From: a candidate division SR1 bacterium Aalborg_AAW-1
GTDB lineage: Bacteria > Patescibacteriota > Gracilibacteria > Absconditabacterales > Absconditicoccaceae
Direction: 5' to 3'
Assembly (NCBI GenBank): GCA_001007975.1
Contig: CP011268.1
Location: forward strand, 186,001 to 250,000
DNA: 64,000 nt
Under the pieces are notes generated by a model. It saw nothing but the letters and a program-made list of their open reading frames with translations. It did no database searches and was not told where the DNA came from. Both the position numbers and the translations under genes were made by a program. Positions 1-64,000 of this stretch are shown here, in pieces (position 1 is the first letter of the stretch; every line of letters begins with the position of its first letter).

Positions 1-3000
1 GTATCTTCTCAAGAATGATTTATAATGTGATGCTCGAGATTCTCACTCCCCTTCATTATATTCGTTAGTTACCAGTCTTACCATCGTTGCTATAATCTCA
101 TCTCTTGAGATTTTATCCAAGGGTCTGAATGTTGTTGATGTTTTACTCTTTTCATCGACTTGGTCTCCATGGAAGATATCATATTCATATGATTTTCTGA
201 TATAACTGATAAGTGTTGGATTAGCATCTGCTATATCAGTGAAGTTATCAGCATAAGATCTATTCGGTTTTCTACACAAGACATTGATAGCAAACTCTAC
301 CATAAATCTTGCTGCTTCTTCTCTCGTGAGATAATCAAATGGTCTATAATCTCTTGTTCCTTGCCATCTAGTTAGTTCATAACTATAGAGCATCTGATGT
401 GCTATTTTGAATGCTTCACTCACTTGGATTCCTTGATCAATTGTCTTCTTATCCATAGGAGTAAAACATGTACTTCCTATACTAGGATTATAAATATCAT
501 CATCTATTACTCATGTCGTTGTACTTCATGTAGTTGGGGTATATGATCCTCATCACCCACTTGTAGATTTTTTAGTGACAATTATCGTAACGGTACTGGT
601 ATCACAATTAGTTGGACGAGATAATTCACAAATAGTATAACTGTAAATATATGTTCAAAATATAGTACTATTAGATATAGAAAAGAGACCTGTGTTCGGA
701 TCGAATGTAATACCATTAGCTAATGATCATGTCATAGTAATCACTATATCATCTATAGAAAGTGGAATCCCATTCACCATATCATTAGGAAGAATAGATA
801 CAGTACCACTGATACCTTGTTGCAAAGTAAGAGTATCAGGATTTGCTTTAATATTAGGAATCTCTATTACAGGAATACCAATACTTGTACGCACAGTATC
901 ATTATATTTCAAAATAATATCATCTGATGAATCAGAGTTGATCGATACATAATTTTGTATTACAGCACCATTCGTAAGTGCAGAATTCAGAATACCTTGA
1001 ACTCATAATACTATGGACTCTCATGGCAAGAGCAGTCATCATGATATAGTACAATTTCCATTTCAAATCATCCATTCAGGAATGGGATTACAGATCATAC
1101 CAGTAGGGGTATCAAGAGATGTGATAGCAATTTTATCAGGCTCTGGATAGTCCCATACATTAATAATACCAGTATTAGCAAGCGTACCTAAGTTAGATAC
1201 TGTAATAACATAATTCAACTCATCACCAGCTTGCGCAAGAGTTTTATCTACAGATTTATCTATCAATAGAATAGCTGCATCTCATACAAAATACAATGTA
1301 TTCGCGTTATTATATCTATCCATAATGACATCTTGAGGTATTGGAGCGCTTAAGTAATAATTATTTCTTATTATAGTTTGGTTTGGAATAGTATCTTTTA
1401 CCTGAGCTTGTACAATTATATCTATCGATGTACCAGGAGTTAGTATGCCTGGATCTATAATACATTCCATATATTCATAAGGCAACCAATTTCAAGGAGG
1501 AGGACATGTAACACCAGCTGGTGTAGATATATCTGTAATTGTGACATCATCATATTGAGGTATATCTCGCACACTAATAATACCACTATTCGCTACTGAT
1601 CCACTATTCCATACAGAGATAGTATAAGTTAGGAGATCATGTCAGGATATAAGAGGTTTATCTACTATTTTACTAGAATAAATCTCTGCTCTAGCGAGTT
1701 TAACTTCTGTAGACGTACTACATCATTCTTCACCACAAGTAATTGGTATATTTGCATTATAAGATACAGTATTGTTTATTATATTGGTACTATAGGAATT
1801 CGTCTGTCCAGATATTGTAATACGAGCATGTCCTGTATATGCAGGTAGTCCAGCTGAAATACTACATAACAATGGATTATGAGCCATAGAACATACGATA
1901 CTAGGACTTGAAGTAGATACAGTCACTGAAGAAAGTGATCGATGAATATAATCTTGTATAGTAACTACACCAGTAGTAGCAAGTGCTCCTGTATTATAAA
2001 CATCGATCATCCAAGTCAATGTATCTCATCACGTGACTACCGTCTGATCTACTGTTTTTGTAATACTGAGTTGTGATGTACACAATATATTATCAGCATC
2101 ATTACCGATCAAAGTACCATCATATCCACGCTGCCCTTCTCCAGACACTTCTGCATCATAATCAAAGATAGCTGAATTATCAAAGTGTCATTGTGGACAT
2201 GCGATAGTATCATTAGTATTCTTTGCTACAAACTCTATAAGTACTGTAGCTCCAGGAGCAAGAGAAAATAATCCCCACGATGGAGTCGTATCACCAACTA
2301 CTGGATCATTCACACTCGTACGAGTAGCACCTGCTCATAGAGATAATGTTGTAGTAGACTCATATTCAAATCCTGCTGGGAGATAGTCTGTAATAGAACT
2401 AGAAAGAATTTGTTCTCCATTTGATGGATTTCTTACCAAGATCTGATAACGATTCGCTCCTCATGGTATAAATTCTTTATCTAATGCAGTTTTATTGACT
2501 TGAGGATCTGTACCTATGATAGAAAAATTAACCTGTGCTCTATTCGTTTCCGGAACGATTTCAATCATTTTATCTGTATGTGCTGTCACGATATTTGTCC
2601 AAGCACTAGAATAACCTATTGCGTTCCCATAAAGCGTATATGTCACTAATCCACCATTTTTCAATGTAGGTATAAGTGAGGATATTGTTCTCGTAGTAGG
2701 ATCCCAATCTATACTACCACATATAGATTCAGCTGTTGCACTACACGATCCTGATGCATAGACAAACCCTGAAGGTAATATATCTTCTATCATCACATCC
2801 ATCGCGTCTGATGGTCACCCATTACCAAATTCTAACACAAATTGCATAGGATCTCATGGAGCAATAGTACTTGGTGTCACAATCTTGTTCGCTGTAAGAT
2901 CTACACAAGAGATAATATAATGGTCATCTCTCTGAGCATAATTAGGGCGAGATCATCGACTATCCAATTCAGTCATCTCTGGTCATGGATTGGAACCTCA

Positions 3001-4992
3001 ATATATTCTTGGCGTAAGATCAATAGCTGATGCGCATGATGGCATCTCATAAGGACCATTTGGTGTAAGTTGTACTGTAATAGCTATAGATCATCCTGAT
3101 GGCCATGATGTATCTGTTGTAGCAGTATAAAGGTATCTAGCATATACAGGATTTCATCGAATATTGCCTATATTTGGTATAACTGACCCACTTGTAGAAG
3201 GGGTATTTTCAAGAATAGGACAAGTCGCTCACCCACTTGCCTCACACGTGATCGTAAGATCTTTATAATTCATATATGGGAGAGGAATGTTTTGCAAATA
3301 ACCAAAAATATTTGATCCTGACGCATCATCAGGTCCATGATTCGTATGAGTGATGGTATAACTGAGGGGGGTGGATGTTTCCCATTGGTCAGTAGATCAT
3401 GTAATAACTGTCTCGAGATCCACTTCTGGACAGGGTGGAAGTTCAACAAATGGTCCATAGACAAGAGAAGTTTTACCATTATTACCCCTAACAGGATCTG
3501 TATATCACCCTGGAACAGAAGAATATGTTTCATTTCTCAATACAAGAGTAGCTGATCATCAGCATGTCTGATAGGTAATATATTCTGTGGGTATAAGACT
3601 TACCGTAAAAGTCAGACTACCACTAGTTGGTCGGTCTTCATCTACAACTCAATAATAAGCTGCTGGATATCATGAAACCATTCATGTTGAAGTCATGATT
3701 TGATCAAGATCATTCATATCAGGACAAGTCGCTCATCCACTCGCCTCACACGTTATCGTCAGTCACGTATAATGAAGCTGACCAAATGATAAGCCAATAG
3801 TATTCACAGAAAGACGATTACTAATATACGATCCTGACGCATTACCAGGCCCATGATTTGTATGAGTTGTCACATAAGTGAGCGTATCTCAAAAATTCCA
3901 TCCAGATGTTGGAACAGCATCGATGGTCGTCTCTAAATCTATAGGAGGACATGGCAAAATCTCTTCATATCGACCTTGTGTAGTATGATTAGCTACATTA
4001 TTAGGTGAACTAGGATCACTCAATCCTGTAACAATTCTACTCTGACCATAGAGATCAGCATACAAGACACTGCTATAGTCTGGGCCACAGAAAGTCTGGA
4101 TATTCGTAGATACTGGAGTGAAATTTACTGTCATCGTAACACTTCATCCTACAGGTAAGGGAGTACTAGTACCACCGCTATACAGAGAATAATAAGAATA
4201 ACTATCAGTATTTATTGATGGAGTAGCAATGATAGATCCATCTTCTGAAGCAGAGTTAAAGACTGGACAGACAGCTCCCCCACTTGCCTCACACGTGATC
4301 GTGAGATCTTCATAGTTGACAGTACCATATACTTGTCATGTATAACGAATGAACCTCATATTACCTGACAAGACAGATCCATCAGCTGGACCAGGACCAT
4401 TATTTGTATGAGTAAAAGTATAGGTTACTGGAGATCAAAGTGCTATACCTGCTGTAGGACCAGAGATAGTTGTATCTAGATCTGCTGGACGCACTACAAT
4501 TGGTGTTGTAGTAGTATAAGTATGAGTATTACCTGGATCGGTAGTACCAGAAGGAACTCTAGCAGTTACACTATTTGATGCAGAAGTAGGAGAAGTGACT
4601 GCATATACTCATGATATTGAAAGTCTTACCTCTCCATTATAAGGCAATACTGGTATTACTCCGGAAGCAGATGTTGCGCCTATATTAAATCATGTAGGAC
4701 ATGTTGCTCCATTTGTGACTGATATACAAGACATTGTAATATCTTTAGCCCCTACTGGAAAAGTATCAACAAAACTTGATCCATCAGCATCATCAGGACC
4801 ATCATTTCTGATACTAAAGACATACGTAAATGGCTCTCCATTCGTTCATGAAGCTGGACCACTAACATGAGTAGTTTGTAAACTAGCGGTACCGGCAGCA
4901 AAAACAGAATCTATAAGATACAAAGGTGAGGAGTTTACCAATACCGTCATCACTATATATAGTACAAATAATTTATACATTTTGTTAAACAT
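1..4992 (-). CDS. giant DUF11-repeat surface protein with SLH-like C-terminus, copy A (3' end outside window)
   Basis: About 1,660 residues are visible; no TAA or TAG closes the frame before the left edge. The N-terminus (MFNKMYKLFVLYIVM) is a signal peptide ending near SVFAAG. It is followed by roughly nine DUF11-type beta-sandwich repeats with recurring motifs such as THTNHGPGNASGS and LTITCEASG, then an Ig/cadherin-like module (GITFDPNTGLFSI), a Gly/Thr-rich linker largely encoded by TGA, and an SLH-like domain (YRPFDYLTREEAARFMVEF, then NFTDIADANPTLISYIRKS). DUF11 stalks and SLH domains are typical of exported S-layer-anchored proteins, so a role in surface display or attachment is inferred. 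By comparison with the paralogue at 47247-53570 only about 30 C-terminal residues lie outside the window. The start could be either of two ATGs four codons apart. Confidence 0.85.
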
Positions 4993-5053
4993 CTTATAAT
5001 TTTGCGGAAGCTAAAAAATACTAATCATCTAAAAAAGTATATCTATATTATTA

Positions 5054-5069
5054 TATACTTGCAAGTATA
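5054..5069. repeat. perfect 16-bp palindrome upstream of surface protein A
   Basis: TATACTTG followed directly by CAAGTATA forms a perfect inverted repeat about 60 bases upstream of the surface-protein ATG, next to a TATAAT-like stretch on the minus strand. Its position suggests an operator, but this is inference; AT-rich DNA yields palindromes by chance. Confidence 0.4.
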
Positions 5070-5162
5070 AATGAATTTACTTTATAAATATAAAATAAAA
5101 TAAACCACTAGAAGAATAGTTGTTTAACTTCATCATTACACATTTTTTTAATCACAATAATA

Positions 5163-5199
5163 TAACTCATATATAAAAGCATATTAACTCATATATAAA
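5163..5199. repeat. 15-bp direct repeat, 22-bp period, in the surface-protein A / EamA intergenic region
   Basis: The 15-mer TAACTCATATATAAA occurs at 5163-5177 and again at 5185-5199. The 22-bp spacing is about two helical turns, as for paired protein-binding sites. It lies upstream of surface protein A and just downstream of the EamA-like gene stop. Function unknown. Confidence 0.4.
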
Positions 5200-5226
5200 G
5201 TTTTCATGATTCAAAAAGAACTTTTT

Positions 5227-5643
5227 TTACTTCGCTATCATTATACCCATACCAATAAGGATCACAAGCGTTCATAGTATAAATCTCCAGGTAATAATTT
5301 CTTGAAAGAAAAAATATCCTACAATACCCAATAAGATAGTCATACCACCAGTGACGATAAGAGGAACATAGGCAAGAGCAACACCCTGGCCATACAATGC
5401 ACTATATCCGTAATTCAACCCTACAAATGCCAATCACAATAATAACATACCTCGATGGAATTGTACTGGAGTAGCTGATTCTTTAAAGAATAAATAGAGT
5501 ACAACAAAGATAAGTGATGCTGATCAAAGTGCTACCGCATTAACCAAAAGTGGACTATACCCTGCTAAAAATTTCTGTGATGTTCCCATTAATGTTCCTG
5601 AAGCCATTGCAAAGAGAAACAAACCTAGTACTTGTGGTGTCAT
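5227..5643 (-). CDS. single-domain EamA/DMT-family membrane transporter
   Basis: 138 residues, almost entirely hydrophobic, with about four membrane segments. The C-terminal pattern (VALAYVPLIVTGGMTILLG, then FFFQEIITWRFILGTLVIL) is typical of the second half of an EamA domain: a conserved Glu after an aromatic cluster, followed by a Gly-rich last helix. Full-size drug/metabolite transporters carry two such domains, so this half-size protein would act as a dimer, like the small multidrug resistance proteins. Substrate cannot be told. Three in-frame TGA codons read as Gly. It lies 14 bases after the alkyltransferase-like gene on the same strand and is probably co-transcribed with it. Confidence 0.7.
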
Positions 5644-5657
5644 TATAATCAACAGTA

Positions 5658-5984
5658 TTAAATAAAATTATATTCATATATACGCATATCAACCATTCCA
5701 TCAGTTACTTGAACTCATTCTTTTCTCAGAAGATTGATCTGATCTAATCATCTCTGTCAGAGCTTCAATGCACTAATAACTCATTGCTTATTGATTACTC
5801 TCCATCGTGGCACAACTCGATCAGATGGATAATCTTTGGGTGACAAAGTATTTAACACTCTTCACACTAACCAACCAGACGTATGGATACTATATTGTCT
5901 ATCTAGTTGACTTGCCAGTTCTCCATACGAAACAACCATCCCATAAGGAATACGCTGCATCAGTCAGATAAGCTCTTGTTTCAT
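5658..5984 (-). CDS. alkyltransferase-like (ATL) DNA-binding protein, no catalytic Cys
   Basis: 108 residues matching the DNA-binding/active-site domain of O6-alkylguanine-DNA alkyltransferases: RIPYGMVVSYGELASQL near the N-terminus, the helix-turn-helix core SGWLVGRVLNTL, and the active-site loop VVPRWRVINKQG at about residues 57-68. The family loop is PCHRV in active enzymes and PWHRV or similar in ATL proteins; here it is PRWRV, with Arg60 at the Cys position. It therefore cannot transfer alkyl groups but may bind alkylated guanine and recruit nucleotide excision repair. It starts 5 bases after the rsuA stop, so it is in the same operon. Confidence 0.8.
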
Positions 5985-5989
5985 AACAC

Positions 5990-6694
5990 TTATCTTATAT
6001 CAAATAAATCACTCTGATCAATAAATTTTCGTTCTCAAGGTTGTAAATCATCAATGTTCCATCCTGCTATTCTTATTCTTTCTAATGCAATACAGGTATT
6101 ATCGATCGCTTCACACATCTTCTTTACTTGATGATATTTACCTTCAACAAGAGTAAGATAAAAAGAATGAGTATCGATCCTGACTACTTTCGCAGAACGA
6201 GTAACATAATCATCGATCGAGACTCCCTTTTCAAGTCTCAACAAATCTGTGTCAGGAACCTCTTTTTCACAGGTCACTTTATACTCTTTTTCTTTACCAG
6301 ATTTAGGAGAAGTTAGGCGATGATTAAATGCACCATCACTGGTTGCAATGACTAGTCCTGTTGTATCTTGATCTAATCTTCCTGCAATCTTTAGCATGGG
6401 TGCATAGATACAATCTTCAAGAAGATGTTTATAGCTTTTATGAGTTCATTCATCAAGTTCACTACAGACATATCATACAGGTTTATTGAGCAGTACTGTT
6501 ACTGACTGCGCTACAGAAAACTCAAGATCATCATCTATAGTAATAGTATCACCATCAATCACATGAAATCAATGATCTCTCTCAATATATCCATTAATCA
6601 TTACTCTCTCATCACGAAAAAATTTCTTTGCATCTCTTCTGGAGACAAGCTGTAGTTGAGACAAATATTTATCTATACGTATAGTTTCTTGCAT
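5990..6694 (-). CDS. rsuA: 16S rRNA pseudouridine synthase, RsuA family
   Basis: 234 residues. The N-terminal S4 RNA-binding domain (IRIDKYLSQLQLVSRRDAKK) is followed by the catalytic domain with the invariant motif GRLDQDTTGLVIATSDG; the Asp in GRLD is the catalytic residue of this family. The downstream HRLTSPKSGKEKEYKV and EGKYHQVKKMCEA fit RsuA better than RluB. RsuA converts U516 of 16S rRNA to pseudouridine. TGA codons fall at family glycines such as LLNKPVGYVCS. It sits between a small membrane protein gene (3-base gap upstream) and the alkyltransferase-like gene (5-base gap downstream), so the cluster reads as one operon. Confidence 0.88.
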
Positions 6695-6697
6695 GCA

Positions 6698-6994
6698 TTA
6701 CTTTATAAACCTAAAAGAGAATATTATTTTTTGATGAAAAGTATATCTAGATTTTAGAATAATTGGCAAATCGAAAATCAAAAATCATAACACTCCATAA
6801 CAAATTAGATAAGCTCAATACATTAAAAACATCATATAAATAGATATTTTAAAATTAACAACAATAGCATCTGATCATCACCACTCAATCAACAAAAAAG
6901 ACACTCCTAAGATTATACTTATAATAAGACCTATTGGATCTATAAGATACCATAGGATGTTAATTTGTTCTTTTGAAATTACATATGAGATCAT
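6698..6994 (-). CDS. small two-helix membrane protein, unknown function
   Basis: 98 residues, not recognised. It has two or three strongly hydrophobic stretches (LIDPIGLIISIILGVSFLL and FLMYGAYLICYGVLGFLIF) and a basic C-terminus ending FRFIK. Five TGA codons read as Gly, including a Gly-Gly pair after the first helix. It fits snugly between sufC (stop at 7005, just upstream) and rsuA (3-base gap downstream), which supports it as a real gene in the sufC-rsuA operon. No functional assignment is possible. Confidence 0.65.
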
Positions 6995-7004
6995 CAAATT
7001 GAAA

Positions 7005-7733
7005 CTAATTAAATCCTTTTTCTTTAATCTCTAAAGCCACATTAATATCACCTTCTTTGACTATCTTTCCTGATTCTAAGACATAGACTTGATCAACAGG
7101 AATATAATCCAATATGGTAAAATAGTGAGTTATAATGATAAAAGTATTTTCTGTAGTATTCAGTTCTTGAATCATATTCGCCACATCACGAAACGCATCG
7201 ACATCTAATCCACTATCTACTTCATCTAAGAAAATATACTTCGGATTCAAAAGTTTCAATTGTAACATTTCAATCTTACGTCTCTCTCCACCAGAAAACC
7301 CAACATTCACATCTCTTCGTAAAAACTCTGTATTAATTTTCAGTGCATCACATAGTGGTAGAATATGTTTTTTAAATTGCACAAACGAGAGATTCTGACC
7401 TAGAGTCGCGTTATAGATAGAACGAAGAAATTCAAAGAGTTTTACTCATTTTATCTCCGGAATGGTTTGAAAAGCGACAAAAATACCAAGCTTAGCTCTC
7501 TCATGAGGATCTAATTGAAGAACATCTATATCTTCTATTCCATTATTTACGAGCAATTTTCCATTGGTAACTTCATAAGATGGATGTCCCATGATAGCCA
7601 TGGCAAGTGATGATTTTCCGGAACCATTTTTCCCAAGAAGACAATAATTTTTCCCCAACTCAAAATTCAATGACAAATCTTGAATAATGGTTTTATCTTC
7701 AACAGCAATTGACAATTTCTCAAGCAATAACAT
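7005..7733 (-). CDS. sufC: Fe-S cluster assembly ATPase SufC
   Basis: 242 residues, the usual size for SufC. It has Walker A (GKNGSGKSSLAMAIMG), the Q-loop (FVAFQTIPEIKG), the ABC signature as FSGGERRKIEMLQL, Walker B (YIFLDEVDSGLDVDA) and the switch His (IIITHYFTILDYI). SufC energises the SufBC(D) scaffold that assembles iron-sulfur clusters in the cytoplasm. The TGA after TIPEIK reads as Gly. Its partner SufB is encoded separately at 30802-32193 rather than beside it. It is the first gene of the minus-strand run continuing into the small membrane protein and rsuA. It ends in TAG. Confidence 0.93.
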
Positions 7734-7747
7734 TTATTTTTTTATAA

Positions 7748-7781
7748 TAAAAAAGACATACCAATACTATACTGATATGTC
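7748..7781 (-). terminator. intrinsic terminator after the MarR-type gene
   Basis: Read on the minus strand, GACATATCAGTA pairs with TATTGGTATGTC (12 pairs with two G-U), followed by TTTTTTATT. It lies between the MarR-type stop and the sufC start, so sufC should have its own promoter. Confidence 0.75.
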
Positions 7782-7801
7782 CATGTAATATCAAGCAAAT
7801 A

Positions 7802-8317
7802 CTAATCAGAAAGTTGATCTACAATAGATTCTAATCACTTTCTAAATTTTTTGTTAATCTTAGCAAACACTTGCTCTTCAAAATTTTCAACGACATGAGC
7901 AAGTGATTTAATTAACTCTTTTCACTCTTTCGTAGTAGACAAAACATTTCCTGATGGTGTTGTTGCTTTTTTTAGTGGTTTTTCAGAAGTGTTTTCTTTC
8001 TTTGTTGATGTTTTTTTTGGTGACTCATTTTTCTCTGCAGGCATTCTTGTTACATATTTTTTAGCTTCAAGAGCCTTTAATACATTTGAAATCATCATAG
8101 CATCAAGAGACAATTCTTGTGCTAATTGGTTTTGAGAAAGTTTTGCAAGCTTGTCTTTTTTATCAGCCCATACCATATAGTTTAATACCATGTACTGTGC
8201 ATGAGTAATATCTGATGGTTTTAGCAATTGATTAAAAGATCTCTGCCAGTATTGAGAAGACAACCATAATTGGTATCCATTGAGTTTTGTAGCATGTGAC
8301 ATGTGTGTGGAGGACAT
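7802..8317 (-). CDS. MarR-type winged-helix regulator with Lys/Ser/Thr-rich insertion
   Basis: 171 residues from the chosen ATG (MSSTHMSHATKL); a longer start at 8365 adds 16 residues without homology. The core fits MarR: ITHAQYMVLNYMVWADK, then LSQNQLAQELSLDAMMISNVLKALE as helix-turn-helix, then KKYVTRMP starting the wing. In place of the short beta-hairpin of the wing there are about 35 residues rich in Lys, Ser and Thr (positions about 95-130), followed by a C-terminal dimerisation helix (NFEEQVFAKINKKF). Target unknown. It is divergent from ligA, which starts about 200 bases away on the other strand. Confidence 0.65.
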
Positions 8318-8520
8318 AACAATATAAATATTTACATAACATAAATATGGATATATTATAGACATTTACAAGATATTTTTTTGTTATTATGAACCAAAAT
8401 ATTCATTTATATATATAGATATAGATAATTTCAAAATAATAAGAAAGAAAAGTGTATTGAAAGAATACTTAATTTCACTATAAAGTAGTTACTCTTCATT
8501 GATTATTCTTCACTACAATA

Positions 8521-10749
<2,229 letters not shown>

Positions 10750-10798
10750 AAAAATAGCAAACTGTAGTAGAAATAGTGAAAAAGTCATCATAAAACAA

Positions 10799-10831
10799 TA
10801 TCCTCTTTTACAGAAATTGAGGATTTTTTTT
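10799..10831 (+). terminator. intrinsic terminator after ligA
   Basis: ATCCTC pairs with GAGGAT around a 13-base loop, followed by a run of eight T on the plus strand, about 50 bases after the ligA stop. Confidence 0.75.
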
Positions 10832-10893
10832 AAATTAAGTATACTCATTATATACAAAATATCCACAACCTTATCTATACAATATATCAAGCA

Positions 10894-11694
10894 ATGACTA
10901 AACTCTTCCACTGATCAAAATATATCACACAACAATCTCAAGTATTGCTTGATTATTTTCAGGGAGGCGGTAAAATCATAGAGATAAGTGGACCATTATT
11001 ACATGATGAAATTCTGACACATGCACTATCAGGATATGAACCCCACAGTCAATCGAAGATACTTACTAATCTATTCGATACATATCCAAACACTAACCTC
11101 ATCTACTGTATCAGCGCGAAAGATCTGGTTCGAGACAAACAATTCAGTCAGAAATATATGTCCTTTGAAAAATATATTCTTAAAGAACTTGCACGTATCA
11201 CCTCTTCATTACATAAAAAAGCTCATATTGTGATTACACTTATAGACGATGAGTTTGTACCGCCTCATGTTAGAGAGCTCGAAGAGCTTCTTCAAAATCA
11301 GTGATATACAACTGAACACTATCCTTTATGAAAACTATACCACTTCCCTGACTATCCAACTCTCGTCAGTTCCTATGAATGACAAACAGGTAAATCTCTC
11401 CTATGCGCATCCAGTTGAATATCATACACCATACGATCGCCTTTACCTACTTCTTATAGCGAACAGCATCCCCTCAATATTCTTGCAAAAGCGTATCACT
11501 ATAGATCACAAGAAACTCTGAATCTTTCTGTTTTAGAAAAGCATATTACTGACACAGACTCCGAAGCATATCGTCATTCATGTACATCCTTGATACAAGA
11601 ACGTATAGTCTTATATGAAAAACTACTCCTTTCTGGATACATTGATGAACAAGAAGTTGAATCACTGAAAAAACTTCTCCTCTATTTGGAATAA
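10894..11694 (+). CDS. unassigned protein, possibly a shortened DUF1846-like protein
   Basis: 266 residues, read through five TGA codons. The order of motifs faintly recalls DUF1846 proteins: an opening KYITQQSQVLLDYFQGGGK, then GPLLHDEILTHALSGYEPHSQSK, a beta-alpha core (NLIYCISAKDLVRDK), a HYPLGKLYHFPDYP segment, a loop YEGQTGKSLLCASSG and HPLNILAKAYHYRSQETLN near the C-terminus. DUF1846 members are about 500 residues, so this would be much reduced, and I give the relation low weight. The long amphipathic C-terminus has no recognised motif. It follows ligA on the same strand after a terminator, so it probably has its own promoter. Convergent with rpoD. Confidence 0.5.
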
Positions 11695-11721
11695 TAAAAA
11701 ACTCCTGATCTCTCAGAAGTA
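11695..11721 (-). terminator. intrinsic terminator after rpoD
   Basis: On the minus strand ACTTCTGA pairs with TCAGGAGT (one G-U) around GAGA, followed by TTTTTTATTATT. It lies between the two convergent stops. Confidence 0.75.
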
Positions 11722-11754
11722 ATTGTTAATTCTTAACTTTTAATCGATGAACTT

Positions 11755-12969
11755 TTAAGCACGTCAGCTTTTTTTCTTAGTATTAAATCATTGTAGTAAA
11801 AGTTTTTCCATATCATCTTCAATACCAAGCATTTTTTGAAGACCTTCATGTTCACGAAGCTTTTGGATTACTTTTTGTTCAACTTGTCTGACTCTTTCAC
11901 GAGTCACATCAAACTCTTCTCCTACTTGCTCAAGAGTATATTTTGGACCATCGATGCCGTATCTCATCTTAATAATCTTAGCTTCTCTCTCATCAAGCAT
12001 CTTCAAAATATTATCCAGATTTGTTCTTAGTGCACTCGTCTCAGCAACTTGGTCAGGTGTTGCTGTTTTTGTATCAGGAATCATATCTCCTAGCTTATCT
12101 TTTGAACCATCTTCTCACACGTCACTATCTAAGGATATATTACCATAAATAACCTCTTCAAGTTTATTAATTTTTTTCAAAGGGAATCAAAGATGATCAG
12201 CAATTTCTTTAGAATTTGGTTCTCTACCAAGTTTTTGAAATAGCATTGAGGAAGCCTTATTATATGCACTGATTTCATCAATAAGATGAACCGGTATACG
12301 TACATGCTTAGACATATCTGCAATAGCTTTCGTAATAGATTGTTTAATCCACCAAGTAGCATACGTGGAAAATTTAAAATCCTTTTCTGGGTCAAACTTT
12401 TCTATAGCTTTAATCAGACCAACATTTCATTCCTGAATCAAGTCAGAAAAACTTAATTTCGCACCAAAAAATCTCTTTGCAATAGAAATAACAAGCCTCA
12501 AATTTGCTTCAATAAGCTTACGTTTTGCATTTTCATCTCATCTCACAATACGGCGTGCAATAGCCTTTTCTTCTTCTGCACTCAAAAGTTTAATTTTCGA
12601 TACATCATTAAAATAGAGTTTAATGTAATCTTTATATTGTTTATCGTTAGTTTGTACTTTATTATCAAAAAGATGTATTTGTCCAGTTTTTTGTCATTGT
12701 GAAATAATTTCAGCTGTTTCTTTTTGAAGCTGTTCTTCAATAGTAATCACTTTAATTCCAAGTTTATCAGCTATATAATAGAATTTTTCTATCATTTTTG
12801 CTTTAAGATCAAGATCATCAATTTCCTCAATCACATCCTCTTCTGCCAATGATCATACAAGAAATCACTTTTCTAACAAAAGTTGTAAACCATCTGAAAG
12901 ATCAGAAATTTCATCTTGAAACTTTGTCCAAAGATTTTTTTTAGTGTCTGCTGTTCACATAGATAACAT
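11755..12969 (-). CDS. rpoD: primary RNA polymerase sigma factor (sigma-70)
   Basis: 404 residues. Region 1.2 is seen as [21 protein letters not shown]. Region 2 follows ([54 protein letters not shown]), then region 3 ([17 protein letters not shown]) and region 4 ([20 protein letters not shown]). The Gly in DLIQEGN is encoded by TGA. Region 1.1 is short and acidic. It directs housekeeping transcription; consensus-like -35/-10 elements in this window fit such a factor. Two adjacent in-frame ATGs three codons apart are possible starts. The gene lies 22 bases downstream of the FtsQ-like gene. Confidence 0.95.
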
Positions 12970-12991
12970 AAAAGACAAATAAAAGACTATT

Positions 12992-13810
12992 TTATTTAAT
13001 AATAGGATTCACTAAACTTCATACATCAATTTGTTTTAAATTTTCAAATCCGTTGTAGTTATTTTTCAGTGTATAGAGCAATAATAATTGTTGTGCTATA
13101 TCCTTTTTTGCATTAAGATAGACACGTTGATTAGGGTTCCAGATAATATATTTTTCACCTCAAGGAATATAAGTAAGGCTTCACTGTATAGGAGAAGTCT
13201 GCAAAAGAAGATAATCATATAATAATTTCTCTGCACTAATATTATACAATACTCATGAGATTGATTCAGAAGTCCCACTTAAATATAAAGGCAATAAAAT
13301 AAGTGGTTTGTCCTGACCGAGAAGATCTCATGTAGAGAGTAATAATGCTGTCTTATCTTGATAGATACCATAATACTTATCATTGTAGCGGAATCTCAAT
13401 AATGGAGATGAAAAGCTTACATCAACAATTAAGGTATTTTGAGAAAAAGATGATACATCAATAGAAGAGACATATGGCTTTTCAGACAATAATTTTTCTA
13501 CCATATTTGATGTAGTTCATCATATACGAGTAGTAGAATAATATGATCAACTATAAATTTGTATAATTTGATCAAACAACTCTATATCATTATACTGAGC
13601 TATTGATCATGTTGTAAACAATACTTTTTTAATAAGATATTCAGGCTGATATAATCTTGATCTTATACTTCGTGATAACACTAATCACACTACAACAATC
13701 AATCCAATCACATAAAACAAAAGAGAACCTGGCTTTGTAACTGAATGTAAAAATCTATATCACCAGCGTCATATCTTAGATTTATAATATCACCTTGATT
13801 TTTTTATCAT
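12992..13810 (-). CDS. FtsQ-like single-pass membrane protein (POTRA-type)
   Basis: 272 residues: a basic cytoplasmic tail (MIKKSRGYYKSKI), one membrane helix (GSLLFYVIGLIVVVGLVL) and an extracytoplasmic part. The latter opens like a POTRA domain (YLIKKVLFTTGS ... VSSIDVSSFSQNTLIVDVSF) and ends KQIDVGSLVNPIIK, similar to the end of FtsQ/DivIB beta domains. The topology and order suit FtsQ, which scaffolds the divisome at the septum, but sequence similarity is weak and another POTRA-containing protein remains possible. Its ATG overlaps the end of the PAP2-like gene by 7 bases, implying translational coupling. Confidence 0.5.
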
Positions 13811-14301
13811 AAAATTATTGAAAAGCTAATAAGATATGTATCAAATAATGATACTAATGCTAACGTAGCTGCTGCTCAAAACAGTATACCTACAATAATT
13901 TCCACAGGAGTATGACCTAATCTTTCTTTCAATCTATCTAATCACCATGCATGAGAATACATATGCTCTTGTGTCATAACTTTATGCATTTCTATCCTTA
14001 AAGAATTAATATATTGTGCATGTTTTCCTGATTCATATCTCACATTCGCTGCATCATATCGCACCAATAGTGCAAATACTGTAACGATCATAGTAGTGAC
14101 ACTAAATAATCATTCAATAAGAATAACCATCATAAGGACACTACTTGTCAAAGTACTATGTGCTGATGGCATACCACCAGATACCAACATTGAACGAAAT
14201 GTTATATGTTTACCAGAAAATGAATCAATAATAATTTTGATAAATTGTGCTAACAATGCTACCAAAAATGGTATACAATAATAAATTTGATATAAATCCA
14301 T
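13804..14301 (-). CDS. divergent PAP2-family membrane protein (DUF212/YuiD-like)
   Basis: 165 residues with four membrane segments. The signature FRSMLVSGGMPSAHSTLTSSV matches the DUF212 GGMPSSHSA loop, and GLDRLKERLGHTPVEIIVG near the C-terminus matches the second conserved loop with a Gly-His-Thr motif. The family is related to PAP2 phosphatases and may act on lipid phosphates such as undecaprenyl pyrophosphate, though the activity is not firmly established. It is situated between greA (6 bases upstream) and the FtsQ-like gene (overlapping), which is consistent with a cell-envelope role. Confidence 0.8.
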
Positions 14302-14307
14302 AGAGGA

Positions 14308-14793
14308 TTATTCTATTGATAAAATTGTTACAGTTTTATTACCAGAAGGAAGTTTAATTTCTCCTTTATCTCATTTTTTCTTACCATCTATAGCTTGTCA
14401 GAGAGGAGAATCAAGAGATATTGCTAATTCATTTCATATCACAACTTCTCCTCAACCTACTATTTCTATAGTAAATTCTTTATCTCATTCAATAGCTATT
14501 GTAACTTTCGAACCATATTTAACTACTGCATCTCTTCCTCATTTTTTTGTATCATCATCCTGAATAATCTCAACTTTTTCTATCATTTCTTCAAGCTCTA
14601 GAATTCTTCTCTGTAAAAGAGCCAACTTTTCTTTTGCTGCATGATAATCTGAATTTTCCGATAAATCTCACTGAGATCTAGCATCTTTCAGTACTTCTAA
14701 TGTTTCCGGAATTTCTATTTCTTTTAGTGTATTAATTTCAGCAACAATTTTTTCATATCATTCTTGAGAAATAAGATTTTTTTTTGTAGTCAT
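14308..14793 (-). CDS. greA: transcription elongation factor GreA
   Basis: 161 residues, normal GreA length. The N-terminal coiled coil is visible (KIVAEINTLKEIEIPETLE, DARSQGDLSENSDYHAAKE) with the acidic tip DLSEN. It is followed by the FKBP-like C-terminal domain (SKVTIAIEGDKEFTIEIVG, then ISLDSPLGQAIDGKKKGD). GreA stimulates RNA cleavage by backtracked RNA polymerase. TGA codons fall at family glycines (EGD, SPLGQA, KKGD). It heads the greA/PAP2-like/FtsQ-like/rpoD series on the minus strand. Confidence 0.94.
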
Positions 14794-14824
14794 AAATTTT
14801 TCTGACAAAAAATTAAAAATCACT

Positions 14825-14896
14825 TGGGCCATCCAAGAATCGAACTTGGATCACACCTTTCGCAAAGGTGTATTCTATCCATTAAACTAATGGCCC
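14825..14896 (-). tRNA. tRNA-Arg (anticodon GCG)
   Basis: The acceptor stem GGGCCAT/ATGGCCC, T arm CCAAG-TTCGATT-CTTGG and anticodon arm CACCT-TTGCGAA-AGGTG are all perfect. The loop puts GCG at positions 34-36, reading CGC/CGU. Most bacteria use ACG (inosine) for this box, so G34 is unusual. CCA is not encoded. Confidence 0.9.
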
Positions 14897-14943
14897 AAAC
14901 ATAGCGAATTATATGAATTTTATATAATAATTGCAAGACAGTA

Positions 14944-15384
14944 TTAAAAAAAGTCTCACCTCTTATGTATATCACTATCATCTAATTGATGAATAAATTG
15001 TTGTTGACGCTCATCTCAATCTTCATAAAGAAAAGGCTTCATTCTCATATCCATATCTTCAAGTGGTTGTTGAAGATCGCGAGCCAAATCTTGCATCTTG
15101 TCTGAAATCTTTTTCATATGATAATAATATCTACTCAATTCTGATACAACATGCGTAAGATCATCATTTTTTACATACAAACCTTCGATCTCATCTTTTA
15201 AGATAATATTTTGTTGTTCATATTCCATACGGTCACGATCTGTAGCCTGAAAAGCATGTTTGAGTTCAAGATTTGTTTTCCTTAATTCATTAATCAGCTC
15301 TCTATTGGCAAATCTTCGATAAAATACGAGATATCATAGTATTCATCACAATAGCGCAGCTACGATTACAATCAGTATATCCAT
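14944..15384 (-). CDS. membrane-anchored coiled-coil protein, unknown function
   Basis: 146 residues, not recognised. It starts with one membrane helix (MDILIVIVAALLGGILGYLV, with three TGA-encoded Gly), then a basic stretch, then a long heptad-rich helix (ELINELRKTNLELKHAF ... NIILKDEIEGLYVKNDDL ... MKKISDKMQDLARDLQQP). The layout is like small cytoplasm-facing coiled-coil proteins tethered to the membrane, but nothing more specific can be said. It lies between the tRNA-Arg and the HU terminator, so it has its own promoter or one shared with the tRNA. Confidence 0.65.
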
Positions 15385-15442
15385 TTCACTAAAACAACAT
15401 AATAAATACACATATAATACACAGAAGTAAAGAAAAAGCAAA

Positions 15443-15469
15443 CAAAAAACTTCTGAATGAATCAGAAGT
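15443..15469 (-). terminator. intrinsic terminator after the HU gene
   Basis: On the minus strand ACTTCTGA pairs perfectly with TCAGAAGT around a 5-base loop, followed by six or seven T. Confidence 0.85.
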
Positions 15470-15494
15470 CTTCATATACTCTAGATAATAGAGA

Positions 15495-15770
15495 TTATTT
15501 GTTTACTTGAGCTTTAAGTTCTTTACCTGCTTTGAAGCTAGCTACATTCATAGCTTTAATTTTGATAGATTCTCCAGTTCTTGGATTTACTCCATTTCTA
15601 GCAGCTCTTTTAGATACTTTGAATGTACCGAATCCTTGGATTCTTACTTCTTTACCTTTAGCAAGAGAAGCTGAAATACTGTCTAAGAATGAATCAACAA
15701 GTTGTTTAGCCATGTTTTTTGATACGTTAAGTTGATTTGCAATTTGTGCGATAAGAGTTGTTTTTGTCAT
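15495..15770 (-). CDS. hup: nucleoid-associated protein HU
   Basis: 91 residues, typical of HU. It begins MTKTTLIAQIANQLNVSKN, with the core SLAKGKEVRIQGFGTFKVS, the DNA-binding arm RNGVNPRTGESIKIKAMNV and the closing FKAGKELKAQVNK. HU bends and compacts DNA as a dimer. It is one of the few genes in the window without an internal TGA codon and so reads the same under either code. It stands alone with its own terminator. Confidence 0.96.
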   Translation of the reverse strand: MTKTTLIAQIANQLNVSKNMAKQLVDSFLDSISASLAKGKEVRIQGFGTFKVSKRAARNGVNPRTGESIKIKAMNVASFKAGKELKAQVNK

Positions 15771-15907
15771 TTTACTGTGTTAAATACAATATAAAACATA
15801 CTAGTATATTAGATCTTTAACAAGGTGATTGCAAGAGATTTTTATATAAAACATGCTATTTTTTATCATTTTTTTGCTTTTTCTGGTAAAAAAATGCATT
15901 TTCTAAC

Positions 15908-16480
15908 CTATGTTGAGAATTTTTTCAGTTCTTCACGAAGTTTTTTTACAATTCTAGACAATTTTTGGCGAACATTATCATTAGATAATCCATACATATG
16001 AGCCAAGGTATCATAAGAATATTGTAAGACATATCTTGAATGAATAAGCTCTTGTGATTCTTGATCAAGTTGTTCGAGAGCATTCTGAATTATTTCTTGA
16101 GTAAATTGTTGTTGAAAATCATCTACTACACTATCTTCTTGAATAAGAGTATCCGATAGATCAGTAGTAGAACCATCACTATGTGTAATAACTAAATCTG
16201 AAAACAACAATGGCTTTGTAACTTTAAAATAATCCTTACAATGATTTTTTAATACTGTTCGTACAAATTGTCAGAACTGATATTTTGGATCGTATTTTTC
16301 AAGATTATTCCAAATTTTAAGGTATACATCAGAGAGAATATCCTGAGCTTCTTGAAGAGAAAGACTATAATGTGTTATAATATAACGAAAAAATTGATCA
16401 GCTGTTTGTTCGTAAAACTGAGCAAATGCTAAATCATCATATTGTAAAAGACGTTCTATAAACGATTGTTCAAAATACAT
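15908..16480 (-). CDS. ECF-type sigma-70 family RNA polymerase sigma factor
   Basis: 190 residues. Region 2 is EAQDILSDVYLKIWNNLEKY followed by FGQFVRTVLKNHCKDYFK; region 4 is LEQLDQESQELIHSRYVLQ followed by SYDTLAHMYGLSNDNVRQK. The short acidic linker between regions 2 and 4 is typical of ECF factors, which steer RNA polymerase to stress or envelope promoters. No adjacent anti-sigma gene is visible; the neighbour 15 bases upstream is a ferredoxin, so a redox-linked trigger is possible but only inferred. It ends in TAG. Confidence 0.85.
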
Positions 16481-16495
16481 ACAATCACCAGAAGT

Positions 16496-16825
16496 TTAAA
16501 TAAGTTTTTGAAGAACAATACGATGAAACTTTCCATCGCTAAATACTTCATCTTTTAATCCACCTATACAAGTCAAGACTTGATCATCATCAATATCTAC
16601 TAAAGGAACAGACAATAAGCCAATATCAATATCATCTTGTCATTCTATAATACGACAAGCACACGTAAAACAGGCTCCTGCACAACAAGATGTAGGCATA
16701 ATTACATTACTATCATCTGCTGCTTCCACAAAACTTTGACCTATGTGGGGAGTAAATGATGCTTCAACATTACCATGTGCATCTAATATTTCGACAATAA
16801 TATTAGTATCTGACATATCTTTCAC
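16496..16825 (-). CDS. 2Fe-2S ferredoxin
   Basis: 109 residues. The motif MPTSCCAGACFTCACRIIEG has the plant-type C-x4-C-x2-C spacing, and a later Cys (DDQVLTCIGGLKDE) supplies the fourth ligand. The beta-grasp N-terminus (NIIVEILDAHGNVEASFTP) also fits. It would carry electrons in the cytoplasm. The frame needs one TGA read as Gly after RIIE, exactly at the family Gly. Either of two nearby ATGs could be the start. The ECF sigma gene follows 15 bases downstream, suggesting one transcript. Confidence 0.88.
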
Positions 16826-16894
16826 TTTTTACTAGAACTAAAATCATACTGATAGTATACACAACACAAACAAATACTACAAGTCATTTATACA

Positions 16895-18220
16895 TTAACG
16901 ATTCATAGTGAGATATTGTGACAATAATTCTTCTGCTTTTTCTAACTGTGCATCATTTCATGATCCATAATATTCTTCTGCATTCAATTCAACAATATAA
17001 TCTGGTAATATACCAAGCTCATGAATAGAGATACCCGAAGGAGAAAACCATTTTCCTACAGTAAGCTTAAGAGATCAACCAAACTGTAAGTTTTGTAAAC
17101 TTTGTACCGTTCACTTTCCAAATGTTCTCTCTCATACTAATACAGCAGTACAATCCTCTCATAATACCGATCCTGATCATTGTTCTTGTACAGATAAAGA
17201 GGTAGATCATGGACATCTATTTTCTCTTAGTGCTAATGCAATAATTTCACTTGCACTTGCTGAATATCAATTCGTAATAACTACTAATGGGAGATGAGAA
17301 AGCATATCTCATCATTCAGCTTTATAATCATCGTCATTATAAATACGATATTTTGCTTTTGTAACGCTACTACCTTGTTTCAAAAAGTGAGATACTACGG
17401 AAACAGACTCTGGTAATAATCATCCTCCATTACCTCTTACATCCAATATGACACCTTGAATATTTTCATCAAGAAGTTTCGTGATTTCTTTTTTCAAACG
17501 TGAATCTGTATCTGAAGCAAAAACAGAAAGTCAGATATATCCTATTTTTTGTCCTTGATCACCGCTCAATATTTTTGAAGATACGGAAGGAATCACTATT
17601 GTATCTCTTATTAATGTTTTTTCAATAATTTCAAATCATCACTCATCATTCATTCTCATAACAGTCAGATCAACAGACGTTCCTTTTGGTCAACGAATCA
17701 ATTGTACTACTTCTTGAACATTTTGATCTTGTATACCAGTTCCATTCACCTTTACAATAATATCTAAAGGCATAAGTCCAACCTGAGCAGCAGGAGATGA
17801 ATGAACAACTTCTTCAATAATTATTCCTTTTTCGGTTTGTGAAAGCATGGCTCAAATACCCTCGATAGACTCATCACCACTAATATTATCTTCTAACTCT
17901 TTAGCTTGTAGAGGTGGTAAATAAGATGAAAAAGGATCACCTAATCAATTTACAAAAGAAGCAATAGCCTGGCGAGCCATCTTCGTTTTATCCACATCTC
18001 CAGTAAAATAATATTGACTAGACACTAAAGAATATATCTCTTCCATAGCTTTTTGAGTATCATCAAGAGAAAAATCATCGCCAGAGAGATAGTCTTCTCA
18101 TGAGAGATATTCATTCTTTACTAATCTATAGCCTCACCATCCAGAAAGAAAAAATAAGCTCATTATTCATAACCCTACCAGTATTCACCAAAAAAATCAT
18201 AATCCATCAACTTTGCGCAT
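16895..18220 (-). CDS. C-terminal processing peptidase (S41) with PDZ domain
   Basis: 441 residues. It has one N-terminal membrane helix, a PDZ domain at about residues 120-200 (PAAQVGLMPLDIIVKVNG), and an S41 protease domain with the nucleophile motif TNGYSASASEIIALAL and the general-base Lys in VGERTFGKGTVQSL. It should cleave envelope proteins outside the membrane. Between the Ser and Lys motifs there is an insertion of about 20 residues with two Cys (RENRCPGSTSLSVQEQ ... GEDCTAV), not usual in CtpA. Many TGA codons read as Gly, including the catalytic-loop NGYSAS. Confidence 0.9.
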
Positions 18221-18324
18221 ATAATCAATAATGAAGAGTTAAAGAATGAAAGTGAATAGTATGAGTTCTTGTTAAGATAGCAATCTCTCAAACCTATAAT
18301 GTAAATATAACAATTCAAACAATT

Positions 18325-18409
18325 CGGAAGACACGGGATTCGAACCCGCGGTACCGTGAGGTACACACCCTTTCCAAGGATGCGCATTCGACCACTCTGC
18401 CAATCTTCC
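18325..18409 (-). tRNA. tRNA-Ser (anticodon GGA)
   Basis: About 85 nt with a long variable arm (TACCTCACGGTA), as in class II tRNAs. The anticodon loop TTGGAAA gives GGA (UCC/UCU), and the T arm is GCGGG-TTCGAAT-CCCGT. CCA is not encoded. Confidence 0.93.
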
Positions 18410-18476
18410 ACAATAAAAACAACTATATGAAAACATATCACTAATTCAAGGATGATATAATTTTCTATTAAAATAT

Positions 18477-18821
18477 TTATATTTCAACATTCTCATATGT
18501 CTGAACAATCTCATTACCTTTAACAAAAACAATATCCAATCTGACAGGTTTGTTCGTTGGGTACTTCCAAAGATATATTTGGATAGATTTTTGGAGTGTC
18601 ATGAGTTTCTTAGGAGTAATATAATTATGAAGATTATCCATATAGTTCACTACTTTCACTTCGACCACTACCAAAGTAGTATCATCCTCCATGATCAAAT
18701 CCAACTCTCCGCCTCTTATAGTAAAATTCTTATCTTTACAACAATATCACTTCTGCTCATAAACATTTTGTACTAAGAGTTCTCATGCATTACCTATAGT
18801 TTTCCTATACTGAGTATCCAT
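18477..18821 (-). CDS. UPF0102/YraN family predicted endonuclease
   Basis: 114 residues. The family pattern is clear: NAGELLVQNVYEQKGY at the N-terminus, then RGGELDLIMEDDTTLVVVEV, i.e. the E-x-D ... E-V-K restriction-endonuclease-like core, then ITPKKLMTLQKSIQIYL and RLDIVFV. The family is a predicted Holliday-junction-resolvase-like nuclease of unknown physiological role. TGA at AGELL and QKGY are family glycines. It is preceded on the same strand by an unassigned gene 23 bases upstream. Confidence 0.87.
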
Positions 18822-18844
18822 GTTTATACCCAAAAGAAATAAAA

Positions 18845-19363
18845 TTACTTCGCTGGTAGTTGTTTAGATCATAAAAATTGTAATTTCATCTCCTCTACTC
18901 TCTTCATTAACTCTTTACAATATGTATGCAAAGCATTAACATTCTGACCCCTACTTGAAATTTCATCATCAACCATATCCTGAGTCAGGTCTCGATCATT
19001 ATTATTTTTTGTATTTAATTTTTTCCAAGCAATATCAACAAGCATATCTCCATACTGTCACTGATAATCTAAACGATCCAAAAAAAGCAATAACGCTAAT
19101 GCTGGATATCAGAGTTCTTCCTTCCAATAAGAACTATTATCGTTGGACATAATTGCATTCGTGTCTTGATCATACGACACATCATACGTTTTCGTGCGGT
19201 CTGATGAAAGTACCGTTGCATGGATAGCTTCATCAACAGCTCACATCTGTATTCTACCATCAGCAACGCATCAGAGGGCTTCATAATATTTGATCATATG
19301 ACTAGGAAGTTTTCGTTGCATAGGATTATAATATTTTTGTAAATCTTGATATCCGTTGTCCAT
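18845..19363 (-). CDS. hypothetical protein, no recognised family
   Basis: 172 residues, soluble and mostly helical by composition. It begins MDNGYQDLQKYYNPMQRKLP and contains LGYPALALLLFLDRLDYQGQ and a charged C-terminal half (DLTQDMVDDEISSRGQNV ... KELMKRVEEMKLQFLGSK). No catalytic motif, signal or membrane segment is apparent. Its start overlaps the end of the DUF1653 gene by 38 bases, which supports co-translation. Confidence 0.6.
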
Positions 19364-19562
19364 TATACTCTACTTGTTCATCTCGCATAGAAGGGCGAAT
19401 CCAATAATCAGCTCATTGTAATCAATCAATTATATACAAAGACTTATAGATAACGAGCATTTCTCATGTTTCAGTATGTTTTCCCATACCAATAATTTCA
19501 TACGTATAATCACTTCATCCTGTAGATTTATAATGACGATAATGATCTCCTATCTGTAGCAT
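19326..19562 (-). CDS. DUF1653 domain protein
   Basis: 78 residues. The fold-defining pattern of DUF1653 is present: GDHYRHYKSTGGSDYTYEI, then GMGKHTETGEMLVIYKSLY, then WIRPSMRDEQVEYNGQRISRF. The family is small and of unknown function. Two or three TGA codons read as Gly. The end overlaps the next gene by 38 bases. Confidence 0.82.
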
Positions 19563-19572
19563 GATGATACTA

Positions 19573-20028
19573 TTATGATAAATATCTAGCAATTTTAGCT
19601 AGTATTCATGATTCTTGTGCAACTTTTTGAGCAAATAATTCTACATTCATAAATGATTCTGTACGACCAACAATACTCATTGGATCCTCACTCTGTTGTT
19701 CGATAGCTTGTTGTGCTGATAAGGAAATTGTATGATGAGGTAAATGATTATCGTCATCCTTTACTACTCTTTTTTCATCTTGGATACGATCATGAGGATG
19801 ATGAAGTGTATCAAGAGTTGATTGATTCTTTTTTATCTCTGTTTTAAGGTCTTGAATAGTAAGTCATGTATCGATGATCACTTCATCAGAAAGAAGATTA
19901 TTATCTGCTTGGATAATGATCTTATCAACACTATAATCTAAATCATGAAGTTTATCATCAATCTGTTTTTTCTGATCAAAACTCTCATGCGAGTCAGGAA
20001 GAATATTTTTTTCAATGTCCGTATTCAT
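19573..20028 (-). CDS. hypothetical protein downstream of hrcA
   Basis: 151 residues, acidic and low-complexity in the N-terminal two-thirds (KQIDDKLHDLDYSVDKII, KTEIKKNQSTLDTLHHPHD). It ends with a conserved-looking segment, SIVGRTESFMNVELFAQKV and GILAKIARYLS. Position right after hrcA, where grpE usually sits, invites the guess GrpE, but no GrpE motif is seen. Gap to hrcA is 9 bases, so they are co-transcribed. Confidence 0.55.
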
Positions 20029-20037
20029 GAGAACTTC

Positions 20038-20745
20038 TTAGGATAAAAGTGAAGAAAGTTTTTTCAAGACAGTAAGATTCTTTTTATAATTAACTCTTGA
20101 TGGACCAACAATAGAAATAATAGCATCATAATCATTTACGGTTACTTTCGTATAGACGCAACTCAAAACTGTAGTTTCATCTTGCGCAAATGTATAATAA
20201 ACACTACCTCTTTTAATGATTTTTTTACTCAAGAAATGTACAATTTCTTTCTTCTCAATAAAATCAACAATATATTTCATCGTATGCATATCTTGTGTAT
20301 CCATTTGATCATTCAAAAGATTATTGATCCCAAGAAATGAATATTCATCATTGGAAAGAAATCACACTACTACACCGTCAACCATCTTACCAAGATTTTC
20401 AGTAATTCATCTTAAACTGGATCTTGCCATCTCAATATCAAACTCAAAAACAAGATTATCTGACTCATCTTCAGTGTTCTCTTCCGTCAGTTCAGCGAGA
20501 AATGTATCTAAATATGTACTTAATCCCTGTACGGTTGGTATACGACCAGAGCTATTATAGGGTTGATAAACCATTCCTGAAGATTCAAGTTGTTGGAGAT
20601 ATTTACGAAGAGTTGATGGAGCATAATCCATCTCAGCTCATTCCATGGTAGACAAAAATTTTGAACCAATTGGCTCACCTTTAGTTATATAGTTATCAAT
20701 TACAATATGAAGCAATTGTAGAAGTTTATCATTCGAATTTGTCAT
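20038..20745 (-). CDS. hrcA: HrcA-like heat-shock repressor (short)
   Basis: 235 residues against about 340 in typical HrcA. The N-terminal winged helix is clear (LLQLLHIVIDNYITKGEPIG, APSTLRKYLQQLESSGMVYQ, SSGRIPTVQGLSTYLD). A GAF-like middle (LGKMVDGVVVGFLSNDEY) and the C-terminal DYDAIISIVGPSRVNYKKN follow. HrcA represses chaperone operons by binding the CIRCE inverted repeat. I saw no CIRCE near this gene, and dnaK/grpE are not beside it. TGA codons fall at family glycines. Confidence 0.8.
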
Positions 20746-20804
20746 AAAAAAATTATAATAGTTTATAATACAAAATCAAGATAAATAAAGATAGAAGAGA
20801 TTAT

Positions 20805-20836
20805 ATAAAAAAAGATTGCCTTTTAATAAGCAATCA
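20805..20836 (-). terminator. intrinsic terminator after the RNase J gene
   Basis: On the minus strand GATTGC pairs with GCAATC across a 10-base loop, followed by seven T. It lies about 70 bases beyond the RNase J stop. Confidence 0.75.
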
Positions 20837-20903
20837 TTGATATTCTATAACTAAACGTATAATAAACCCTACACAATATAGGAATTTTTTATTTCTATTC
20901 TTT

Positions 20904-22868
20904 TTAAGAATCACCACCTTGTTCTTCAAGGGTAGAACCAACTATAGCATCCTCACTTGAAAATTCTTCTTTAAATGCATCTCTTGATATATACACATAT
21001 CAGATAATGATCATAGGTGAACGTCAAATTATCTTGTTAATGTATCATCAAAGATCTTCTTTAATCATTTTGAGAATATCAGCAACAGGACGATTTTTTC
21101 ATTTGTTATCATTATATTTTTTACGTGCAAACTCTACAATGCTCGTATGAATATCTTTCACTTCAGATGAGTATACAAACCCACGAGATTCAATTTGGAT
21201 ATTACCTACAAGTTCTTTATTTTGATTATCAATCTTGAAGATAAGAGATACCATACCAGCATCAGCCATGATTTGACGAGCCTTAATAACATATTCTCCA
21301 GAGAGATGACCTTTTCCTTTACCATCAATCAATACGGTATTAAGCTTTAAACTCTTATCAGATATCACTACCCCATCATCATAGATTTCAAGAATACTAC
21401 CATTCGTACTTGGCATCATAATACGATCACTTGGCATTCCCATATCCATAGCAAGTGCTCTATGTCTATATCTTAGTGACGCTTCTGTATAAAAAGGCAA
21501 GAAAAACTGCGGTTTTAATAATCATAACATAATCTTATGATCTTCTGCTCATCCATGACCAGATGCATGAATATCCATATCATCAAGAGTAATCATATTT
21601 ACTCATTTCGTAACAAGAGCATTAATCATTTTAGCCATTTGTTTTTCATTACCTGGGATAGCTGATGATGATGTAAGAACCGTATCTCCTGGTTTGAGTT
21701 GAAAATACTGAAATTCATCTCTGGACATACGAGCCAATGCTGAAAATTCTTCTCCTTGTGCTCCAGTAGAAAGTACAATGATTTTTTCATCAGGCATAGT
21801 ATTAATTTCTCCGCTCTCGATTTTACGAATAACACCATCTGGAACTCTAATATAACCAAGTTCAGCTGCTACTTCTGTATATCAAATCATTGATCTTCAT
21901 GAAAGAAACACTACTTTCCCAAGTCTTGCAGCAGATTCAATAATTTGAATCACACGTCATACGTTTGAAGCAAATGTAGAAATAACTAATCTTCATTTTG
22001 CATCTCTAATAACTTTATCTAAGTTTTGTCCAATTACTTTTTCCGAAATTGCAAATCCTGGTCTATTTGAACCTAAAGAATCTCCAATATATAATTTCAC
22101 TCCCTCTGTACCAATACGAGCAATCTTTGCAAGATCAGCAGGAAGATCAATTGCAGGTGTATGATCTATTTTAAAATCTGCTGAGGTAAAGAGTACACCC
22201 TTTGGTGTAGTAATAGAAAGCGCAAAAGTTTCAGGAATGTTATGATTCACTCTCACAAATTCGACCATAAACGATCATACTTTAATAATATCCACATCAG
22301 GATCTACAATTTTATATTTAATTTTTTGTGCCATTTTAATATCATCAAAACTTTTTTTGACTAGCCCAAGAGTTAATGGTGTTGTATAGACCATAGGGAA
22401 ATCAAGTTCTGGAAGAATATCTCTGAGCGCCCCAATATGATCTAAGTGTCCATGAGTAAGGAAAACTCCTTTAAACTTTTTGATATTTTTTTTAATATAT
22501 GCGATATCTGGTATAATATAATCAGCTCCCATAGTTTCATTAGCAGCAAATTCCATACCAGCATCTACAAGGATAATATCATCCTTATATTCAATAAAAA
22601 TACATTGTCCTACTTGTTCCAATCACAAAAGAGATCAAATTCTGACTGGCTCTTCTCCAGGTTTGATTTTCACGTTATGCGCAACTTGTTCTTGGTATCT
22701 ATGTGCGACATATTTTTCAGAATTCATCTTAGGATCATGGGAGCTCTTATGTCTATTTGTATAGGATGGTTTTGAACGGCTAGAATTCTCTCTTTTTTCT
22801 CACTTATAGTGAGCTGGTTTAAAATCAATATTCACATTTGAATTAATTGATTGGTCTGTTGTAGTCAT
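20904..22868 (-). CDS. rnj: ribonuclease J
   Basis: 654 residues: a basic, low-complexity N-terminal extension of about 60-70 residues (KPAHYKGEKRENSSRSKPSY), the metallo-beta-lactamase core with FLTHGHLDHIGALRDI, the beta-CASP insertion (GNEKQMAKMINALV, DDMDIHASGHGGAEDHKIM) and a C-terminal domain (IMADAGMVSLIFKIDNQNKE). RNase J has 5'-3' exo- and endonuclease activity in rRNA maturation and mRNA decay. The extension resembles basic tails in other lineages that bind RNA. Monocistronic between divergent and terminated neighbours. Confidence 0.94.
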
Positions 22869-22933
22869 AGTTGCAAAGGAAAAGAAAATAAATAATATAG
22901 ATAGTATTGTATTTTATAACATAGTGAAGAATT

Positions 22934-23521
22934 ATGAATACTACTGCATTTGAATCACTAAGGACATACGCTCATAACCATGCTGTACCTATTATCAGTC
23001 AGAACACAGAAGTTTTTTTGAAAAAATATATTATTGATCACAATATTCAACATATTGTAGAAATAGGGAGTGCTATAGGATATAGTACATCGGTATTAAT
23101 CGATGCCATCAAAGAAAACCATCATCATGGTTGAACAATTTTATCTCGAGAGATTTCTTACCCGCATTATTACCAATCAGTAATACATACAAGGCAATAT
23201 CATTGAGCAAAAATTGTATTATGAAATTTTTGTAACTATCCACTTCATAAATTTTTACAACCATGACAGTATGATATGGTCTTTATTGATGGTAGAAAAT
23301 CAGAAACACTAGATTATCTGACACGTCTGGCACCATATCTTCAAACAACTACCCACATTATAATTGATGATGCTATTAAATTCAAGTCAAAAATGCAGGA
23401 TTGTTATGATTTTCTTGACAAAAACCACATATCCTACACAATTGAACAATTAGATACTGATGATGGCATCCTTATTATTCCACAATCTTGACGTCTCATC
23501 CAAGCTCTCTACGATCTATAA
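22934..23521 (+). CDS. SAM-dependent O-methyltransferase family protein
   Basis: 195 residues with a class I Rossmann methyltransferase core: motif I HIVEIGSAIGYSTSVLIDA, an acidic/catalytic loop YDMVFIDGRKSETLDYL and a later THIIIDDAIKFKSKMQDCYD. This matches the catechol-O-methyltransferase-like group, whose substrates vary widely, so none is named. The frame is held together by five TGA codons read as Gly. It is divergent from RNase J (65-base gap) and its 3' end overlaps the convergent MBL-like gene by 47 bases. Confidence 0.78.
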
Positions 23522-23855
23522 CATCTTTAAGTTGAGACTGAGTAACATACCAGATATCCATATCACTCACTTCATCATTATCTAATGATTTTTCATCTTG
23601 AATGTATGCTATTTTTTTGTTTCCAAAGCGGATAATATAATTCAATTGATTTCCCTTAGGTGCCACAAAACTTATAACATTATATCATGACAACTCATAT
23701 TCTCCTGGATAGTCTATCACAGCTGTTCATACATTCGTATATGCTACTGTTTCTCCTTGCAATAATCTCAATGTCAAAAGAATTCAAGCAGGAACTTCTC
23801 CATCACCAATATAAATAGTATCGAATAATACAATACCTCAATCAACTTGTTTCAT
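23475..23855 (-). CDS. degenerate MBL-fold (UlaG-like) protein
   Basis: 126 residues. The pattern AVIDYPGEYELSGYNVISF, then YIIRFGNKKIAYIQDEKSL and SDMDIWYV, matches the middle of UlaG-like metallo-beta-lactamase-fold proteins (PGEYE, then a beta-strand and a loop). The HxHxDH metal-binding motif is absent, and the protein is about half normal length. It is probably a non-catalytic relative. It lies 35 bases after the pilin-like gene on the same strand, so it may belong to that operon. Confidence 0.5.
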
Positions 23856-23890
23856 AATACACATATATAATAAAATAAATATATTTCCAA

Positions 23891-25216
23891 CTATTTAAAG
23901 AAATTAGGATTTACAAGATAGAGAATAATTCATAACGATCATAATGCGGCTATAGTATACACCACTTTCATCACTAATCACTTTCCTGTTTTGTATTGAT
24001 CAGGAACAGTCATCATAAATCATCATACAATCAAGGTACCAAAACACACTAATAAAATAGCAGAGACCAATATTCTAATAATTGCTCCCATCAAAATAGG
24101 AAACGCACTGACAGAATTAACGGTCGTTACATCTCATGATAGTCACGTATTATTCGTATTCCCATACATAATACAACGTCATATGAATGGTATGTTGGTA
24201 TTGAGCTTGATACCACAGTTACACTTTTTAGGATCACATTTTTCACAAACAGAGACAGTATCTTGTACACCCTTATCATTTTGAATTTGCTTTGTAATTT
24301 TTTTATATCCTGATTTACACGAACATCCATCTCCTTGTCATTCACCATTCCAAGTAAAATTATTAGTATAGTTATATCAATTTGGTAATGGATTTTTGAA
24401 ACACGAAGCAGTAGGAGCATTAGGAGTTCATCATCCATTAGAATTATCGGCACCATTACCCTGTTGTCATCCATTAGCAGTTCCATCTCAAGCAGAAGAA
24501 GTAGTACAGACTGGAATAGATATAGATGAATAAGTTGCCTGTTTCTTATCAGCAGATAATTGCCATGAAGAATTGCTGGAAGATGATGAAGTATTGATAT
24601 AACAACACTGATTTGATTCCACTTTTACATTTGACTTCACTTGCTCAAACAATGTTGTAAATTTTTGCTCACAGATAGTACTATTTTGTGTTCATCAGTT
24701 TGTGGTTGATCAATTTTGTGTTCAATCAGTTGGTAAGTTTGAGGTTCAAGACTCCTTGAGTGTATTACAGATCATAGCAGCATTAAGAGTTTTAATACCA
24801 ATTTTACCATCAGGAGTAAGTCATAGTGAACACTTACTATTGATATATGTTTGTAGTTTAACAACATCAGATTGTTTTACATTACTATTGTATGATGTTC
24901 AAGCTGTCCAAGTAGATACATTAGCAATATTTTTAGACCAAAAGGAACCCCAGCTCGAACTTTCAAAAATGGTACCATTATTACAATTTGCAAAATTATC
25001 ATGCCAACTTGTAGAACCTTCTATTTGATTATCTCGCCCATTAAAATCAAACTTATTTTTATCAACTCAAGGAAATAAAGATTGTAAAGAAATTGTACTC
25101 GATCATCTGAGTGTAATAGAACACAAAGGATTAGATTGTGCTGCACTATATTGTCCACTAAAAACTACCATTCCTATCAACAAAACCATAATCAGAGCAT
25201 ATTTTTTCAACAACAT
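23891..25216 (-). CDS. secreted pilin-like protein with peptidoglycan-binding motif and two C-terminal helices
   Basis: 441 residues. It has a signal peptide (MLLKKYALIMVLLIGMVVF ... SAAQS). At about residues 115-155 there is a segment like a PG_binding_1 domain (DVVKLQTYINSKC ... LTPDGKIGIKTLNAAM). A Gly/Ser/Thr/Asn-rich spacer and a Cys-rich region follow (CSCKSGYKKI ... VCEKCDPKKCNCG). Two membrane helices form the C-terminus (ILVSAILLVCFGTLIVGGFM, VVYTIAALGSLGIILYLV). The helix pair resembles VirB2/TrbC-like pilin proteins common in CPR genomes. A structural role at the surface is inferred. It follows ftsK by 25 bases. It ends in TAG. Confidence 0.6.
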
Positions 25217-25241
25217 GATACTACGATTGGATAAAGTAAAA

Positions 25242-27470
25242 CTACATCAATATTTCTCTCGCTTTTGCTCCTTCTTGTGGTCAGACCACTCCTCTATTTT
25301 CCAATTCATCCATAATACGAGCAGCACGCGCAAATCACAATCACAATCTTCTCTGCAATAAAGTAGCTGATGCTTTACGTGTTTCAAGTACTATTTCTAT
25401 AGCCTGCTGAATTAAATCCTCATCATCGCCATTTCATCATCATACATATTGTCCTGATGCAGATTCTGGTTTCGCCTCTAAGATACGAACGATCTCAGGA
25501 TGATAAATATCCTCTTCTTGAAGTCACTGCATATATCTACGCTTAAGAGAAGTAATAACACTATCAATTTCATCAGTATCTACAAATGGCGCCTGCACTC
25601 TCACAGGGTGTTTTGTAGTAGGATCCATATATAACAAATCTCACTTACCAAGTAAATCTTCAGCACCTTTGATACCCAGTATCGTACGAGAATCAATCTG
25701 TGACACTACTCAGAATGCAATACGAGTCGGAATATTTGCTTTAATTAATCAGGTAATCACATTTACTGATGGTCTTTGTGTAGCAACGATAAGATGAATA
25801 CCTACAGCACGTGCTTTCTGTGCAATACGAGTGATACAATTTTCTACTTCTTTTTTATTTCCTGACATCATCAGATCGGCCAATTCATCTATAACAAATA
25901 CAATACGATATAATTGTTCATCCGGAAATTTTGCATTATATTCGGTGAGCTTTTTTACTCTTGCTTTAGCAAGTTTGGTATATCTTACTTCCATCTCCTC
26001 GACTGCTCGTTGCAACAATTTCAAAGCTTTTTCTGACTGAGTTACAATAGGGGCTAATAAATATGGTAGTCAAGCATACATTTCCAGTTCTACTTGTTTA
26101 GGATCTACCATAAGAAATTTGAGTTCATTTGGATTGTTTTGGTACATTAAGGAAAGAATAAAATCGTTTACTCCTACGGATTTACCAGAACCTGTTGCTC
26201 CAGCAATCAGAAGATGAGGCATATCTTCAAGCGACTTGATTACATTCACTCCATCAATCGCTTTACCTAGAGTCATATTCATGAGTCATTTTTGCATCGT
26301 CTGTGTAAAATCAGAAGATCATAAGACATCACCAAGATGCACCATAGTAGGTTTTGGATTAGGAATTTGGATACCCACACAATCAGTACCTGGAATAGGA
26401 GCAACAATACGGAGTGCTTTAGATTTCGTAGCTAGTGCAAGATCCTGTTTAAGATTCTCAATAGTAGAAATTTTGATACCTGGTTCTGGTTTTACACGTA
26501 TTTGAATAATCGATGGACCAATATCAAAACCATCAATCGATACAGGAACACCAAATTCTATCAATTTAGATTGCACAACTTCTGCTTTCTTAGCCAAAAG
26601 TTCATGATTAACTTCTACCGTACCCTGTTGTCTACGCAACAAATCCAAGCCAAAAGTTGGTTTATCCTTAGGGAAAGAAATAGAAGCCATAGTTTTTTGA
26701 TGCACTTTATCATCAACTGATTTAGCCAAAGTAGATTTCAGTGCCGTCTTAAGAAGTGAATTTTCTGAACGAGCTGATCATCCTCCAAAAATATTCTTCA
26801 ACAAACTTCACTGTTCGGTCTCATCCGTGTCAGATTGTTGCTCTTTTTCTAATTTTGCCTTATAAGCATCATAACTCAATTCTTTTTTTCAAGAGGTTTT
26901 TTCTGACTTAGAGGAAGTTGGTCTGCGCTCAAGTGATTTTTGCTCCGGAAGACGTATATTGAGACGAGGAATAGGAACAGGAATATTAAATTTATAGAAA
27001 ATCCATATAATAAGAATAACAAGTAAGGTAATAATTACTCACTTAATAGCCATAGGATTATCGGCTCCAAATCCTTGTTCAAGAAGATAAAAAATAGGCC
27101 ATGAAATATAACCACCTTCTTCAGTATAAGAATTACCTTTTGGATCATCCAAGAGAGGAAAATTAAGAATTGCTGAAATCAACAACATTAATATTCCAAA
27201 CTGTTTGGTAAGTACACTAATAAGATGTCATTTGAGCAAGACAAGAACACCAAATATGATACTTACAGCAAAAAATGGCGGTGTACCCATTTTACCAAAA
27301 ATAAAATACGATGCTTGATGAAATCGCTGTAAAATTGGACTTGTAGGAGCCATAAAAAATGCAAAAAAGTACAATACTCAAAGAATAATAAATCCTCGAC
27401 CTATTGTATATTTATCCAAAGTGATACCAGACCTTCTTTTCGATCTATAGGTAGTACGTCTTCTTGCCAT
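25242..27470 (-). CDS. ftsK: DNA translocase FtsK/SpoIIIE
   Basis: 742 residues: an N-terminal membrane domain of about four helices, a basic linker, the beta/RecA motor with Walker A ([17 protein letters not shown]) and Walker B ([15 protein letters not shown]), and a C-terminal winged-helix gamma domain ([20 protein letters not shown]). It pumps chromosome ends through the septum toward dif. Conserved glycines such as EMYAGLPYLLAP and [14 protein letters not shown] are TGA. The linker is short compared with E. coli FtsK. The pilin-like gene lies 25 bases downstream. It ends in TAG. Confidence 0.94.
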
Positions 27471-27547
27471 AAAATCAATACTGCAATGTCAATAAATAAG
27501 ATTATTGTAACTAATTTTTTCAAGAGTTCAAGTACAAATAACTTAAT

Positions 27548-27577
27548 TAAAAAAAGACTACACTTTGCAGTGCAGCC
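27548..27577 (-). terminator. intrinsic terminator after typA
   Basis: On the minus strand GGCTGCACT pairs with AGTGTAGTC (9 pairs including G-U) around GCAA, followed by seven T. Confidence 0.8.
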
Positions 27578-27644
27578 TATTCATTATACATTGATACCTT
27601 AATATCACACATTCTAAAATAGACTATAAACAACACAATTCTAT

Positions 27645-29471
27645 TTATAATGCATTTTGTTTTCTCGCCTGAGCTCTTGCTCATTCTGTAAGATATATTT
27701 TACGAATTCTGATAGTTTTTGGAGTAATCTCTACATACTCATCAGTACCAATATACGCCAATGCATCTTCAAGCGTCATTTTATGGATAGGTTCTAGCCT
27801 CATCGCTTCATCATGACCTTGTGATCTCATATTAGTAAGTTGTTTATTTTTCGTAAGATTAACTTCCATATCTCCTGGTTTTGCAGACTCACCAACAACC
27901 ATACCTTCATATAATTCATCACCTGGTTCTACAAAGATAGTTCCTCTTTCTTGTAACTTCCAAATACTATATCTCATAGCCACTCCTTTATCCATAGATG
28001 TCATAGAACCATTGATTCTCTTCTTAATCTCTCCTTTATGTCTATCATAATGAGAAAATGAACTATACATAATACCTTCACCTTTCGTCATCAAGATAAA
28101 TTCAGCTCTGAGACCAAGTAAACCTCTTGTTGGACACTCAAACGTTAACGTTGTCAATCCATTATGTGAAACCATGTCAGTCATCATTCCTTTACGATCT
28201 GACAGCATAGTAATAATAGTACCAGAAAGATCATCAGCAACAGTAATAACTACTTGTTCGATAGGCTCCATAAGTTTACCATCTTCTTTTTTCATAATAA
28301 CCTGTGGAGCTGACACTTGAAGTTCAAATCCTTCTCTTCTCATCGTTTCAATAAGCACTGAAAGATGCAGTTCTCATCTACCAGAAACTGGATATCTATT
28401 TCATTGATCAAAATCTACTTTCAATCATACATTCGTTTCCAATTCTCTCGCTAATCTATCCATAATATTACGAGAAGTTACGAGTTTACCATCACGTCCC
28501 ATAAATGGACTATCATTCACTAAGAAATCCATTGTCAAGGTCGGTTCATCGACATGAATAGGAGGTAAAGGAATAGTACCATCTTCTCAGACTGTTTCAC
28601 CTACAAAAATATCACTCATACCGGCAATAGTAACGACATCTCCAGATTTTGCTTCTTTCTGTTCAATTCTCGTTAAACCCAGCGTTGTAAAGACTCTCGA
28701 TATTTTTCCTTTACGTTGGTTTCCATTATTATCAAAAACAATAACTTGCTGACCCGGTGTAAGTGTACCTGCATAGATACGTCCTACTCCAAGTCTTCAA
28801 AGATAATCATCATACCCCAGATTTACTACCTGCATCTGTAATGGTTCTGAAGAACGATCTGCAGGAGGAGTAACATGATCAAGGATCATATCAAATATAG
28901 GAATAATACTTTTTGGTGGGTTAGCTGGATCAAATCCCTCTAAAGACGCAAGAGCATAACCATTTTTTGCACTTGCATAGACGATAGGAAAATCTGCTTG
29001 TTCATCATTTGCTCCAAGAGTTAAGAAAAGATCAAATAATTCATTAATAACCCATTCTGGTCTTGCCGTTGGTTTGTCAATTTTATTAATCACAACGATT
29101 GGTTTAAGGCCTAGTTCAAGAGACTTTTTCAATACAAATTTCGTCTGAGGCATAGGTCCTTCATAAGCATCTACCACAAGAAGTACAGAGTCTACCATAC
29201 GCAACACTCTTTCTACTTCAGATCAAAAATCAGCATGTCCTGGAGTATCTACAATATTGATTGTTTCAGTTAAACCATCATGTTCATAAGAAATAGCTGT
29301 ATTTTTAGCATAAATAGTAATGCCTCTTTCACGTTCTTGATCATTATTATCCATAAGAAGATCAGCACCCTCCAATTTTGCGAGAGTTCCAGATTGTTGA
29401 AGTAGTTGGTCAACAAGAGAAGTTTTCCCATGATCTACATGGGCAATAATAGCAACAGTACGTACAGACAT
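27645..29471 (-). CDS. typA: translational GTPase TypA/BipA
   Basis: 608 residues, the normal length. The G domain shows [38 protein letters not shown] and [13 protein letters not shown]-like domains follow, and the C-terminal domain contains [19 protein letters not shown], a signature of TypA. It assists late ribosome assembly and growth under stress. TGA in [10 protein letters not shown] and DDYLG reads as Gly. It is monocistronic with its own terminator and is divergent from the small membrane pair. Confidence 0.95.
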
Positions 29472-29690
29472 AATGAATAATAAGAATTTTTAAAAACACA
29501 AAATCAAGCACACAAAGAATGATGATACAACGATCATACAAAATCAAAAATACAATAAGAAAAATCGTCAGAAAATATAGTCAGAAACTAGATTTTTTGA
29601 AAAGAGAATACAGAAAACACAACTTGCCTATAATAATATAATGGAAAAGAAGCGTAATTGCAAGTATTTTTACAGTATATTGCATACATA

Positions 29691-29718
29691 TTGAATTTCA
29701 AAGAGTTTTTTATATACT
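29691..29718 (+). promoter_or_regulatory. sigma-70 type promoter for the membrane-protein pair
   Basis: TTGAAT, a 16-base spacer and TATACT, ending 27 bases before the ATG at 29746. The rest of the 274-base typA/29746 divergent region shows nothing else recognisable. Confidence 0.5.
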
Positions 29719-29745
29719 ATAAAACTATTTTAATGTAACCTATAA

Positions 29746-30258
29746 ATGGAAACTCGTAAAACAATTGATACAGTAAAAAAAGAAAGAAGAATATTAAAAA
29801 AAACTTCTCTCCTTATTCAATCTCAAAAAAACACTATAAAAGCGCTTAGCAATATTATATCATCATGAGTATGATACCTACCCTGAGCCGGTCCAATGAA
29901 AAGCTTATGAGAAGGAATTGTCTGAAAAGATTTTTTAACGAAAAGAAAAATACGTTTAAGTGAACAATTATTGAAAATAACTGCTTGAGCGAGTTGATTG
30001 ACAGGTTATTATTACCTTCTCAAACCATATTTTAACGGAGCTGAACCAACTCTGGATGATATAAGTGGTTATGCTAGTTTAGAATTATGTAATATGGCGC
30101 TGTATACATTATCCTTATTAGCAGCTGGTTGAGAACAAGCACAAAAAGTAAAAAACATCAAACAACAACTTTACGAAACAATCCAAACCTCTAAAAAAAT
30201 AATAAGAACAACAAAATGAAATAAAAAACATAAAAATGAAAACAATATAAGCTCCTAA
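29746..30258 (+). CDS. small membrane protein with pre-toxin (PT-TG)-like motif, copy 1
   Basis: 170 residues, read through about nine TGA codons. A basic N-terminus is followed by the segment YLPGAGPMKSLGEGIVGKDF at residues 44-63. This fits the P-x-x-G-x-x-K ... G-K-D pattern of pre-toxin TG domains found just before toxin modules in polymorphic toxins. Two hydrophobic helices (ITAGASGLTGYYYLL, LCNMALYTLSLLAAGG) and a Lys/Asn-rich tail follow. No toxin domain is attached. The next gene has the same arrangement, so the two are probably paralogues. Function unknown. Confidence 0.6.
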
Positions 30259-30287
30259 AAAATAGTATTCACTTTATATAAAGTATT

Positions 30288-30773
30288 ATGAAGATCTTAC
30301 AAAAGACATATCATTATCTACAATTATTGAGGAAAAAACCATGAGTTGCACAAGCATTATGGGTTATACCAGTTTTTGGTTTATTAAAAAATCTTATTGA
30401 CACTCTGATTATAGGAAAAGATGTTGTTTCACAAAGAAAATTTGGAGTAAAAGAGAAATTTTTTAAAACACTTTCGGCACTATTTTCATTGTGTTTTTGG
30501 CGAGTCATTCTCGTATCTTATTCAAACAATAATCATTTTAATACCTATCTACTTATTTGAGTAACAACTGCACTTCAAGCAGGAAATCGATGATGCTATA
30601 TATTAGGTGTATATTTTTCTGGTGAACTTCAAAAAATCTTACAAATGAATACAACACACATTAAAAGTAATACAATAAAAGCAATACAATGAGCAAATAA
30701 AATATTATCTACAACAAAAAAGGGTGCTCAAACACTATGAAACACCATTAAGAAAATAAAAATAAACAAATAA
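30288..30773 (+). CDS. small membrane protein with pre-toxin (PT-TG)-like motif, copy 2
   Basis: 161 residues. PVFGLLKNLIDTLIIGKD at residues 28-45 lines up with PGAGPMKSLGEGIVGKD of the preceding gene. Both are followed by a basic stretch, hydrophobic helices (FFKTLSALFSLCFWRVILV, YLLIGVTTALQAG) and a Lys-rich tail (TTKKGAQTLGNTIKKIKINK). It lies 29 bases after copy 1 on the same strand, in an otherwise minus-strand neighbourhood, so the pair is one operon. Seven TGA codons read as Gly. Function unknown. Confidence 0.6.
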
Positions 30774-30801
30774 TTAATTCAATATATTTAAAAATAATAA
30801 C

Positions 30802-32193
30802 TTATCCCACACTTCCTTCCATCTCCATTTCGATCAAGGTATTAAGTTCTCCTGCATACTCGAGAGGAAGTTTTTTGACGACATCAGAGAAGAATCAATT
30901 CACCACCATAGCCATTGCTTTCTCTTCTTCGATACCACGTGACATCATATAAAAGAGTAATGCCTCATCTACTTTACCAGCACTTGCTTCGTGAGCTATC
31001 GTCGCACTATCATTATCGACATGAATATAGGGAATAGTAGTCGAGACAGACAGATCATCCATAAGAAGAGCATCACATTCGGTTGCATTCGTAGCATTAT
31101 GTGCAGATGCTTTGATATCCACGATACCACGATAGGTAGCTATACCTCCGTCTTTTGAGATAGACTTGGATACAATCGTAGAACTCGTATCGCGTCAGAT
31201 ATGGATAATTTTACTTCCGGTATCTTGATTCTGATCTTTACCAGCTACGGCAATACCAAGCATATCAGCTTTCGATCTATGACCTTTCAAGATAGAACAC
31301 GGATATAACATCGTCGTACATGATCACAGATTCCCATTCACCCGCTCAACATATCCATCATCCTCAACGATGGCTCTCTTGGTATTGAGGTTATAGGTAT
31401 TCGTCGATCGATTTTCTACCGAACTATATCTCATCTGTGCACGTTTTCCCACATAGACTTCCACCAGTCCTGCATGGAGCGACTTTTTGTCAAACTTCGG
31501 AGCACTACATCATTCAATATAATCACCTTTTGCATCATCATCGATAATAATCAAAGTATGCTCAAACTGCCCTCCTCCATAGGTATTCATACGAAAATAT
31601 GCCTGTAATGGTTCATCTACGATCACTCATTTAGGTACATAGATAAATGTACCTCCTGACCAGACCGCTCCATGTAAAGCAGCAAATTTATGGTCGTGAG
31701 CGGGGACGAGTTTCATAAAATATTTTTGTACCAATTCTGGATATTTATTAATTGCTTCTGGCATATCTTCGAATATTACTCCTTTATCAGCCCATTTCAT
31801 CTTCAGTTTATGATAAACATTCTGGCTATCCATCTGTCCACCAGCTCCAGCGAGATACTTGCGTTCAGCTTCTGGAATACCAAGACGAGCAAATTTTTCT
31901 TTGATTGTAGGATCTACCTGATCTCGGTCAGTTTGATAGTTTTCAGCATTTTTGGGCTTAGCATAATAGACAATATCATCGAAATTCAATCCCGAAAGAT
32001 CTGGTCACCAAGTTGGCATATCTTTTTCAAGAAATATCTTCAATGATTTCAATCTATGATCCAACATCCATTGTGGTTCTCCCTGATCAACAGAAATTGC
32101 TCTCACAGTCTCTTCCGTTAAGCTATTCAGAAAAATCGAATATTCGATATTATCAGGGGTTTCGAGGGTATGTTTCAAGGCTCCAACAGACAT
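30802..32193 (-). CDS. sufB: Fe-S cluster assembly scaffold SufB
   Basis: 463 residues, the usual size. Recognisable are MSVGALKHTLETPDNIEYSI at the start, KYLAGAGGQMDSQNVYHKL, LHGAVWSGGTFIYVPK, the beta-helix core with VEVYVGKRAQMRYSSVENR, and HEASAGKVDEALLFYMMSRG near the end; the C-terminus is LNTLIEMEMEGSVG. SufB receives sulfur and builds the cluster with SufC. No sufD, sufS or sufU is visible here, and sufC lies 23 kb away. TGA codons are used as Gly at many points. Confidence 0.93.
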
Positions 32194-32280
32194 CTATAAA
32201 TAGCAATATAAATAAGAGAAGTATAAGAATCTCTTATCACAATTCACGTCTTTTTTATAAAAAACTATGATTTAAATATA

Positions 32281-32309
32281 TAAAAAACTTCCCAAGACAA
32301 TAAGGAAGT
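32281..32309 (-). terminator. intrinsic terminator after the CHAP gene
   Basis: On the minus strand ACTTCC pairs with GGAAGT across an 11-base loop, followed by six T. Confidence 0.65.
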
Positions 32310-32321
32310 ATTTCAATACTA

Positions 32322-32858
32322 TTAATAAATATATCAAGCAGCAAGATCAGATGAAATAACACGTGTGGTTACTATATTTTTTCACTGAAAATTCATATCT
32401 TTCACAATAATTAGCCCATTATCTCCAACATACTCTACAATAGCTACATGCCCAAGAGATCATGCTCATTTTCAAGGTTTAAAGACAGCAATAGCTCAGA
32501 TCTGTGGAACTATACCTGTATCTATTCAAGCATTTTGAGCATTCAATAACCAATCTTTTGCATCTCATGTAATGCGATTCTCTCATTTCCCAAGAAATAA
32601 ATCAGGTCTCTGACTAGCTACATATGACGTACAATATCAAGGAGCAAATCATAAAGCATCTTGTAGTAGAATTTTCTTAGCACTAATAATTTGTCATTTT
32701 CTATACTGCTGCATATCATACAGAGGAATAGGTTTTTGTTGTTCAACTGATACAACAGATTGGGGTATTACTAATTCAGGAATATAATCAAGAGGTTGTG
32801 CAATCGTCGTTCATAATGAAATAATAGTCATCGAACCTGCAATACAGTATTTAATCAT
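32322..32858 (-). CDS. secreted CHAP-domain amidase/peptidase
   Basis: 178 residues: a signal peptide (MIKYCIAGSMTIISLGTTIA), a spacer, then a CHAP domain with the catalytic Cys in GFAPGYCTSYVASQRPDL and the His in GAGSLGHVAIVEYVGDNGL. The ITGDAKDWLLNAQNAGI and VPQIGAIAVFKPGKG segments are also typical. CHAP enzymes cut peptidoglycan stem peptides or amide bonds; here it would act outside the membrane. About ten TGA codons are needed, including those in the motif PGYC. Single gene, with its own terminator. Confidence 0.87.
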
Positions 32859-33084
32859 TAAACAAAAGAACTAAATCGTATCGACCTCATATCACATATA
32901 ATCTGCAATACGCAATCTCAACTACTCTATTATAATAATGACAATATCGATATTTACGAAAAACAAACATTTCTGACTCTAATCAGAGTTGACTTTATCA
33001 TATTCTTCATATCAAAATCATAAAATACAGTACCAGATTACATAGTATTGATATATAAGAGTTATCAGGATTTATGTATTTTTA

Positions 33085-33112
33085 TTGACAATATAATATA
33101 TATAATTATAAT
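33085..33112 (+). promoter_or_regulatory. consensus-like sigma-70 promoter of the AT-rich orphan
   Basis: TTGACA, 16-base spacer, TATAAT, 25 bases before the ATG at 33138. The rest of 32859-33137 holds only a short ACTCT/AGAGT inverted repeat and AT-rich sequence. Confidence 0.65.
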
Positions 33113-33137
33113 AAATAGTTTTATATTATTATACCAT

Positions 33138-33653
33138 ATGAATATGAAAAATATTATTAATAAATGAAAAGAATTCATTCAAAACAACATTCCACATTCA
33201 GTAAAAGTTTGAGTTGCATCTTTATTACTTAGTACTATGACTATACAAAATTGTGATGATAAAAATCATTCAGTAAAACATTCAGAAATCAAAAACATTC
33301 AAAATATTTATAGAAATGATGTAACAATAGATAAAAATGTAATAAACATGTTATTATGACTAAAAGACATTCCACTAAACTATTACCAACCACCAGAAAA
33401 TGCAACATTGCATTTTAAAGCAGTAAAAAATGATAATGTAACATACATATATTCTGAAGGCAAAGGAGATGATAAAATTGAATTAGATATAGATTTTAAT
33501 GAATTTACTAATAAGATTAATATTGATATTAGTAAGTTACAAGAAAAATCTAAACAAAAAATAGATTATGAGCACATAAATAAAATTATTGGTATGTTAG
33601 AATTTATTTTTAATAGATTTAATAACGAACTTGATAGCACACCAAGATGATAA
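33138..33653 (+). CDS. orphan membrane- or lipid-anchored protein, unknown
   Basis: 171 residues, not recognised. An N-terminal basic region and hydrophobic stretch (SVKVGVASLLLSTMTIQ) precede Asn-Cys-Asp-Asp; the Cys is placed like a lipoprotein Cys but the lipobox is not canonical. The rest is charged, Asn/Lys/Ile-rich (DDKIELDIDFNEFTNKINID) and may form a small alpha-beta domain. Base composition is visibly more AT-rich than the neighbours. It has a very good promoter of its own and lies alone on the plus strand, which hints at recent acquisition. Confidence 0.55.
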
Positions 33654-33816
33654 TAATTTCTTATTAAATATAATATTAAATTTTGATTAAAAAAATATTA
33701 TAAAAAGTATTATATATTGGTTTTTATTTAAAAGTAAAAAAGCACTGAATTCTCACAGAAAAAACACTTGTCATAATAGCAAGTATTATTTGCTCGCATT
33801 TTACAAAAAATAAAAA

Positions 33817-33844
33817 AGCCTAGTAAATCAAAAGATTACAAGCT
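33817..33844. terminator. bidirectional terminator
   Basis: An AGC-TAGTAAATC / GATTACA-GCT imperfect stem around AAAA is flanked by A-runs on the left and T-runs on the right, so it can stop both the plus-strand orphan and transcripts from the tRNA-Leu side. The interval 33654-33816 shows nothing else. Confidence 0.6.
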
Positions 33845-33852
33845 TTTTTATT

Positions 33853-33933
33853 TGCTGGAGAGGAGACTCGAACTCCCAAGCGCAAGGCACACGAACCTCA
33901 ATCGTGCATGTATACCAATTCCATCACCCCAGC
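33853..33933 (-). tRNA. tRNA-Leu (anticodon GAG)
   Basis: Acceptor GCTGGGG/CTCCAGC, anticodon arm CACGA-TTGAGGT-TCGTG (GAG, reading CUC/CUU) and T arm GGGAG-TTCGAGT-CTCCT are present, with a class II variable arm. CCA is not encoded. Confidence 0.92.
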
Positions 33934-33944
33934 ACAATAAATAA

Positions 33945-33983
33945 ATAAGCACAACAAAACATTAATAACATTGTTGTGCTTAT
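33945..33983 (-). terminator. stem-loop between the sigma-4/HARE gene and tRNA-Leu
   Basis: Perfect 13-bp arms (ATAAGCACAACAA / TTGTTGTGCTTAT) around a 13-base loop, followed on the minus strand by TTATTTATT. It is placed 40 bases after the sigma-like gene stop, so it may act as terminator or processing site. Confidence 0.5.
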
Positions 33984-34024
33984 ATATAGCTACTTACTAC
34001 TATAAAATCAAGATCATATTATCA

Positions 34025-35167
34025 TTATAATGATTTTACATACTCTCTTAATTCTTCTTCAGAAATAGTCATATATTTATCTTGTAACTGATAAACTCCC
34101 TTATCAGTTCTTTCAAAAAGTCATTTATATTTTTGAAGATTAAGAAGAATAGTATTTGGACTCACCATTTTTTCTTTCAAAAGTTCTTTAGAGATTTCCT
34201 TTACTGACATAGGTCTTTGGTGTTGTTGGAAAATACGTACAATAATATCCACAACAGTTCATCCCTTAAATCACCATTCCTTCAAACCATACAATCCAAG
34301 TCCAAGGTTAACAAAGTAGTCATTATTTTTTACTAATTCATTATGAACTGTATTTACTTTGATATTCTTTTCTGGAAAGTGATCCATAATTTTTGCAGGC
34401 AATTCTTGGAAATGTACTGGTTTATTATATCTTCTCATCGTATAGAGTATTTTCAACTTAATCGTTTTAGGATAAACGTCAACAAAGTCAGGCGTACCAA
34501 GTTTTCCATCAAACATCTTCATATCTCTTAAAGACTCAAAGAAATTAAGATAAAATTGATCATTTTTTAAGAATGAAATTTGATCATATTGTTTCACAAA
34601 ATTATCCTTAAGATGAAGAGCAAATTCATAAATATCTACACTTTTTGCTCTCTGGCTAAAGTAATCTTTCGTGTATAATGCCAATATAGTTAAAAAGTCT
34701 TCAAATAGAGGATCAATATAAAAACATTTATTAAAATTTTTATTTCTCTTGAGATATGTTACATCAAAATCAGAAACTAAAATAAGTTTAATCTCTTGTC
34801 TAGAGAATTCATATTTTTTGAGATTAATAATCTTAGTAATCATAGCATCTTCTACCAAGATTCATCATTCTTCTTTCAGAATTTTTTTAGCATCTTCAAT
34901 AAGATCAATATAGGTAGCATTTCCAACCATAAGTCTTCTCACTCTCATGAGAGCTTGCGCTTCAATTTGTCTAACTCTTTCTCTTGTAAGATTGTAATCT
35001 TTACCAATTCTTTGAAGTGGCACTTCTTTTCAACCTGTCAAAAGTCCAAATTTTCTTACCAAAACAAGCTGTTCTTTTGGCTTACAGTATTGCAACACAT
35101 TTTTCAGACGAGTATCTGTAAGATCAATTGAAATCTTACTATCATCCATTTTAATATTGAAATTCAT
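34025..35167 (-). CDS. sigma-70 region 4-like protein with C-terminal HARE-HTH domain
   Basis: 380 residues. The N-terminal part has a sigma region 4: LQYCKPKEQLVLVRKFGLL, VPLQRIGKDYNLTRERVRQI. There is no region 2. After a helical middle, a HARE-HTH domain is seen at about residues 265-310 (KPVHFQELPAKIMDHFPEKN, TVHNELVKNNDYFVNLGLGL), and a second similar winged-helix repeat at 315-365 (RPMSVKEISKELLKEKMVSP). HARE-HTH also occurs in the RNA polymerase delta subunit. The architecture suggests a transcription factor that recognises -35-like DNA without being a full sigma factor. It is monocistronic. Confidence 0.7.
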
Positions 35168-35284
35168 TAAATACTCTTATTGAGATATAAAACAAAATGT
35201 ATCTTTTCAAAACTTATATTACCAAATCAGTATCCTATGTCAAGCATAAATGCAAAAAAACTTTACTTTTTTAGAATACTATAG

Positions 35285-36391
35285 CTAAACATTAAATTTA
35301 AATACAATAACGTCACCATCTTGAACAATATATTCTTTCCCTTGAAGCTTCAATAATCATTTTTCTTTTGCTTTTGACCATGATCAAGCTTGTACAAAAT
35401 CTTCATAGGCAACCACTTCAGCTTTAATAAATCATTTTTCAAAATCAGTATGAATAGCTGCAGCTGCCTGAGGAGCAGTCGATCCAATCGGAGTTGTCCA
35501 TGCTCTTGATTCTTTTTCTCCTGTAGTAAAATAATACATCAGTCATAACTCAGAAAAGGCCAAACCAATAAGATCATCGAGTGTAGGAACATCTCCTATA
35601 TTCGTATTTTCTATCAACATTTCTAAAAACTCTTCTCTTTCATCTTGTGCAAAAGACATCATTTCTGACTCAAGTGCAGCACATACAATAGCTACTGGGC
35701 GTTGAAGCTTTTGTTCAAATTCTTTCTTAATAGTCTGAGCAGAACCCAAATCTTCTTGTCAGACATTAATCGCGTATATAAATGATTTATTAGTCAGAAA
35801 ATTATAATTTTTGATAGCAATGTGCTCATCTCATGTAAGTTGATCACGAATATCATAAATCAATATTCATGCATCAAGAGCTTTCTTAATTTTAGCCAAA
35901 GCTGATGCTGTAGCTACTGCTGTTTTTTCTTTCGTAACTGATGCTTTTTTAGAAGCTCAAGGTAAATTTTTCTCTACCTGCTCGAGATCAGCAATAATGA
36001 GTTCCATGTTAATAATTTCACAATCTCTTAATGGATCCACAGAACCTTCTACATGAGATACGTCAGAATTTTTAAAATATCTGAGGACTTGAACAATAAC
36101 ATCAACTTCACGAACATGAGAAAGAAATTTATTTCATAATCACTCCCCTGCTGACGCTCATTTTACTAGTCCTGCAATATCCACAAAAGATGTTGTTGCA
36201 TAAACAATTTTTTGAGTATTACTAATCTTTGCAAGGGTATCTAAACGTGGATCTTTAACATCTACTATACCTACATTTGGTTCTATGGTACAGAAAGGGA
36301 AATTACCTGCATCTGCAGCATAGCTCTTTGTAAGAGCATTAAATAACGTAGACTTACCAACATTAGGCAATCCAACAATTCCTATTTTCAT
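35285..36391 (-). CDS. ychF: Obg-like ATPase YchF
   Basis: 368 residues. The N-terminal G domain reads [20 protein letters not shown] and [20 protein letters not shown]. The G3 motif is [20 protein letters not shown], followed by a coiled-coil insertion and the C-terminal TGS domain ([31 protein letters not shown]). YchF binds ATP preferentially, associates with the ribosome and affects stress responses. TGA codons coincide with invariant glycines (LVKGASAGEGLGN). Single gene. It ends in TAG. Confidence 0.95.
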
Positions 36392-36465
36392 AATATCAAT
36401 TAAACTAAAAAAGAATAGTTAGATTATAACTATTCCTCTTATTCTTTTCAAGCATTATATAAGTA

Positions 36466-39400
36466 TTATTGAGATTTTATCTTTTGTTGTATAAGATGAA
36501 GCCATCAGTATAATTTTTCTTTTATTCTTATGAAAATACTTCTTTGATCTCACGGATCTTTATCTCTAAATACTGAATAATATAACATAGGAACAGCAAC
36601 TAACGTAATAAGAGACGAAAATAATAATCCAAAGATAACTGTATATCATAATCATGCATAGAATTCATCTTGCGTTACAGAAGATCAAATTCAAAGAATT
36701 GTCGTCAATGTCGAAATAATAATCGGTTTAAATCTTGCTTGTCCTGCCTCGATAATACTTTCAACAAGTCAGACTCATTTTTTTGTATTTTCATTAATTC
36801 TATCAACCAAGAAAATAGCTGTATTTACAATCACTCCAATAAGGGAAATAAATCATATTGCAAAAGCCATACTATAAGGGTTTCACGTAATCCATAGACC
36901 AATATTTACTCACAACAACGCTGTAAATATTGAATAAAGAACAATTGCAGGCTTGGTAAATGAGTTAAACATATATACCAATAGCACAAATGTCATAAAC
37001 AAAGCAACGACAAATGCGATCATAGCTCATTGAATAAGTTCTGCATTTTCCTCATTTTCTCCTCCTGCTTTATAAGAGATACCCGTTGGATAATCATATT
37101 CTTGCGCAAACTGTTCAAGTAATGGTTGATAATCAGTTGGTTGTAATCACTGTTGCAAATCAGATTCAACTGATATTACAATATCACCATCAAGCCTTGT
37201 AACATTAGTCAATGCAGGATCAGTAGAAACAGTAGCTACATCAGACAATCTCACTGGTCAAGATCTTGTAGATATAATCAGATTATATAATAATTCAGGA
37301 GAAACATCCTCAGTAAAACTAGAAACTTTGATAACAATGTCTCTTTCTTTTTCATCAACCATCATAGTTCATGCTTTGATTCCATTAATCGCACCATATA
37401 TTTCATTCTGAAGATCAGAAGGAGTTAATCCATAACGAGCAAGAACATCCTTATCAAATTGAAATGAGAATTGTCCAGGACTTTCTGTACTCGAATTCGT
37501 AACATTCAAAGTCCCTGTCATAGCGAGCAAGTAATTTTCAAAATCTTGAGCAACACTATTTAATTCATTGAGATAAGATTTATCTGTTGCGATTATTTTA
37601 ATTCCTACTGCCTTACCCGTAGGTGGTCATCATGCTTGTACTTTACCTTCAAATTTATATCATTGCTCAGAGAGATATGACAACTCTTTTTCTATAAATG
37701 CTTGTATTTCAAAACTATCCCTCTTACGTTCTTCTTTTTTAACAAGTTCAACAGCTATATTTGAGATTGTATTAGAAATATCAATAGTATAACTCTTTAT
37801 TTCAGGAATTTGAGCAAGTATAGTATCTACTCACGACATAATTTGAGTCATTTTAGTGACATCAGTTCACTCTCTTGCTGTTGTTTCAAACATAATGCTA
37901 GGATTGTCTCCTGAAGGGAATAACTTAAATCATATAGAAGGAGCTAAAATAACCAAACTAGCTATCACTAATCATACCGGTAAGAAAATGGAAATTTTTC
38001 TCCAAAAAGGATATTTCAGTAAAAAACGTAATGTAGAAACATAATATTCTCTCAAATCATCAATTTTTCTTTCAAACCAAGGAGCACTATTCGTAGTAAT
38101 TTGTTCTTTTCCTGCTCTTTCAGCATAAAGAATCTCTTTTTCTTCCTCTGACATAATTGCTAATGACTCATCATGTTCATCATCATTATAGTAGTAATCT
38201 AACTTTTTATTAAATTTAGCAAATAATGCTCCATTAACTGTTAAAGCAAGCAATAAAGATGCTAATAATGTAGCAAATAATGTAATTGGTATAAAAGATA
38301 AAAACTTACCCACAATACCTGGAAGTACTAACATTGGTATAAATACTACAATATTGATTAATGAAGTAATAATATTTGGTCTCGCATACGTATGCATCGT
38401 TATGAGAATAGCAGAAGTAGGGTTGTATCATTTTTTCATATTTTCTCGAGCGGATTCTATGAATACAATCACCGTATCTATACCCATACCAAAGGAGAGA
38501 ATAAGTGAGAAATTAACCATAAAATTCATGGTCATTCCAAGATAGTTCAGTACCATAAAGGTAATGAAAAACGATATAGGCATCGCTAAAGTAGCAATAA
38601 GACTCTGACGAAAACCAATAAAGATCATTGTAATTAAAAACACAAGAATAACCGAGGTAATTCCATTCCATCACAGCGAAGTATAATCATCAATAATAAT
38701 ATCTGCCAAATCAGTAGTATACGCATATTCTAATCCATCATAAGCAATACTTTGTAAAGTTTCATCAATAATTTTTCTTGCATCAGCAGAATCATTAAAT
38801 ACATTAGATCTACTTTTCTTATAAATAGTAAGAGAAATAGCATGATTATTTGCACTATCAAACGTACCACCATACGTGATATTATTGTTTTTATAATGAC
38901 GAACTACGCTAGACAACTCACTTAATTTTGTAGATCATCCTTGAAAAGTAATCGGTATCTCATTTAAGTCAGAAAGAGATTTTATTTCATTATCTATTCT
39001 ATAATCATATCTTAAATCTCATAATTTATAATTTCACAAAGGAAGATTTTGATTATAAGCACGAATCTGTCAAACAACCTGTCAGACAGTCAATCCATAT
39101 GATTCTAGAATTGTAGGATTAAGTTGTACTTGAACATCAAAATCACTACCTGCTCACCCTCATCATCAAAAAGCTCAACCATTACCATTTGAGGTAAAAG
39201 ATGCGTCTATTCCAACATCTACGATACCTCACTTACCTTTGACATCATCTTTAAAATCATTCGCAAGAGATCTCAAATGATTCATAGAAAATGTATCTTT
39301 AGATCCATAAAGGATCATCTGAAAAAGAATTTCATTTGCTGTAGAGATCTCTACCACAGAAGGATCTTTTACCTCATCAGGAAAGGATATGGTTTCAACA

Positions 39401-39774
39401 GCATTACGTGTATCATTAATAAAATTGGCAACATCTACTCCATTATCTAATGTAATAACAACACTAGAAACTCACAATGATGACGTAGATTCAATTTTAT
39501 CAATACCATCAAGATCTTTTATTTCATCTTCAATTTTGGAAGTAACTACATCATCAATATCCACAGGATTTGCTCATGGATACACCGTTGTCACACTCAC
39601 AATACCAAACTTCACATCAGGAGATGATTCTTTAGGTATAGTAAAAGCAACATATAAACCATAAAGAATAACAAGGATAATCACCAAAAACGAAACTTTG
39701 TAATTTACAATCCATCGTCCAAAAAAACTAGTTTCCAAACGATGAAAATATGATTGAGCTTTAGAGGAAAGCAT
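36466..39774 (-). CDS. RND-family efflux transporter (AcrB/HAE1-like)
   Basis: 1,102 residues with the duplicated RND layout: a helix, a large extracytoplasmic loop and six helices, twice. The family region ISFFITFMVLNYLGMTMNFM, then FSLILSFGMGIDTVIVFIES, holds the intramembrane Asp of the proton relay. The second half contains FTALLGVNIGLGITG and FISLIGVIVNTAIFLVDRI. It exports small molecules using the proton gradient. The middle cytoplasmic loop is unusually long and acidic (DYYYNDDEHDESLAI). It lies 32 bases after its adaptor gene; no outer-membrane TolC partner is visible. Confidence 0.9.
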
Positions 39775-39806
39775 ATTCTAGTGTAAAGATAATAAAGAGT
39801 CAGATA

Positions 39807-41606
39807 TTAATTGAGAGAATAAATTTGTCCACTTAAGGATATATTCATCAAATCTTTATTAAAATTTGAAATATCTGACACAATAAGTGAGTATTCCATA
39901 GGTATCATGTCGGTAATTTCTACATATTGTCATAAAATTGCTTGTATAGTTACTATTTGTTTCACTATAGTTTTATTAGCATTGTCCCAAAAATATGCTA
40001 TTGCAGTATTCGTATCAACAATATTAAGTGCATTGAGCGGTAAGAGAAGGTTTCATTCCTGTACTGGGATTTTAATCTCTACAGACAATCCAGTCGGAAT
40101 AGTAGAATTCGTCAATCAAACAATCACTTTAAATCATAACCCATTCGTATCAGCAGCATCAGCAATGGTAAGAACAGTTCATTCTGCAGATCACACACTA
40201 CTTATAATATCAACCTTTTGACCAACTTTTACAAACTTTAACTGATCAATAGTAAGTGATGTTTCTATCTGCTGTTGTTGTGAAATAATTTTAACTAATG
40301 GAGTACCAGCTGCAACATCTTGTCCTATATCTACCATAACATCTACTAGAGATCATTCAATAGGGGAAGTAACTGAAAACTTAGATTGATAATTTGTTGC
40401 TTTTTCAACTCCTAATCTTGCAGATTGACTTGTAAGATTAGAATTCTTAAGTTGGCTATCAAATCCAATTTCAGATCTTTCAGATCATAGTGTTGTAGTA
40501 AATACAGCATCATCTAATTGTTTTTTTGTGAGAGCAATTTGTGATCTTAAGGTATCAATCTTTTTGAGCAATATCGTTTGGTTATCATTATAAGAGAGGA
40601 AATAAGTCTCCATAGAATTTAATTGTCATAATGATGATGCTTGAAACGATGAAAATTTTCACTGAAGAGGCGTAATAACACCTTTTGCAGAAAGAACTTG
40701 TTGTCTAATACTATAATCCTCAACAGTCCCAAGATAGGTAAATACTTCTTGAAGAATACTAAAGTGATAATTTAAATCAGAAAATAAGGTTTGAAGCTGA
40801 CTACTATATTCTACTGCTGTATCCTCAGTAATATCATTAGAATCAATCTCTTTAATAGTATTAAATGTTTGTTCTATAGTGAAAAAACTACCTTCCAATT
40901 TTTTATAAAGATCTTTATTAACTCACTCTATATACACTCTCATATTATTATATGCATTGAACGTGGTATAATCATCATCATACAAATCAGTAAGTCCAAA
41001 GATTTTATCTGTCTCAGTATACACATCAGAAAGCAATGTTGTGAGATCATTTTTAATAGTTTTAAGATTTGTGACAAACTGCTTTGCATTCTGACCAAGT
41101 GTAGTTTGGGTATTGCCATAATCAAGTTCTGCTTGAATAAGTTGGTTTTCTAATTGTGCAAGCTGGAGTTGTGTATTTGATCAACTCACCGATCCATCAA
41201 GATTATTCAAATTATATTGTAATTGTTTTTTTTGTAATTCAATATCTGCTTTTGCTGTTTGCTCTGCTAATTGAGCTCTCTGAAGAGCAAGTTGTGCATC
41301 TTTTACATTACTATAAGCAGTCAATGAAGTATCTTGTAACTGAACAAGGAGCGATGTTGGAACGACAGTATCACCAATATTTTTCACAAGACTCTTTACC
41401 CTTCCATTCACTTGGCTCGTTAAAACAATTTCACTACTTCATTGAACTTTTTCATTTTTAGTAATATACGCAGTTGTGTCCTCTGTATGGATATCAATTG
41501 TTTCAATTTCAAGTACTTTTTTAGCTTCTTGTACGGTATCTTCAGACCCACATCCAGATACTACAATCAACATAAGAATCAAAGATAGTGCAACTATTTT
41601 TTTCAT
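39807..41606 (-). CDS. RND periplasmic adaptor (HlyD/MFP) lipoprotein
   Basis: 599 residues, longer than the usual ~380. A lipoprotein signal (MKKIVALSLILMLIVVSGC) precedes a lipoyl-like half-motif (VNGRVKSLVKNIGDTVVPTS). A long helical hairpin of about 300 residues comes next (DAQLALQRAQLAEQTAKADI through GVEKATNYQSKF). The second lipoyl half (SVTSPIEGSLVDVMVDIGQD) and beta-barrel/MP domains (SLTIDQLKFVKVGQKVDII) follow. The hairpin is much longer than in MexA-type adaptors, which might serve a thick envelope. It sits between the AbrB-type regulator (24-base gap) and the RND pump (32-base gap). Confidence 0.88.
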
Positions 41607-41630
41607 AAAAGTATACATAAAAGATAAAAA

Positions 41631-41897
41631 TTATTGTTGTTTATATTCTGAAAGTTCTTGAAAAATTTCAAATGCCTCTGGATGTTCTTGTTGTGCAGCA
41701 AGCAAAAACTCTTGTAAGGTATCAGCCTTAATCAAACCAAACCCAAAATCATCTTTTGCGACAACTACAAACTGATCTCCAGCCTGAATATTAAGTTGAT
41801 GACGCGCCTCAGATGGTATAACAATCTGTCACTTTGCATTGACGGTCACCATACCATAAATTTTGGGATTACACAATTTTTTCTCTGATGATTTCAT
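41631..41897 (-). CDS. AbrB/SpoVT-type transcription regulator
   Basis: 88 residues. The swapped-hairpin motif MVTVNAKGQIVIPSEARHQL, then NIQAGDQFVVVAKDDFG, is diagnostic of the SpoVT/AbrB fold. A C-terminal helix (FLLAAQQEHPEAFEIFQEL) may mediate oligomerisation. As first gene of the adaptor-pump operon it is likely the local regulator, probably controlling itself. The TGA in NAKGQ is the invariant Gly. Confidence 0.88.
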
Positions 41898-41920
41898 GAT
41901 TATATCATGACATAAATAAT

Positions 41921-41970
41921 AAAAGTAGGAAAAGTAGGAATTTTATAATGAAATGATACATATATTACAA
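41921..41970 (-). promoter_or_regulatory. promoter and tandem-repeat operator of the efflux operon
   Basis: On the minus strand TTGTAA (41965-41970), a 17-base spacer and TATAAA (41942-41947) form a promoter. Just downstream, the nonamer AAAAGTAGG is repeated head to tail at 41921-41929 and 41930-41938 (plus-strand sense), overlapping the expected transcription start. It is a good candidate binding site for the AbrB-type protein encoded next. Confidence 0.5.
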
Positions 41971-42077
41971 TGCATAATACTGTAATAAGATTGACAAATA
42001 TACCAAATATAAACTAAAAAAGAAGATCATAACAATCTCCTTTATGGCATTACAAATTTTATGACTTTATAAACTTA

Positions 42078-43367
42078 TTATTCCACTAATTCAATATCAG
42101 CACCTAACGCTCTAAATTGTTCTACAAAATTTGGAAAACGACGGAAAAGTGGTGTAATAGCAGTCAAGGTACTCGTACCAGGAGCAGCTAATGCAGCAAG
42201 AAGTAATCCATATGCAGCTTGTATAATATCACTACAAACAAGGTTCGCTGCTTGTCGATCAGTAGTTCCAAAGGTAATGATTCTATGTGGATCAGCCATC
42301 ACTGTACGTCACTTCATTTTTGCTAGTTCTTCTACAAAAAACCATGCATATTCATATCCTACATTCATAAAAATAGCAGAGCCTTCACAGGACATAGCAG
42401 TTACAGCAAAGGTATGGATAATATCCATAGGTAACATAGGCCAAGGCTGAGCTCTCACCATAAGGAGATCTCACTTTATTGTTTTCTCAATCTGACGTGA
42501 TTGCTGAGCTGGTACAAAAATAGTATCAGCCTTACGATCAACGAGCGTCTGAATTCCCATTTTTGCAAATGTTTCTAACATAAGATCCATATGTTCAGTC
42601 ACGGCATCAGTAATCAATACTTCTCCATGCGTCATAGCAGCCGCAGCGATAAATCCGGCTACATCAAGGTGATCTGAAATAACTGTCCATTCTGTACCAG
42701 ACAACTTCTCTACTCCTTCAATAGTTAACAAATTTGATCAGATACCAGAAATTTTAGCACCCATTGCAACGAGCATATTACACAGATCCTGGGTATGAGG
42801 TTCACAAGCAGCATTATAAATCGTAGTAATTCCAGGAGTTTTCACCGCAAGTAAAATCAAATTTTCTGTACCCGTTACGGATGGTTCTCGACTCCAAACC
42901 TTCGTACCTTGCAAACTCTTCACTGCAAAACCATAATTTCATCCTTCATGAGTAAACTCTGCACCCATTTTCTCCATATTGCTAATAAACGCATCCAGAG
43001 GACGAGTTCCAAGCTTACATCATTGTGGCGTAGGCATCATAGCCTTACCCATTTTAATCAATAATGGTCACAGATACATTACTGATGCTTTCATCTTTTC
43101 TGATAAGACAGGATCAATATGATAAGAATTCACCTTAGCTCCATTGAGTTTTATAGTATCATCAGACAACCATTCATATCTACCACCCAATTTTTCCAAA
43201 ATCTCAAGCATATAACCTACATCAGATGTATGAGGCACATTATGTATAATGAGATCTTCGTCAGTCAGAAGCGCTACAGGAATAAGTTTAATAATACTAT
43301 TTTTGTTGGGCACTGGTTTTACTGTACCACGAAGCGGTTTACCACCACGAATAATAAGTTTTGACAT
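42078..43367 (-). CDS. murA: UDP-N-acetylglucosamine 1-carboxyvinyltransferase MurA
   Basis: 429 residues. The start ([38 protein letters not shown]) and the active-site loop [18 protein letters not shown], with the PEP-binding Cys, identify MurA. Further family motifs are [36 protein letters not shown] and [13 protein letters not shown] at the end. It makes the first committed step of peptidoglycan synthesis, adding enolpyruvate to UDP-GlcNAc in the cytoplasm. TGA is the Gly of QGCKLG. The gene is divergent from alr across 161 bases. Confidence 0.95.
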
Positions 43368-43467
43368 AGAAATACACTACTTCGAATATAAAATCTGACG
43401 CTTCAGTATATTCTTCTTATGAGAATTTACAAGATAAAAAACAAATTCCTGACAAATTTCATGTTTA

Positions 43468-43489
43468 AGCTTGAGTTGAAGTTCAAGCT
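43468..43489. promoter_or_regulatory. inverted repeat in the murA/alr divergent region
   Basis: AGCTTGA, 8 bases, TCAAGCT: perfect 7-bp arms between the divergent murA and alr starts. It could be a shared operator; inference only. Confidence 0.35.
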
Positions 43490-43528
43490 GAGTATACTGG
43501 CATCATATTTATTCAACAAATACAGCAA

Positions 43529-44692
43529 ATGCTCTTGTGACTCAAAAAATGGATTAAATCATTGTTACCAACCTCATCTTACGAATCATTAAATGTTATT
43601 GAAATCAAAAAAGATCACATCATTCATAATTTTCGTCATATCCAATCTCTACAACCTGATCATACCATCATCCCCGTCGTCAAATCCAATGCCTATGGAC
43701 ATGGACTACAACAGATATGTACTATACTCAATACGTTTTCAAATAAAGAACTTCCTCTCATTGCTGTCGACTCTTACCCAGAATATCAGATCGTTGCAGA
43801 TACGACACAGAAAGATATCCTTGTATTGTGAGAGACACTCACATCAAACTATCATCTCTATAATCCTAGCAGAACTCATCTCGCTGTAGGCACACTCGAA
43901 GTACTCCAAGCACTGATTGATACCAAAAAACATCGAAATATCCATCTCTTTCTTAATACTGGGATGAATCGTGAAGGTTTTCAAGAAGATACGTTACAAC
44001 AAGCACTCACCTTACTTCAAACTACAAATCAACTACATGTCGTAGGAGTAATGTCTCATTTAGCTAATGCAGACATGAGTGATAACACATTCACAGAACA
44101 ACAAGTTCTTACGTTCAAATCAATGATGAAAAAAATCTTAAGCGAATGACACCAACCAATATATATACATATATCAAATAGTGCAGGGCTAAGTAAAATA
44201 CAAGATCCATTATTTACAGCCAGTAGAACAGGATTAGCTCTGTATGGATACAATCCATTAGAATCTGGAGATAAATATCATAAACATTATATAGATCTCA
44301 AACCGGCTCTTCGTCTCACCAGCACCATTACTGCATTACAACATATCAAACAATGAGATGGAGTCAGCTATGGAATGAAATGGATAAGCAACAAAGAAAC
44401 CCTTACTGCTACTCTTCCGTTTGGATACAATGAATGATTACCTAGATCTTCATGATCGTGATATCAAGTCTATCATCATAACAATTCTCTACCGCTTGTC
44501 GGGACAGTGTGTATGAATCTCTCCATCATCGATACAGAGAGAAGAGATATTCATATCGGTGATCAGATAGAAATCATCTGATGGGACAAAAACAAAAAAA
44601 ACACCATACAAGAATTAGCGAACATCAACAAAACTATTCCTTATACTATGCTCACAGGATTAGAGAAATGATTGAAAAGAATTATAGTATAA
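43529..44692 (+). CDS. alr: alanine racemase
   Basis: 387 residues. The PLP-lysine motif IIPVVKSNAYGHGLQQI, HLFLNTGMNREGFQED, SHLANADMSD, SNSAGLSKIQDPLF, ASRTGLALYGYNP and the catalytic-Tyr region GDGVSYGMKWISN all match Alr. It interconverts L- and D-alanine for peptidoglycan. The ATG at 43529 adds a short Lys-rich leader (MLLGLKKWIKSLLP) in frame through one TGA; a TTG at 43562 is the alternative start. Near the middle, LPFGYNEGLPRSSGSGYQVY uses four TGA codons. It is divergent from murA. Confidence 0.93.
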
Positions 44693-44708
44693 TTAAATTA
44701 AGTCGTTG

Positions 44709-45956
44709 TTAAATAATACTTTCTCCAGCTAATCTCCCTGTCGCCCAAGAAGAAGTCAGATTATATCATCCTGTTACTCCATCAATATTCAAAATTTCAC
44801 CCACAAAATATAATCATGGAACAATCTTTGATTCCATAGTTTTTTTGTTGACTTCGTCAAAAGATACTCATCCAGCAGTCACAAATTCATCTCATGCTCT
44901 ACGTCCTATAACCGATATCATCCATCATCATCACAGATACTCCGCAAGTGACAGACGCAGTTCTTTTGAACACAATCCCATCTGTCACTCTAATTTTCAT
45001 CAGAATATATGCGTATTGATTCCATCAATCATACGATCTGGGAAAGAGGTATGTAATATAGTACTAATTTTCTTACGAGGATTTTCTTGTGCTTGAGTTA
45101 ACAAGAAACTATTCCAAAATTCTTTAGTCTTTTCACTATCAGAAGCGAAAGAAACTTTTAAAGGATTTCCCTTATCTATCTGCTCAAAAGAGCTATATGC
45201 TGACAGGACAAACGTAGCTGGTCATGAGATTCCAAAATGAGTAAACAACATCGGTCAGATTATCTCTTTTTTCTCCCCAGTCTGAAGAGTAAGTGATAAT
45301 TTTGCATTCGGGAAAGCAATACCAGAAAAGTTATGCATCCATGTATCCTGAGAAAGAAAACTATTGAGTGAAGGTCAAAGAGGTGTAATGGTGTGTCATA
45401 GTTTTTTAGCTCGAGCATAGGCATCACCAGTCGAACCTGTATGTGTATAAGTATTACCTCCTGTCGCGATAATTATTTTATCAAAAGTCATGTTCTGACC
45501 CGATGTATGAACAGTAAACATATCACGTTCATGATCGATATCATCGATTTTGGATCACAAGTGTAATCTCAAGTTTACATAACGATAAAAAAGTCTTTCA
45601 AACACACCTACGATATCTTTCCCATTATCTGATTGTGGAAAAACTCTCATATCAGCTTCTGTCTTCAGTGGAACACCATGATCTTCAAACCACTGGTAGA
45701 TCTTACGTGGGCCAAACTGCCCTATTGCTTCACGTACAAATTCTGCACCACGAATATACTTGGATTCAAGATCTTTCCATCTATAATTTCCTGTCGTGAC
45801 ATTACATCTTCCTCATCCTGAGATAATCACTTTAGCTCCCAAATTATTATTTTTTTCAAAAAGATGAACTTCTCAAGAAAATCATCATTCGAGCAACGTA
45901 GCAGCTGCCATCATCCCAGCAGCTCATCATCCTATAATTGCTATTTTTTGGGACAT
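44709..45956 (-). CDS. BaiN/HI0933-family flavoprotein (NAD(P)/FAD-dependent oxidoreductase)
   Basis: 415 residues. The N-terminus IAIIGGGAAGMMAAATLLE, with GEVHLFEKNNNLGAKVIISG, is the FAD-binding Rossmann motif; GGGRCNVTTG and HTGSTGDAYARAKKLGH are family signatures. The C-terminus (FVTAGGVSFDEVNKKTMESK, IVPGLYFVGEILNIDGVTGG) is diagnostic. Members are flavoproteins of mostly unknown substrate. The GGG of the dinucleotide motif is encoded with two adjacent TGA codons. It is convergent with alr (16-base gap). Confidence 0.92.
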
Positions 45957-46074
45957 AAGTAATATATATCATAAACTATGAAAATAGTATAACAATCCTA
46001 TTTATCAAAAACAATTGAAAATAGACAATATAATAAATAACATTATATTAAATTTTAACAATTATATATCTCTT

Positions 46075-46488
46075 ATGAATTACCGACTCATAAAATCCGA
46101 ACCTTACAAATATTCACGAGAACAATTCGTCAAAGACGGAACAACAATGCGAGATGGAGTCCGTAATTACCAAGCAAGAAACAATCTCAACGCTATGCGT
46201 GTCTGAGATCTCTGTTTTTGGTATCATAGCAATGAAGGGAAAGAAATAGTTGGTATTGCACAAGTAAGCAAAGAAAGTTATCCTGACCCAACAGCTGATG
46301 AAGATCCCAAATCACGAGTCGTCGTCGAAGTCGTACCTTATAAGAAACTCAACAATTCAATCTCTCTGGAAGAAATAAAAAAAGACCCATATCTTTCATC
46401 CATCTCTTTACTGAAACAACAAAGATTATCAGTCGCTCCTATCACAGAACAAGAATATGAATATATCATAAAGTTAAGTAATTCCTAA
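46075..46488 (+). CDS. EVE-domain protein
   Basis: 137 residues, a full EVE domain: MNYRLIKSEPYKYSREQFVK, DGVRNYQARNNLNAMRVGDL, CFWYHSNEGKEIVGIAQVSK, SYPDPTADEDPKSRVVVEVV. EVE domains are PUA-like and bind modified bases in DNA or RNA. A single TGA (MRVGDL) is used. The start at the listed ATG matches the family; a longer in-frame extension upstream has no homology. It ends one base before the convergent exonuclease stop. Confidence 0.9.
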
Positions 46489-46489
46489 T

Positions 46490-47134
46490 TTATCTTATTT
46501 TCTGATATAACTGCGCAGTAGCCCAGACATCTTTTTCACAATAGGTAACGATACGATCTATATCTCATTGTTCCCAAAACACTCTTCCTACTTGAGAACC
46601 ATCGATATCATCCTTAGGTGTATGGATACCAAATATCTCACACAATAATGCTAATGATGTATACGCTTTATAATCACCAAATTTTCGCATTTCCATAGTA
46701 TCTTTATGAGGAATTTCTCGAGGTTTTTTATCTCTCATGTTCAGCATAGCTGGCAAAGTAAGACCTTGAATCATTCATCTTCTACACGTATAGGGGATAT
46801 CAAATTCTTTGATATTATGTCCACATAAGAGAGCTGAAGGATATTGTTCTAAGAAAGCAAAAAATTCTGACAGCAGTTGGTGTTCATCCTGACCAGCGAA
46901 GGATTGAGATATAAATTCACGTTCTGGTGTATAATAACCACAAGAGATACATACAATTTTACCAAATTCTGCAAAAATACCCGCCTTATCTATATAAAGT
47001 GATTCTACAGTAACATCATCCGTTAACCAAGATAGACATTTTTTATCCCAAAGTTTTTTCATCTGATCAGAGAGATCAGTATACGATGGACATCAGCTTA
47101 CCGTCTCAATATCAAAATAGATAATATTTGCCAT
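46490..47134 (-). CDS. 3'-5' exonuclease related to PolB (DEDD, exo2 type)
   Basis: 214 residues. ANIIYFDIETVSG gives Exo I (D-x-E). LLCGHNIKEFDIPYTCRRG corresponds to Exo II. The signature SLALLCEIFGIHTPKDDIDG, then VGRVFWEQGDIDRIVTYCEK with a final Asp (KDVWATAQLY), gives Exo III. This matches the predicted PolB-like exonucleases of DnaQ fold, which trim DNA or RNA 3' ends; role unknown. Single minus-strand gene convergent with the EVE gene. Confidence 0.85.
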
Positions 47135-47198
47135 ATGAATACATGCACAAAATAAAAACTATTATAAGTATAAAGATTATGTAATCTTTTTTCAAATA

Positions 47199-47228
47199 AA
47201 AAAAAAGACTGTCTAAACTAGACAATCT
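47199..47228 (-). terminator. intrinsic terminator after surface protein B
   Basis: On the minus strand GATTGTCTA pairs with TAGACAGTC (one G-U) around GTT, followed by nine T. Confidence 0.88.
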
Positions 47229-47246
47229 CTCTTATGCAAATAATTA

Positions 47247-50200
47247 TTACTTATTAATTACATATCCAATTTCTTCCATGTGATAATCATTATTTCTATA
47301 GAGATCATAGATAGTTACTGCAATATCATTTCTTATTATAGATTGCAATTGTGTATTTACACGTTGAGCCAGGAAGTCTCTATAATAATCAGCCCAGTTA
47401 GTTCATACTTGTTCATTATATTCATTAGTTACTAATCTTACCATAATAGCAATAATTTCATCTTTTGAAATAATATCAAATGGTCTAAATGTGGTTGATA
47501 TCTTACTTTCCCCATCTCTTTGATCTCATTGGAAAATATTATATTCGTATGATTTTTTGATATAAGAAATTAATGTAGGATTTGCATCTGCTATATCATT
47601 AAAATTATTATTATAAACTTTATTAGGTTTTCTACACAAGACATTAACAGCAAATTCAACCATAAATCTCGCAGCTTCTTGTCTTGTAAGACCATCATAA
47701 GGTCTATAATCTGCTGTACCTTGCCATCTGGTCAATTCATAACTATAAAGCATTTGATGAGCTTTTTTAAATGCTTCTGTTACTAATATTCACTGATCAA
47801 TAGTATTTTTATCCATTATAGTAAAACAAGTATTTCCTATTGTTGGATTAAATATCTCTTCATCAACTCATCCAGTGGTGCTATCTCATGTAACAGTACT
47901 TCATGTTCATGGATTAGAAGGTTTTTTTTCACAAATTCCATCATATGCAGATCAACTTTTATCTCCATTTGGACAAGAATCAGTTGGTAATGTATATCAT
48001 CAACCTCATCATCATGAAGTTGATTGTGGCTTTATAACAATAGTGATAGTTGATGTACTACAATTAGTAGTATTTACAACAGAACAAATAGTATAATCAT
48101 AATAATAAGAACCTGAGAGCACAGTATTCGAAATAGAGAGTATACCTGTTACACTATCTAATACTATTCCTGAAGCCAAGACTCATGATAAAGAAATAGT
48201 TACATCACTTGGCAATACTCATGATCCATTATACGTATCATTAGTAAAGAGAGACAACTCTCATGACTGCCCTTGATTAAGAATAAGAGCGTCAGCTTGA
48301 GCACTAATAACAGGTAAAACAGGTATAGGATTTATTGTTATAGATGCTGTAGAACTAGAACAATTCGTAGGATGTATCATTTCACAGATCATATAATCAT
48401 ATACATAGGTTCCTGGTTGAACTGATGTATCAATCGAAAATATTCCTGTAATTGGATCAAAAGTAATGCCTGCTTCTAAACCTCCTGTCATAATAATCAT
48501 GACATTCGTAGTATCGACTCATATCGTACCACTCAATACATCATTATCAAAAATTGATAACGATCATGAAACAGAATGATCAAGAGTAATCGTATCAGAA
48601 TGTGCCTCGATTAAACGCATTGGCGGAAGAAGAGTCTCTGCATTATAGGTAGTTTGTACATATTTGTAATTATTCATACCAATATCATTACTCAATCACA
48701 CACTCATTTCATTACCTATATTATATCATGAAGACATTTGATTTTCATCCATATCAAGCGTCAGATTAAGCATTACAGTTTCACCAGAGAGAAGTTCTCA
48801 TGGATTAATTGTACAGTTAATATATCAATTCAATATTCCATTTTCTATATCAGGACAATTTAGGACGGATGAACCAGACCAACTTACAAGAGAAGAAAGG
48901 GCATAACTAGCATAGAAATAATCACTAAGATAAATCATTCACTGATTAGCATTCTTTCCAACATTCGAAATACTTAGAGTATAGTTTAATAATTCACCAG
49001 AATAAAGAGTTGTTTTATCTACTACTTTATCTGCATTAATAACTGCCTGATCTCAAAGATAAGTCTGTACATAGGTGTTACCGCCATATGACTGATCTCT
49101 ACTATCATTGAAGTTAGTGCCAAATTGATTATATACCCAATCGTTTGTAGATAATGGTGCTTTGATACCGATCGTCATAGACACAGTTTCTCATGGTGAG
49201 ATAACTCATGCATCGATCTGACATTGTATCGTATCAGTACCAGTCCAATCTACAAGAGCTGGACAAGTAATTCCTGTAGGTGTATTGACTGATGTGACTT
49301 CTAAATCAGTATATGCTCCATACCAAGATATAAAATTCAATAAGTATTCATTAATAGTAATCGTTCATTGGTTAGCGATTTCTCCAGAATTTGAAAATGA
49401 CAAGGTATAGAGCAGATCATCTCCAGGAGAAGCAACCAATTTATCAACAGTTTTCATAGTTCTAATACGTGCTGCAGGAGCCTTAACAAAGAAATTTGTG
49501 AAACCATTTCATCATTGGATAATATCACCATCAGAATTCATATACATATCATTATAAATCCATCTTTCACCAATATTTTCTGAAGTTTTTACAGTAATAT
49601 TCATAGAGATTGATTCTCATGGGAGTATTGCTCATGGAGCTATAGTACAGGTAATCATAGTATTTCCTGTCCAATCAGCAGTATCCGGACAAGTAATTCC
49701 TGTAGGTGTACTTACTGCTGTGATTTGTTGATAATCAGCATATCCATTTCGATGCCCATACATGAGAATATATTCATTAATATATCATGTAACATTTGTT
49801 ACTTCTCATGAATTACCTACAGTAATTGTATAGGTAGCTTCTCATCATGGAGCAATTTGTCCTGTGTTTACAGTTTTGTTGTAATAGAGACGAGCAGATG
49901 GGAGCTGAACATAGGTATATGCATACGCCCAAGAACTCATAATAGATGTCTGAGAATTTGGAGAATAGATATATGATCTATTAGAAAAATTAATATTATT
50001 TGGAAGATCATTAGCCATCTGTAATTCCATCTTCATTTCTAGTGATCATCATGCAGGAAGTGCTCATGGAGCTATGGTACATGCGACAGTGTCTTCATTC
50101 CAAGCCGATACTGAAGGACAAGTAATACCTGCAGGCAATATAAGATTTGTAACCTCATATTTACCTGAAAGTGATGAATACGATGTTCTTGGTAAATAGT

Positions 50201-53200
50201 CTGTTAATGTAATAGGAAATACATTAGTCGCTAATCCGCTATTCCATAAAGTATATGTATATGTAAGAGTATCTGCACCCGTAATAGTACTTTTATCTAC
50301 AGTTTTGGTTTGATATATCTCAGCCCTTTTAGGGATTATTGTAGTACTTGGTGCACAAGACGAGCTTGCACAAGGTACTGTAGCACCCGCATATTGTACT
50401 GTAGCAGTATTCTGAATATAAGTAGTAGCATATTCACTTGTAATAGCTGATATTGTAATCTGGGCTTGTCCTGTATATGGAGCTAATCCTGATGGTATAG
50501 TACAAGTCAATGGATTAGTTGAACTACTACAAACTACTCCTGATGAGACACTTGTAACTACTCCCGTAAGTGATGAATTCAAATAATCTGTCACTATCAT
50601 AGATCATGTAGTAGCCAGAGCACCTGTATTCATTACGCTGATTGTCCATGAGAGAGAGTCTCATCATGTAATATTTGTCTTATCAACTGTTTTTGTATAT
50701 GATACTGCAGGTATACAGTAAATATCATCAGTATAATTACCGATCAAATCTCCATCAAATAGTTTAGAACCAGTTTGAGAGATTTGTGCATAATAATCGT
50801 ATCTTGCACTATTATGATATACTCATCAGATACAAGCTGGTTGCGCAGGAACACGTGCTAAGAAATTAATTTGAACTGTTGCTCAAGGTTGAAGTTCAAA
50901 TGATCACCATACAGGTTGAGTTGCTCAAGCAGTAGGATTCTGAGTAGAAATACGTGTTGCTCCTGCTCCAAGTGAGATAGAAGTTGTACTATCATAGGTA
51001 AATCATACTGGAAGCAAGTCAGAAATAGTACTATGTTCAATTAATTCTCATGAAGAAGGGTTAACAATACTAATCTGATAAGGAATAGTATCTCATGGTG
51101 TAAGATTTTTTACCAATGATACCTTACGTACTAATGGATCTGTACCGATAATAGAAAAATTTACTTGCGCTCTATTCGTTGATGGAGATTTCTCTAATAA
51201 CTGAGCAGAAGATCAAGTAATAGTAGCAATATTGGTCCAAATACTTGATTGTCCATAAGAAGTACCATACAACGTATAGATAAGTGATCCATTTCTTGGA
51301 AGCGTAGGAATGATTGAAGAAAAGAGACGACTTCATGTATTATATGTTATTAATCCACACACTCACCCTCCTGACGAAGCACACGAACCTGAAGCATATA
51401 AAAATCCAGCTGGAAGAATATCTTCTAAGACAGAATTACTAACCGTACCTCCAGCTGCATTTCCTACTTGAAGCTGAAATGACATAGCAGAAGATGGCAT
51501 AATAGTCTCTGGTGTAACTGTTTTAGCAATAGTAAGATCAGCACACGTAAAGATATAATTAGAATACAAATATTGATTTGAATTATAAACTGGATCTGTA
51601 GTACCACTTGGTACATATGCATTAAGGTAAAAATAAGGATTTACATTAACAGATGTTGTATCTGGATTGGCACATATCGATGATCATGGTGTCGTTGGCA
51701 AAAGTGGAGTAAATGTCTCTGTAATAGTAAATGACGCTCCTGCAGGCCAATTACCTACCTGTTGAGAAAAACTATTAATTGATGTATTTCATTGCATCAC
51801 ACTATTATAAGGAGATGGACAGGCTACTCATCACGTCGAAGTACAACTAATAGTACGATCAGTAAAATAATAACTATAGCTATTACTATAAAGACCACCT
51901 TGAATAGTAGTTCATGAAGCATTGGCAGGTCAGTTATTCGTATACGTATAGGTGTAGGTAATCGGTTGTCCATAGGTCCAATTACCTGTAGATACGTTTA
52001 CTGTAGCTTGTACATCAGCAACAGGACAAGGATCTACTTGTTGATATGGTCCATTATAAAGATAACTATAAGAATCGTGATTGTAAACTGGATCTGTAAG
52101 TCCAATTGGAACTCTTGTATAAGAATAAGCAAACAAGTATAATCTACTACCATAATTTGGACCACAAGTTGTTGTGTTCTGAAAATTAGTAACTTTAAAA
52201 CTTACGGTATAATTCAACTCTCCACTCTGTGGCCACTCTCCTACAGTAGCATAAAAAGTTCAAAAATTGCTATATATTCATCTAACACCATTAGCAGATG
52301 GTTGTGTAATAGTAGGACAAGCCACTCATCACGTCGATGTACAACTAATAGAAAGGTTCTCATAAGAGAGATTTCACTGTACTTGTCATGACATGTAACG
52401 TAGATTTAATTCATTAAGCGAAATAGCCGCTCCTGATACTGATCAAGTACCATTATTTTTGTAATTAATATTAAAAGTGACTGTATCACCAATATCCCAA
52501 GAACTAGCATTTTGAGTGATCGTCGTTTGAAGATCTACATTCGGACAAGGATCTACTTGTTGATATGGTCCATATCATGAAACCAATGATTTATCTTGAT
52601 TATAGACTGGATCATTAATTCAATTGGGTACACGTCAATAAGTACTTGTATAAAAATAGAGAGCACTACCACGATTTGGTCCACATGCAGTAGTATTAGC
52701 AAATGATGTAGGTCTAATAGTCATAGTAAGAGTTAATGCACCAGAACTTGGCCATTCTCATGGCACATTAAGACTATATGGATATATATAATTTTGTAAT
52801 GTCATTGTTCAAGTAGGAGTTGGTGTTATATCTGTAGGACAAGCTACTCATCAGGTCGCTGTACAAGTAATAGTATAATCACTATAAGAAAGATTACCTT
52901 GTACATATCCACTAGCATAGTTAAAATATCGATAATCTTGAATATATGCTCCATCTATAGGTCCAGGTCATTTGTTAGTATAAGTAATAGTATAAGTCAT
53001 CAAATCTCAAAAATTCCAATTTCCTGTTCCTGCACCAGATGCAACCACAGTTGTCTCTAAATCAGCAGGACGTATGGTCATCACGGTATTAGTCTGAGCA
53101 GAGTTTGTACTAGGATCAATCTCTGTCATACCAGCAGGTACAGATACAGAAACTGTATTCGATACAGATGAATTAGGAACTATAGCATAACGTCCACTAA

Positions 53201-53570
53201 TTTTTATCGTTACAGAACCATTGTACGGGAATGTTGGGATCGTACCATTCACCTGTGTTGATGTTGTACTAAATGATGCAGGACAAGTAGCTCCATTCAG
53301 TGTAGATGTACAGGTTGCTACAATATTTGTTGATCATGCTGGAAAGGTATTAGAAAATGTTGCACCATCAGCAGCGTCAAGACCCCCATTTTGTATGACT
53401 ACTTCATATTCAAAATTCTCTTTATTCGTACCTGTGGCTGGTCCATTAGTAACTACTTTCAGATCTGCAGATCCAGCAGCATACGTAGTATCAATCATAT
53501 ACAATGGAGAAGAGTTGACAAGGACCATGAATGTCATGATCGATACCATAAATTTGTACATTTTTTGCAT
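47247..53570 (-). CDS. giant DUF11-repeat surface protein with SLH-like C-terminus, copy B (complete)
   Basis: About 2,107 residues, the largest gene here, open only with TGA as Gly. The start MQKMYKFMVSIMTFMVLVN matches copy A (MYKLFVLYIVMTVLVN), so ATG 53570 is preferred over one 16 codons upstream. After the signal peptide come many DUF11-type repeats (ETTVVASGAGTGNWNF, DILPAGFLYASGSCASSGG, SALSGKYEVTNLILPAG). Several Ig-like modules follow (GITFDPITGIFSIDTS), then a Gly-rich linker and an SLH-like end (YRPYDGLTRQEAARFMVEF ... EIGYVINK). An adhesin/S-layer-associated stalk is inferred. It is paralogous to copies at 1-4992 and 63409-64000. Confidence 0.88.
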
Positions 53571-53600
53571 TACAAAAACAGAAAAAATAAATAACAAAAA

Positions 53601-53619
53601 TATGGTAGAGAATACCATA
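53601..53619. repeat. inverted repeat before surface protein B
   Basis: TATGGTA, GAGAA, TACCATA: perfect 7-bp arms, about 30 bases upstream of the chosen ATG on the minus strand. A candidate operator or mRNA 5' hairpin. Confidence 0.35.
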
Positions 53620-53644
53620 GCAATAACAATACATAATATATAAT

Positions 53645-53944
53645 TTAAATTGACATATCAACTATATTTATCATAGATATTTCATCATCATCTGCCACTT
53701 TATTCCAATGCTGTTTACCACATGTTTGACATTGAAAAAGAATTTTAGATCAGTCTGACATTTTAAAGTCGAATGCTATAGGTTTCATAATACCGTGACA
53801 ACTCGTATTTCTATCTCCTGGAATATCTCCATCCACATGGAGTGATGTAAAACAATAAGGACAGTGATTACGACACGTCTTACTTGCAGGAGGAATCTGT
53901 TGAGCACATCCTATACAAACGAATCACTCATTAATAGTAATCAT
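53645..53944 (-). CDS. RNHCP-domain zinc-finger protein
   Basis: 99 residues. The name-giving motif occurs as KTCRNHCPYCFTSLHVDG, followed by DIPGDRNTSCHGIMKPIAF and a second Cys pair (LFQCQTCGKQHWNKV). With an N-terminal FVCIGCAQ this gives four CxxC-like knuckles, so it likely binds zinc. The RNHCP family is small and uncharacterised. It is the nearest gene upstream of surface protein B on the same strand (74-base gap). Confidence 0.82.
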
Positions 53945-54030
53945 TGTTAAAAAAATTGAATTATTAAAGATTGAATTCTACATTCTAGATCTCAAAGAAA
54001 GTGTTAACTTTCCACTACAAATTGACACAA

Positions 54031-54795
54031 TTAACTTTCTCCACTAATTTCTTTAATCTGATCTCTTAACACCACTGCAGATTCAAAATCCCAAGTCTGT
54101 ATGGCATTATCAAGCTGTTTCTTCAAATCAGTCAGAATAAGATCTTTTTCTTTTTTTGTCATACGCTTAAGCCTCTTATGTTGTCATTTCACCTGTAGGC
54201 TATCAAATGATTGTTTCAGATCTTCATCTGTTTTTACCGCTTCAAGATTTTTAACATTAGAAGAAGCAATAGTTGGTATAATATTATGTTCTTGGTTAAA
54301 ATTATGTTGAATCTGACGACGACGATGTGTCTCCCAGAGAGATTTGAGCATAGATTCGGTCATCATGTCAGCATACAAAATAACCTCACCATGAGGATTA
54401 CGAGCAGCACGCCCAATAATTTGAATAAGAGAAGTGGTACTACGAAGAAATCACTCTTTATCTGCATCTAAAATAGAAACTAATGATACTTCTGGAAGAT
54501 CAATACCCTCCCTCAAAAGATTAATACCGACTAAGATATCTATTTCACCATTTCTTAATTTTTTAATAATATCCCAGCGATCCATCGTTGCAATTTCCGA
54601 ATGAAGATAGTATGCTTTATATCAACGAGCAACCAAAAAATTAGTAATCTCTTCTGATGATTTCTTTGTGAGCGTTAGCAACAAAACTCTTCCTCAGTTT
54701 GCAATATGGGAATCAATTTTTGTAAAGAGATGTTCCAAAAAGGGAATATTCTGATGCGAATCTGGATGGATAAAGTCTTTGAGATTATTATTCAT
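54031..54795 (-). pseudogene. uvrB: C-terminal part of UvrB only (truncated uvrB or stand-alone domain protein)
   Basis: 254 residues that match the last ~250 of the ~670 of Uvr[117 protein letters not shown] and a UVR motif (LTDLKKQLDNAIQTGDFESA). The N-terminal half with Walker A, the beta-hairpin and the UvrA-binding domain is missing. The frame is clean and starts with ATG, so it may be expressed; without Walker A it cannot hydrolyse ATP alone. Upstream lies the CTTAATT repeat. Confidence 0.8.
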
Positions 54796-54887
54796 ATTGT
54801 GATTATAGAGAAATATAATTTTTTTTCAAACATATTATTTTAATTTTTACTTCTTCTTGTTTACTATTTCTTTTTCTGTATCTTCTT

Positions 54888-54940
54888 CTTAATTCTTAAT
54901 TCTTAATTCTTAATTCTTAATTCTTAATTCTTAATTCTTA
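54888..54940. repeat. heptanucleotide tandem repeat (CTTAATT)x7 reaching the murB start
   Basis: Seven perfect tandem copies of CTTAATT plus a partial CTTA. The last A is the first base of the murB ATG. Each unit carries TAA, so it cannot be coding. Such repeats change copy number by slipped-strand mispairing. Confidence 0.95.
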
Positions 54941-55962
54941 TGCACTCACTGAAACAATATACAACATTTGCTATTGATGTACAAGCTAAAGAACTCATAA
55001 CAGTAACTAATGAACAACAAGTACAAGAACTTGTACATAATCCTCTTTTCCAATCAAGCAAAAATACTATCATTATATGATGAGGGTCAAATATTTTATT
55101 TACTCAAGACTTTGATGGGCTTGTACTCATCAATAAAATTGCTTGAAAAAATCTTATAAAAGAAACAGATAAACATATCATAGTAAAGTTTGGAGCAGGA
55201 GAAATTTTTAATGATATCGTCGAACGAAGTGTAGACAATAATTATGCTTGAATAGAAAATCTCATTAGTATTCCTGGTACCATAGGAGCAGCACCAGTAC
55301 AAAACATATGAGCTTATGGCATGGAAATAAGTGATAGAATTGTACAAGTAACTGGAATTGATCTCACTACTGGAGAAAAAAGAACCTATACCAATGAACA
55401 ATGTGAGTTTGGGTATCGTGACAGCATATTCAAAAATAGTCTGAAAAATAATTTTTTTATAACTGAAGCAATACTGCAGTTAACTAAAGTAGACAGCTCT
55501 TACAATCCAAAAATCCATTATGGCGATATTGAAACTATGTTACTTGTTCAATGACGAGATTGAATCAAACAACTCACTCCAAAGCAAGTATCACAAACTA
55601 TTGCAGAGATAAGAGCATCAAAATTACCTGACTGGAAAAAAATAGGAACTGCTTGAAGTTTTTTTCAAAATCCTCTTATTAGCAAAGATATATATAACAA
55701 TTTAAAGACAGAACATCCTGAACTTATTGGACATATTGTATCTCAAGAGAACGTAAAACTTTCAGCATGAAATTTAATAGAATTAGTAGGACTGAAATGA
55801 TATAGAGATGGAGATGCCGCAGTATATGATAAACATGCGCTTGTGTTAGTAAATTATGGTAGCGCAACTGGAGAACAAATGAAAAATTTAATTCATCTTA
55901 TCCAAACGAAAGTATATGACAAGTTTCACATACATCTTCAACCAGAAGTAAATATTTATTAA
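54940..55962 (+). CDS. murB: UDP-N-acetylenolpyruvoylglucosamine reductase MurB
   Basis: 340 residues. The FAD-binding IIIGGGSNILFTQDFDGLVL and GAGEIFNDIVERSVDNNY are followed by the catalytic region IENLISIPGTIGAAPVQNIG, AYGMEISDRI, and later FGYRDSIFKNSLKNNFFITE and KIGTAGSFFQNPLIS with the proton-donating Ser; SAGNLIELVGLKGYRDGDAA ends the domain. It reduces the MurA product using NADPH. Several invariant glycines are TGA (IIIGGGSN, GAYGM). The start codon directly abuts the CTTAATT repeat, leaving no normal Shine-Dalgarno. Convergent with tsaC. Confidence 0.95.
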
Positions 55963-56025
55963 TACAATAAACAGAATAGACTCTTCATATGAGTAAAAAT
56001 ATTCATTACCTATGTATTAAAACAA

Positions 56026-56622
56026 TTAAGCAATGAGCTCTCTAATTTCATCTTCTGACATATTTCCTTGTCTCAAAATCTGAAAATCATCTTCATCAAT
56101 AACACGTATAATAGTAGAAGGAATCTGTATATCACATATACCACCATCAATAAGCATCACTCAGTGATCAATAAAATATGGATCAATTTCATTAACATCA
56201 GTAGGTGCTACCATACCACTTCTATTCGCACTTTTAGTAGCAATAGGCCTACCAAATGCGGTAATAATATCAAGAGCAATGTCATGATCTGGTATTCTCA
56301 CTCATAGTGTCCCATTTGGTTGCTCAACCAAAGCAGATAGTTCATGTCTACTATCAAGAATCAGTGTTAATGGTCATGGCATACAATGTTCTATAATTCT
56401 TTTTTCGAGATCGAAACGAATTTCACCATATTTTTCAATCATATTCAACGAATCACAAAGTACAATTAAACCCTTGTGTTCTGGACGACTCGTCAGAGCA
56501 TACAAATTTTCCACAGCAACGTCATTACCAGCATCACATCACAAACCATAGACAGTATCAGTAGGGTAAATAACTGGCTTACCAGACGAAAGTGTTTTTA
56601 TAATAGCTTGAATATCTTGCAT
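56026..56622 (-). CDS. tsaC: threonylcarbamoyl-AMP synthase TsaC/Sua5 (YrdC)
   Basis: 198 residues. SSGKPVIYPTDTVYGLGCDA, YALTSRPEHKGLIVL, GPLTLILDS, VRIPDHDIALDIITAFGRPI and ATKSANRSGMVAPTDVNEI are the YrdC-domain signatures. It makes threonylcarbamoyl-AMP from Thr, bicarbonate and ATP for the t6A37 tRNA modification. No Sua5 extra domain is present. Position between murB (convergent) and the YgjP-like gene (divergent) makes it monocistronic. Confidence 0.92.
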
Positions 56623-56693
56623 AGACAGAGAGATATAAATAAAATAAAGCATATATAGTAGATATTTATAACAATACAAGAGAAAAATCAAAA

Positions 56694-57233
56694 ATGAATA
56701 TATCTTACCATCTTCATCGTTCTCATCGCAGAAGCATTAGTATTCGTATTTTACCAAATTGAGAAATAAAAGTTTCTGCACCATATGGGATATCTGAGCA
56801 TATCATAGAACAATTCGTACAATCTAAACAGAATCGAATAAAAAAACAACTTGATAGATTTTCTTCTTGAGATTTTCCTTCATACAAAACAGTGACGAAA
56901 GAGCTTAAAGAAAAAGCATTGATACAAATCCTACCAAGAGTAGAATATTATGCAAAGTGCATGAATGTAGAAAAAAAATATAAGCATATTTGAATAACAG
57001 CTGCAAAGACAAAACGATGATCATGTAGCAATACATGAAAACTATTATTTCATCGAAGATTGTCAGAATTACCTTTGTTTGTATTAGATTATGTTATAGT
57101 CCATGAACTCGCTCATTTAGTACATTTTAACCATAGTACATCGTTTTGGAGTCTTGTAGAAGAATATTATCCAGATTATAAACATACAAAAAAATGGTTA
57201 AAAGAAAATGGACACAGTCGATCCATTACATAA
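56694..57233 (+). CDS. YgjP-like (DUF45) metallopeptidase
   Basis: 179 residues. The zinc motif is VIVHELAHLVHFNHSTSFW: HExxH with a third ligand His a few residues on, then EYYPDYKHTKKWLKENG, as in YgjP/WLM peptidases. The N-terminus (RRSISIRILPNGEIKVSAP) and KRGSCSNTGKLLFHRRLSEL also match. Substrate unknown. Six TGA codons read as Gly or in loops. It is divergent from tsaC; its 3' end is 7 bases from the convergent ValRS-like stop. Confidence 0.88.
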
Positions 57234-57240
57234 CAATATA

Positions 57241-59964
57241 CTAAAAATATTTTAATTTGGAGATTTGATATTCAATTTCACTAATTTCTTTTTCTAAACC
57301 ATAAATTTGTGATTGAAATTGTTCAATTTTTTCTCTCTGACCACTCGTACGCATACGAATCAACGTATTTTTAATAGTTTGGAGAAGTTGTTCTTTATAA
57401 GAGAGTTGTTTTTTTAATGTTCAGAGCGAATCCTGCAATTCAACTATAGGTTTTTCATTCACAATTACAGGTAATCATTTTATTCACCGTTGCATAGCAA
57501 ATACTTTATGATATGATACTCAATCTGGCCGTTCCTGATGTTCATCAAGAAGATCTATGATATATTCTTTACCAATAAAATCAGTAAAATCTGGCAGCAC
57601 TTGTTGAGCATAATCTAGGAAGTCTTTGTTTGCTTTCAACATAAATCACTGTATTGGCTGAGATGACTTTGTTTCCTTATACCATTGATTAATAAATTGC
57701 ATAAGAAAATTACATTTTATATTTTTATTAACTAAAAATGTAGGATCTTTTTCAAAAAACGTTATAGACCTCTTCATTCAAAGATTATCAAACAATCAAA
57801 CAACAAGATTAGGAGCTAAAGGATAAAGAAGATGATTAGAAAAATTAATCACATATGACGCTACCTTATGAGATACTGAAGAAGGAACCATCTTGATAAT
57901 ATACAAAAGAATATCAGCAATTTTATTCCATAATGTAGAAATAGTAATAGAAACAATATGATCGGTATGATGTTTTTGAAGAGAAAACACAACATCATCA
58001 TACAACTCATGTAATGTTGAGATAAGATAAGTATCATAATCACTCATATGATGTGACAACTCTAACAATTCTTTTGCTTGTTCTTCGATAGTATAATTTC
58101 AAGATTGTGGAATAATTCTAACTAAATTCCATCGTTTTTGAAGAAAGCGATCAAACTCCTCTGCAGTATAATAATATTGAATCTCATCATGATCTTGATG
58201 ATGACAAGCTTGTAACAATAATAATCTAGAGACATCAGACATTAATGTTTGCATAGTATTCCATTGTGATCAAAATACTTTTTTGTCTTCTAAAGCATAA
58301 ATATGTAATTGAAGAGATTTTCTATAATAATAATAGTGTACATAAAGAAAAAACTTAAAAAAAGTTGTTTTATCTGACACCATTACGATATCAATCAGAG
58401 ATGTAGGTGTAAGATAGATGATTAAAGCTAAAGCGACATAATCATTATCATAATGATAGTTATCATGATGTTGAACAACATAACCCTGCTTTGTATGCAA
58501 AAAGTATCATCATAAATCAATATACTCTAATAAAGTATCTATATCGTGGTCAGACGGTATATGTTGTGTTATTTTTTCTAATAATGTATATACTTCTTCA
58601 TGGTTATGATAAGTAGTATGTTGTATACGTGCTTCAAAAAATATCTTCCACAAATATATTCCATCATATTGGAGAGAAAAAATATCTATAATATCATCTC
58701 ACTTAAGAGGCAGATGTAACAGTCACCATTGGTAAAAATCTTTTACAATATCTTGTATTAAATTAACTTCCTCAGAGTGAATAGACTGATTATCAAAATA
58801 TCATGAGAAAGATCAAAGTAGTGGTTGATAAGTGTCCTGATTTGTTATACAAAAATTTTCTTCTTTTCAAACATCATTCTCTAATAATGTACTATTTCAA
58901 ATATATTGCCCACTATGTTCAATAAAATTTCTATCATCAAATGATTGATATCAAAGTCCAATATAAATATTTTTTTTCAAAAGTGGATAAAGCAGTTGAT
59001 TTGTATACTTATCCCTATATTCAACACGTTCAGATAAAATAGTAGATTCTAAATTCGAAATATCATCTAAAAATTTTATAACATTTTCACTAAAATCCTG
59101 TAAAGATTTATGAGAAAAATCTTTTGCATATGATGTAAACTTTCACCATTCATCAAATGCATATATGTCTATTGGCAGTCACAACTCTAATGCAATTCAA
59201 AAATCTTCACGATTATGCGCTGGAACAAGTACACGTGTTCATAATCACTCTACACTTACACCTTCATATGGAATTACAGGGACAGACCTATTACTAATAG
59301 GAAGTATAATATCTCTACCACGAGCTTTTTTATATCTTTTATCATGAGGGTTAACTAATATAGCCACACATCCAAAAAGATCATAGGCATGATGAATCAA
59401 TCAAGACAGTGTCTCTTTATTAGAATTAAGAAAAAATCTTACGATATATTCTTGTGTATTCACTATTTTTTTTTCTATACGATGATCTGGCACTACTCTT
59501 CAAGACTCAATATCGTAATATACCACATCTGAACGTAATCATACGCGATGATCATGTACTAATTTTTTATCTACATGATGCAATGCGTCAATAACAGTAG
59601 GATGATAAAGATGATATAAACTATATCATATACCAAGAAAGTTTAATTGATCTTTGATTATACCATAATCAGTAGTATATTGCTTGATAAAAGTAGAAAT
59701 ATTGTATTGTGTATGTAATGAATGAGAGCGTGGTCCTATATATATAGGTATGAGAGAAGGTTCAAGTTTAGTTCTTTGATAAAAATCACTATATACAAGA
59801 TATTGTGCTGTAGTTTCGTCTAAGAAACCTTGTAAAGGAGTAGCAATAACTGATCTTCACTGATATATTCATGTTTGATTATAATAATGGCTATCATCCT
59901 CAAGACGTTTCTGTATGAGTGATGATCCATGTATTCTCTTAGAAAACGACGGTGTGTGAGTCAT
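57241..59964 (-). CDS. valyl-tRNA synthetase-like protein with degenerate catalytic motifs
   Basis: 907 residues, the length of ValRS. Domain order follows class Ia synthetases. At the HIGH site (about residues 78-90) the sequence is GPRSHSLHTQYNIS, without HIGH. The CP1 editing region is recognisable (AILVNPHDKRYKKARGRDII, NRSVPVIPYEGVSVEGLGTR, VLVPAHNREDFGIALELGLP). The KMSKS site near residue 565 is LEDKKVFGSQWNTMQ. An anticodon-binding helical bundle (STLHELYDDVVFSLQKH, SNHLLYPLAPNLV) and the ValRS C-terminal coiled coil (LKKQLSYKEQLLQTIKN) complete it. Loss of both ATP-binding motifs implies no aminoacylation; editing or a regulatory role is inferred. It ends in TAG. Confidence 0.6.
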
Positions 59965-59990
59965 TATATTCCTTGAAAAACAAAAAGATC

Positions 59991-61667
59991 TTAATAATTA
60001 TATTTATATATCCTAAATAACATATATCACATCAATGATACAAAGAATAAGAGCAACATATCTGATACTGGTCAGGTATGAACTTTTTTTACATTATCAA
60101 CTTGAAGATTAGTACCATCTGAACACGTTGCTACTACAGAGTAATAGGTATATTCATCCTGTTGCGCTTGTGTATTAAATGGATACTCAAATTGAGGAAC
60201 TGTAGTAGTAGCAATTTTTTGCATATTTGCTATACTACTTACTTCATATTCTGATTTATAAATATGATATTCAACTGCTCATGTTACCGCATCCCACACA
60301 AGGAAATATTTCTCTCCAATTTTTTCCGTACGAAGATCTAATCATACTACCGTACATGATGGTGTAAGTTTTGAAGGTTCTTGTCATGCAGCAGACTGTC
60401 ATTGTGTCATAATCATAGCGATATCTGATGCCTTACCAACTATAGTTCCAGTATCATCAACTGCGAATACTTGAAAGAAATATTGTTTACCTATCTCTAA
60501 TCACGATACCTCTACTTGAGTAGTACTGACCTTAACCTCTTGAGTAAGTTTATCTTGAGCCATACCATAACGAACAATATATGATGTAGGTGTCCCAATA
60601 GGAGTCCATGACAATGTTGCCTTTGATGGATCAGCAGCATTGTTAACAACTTTAAATTGCCCTACGCCAGTATCTACTCCTTTTACATCAAGAGTTGCTC
60701 TATCTGTATAAGGCGTTTTCTGTCATCACTCAAATACGAGAGTGATATCTACTTTCTGTACTCATTCTTTATCCATAACAAGTGATTTAGAGAATGTTCC
60801 ATCTGCATTTCTATCCATAACAAATGTTCCAGATCATACTTTCATTTCTATACTTCTTACTGTTGAATCAACAGATGCTGAAAAATCTACCTTCTGACCC
60901 ACTTGAATTTCTCAATCAGGAGTTGCTGTAAAAGACTTAAGAAAATTATCTGTAACAGGCACAGAATAGACAAATGGTATTTCATCAGATTCACCAATAA
61001 TTTTTCATTCATAATCAAGCATCTTTACAACGAGTATATGATTACCTGCTGTCAAATCTGTAAGATAAACAGAAAATGTACCGCTATCATCTGTCTGAGC
61101 CTCAAAATCAATTTTCTGTCAATCAATAAAAAACTGTAAAGGTGTCTTTCTACTCTCCGTAAGACCAATCACATTGACTGCTGAAGATTGGATGGTGGCT
61201 CAACTTAACGGTTCTTGAATTTGAATAGCCTTATCAAGGGCAACTGTACCACTTGAAGATGAAGATCATACCGTAATAGGTAAAGTACCTACAAGAGAAT
61301 CAGAAAGACTATCATATACTTTCAAGACATATGATCACGCCTTCTTAATAACAAAACCTTTACTAAATGTTTTCGCTCACTGGTCAGCTGCTGTAAAGGT
61401 ATAAAAACCATTACTAGGCATATCATAAACATTCGTATCTTGAAATCACTCAAAATCAATTATAATTGTTCCATTATAATCAGTAACAACATTTCATTGA
61501 GAATCAACAGCTTTAATTGTCATATCGGCAGCTTCTCAAGGAGTCATAGGAGTAGGACTAACTTGAATAGTAAAACCACCTATTTCAGCAGCTCATACTA
61601 TCTGATATCACACCAGAAGAAACACTGAAATCCATGCAAATAATTTTTGAATAAATGTACTAGTCAT
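59991..61667 (-). CDS. surface-exposed protein with fibronectin type III-like domains
   Basis: 558 residues: a signal peptide (MTSTFIQKLFAWISVFLLV), several Ig-like beta domains (GGFTIQVSPTPMTPGEAADM, GATIQSSAVNVIGLTESRKT, KVDFSASVDSTVRSIEMKV), then FN3-like modules at about residues 330-430 (KATLSWTPIGTPTSYIVRYG, GKQYFFQVFAVDDTG) and 445-535 (KYFLVWDAVTGAVEYHIY). A C-terminal membrane helix (DMLLLFFVSLMGYMLFRI) with a basic end anchors it. A role in adhesion or envelope organisation is inferred. It is co-oriented with the MltG cluster, 35 bases after the 162-residue membrane protein. Confidence 0.75.
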
Positions 61668-61702
61668 CAATGATGAATAAGAATAAATGAAAGATACTAT
61701 GA

Positions 61703-62191
61703 TTAATGATATTGCAATAAATTTGTTTGTTCAATACGAAGCTCATCTACACTATCATGATGAAACAATGCTATAGAATCTATAATAGGCATAAAAGAGG
61801 TACGTAGCAATTCTTGTTGAGTATTCAACGTTGGAGGTAAAGTTATATTGACTATAGAGCTAGTATTATGATTCGTAACAAAAAATCAATAAGAAGATAT
61901 GAGAGATTGTTCAAACTGTTGTTGTTCTTCAGTTGGAACAAGGAAGGAAATACGTAATGTCGCTCCTGTTCATACATCATACTGTTTCAATGTTGAAAGG
62001 TATGATCACTTTTCATCTATAATATAAGCAACATCTGCCTTACTCATTGTTTGATCATCTACAGATGGAAACACATCCGTAAGACTTGCTGTCTGTGTAT
62101 TCAATCGTGTGATCACAAGTCATATAACAAGAATAAGACCTAATCACAATATACGAATATTATTTTTAAGACGATTAACTACAGATACCAT
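61703..62191 (-). CDS. single-pass membrane protein of unknown function
   Basis: 162 residues, not recognised. One N-terminal membrane helix (IRILGLGLILVIGLVITRLN) is followed by an extracytoplasmic domain that contains DVFPSVDDQTMSKADVAYII and an alpha-beta pattern (ATLRISFLVPTEEQQQFEQS, TNHNTSSIVNITLPPTLNTQ). Spacing of 27 bases to mltG upstream and 35 bases to the FN3 gene downstream suggests a three-gene envelope operon. Confidence 0.65.
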
Positions 62192-62218
62192 AACAATAGA
62201 AAAATCAATAAAATTATA

Positions 62219-63301
62219 TTACAGATATTGTTTATTTGCATTATGTTCAGAAATACTTTTTCCATAATATATCTTTCCATCAGATCCATGAAGATAATAA
62301 TAATTATCTGTTGTATTAAATTCTAACAATGCCTTAAATGTAGATGCTGAAGGATTAGCAATTGGCGTAGGTGTCAATCCACTATGTACTCTTGTATTAT
62401 AAAGATTGCTTGCATCACTAATAGACTTCACAATCAATGATGGAGTACAAATTTCATATCCTGTTTTAAGACCATAACAAAGGGTAATATCAGCATCGAT
62501 TCTCATACCTGCTTGTATTCTATTTAAGAATATACCTGCAATTGTTGGTTTGTTAGCATTATTTCTTTCCTCTTTCTCGATAATACTAGCCAAAGTCACG
62601 ATATTATATCGTCACAACGTAAAGGTATATCCTCATTGTTGAAGCGAGGACGTAAAATTATCAATCTGACTCTGATAGGGTCAGAATACCTTTGTTTGAA
62701 ATGCCTTCAGTTGGAGTGAAACGAGTTGATCAATCACTGGTTGGTTAGGATTAATATGATACGTATCAGGGTATAATAATCATTCAAGTGAAATTTGTGA
62801 AGGAGCATTTGAAGGTTTACTACTCAAGAATTGTTCTATAAAGGGGTATTTAGAAGCAATAATTGTTATATTCTCTTGATTACTAACATAAGAAATATAT
62901 TCTCCAGCATTGATATATCACTGTTTACTGAGGTAAGCATCGATATCATAGATAGATCGTCCCTCTAAAAGAGTAATTTTTTCATACGTACGAGTGGGTC
63001 AATTGTTGATAGTCTCTATCAACGATGCTGGAGTATAATTTCCTGAAAAAACATAATTTCCTAATTGAATAGTCTCAAGTTCACCTTTATTTCTAAACAA
63101 ATACCAACGTACAGTACGTTTCTGTGATGAAGACATTTTTTCATAAACGACATTCATGGTATCACCAGATTCGAATGTAATTGTTTCATCAAAAGAAAAA
63201 GAAGAAGGTAACAAAAACTTCTTAGCAATAAAGTAACACAATACAAGAAATAAAAGTATCCATCATGGTCTTAACAATCTCTTCTTTTTCTGAGATGACA
63301 T
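62219..63301 (-). CDS. mltG: endolytic murein transglycosylase MltG (YceG)
   Basis: 360 residues: one N-terminal helix (PGGILLFLVLCYFIAKKFLL), a LysM-like module (TITFESGDTMNVVYEKMSSS), and the YceG domain with NIVTLASIIEKEERNNANKP containing the catalytic Glu, then ITLCYGLKTGYE and NTRVHSGLTPTPIANPSAST. It cuts nascent glycan strands at the membrane and sets glycan length. TGA is used for Gly at several points. It is first gene of the MltG/162-aa/FN3 cluster. Confidence 0.93.
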
Positions 63302-63360
63302 TATATTTATAACAAAAACAATAAATAGCAATAAAAATATAGGAATAAGTTTCCATAAAT

Positions 63361-63398
63361 CAAACAAAAATACTATTCTCTCCATAAGAATAGTATTC
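63361..63398 (-). terminator. intrinsic terminator after surface protein C
   Basis: Perfect 11-bp arms AATACTATTCT / AGAATAGTATT around a 7-base loop, followed on the minus strand by TTTTT. Confidence 0.85.
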
Positions 63399-63408
63399 TA
63401 TCTTTGTA

Positions 63409-64000
63409 TTATTGAATGACATATCATACGTCTTGTAATATATAGGTATTATTTCTATATAAATCGTACATCACTTCAGCAATATTACCTCTTCCTCTAT
63501 CATTCAATTGTGTAAGTCTTGCATATTTATTTAGCTGTATTCTATAATGTTGAGACCAATCAGTCTCTGGCTCTTCTAGAATGGTGTTTGTAACAAGTCT
63601 CACCATAATTGCTGCTAATTCATTTTTACTTATACGATCTTGAGGTCTAAAAGTAGTAGAATACTGATCATCGACACCTTTATCTCCATTAAATATTTCA
63701 TATTCATATGATTCTCTAATAAATCTTGTAAGTGTTGGATTAGATCATCATAAGTCAGAAAAATTATTATTATATGTTCTTGTTTTTTTTCTACACAATA
63801 CATTTTCAGCAAACTCTACCATAAATCTTGCTGCTTCTTCTCTGGTAAGGTAATCAAACGGTCTATAATCTCTTGTACCTTGCCATTTTGTCAACTCATA
63901 ACTATACAACATCTGATGCGCTATTTTAAATGATTCGGTAACGTTATTTCACTGATCGATAGTTCTTTTATCTCATGGAGTAAAACAAGTGGTACCTATG
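63409..64000 (-). CDS. SLH-like C-terminus of a third surface protein, copy C (5' end outside window)
   Basis: About 197 C-terminal residues are visible. YRPFDYLTREEAARFMVEF, KTRTYNNNFSDL, NPTLTRFIRESYEYEIFNG, TFRPQDRISKNELAAIMV and the end YDLYRNNTYILQDVGYVIQ align throughout with the C-termini of copies A and B, including the preceding GTTCFTPGDKRTIDQ linker. An S-layer anchoring role is inferred. The TGA before YVIQ is Gly; the stop is TAA. The rest of the gene lies to the right of the window. Confidence 0.85.

Follow-up and report, generated by a model that had tools for sequence, protein, structure and literature searches.

Genome analysis of a member of the Absconditabacteria (SR1) revealed a gene for a full-length protein which descends from bacterial valyl-tRNA synthetase (ValRS) but is devoid of the motifs required of such an enzyme. 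We consider this protein to be a catalytically dead ValRS derivative that is kept by selection (probability about 0.93), and refer to it as pseudo-ValRS. The analyzed stretch of DNA (64,000 nt, the window) corresponds to positions 186001-250000 of the single 1.04-Mb contig of a genome that is 98% complete. Features are listed in Table 1.

The gene, its reading frame, and its canonical counterpart

The 907 codons extend from an ATG at 59964 to a stop codon at 57241. They include 29 TGA codons, read as Gly, and the frame is open solely with code 25; with the standard code, the longest frame at this locus has at most 90 aa. Residues 611, 812, and 826 are given as Trp because CGA and CGG are read as Trp in Absconditabacteria (PMC8629427). 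In many relatives, CGA or CGG is found at conserved Trp positions, which fits this known reassignment (PMC8629427). A link between pseudo-ValRS and the recoding was considered and ruled out, as CGA occurs at conserved Trp positions in the canonical and the pseudo group alike.

The check for a second, canonical valS that had been proposed in an earlier note on this DNA gave one full copy at 147735-150143 (contig coordinates). This copy belongs to the archaeal-like PRK13208 type (913 bits, cut-off 738) and contains HIGH, KISKS, and TTRPEL.

Table 1. Features of the pseudo-ValRS gene and of the genes upstream of it (positions in the window)
Feature	Position	Strand	Evidence and remarks
MltG/YceG-like protein, 388 aa	62219..63385	(-)	heads the gene group; Pfam YceG 1e-51
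162-aa protein, one N-terminal hydrophobic segment	61703..62191	(-)	site of a conserved ~170-aa protein in most relatives
FnIII-domain protein, 559 aa, N-terminal signal-like and C-terminal membrane segment	59991..61670	(-)	Pfam fn3 1.7e-8
Pseudo-ValRS gene (P0001), 907 aa	57241..59964	(-)	code 25, family match, structure model
HIGH-equivalent position, reads DETT, res. 49-52	59809..59820	(-)	alignment; model strand 38-41, helix 50-66
HTQY, res. 84-87	59704..59715	(-)	GTDHAG..ATQ-equivalent segment, preceded by model strand 73-77; register inferred
CP1 (editing-type) domain, res. 150-335	58960..59517	(-)	best conserved part, pLDDT ~90
TTRPET-equivalent of editing site, reads IHHAYD, res. 190-195	59380..59397	(-)	alignment; R216 and T219 lost
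D279-equivalent Asp, res. 254	59203..59205	(-)	alignment; present
KMSKS-equivalent region, KKVFGS, res. 561-566	58267..58284	(-)	one alignment; register uncertain
Stem-contact fold and anticodon-binding bundle, res. 566-735	57760..58269	(-)	weak Pfam Anticodon_1 match 644-753; model
C-terminal coiled coil, res. 839-907 (helices 840-871 and 877-906)	57244..57450	(-)	model

Descent from ValRS

The best family for the window protein is NCBIfam valS (91.5 bits, E 3.5e-26), far below the curated cut-off of 612.1 bits, and the second-best is ileS with an E-value of only 2.6e-5, so that ValRS is indeed preferred over other families. Structure prediction and superposition gave a concordant result. In the AlphaFold model, the CP1 domain has a pLDDT of ~90 and the helical bundle of ~80-88, while the second half of the Rossmann domain is mostly below 50. 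The best structural matches are class I synthetases throughout. Thermus thermophilus ValRS (1gax) is among them (672 residues, Z 23.0), level with chains from MetRS and LeuRS; the modelled fold is that of class I synthetases from the Val/Ile/Leu/Met group. A less diverged relative (from genome G042) is modelled as a whole ValRS (pLDDT 85, pTM 0.77), with 1gax as its best match (Z 29.6, 725 residues); the poorer match of the window protein is probably due to its divergence and to its alignment of 26 sequences. Of the ValRS architecture that the earlier note described as retained, the length, the CP1 fold, the anticodon-binding bundle, and the coiled coil are present; the editing active site is lost (see below). 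The net charge of the coiled coil is maintained.

Loss of the aminoacylation site

The whole protein was scanned for H[LIMV]GH and K[MFLI]SKS, and neither pattern is present, a result which is independent of any alignment. Together with the valS match, this bears out the original description of a full-length ValRS-like protein without HIGH and KMSKS. The same applies to its relatives: among 33 degenerate copies, KMSKS is absent from all and HxGH is lost in 30. Individual columns were assigned from an alignment of these 33 sequences with 16 canonical and reference ValRSs. The earlier placement of HTQY at the HIGH position proved to be wrong, as the HIGH columns read DETT, which leaves the overall conclusion unaffected. 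KKVFGS is one possible placement for KMSKS; an alternative alignment has QLHIY (residues 552-556) at this position.

Distribution and partner enzymes

The family of the source organism is represented by 49 genomes. A match to pseudo-ValRS of the window was obtained in 48 of them; the remaining one is 75% complete. Only a canonical native ValRS is encoded in 14 of them, while 33 carry a degenerate full-length copy of the native type; a further, incomplete genome (G064) has just a pseudo-ValRS fragment. Wherever the assembly permits a check, the degenerate copy is accompanied by another, functional-looking ValRS. For 24 of the 33 carriers, this partner scores above the archaeal-type cut-off, and incomplete archaeal-type copies were found in G044 and G016. 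The partner is another, unrelated bacterial-type ValRS in G013, G047, and G045, and a partial gene in G023 is probably of the same type. Canonical native-type ValRS and degenerate copy occur together in G061 and G062. No partner was seen in G001 (73% complete).

The gene persists with a bacterial-type (G013, G047, G045) or a native-type partner (G061, G062), and for this reason we rejected the idea that pseudo-ValRS is a general accessory subunit of the archaeal-type ValRS. The same non-archaeal partners speak against a supplier of the coiled coil which the archaeal-type ValRS is missing. Having outlived the change to archaeal, to unrelated bacterial, and to re-acquired native partners, pseudo-ValRS has a job that is separate from any one of them.

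The genus of G061 and G062 (g19; loci L121/L122 and L123/L124) seems to have regained its native-type ValRS from within the family. This enzyme resembles the one of genus g10 most closely; the sister of g19, G018, keeps the archaeal type.

Pseudo-ValRS is retained across 14 genera. When 16 genomes from other families were searched with the window protein, no second ValRS-like match was obtained. Pseudo-ValRS is a trait of one clade within the Absconditabacteria (SR1) rather than one scattered over the Gracilibacteria. One genome from another family (G025; L096, G025:C7:13477-15750) has a canonical bacterial and an archaeal-type ValRS and is a possible replacement intermediate. Presence in viral contigs was considered and rejected: IMG/VR gave two matches, and the longer one has intact HIGH and KMSKS and is therefore an ordinary ValRS.

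Gene neighborhood and origin

In the window, the gene for an FnIII-domain membrane protein lies upstream of pseudo-ValRS, with a gap of 26 bp to the start codon. This arrangement is found for 32 of the 33 degenerate copies (directly downstream, same strand, median gap 57 bp); in the exception, G011, the two genes are on different contigs. The FnIII gene is usually preceded by the gene for the ~170-aa protein, and other neighbors are much less shared. Nearly all family genomes have the FnIII gene. The adjacency is specific to the degenerate copies, because canonical valS is located elsewhere apart from G007, where it is found 2.65 kb downstream of the FnIII gene, which may preserve an earlier arrangement.

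When the 49 native-type proteins were placed in a tree with outgroups, all degenerate copies fell into a single clade (SH-aLRT 100) that branches from among the canonical sequences; this was a quick tree search, and long branches could exaggerate the single-clade grouping. Only one copy is more diverged than the window protein, the branch of which has 2.3 changes per site. The carriers are also one clade in an RpoB tree, except that the canonical G007 joins G000, G010, and G011 with weak support (70), and a tree constrained to a single carrier clade was not rejected (p-AU 0.38). The common position behind the FnIII gene supports a single origin. Alternatively, a common ancestor may have had both enzymes, with degradation occurring twice in parallel.

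The conserved neighborhood raises the issue of whether pseudo-ValRS no longer acts in translation but works for the envelope gene group (MltG-like, 162-aa, and FnIII protein), e.g. as a cytosolic partner or regulator. We consider this unlikely, though the adjacency and the far less shared other neighbors speak for it. The FnIII gene occurs with or without the pseudo gene and therefore needs no pseudo-ValRS. The tails of the FnIII proteins past the last membrane segment have only a few residues and show no particular conservation in the pseudo clade. In addition, the adjacency may simply be inherited, as the position of valS in G007 suggests. A dead ValRS which, as a tRNA-sensing partner of this gene group, would couple tRNA charging to surface or attachment proteins is a long shot.

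Other genes of the window include those for a 2123-aa surface-type protein with DUF11 repeats (47247-53618, minus strand), a TsaC-type threonylcarbamoyladenylate synthase (56026-56691, minus strand), and, beside the latter, a small protein without an NCBIfam match in which HELAH, a metalloprotease-like motif, occurs (56694-57233, plus strand). UvrB is encoded by two genes, one for the C-terminal half in the window (54031-54795, minus strand; model positions 429-657) and one for the N-terminal half ~241 kb away (L323, G000:C1:481102-482619). A match above the UvrB cut-off is missing from the entire family, and almost all of its genomes have these two pieces at separate sites, so that a split UvrB appears to be general in the Absconditabacteria examined.

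Loss of the CP1 editing site

Editing residues are numbered according to T. thermophilus ValRS and were mapped by alignment. R216, T219, K270, T272, D276, and D279 function in ValRS editing. In the window protein, all are changed (K270, T272, and D276 to V, V, and N) except D279. It is because of these five changes that we judge the site to be dead, D279 still being present. Of the 33 degenerate copies, 32 lack R216 and 31 lack D279, and none retains both. The classical editing role considered in the earlier note is thus not supported.

A stand-alone (trans) editing deacylase with a remodelled CP1 site is a related possibility. CP1 is the best conserved part of the protein, and many copies share K270R and retain H275 and D276. 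The combined loss of R216 and D279 argues against it: by our own mapping, it is equivalent to the E. coli IleRS double mutant T243R/D342A, which is inactive in post-transfer editing (PMC9023258). The CP1 pocket differs among the copies, ValRS editing proceeds mainly in cis (PMC9023258), and in most genomes, that of the source organism included, the partner ValRS has its own TTRPE(L/T). We thus regard trans-editing as improbable.

Selection and location of constraint

For pairs of congeners among the relatives (the window gene itself has no congener) that allowed an estimate of dS, dN/dS is about 0.04-0.26. In each of the five pseudo genera tested, no part of the protein has a pN/pS below that of CP1 (0.10 to 0.25). 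Residues that are invariant in canonical ValRS are kept very unevenly: 2/50 and 0/64 in the two catalytic halves, 22/57 in CP1, and 11/38 in the stem-contact/anticodon part, which amounts to 2/114 for the catalytic domains versus 33/95 for CP1 and bundle (Fisher p 3e-11). For the window protein alone, identity at these positions is 18% and 6% in the catalytic halves and 42% each in CP1 and the stem-contact/anticodon part. Many of the retained CP1 residues look structural. CP1 and the stem-contact/anticodon module contact tRNA in an ordinary ValRS; the pattern therefore indicates that the tRNA-contact modules were kept while the chemistry is gone.

A single long open frame is present in 31/33 copies. 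The others are an interrupted copy (G018) and one in which two frames, of 719 and 309 aa, overlap (G041, L102); the latter may reflect a sequencing error, a frameshift, or decay. Taken with the low dN/dS and the grouping in one clade, the long frames point to a retained protein. A decaying pseudogene left after ValRS replacement might explain the missing catalytic motifs, the fast evolution, the disrupted G041 copy, and the shorter copies in G021 and G056. We consider this very improbable because the dN/dS values contradict decay, and because all carrier-clade genomes examined retain the gene (the incomplete G064 as a fragment). The earlier suggestion of a class I pseudo-synthetase beside a canonical valS is thus supported, in a group where selection keeps it. 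That the protein is a true, very divergent ValRS still charging tRNA, as the overall ValRS fold of the G042 relative might suggest, is hardly credible given the missing HIGH and KMSKS and the complete canonical valS elsewhere.

Proposed role

An ancestor of a large Absconditabacteria clade would have gained a ValRS of archaeal type, and tRNA charging would have passed to it from the native enzyme. Behind the FnIII gene, the displaced protein would then have lost its ATP/amino-acid and editing sites while its overall fold was kept. It may hold tRNA-Val or a related tRNA via CP1, anticodon bundle, and coiled coil, and the bound tRNA would perhaps be sequestered, delivered, or sensed. Judging from the retained domains, we give slightly less than an even chance to the binding of (aminoacyl-)tRNA, without catalysis, being the main task. 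Such binding is plausible given the location of the constraint. The conserved position next to envelope genes is a hint of a different role, and the window protein is highly diverged, with the second half of its Rossmann domain poorly modelled. No evidence was found for a toxin or immunity factor, which had also been suggested.

Pseudo-ValRS was kept over 14 genera of a lineage with reduced genomes and outlasted further switches of the working ValRS. In this clade, the old ValRS stayed under selection for something besides its two known reactions after a foreign enzyme had taken over. Within the family, the steps from an active enzyme to a retained non-enzyme form a natural series, and the losses along it show which parts are important.

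Comparison with known systems

A literature search on valyl-tRNA synthetase in Absconditabacteria and Gracilibacteria returned nothing relevant, no published ValRS-derived pseudo-synthetase was found in the literature searched, and ValRS is absent from a 2022 review of duplicated synthetases. With bacterial ValRS itself (class Ia, TIGR00422; 1gax), pseudo-ValRS shares descent, length, domain order, CP1 fold, bundle, and coiled coil; it differs by the lack of HIGH, KMSKS, and editing residues, by its score (91 vs. 612 bits), and by the presence of a second ValRS. SLIMP, a seryl-tRNA synthetase-like protein from insect mitochondria, is a catalytically dead class II paralogue. Like pseudo-ValRS, it is a dead synthetase paralogue kept across a clade, but it is of class II and belongs to a eukaryotic organelle. 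CP1 domains and trans-editing factors (YbaK, ProXp; PMC7373986) are comparable in the CP1 fold, shared with the class Ia editing domains only; pseudo-ValRS is full-length and has lost the editing residues. LeuRS-I of Sulfolobaceae binds its tRNA, cannot aminoacylate, has a disrupted CP1 editing domain, and is important for growth, and it still makes leucyl-adenylate (PMC9437257). It is a duplicate class Ia synthetase, and pseudo-ValRS likewise coexists with an active-looking enzyme of the same specificity. LeuRS-I, however, is an archaeal LeuRS, whereas pseudo-ValRS has lost KMSKS and usually HIGH and has CP1 as its best conserved part. Because of the parallels to LeuRS-I and SLIMP, this kind of protein is already known; a ValRS-derived dead synthetase that is clade-wide in bacteria appears to be new.
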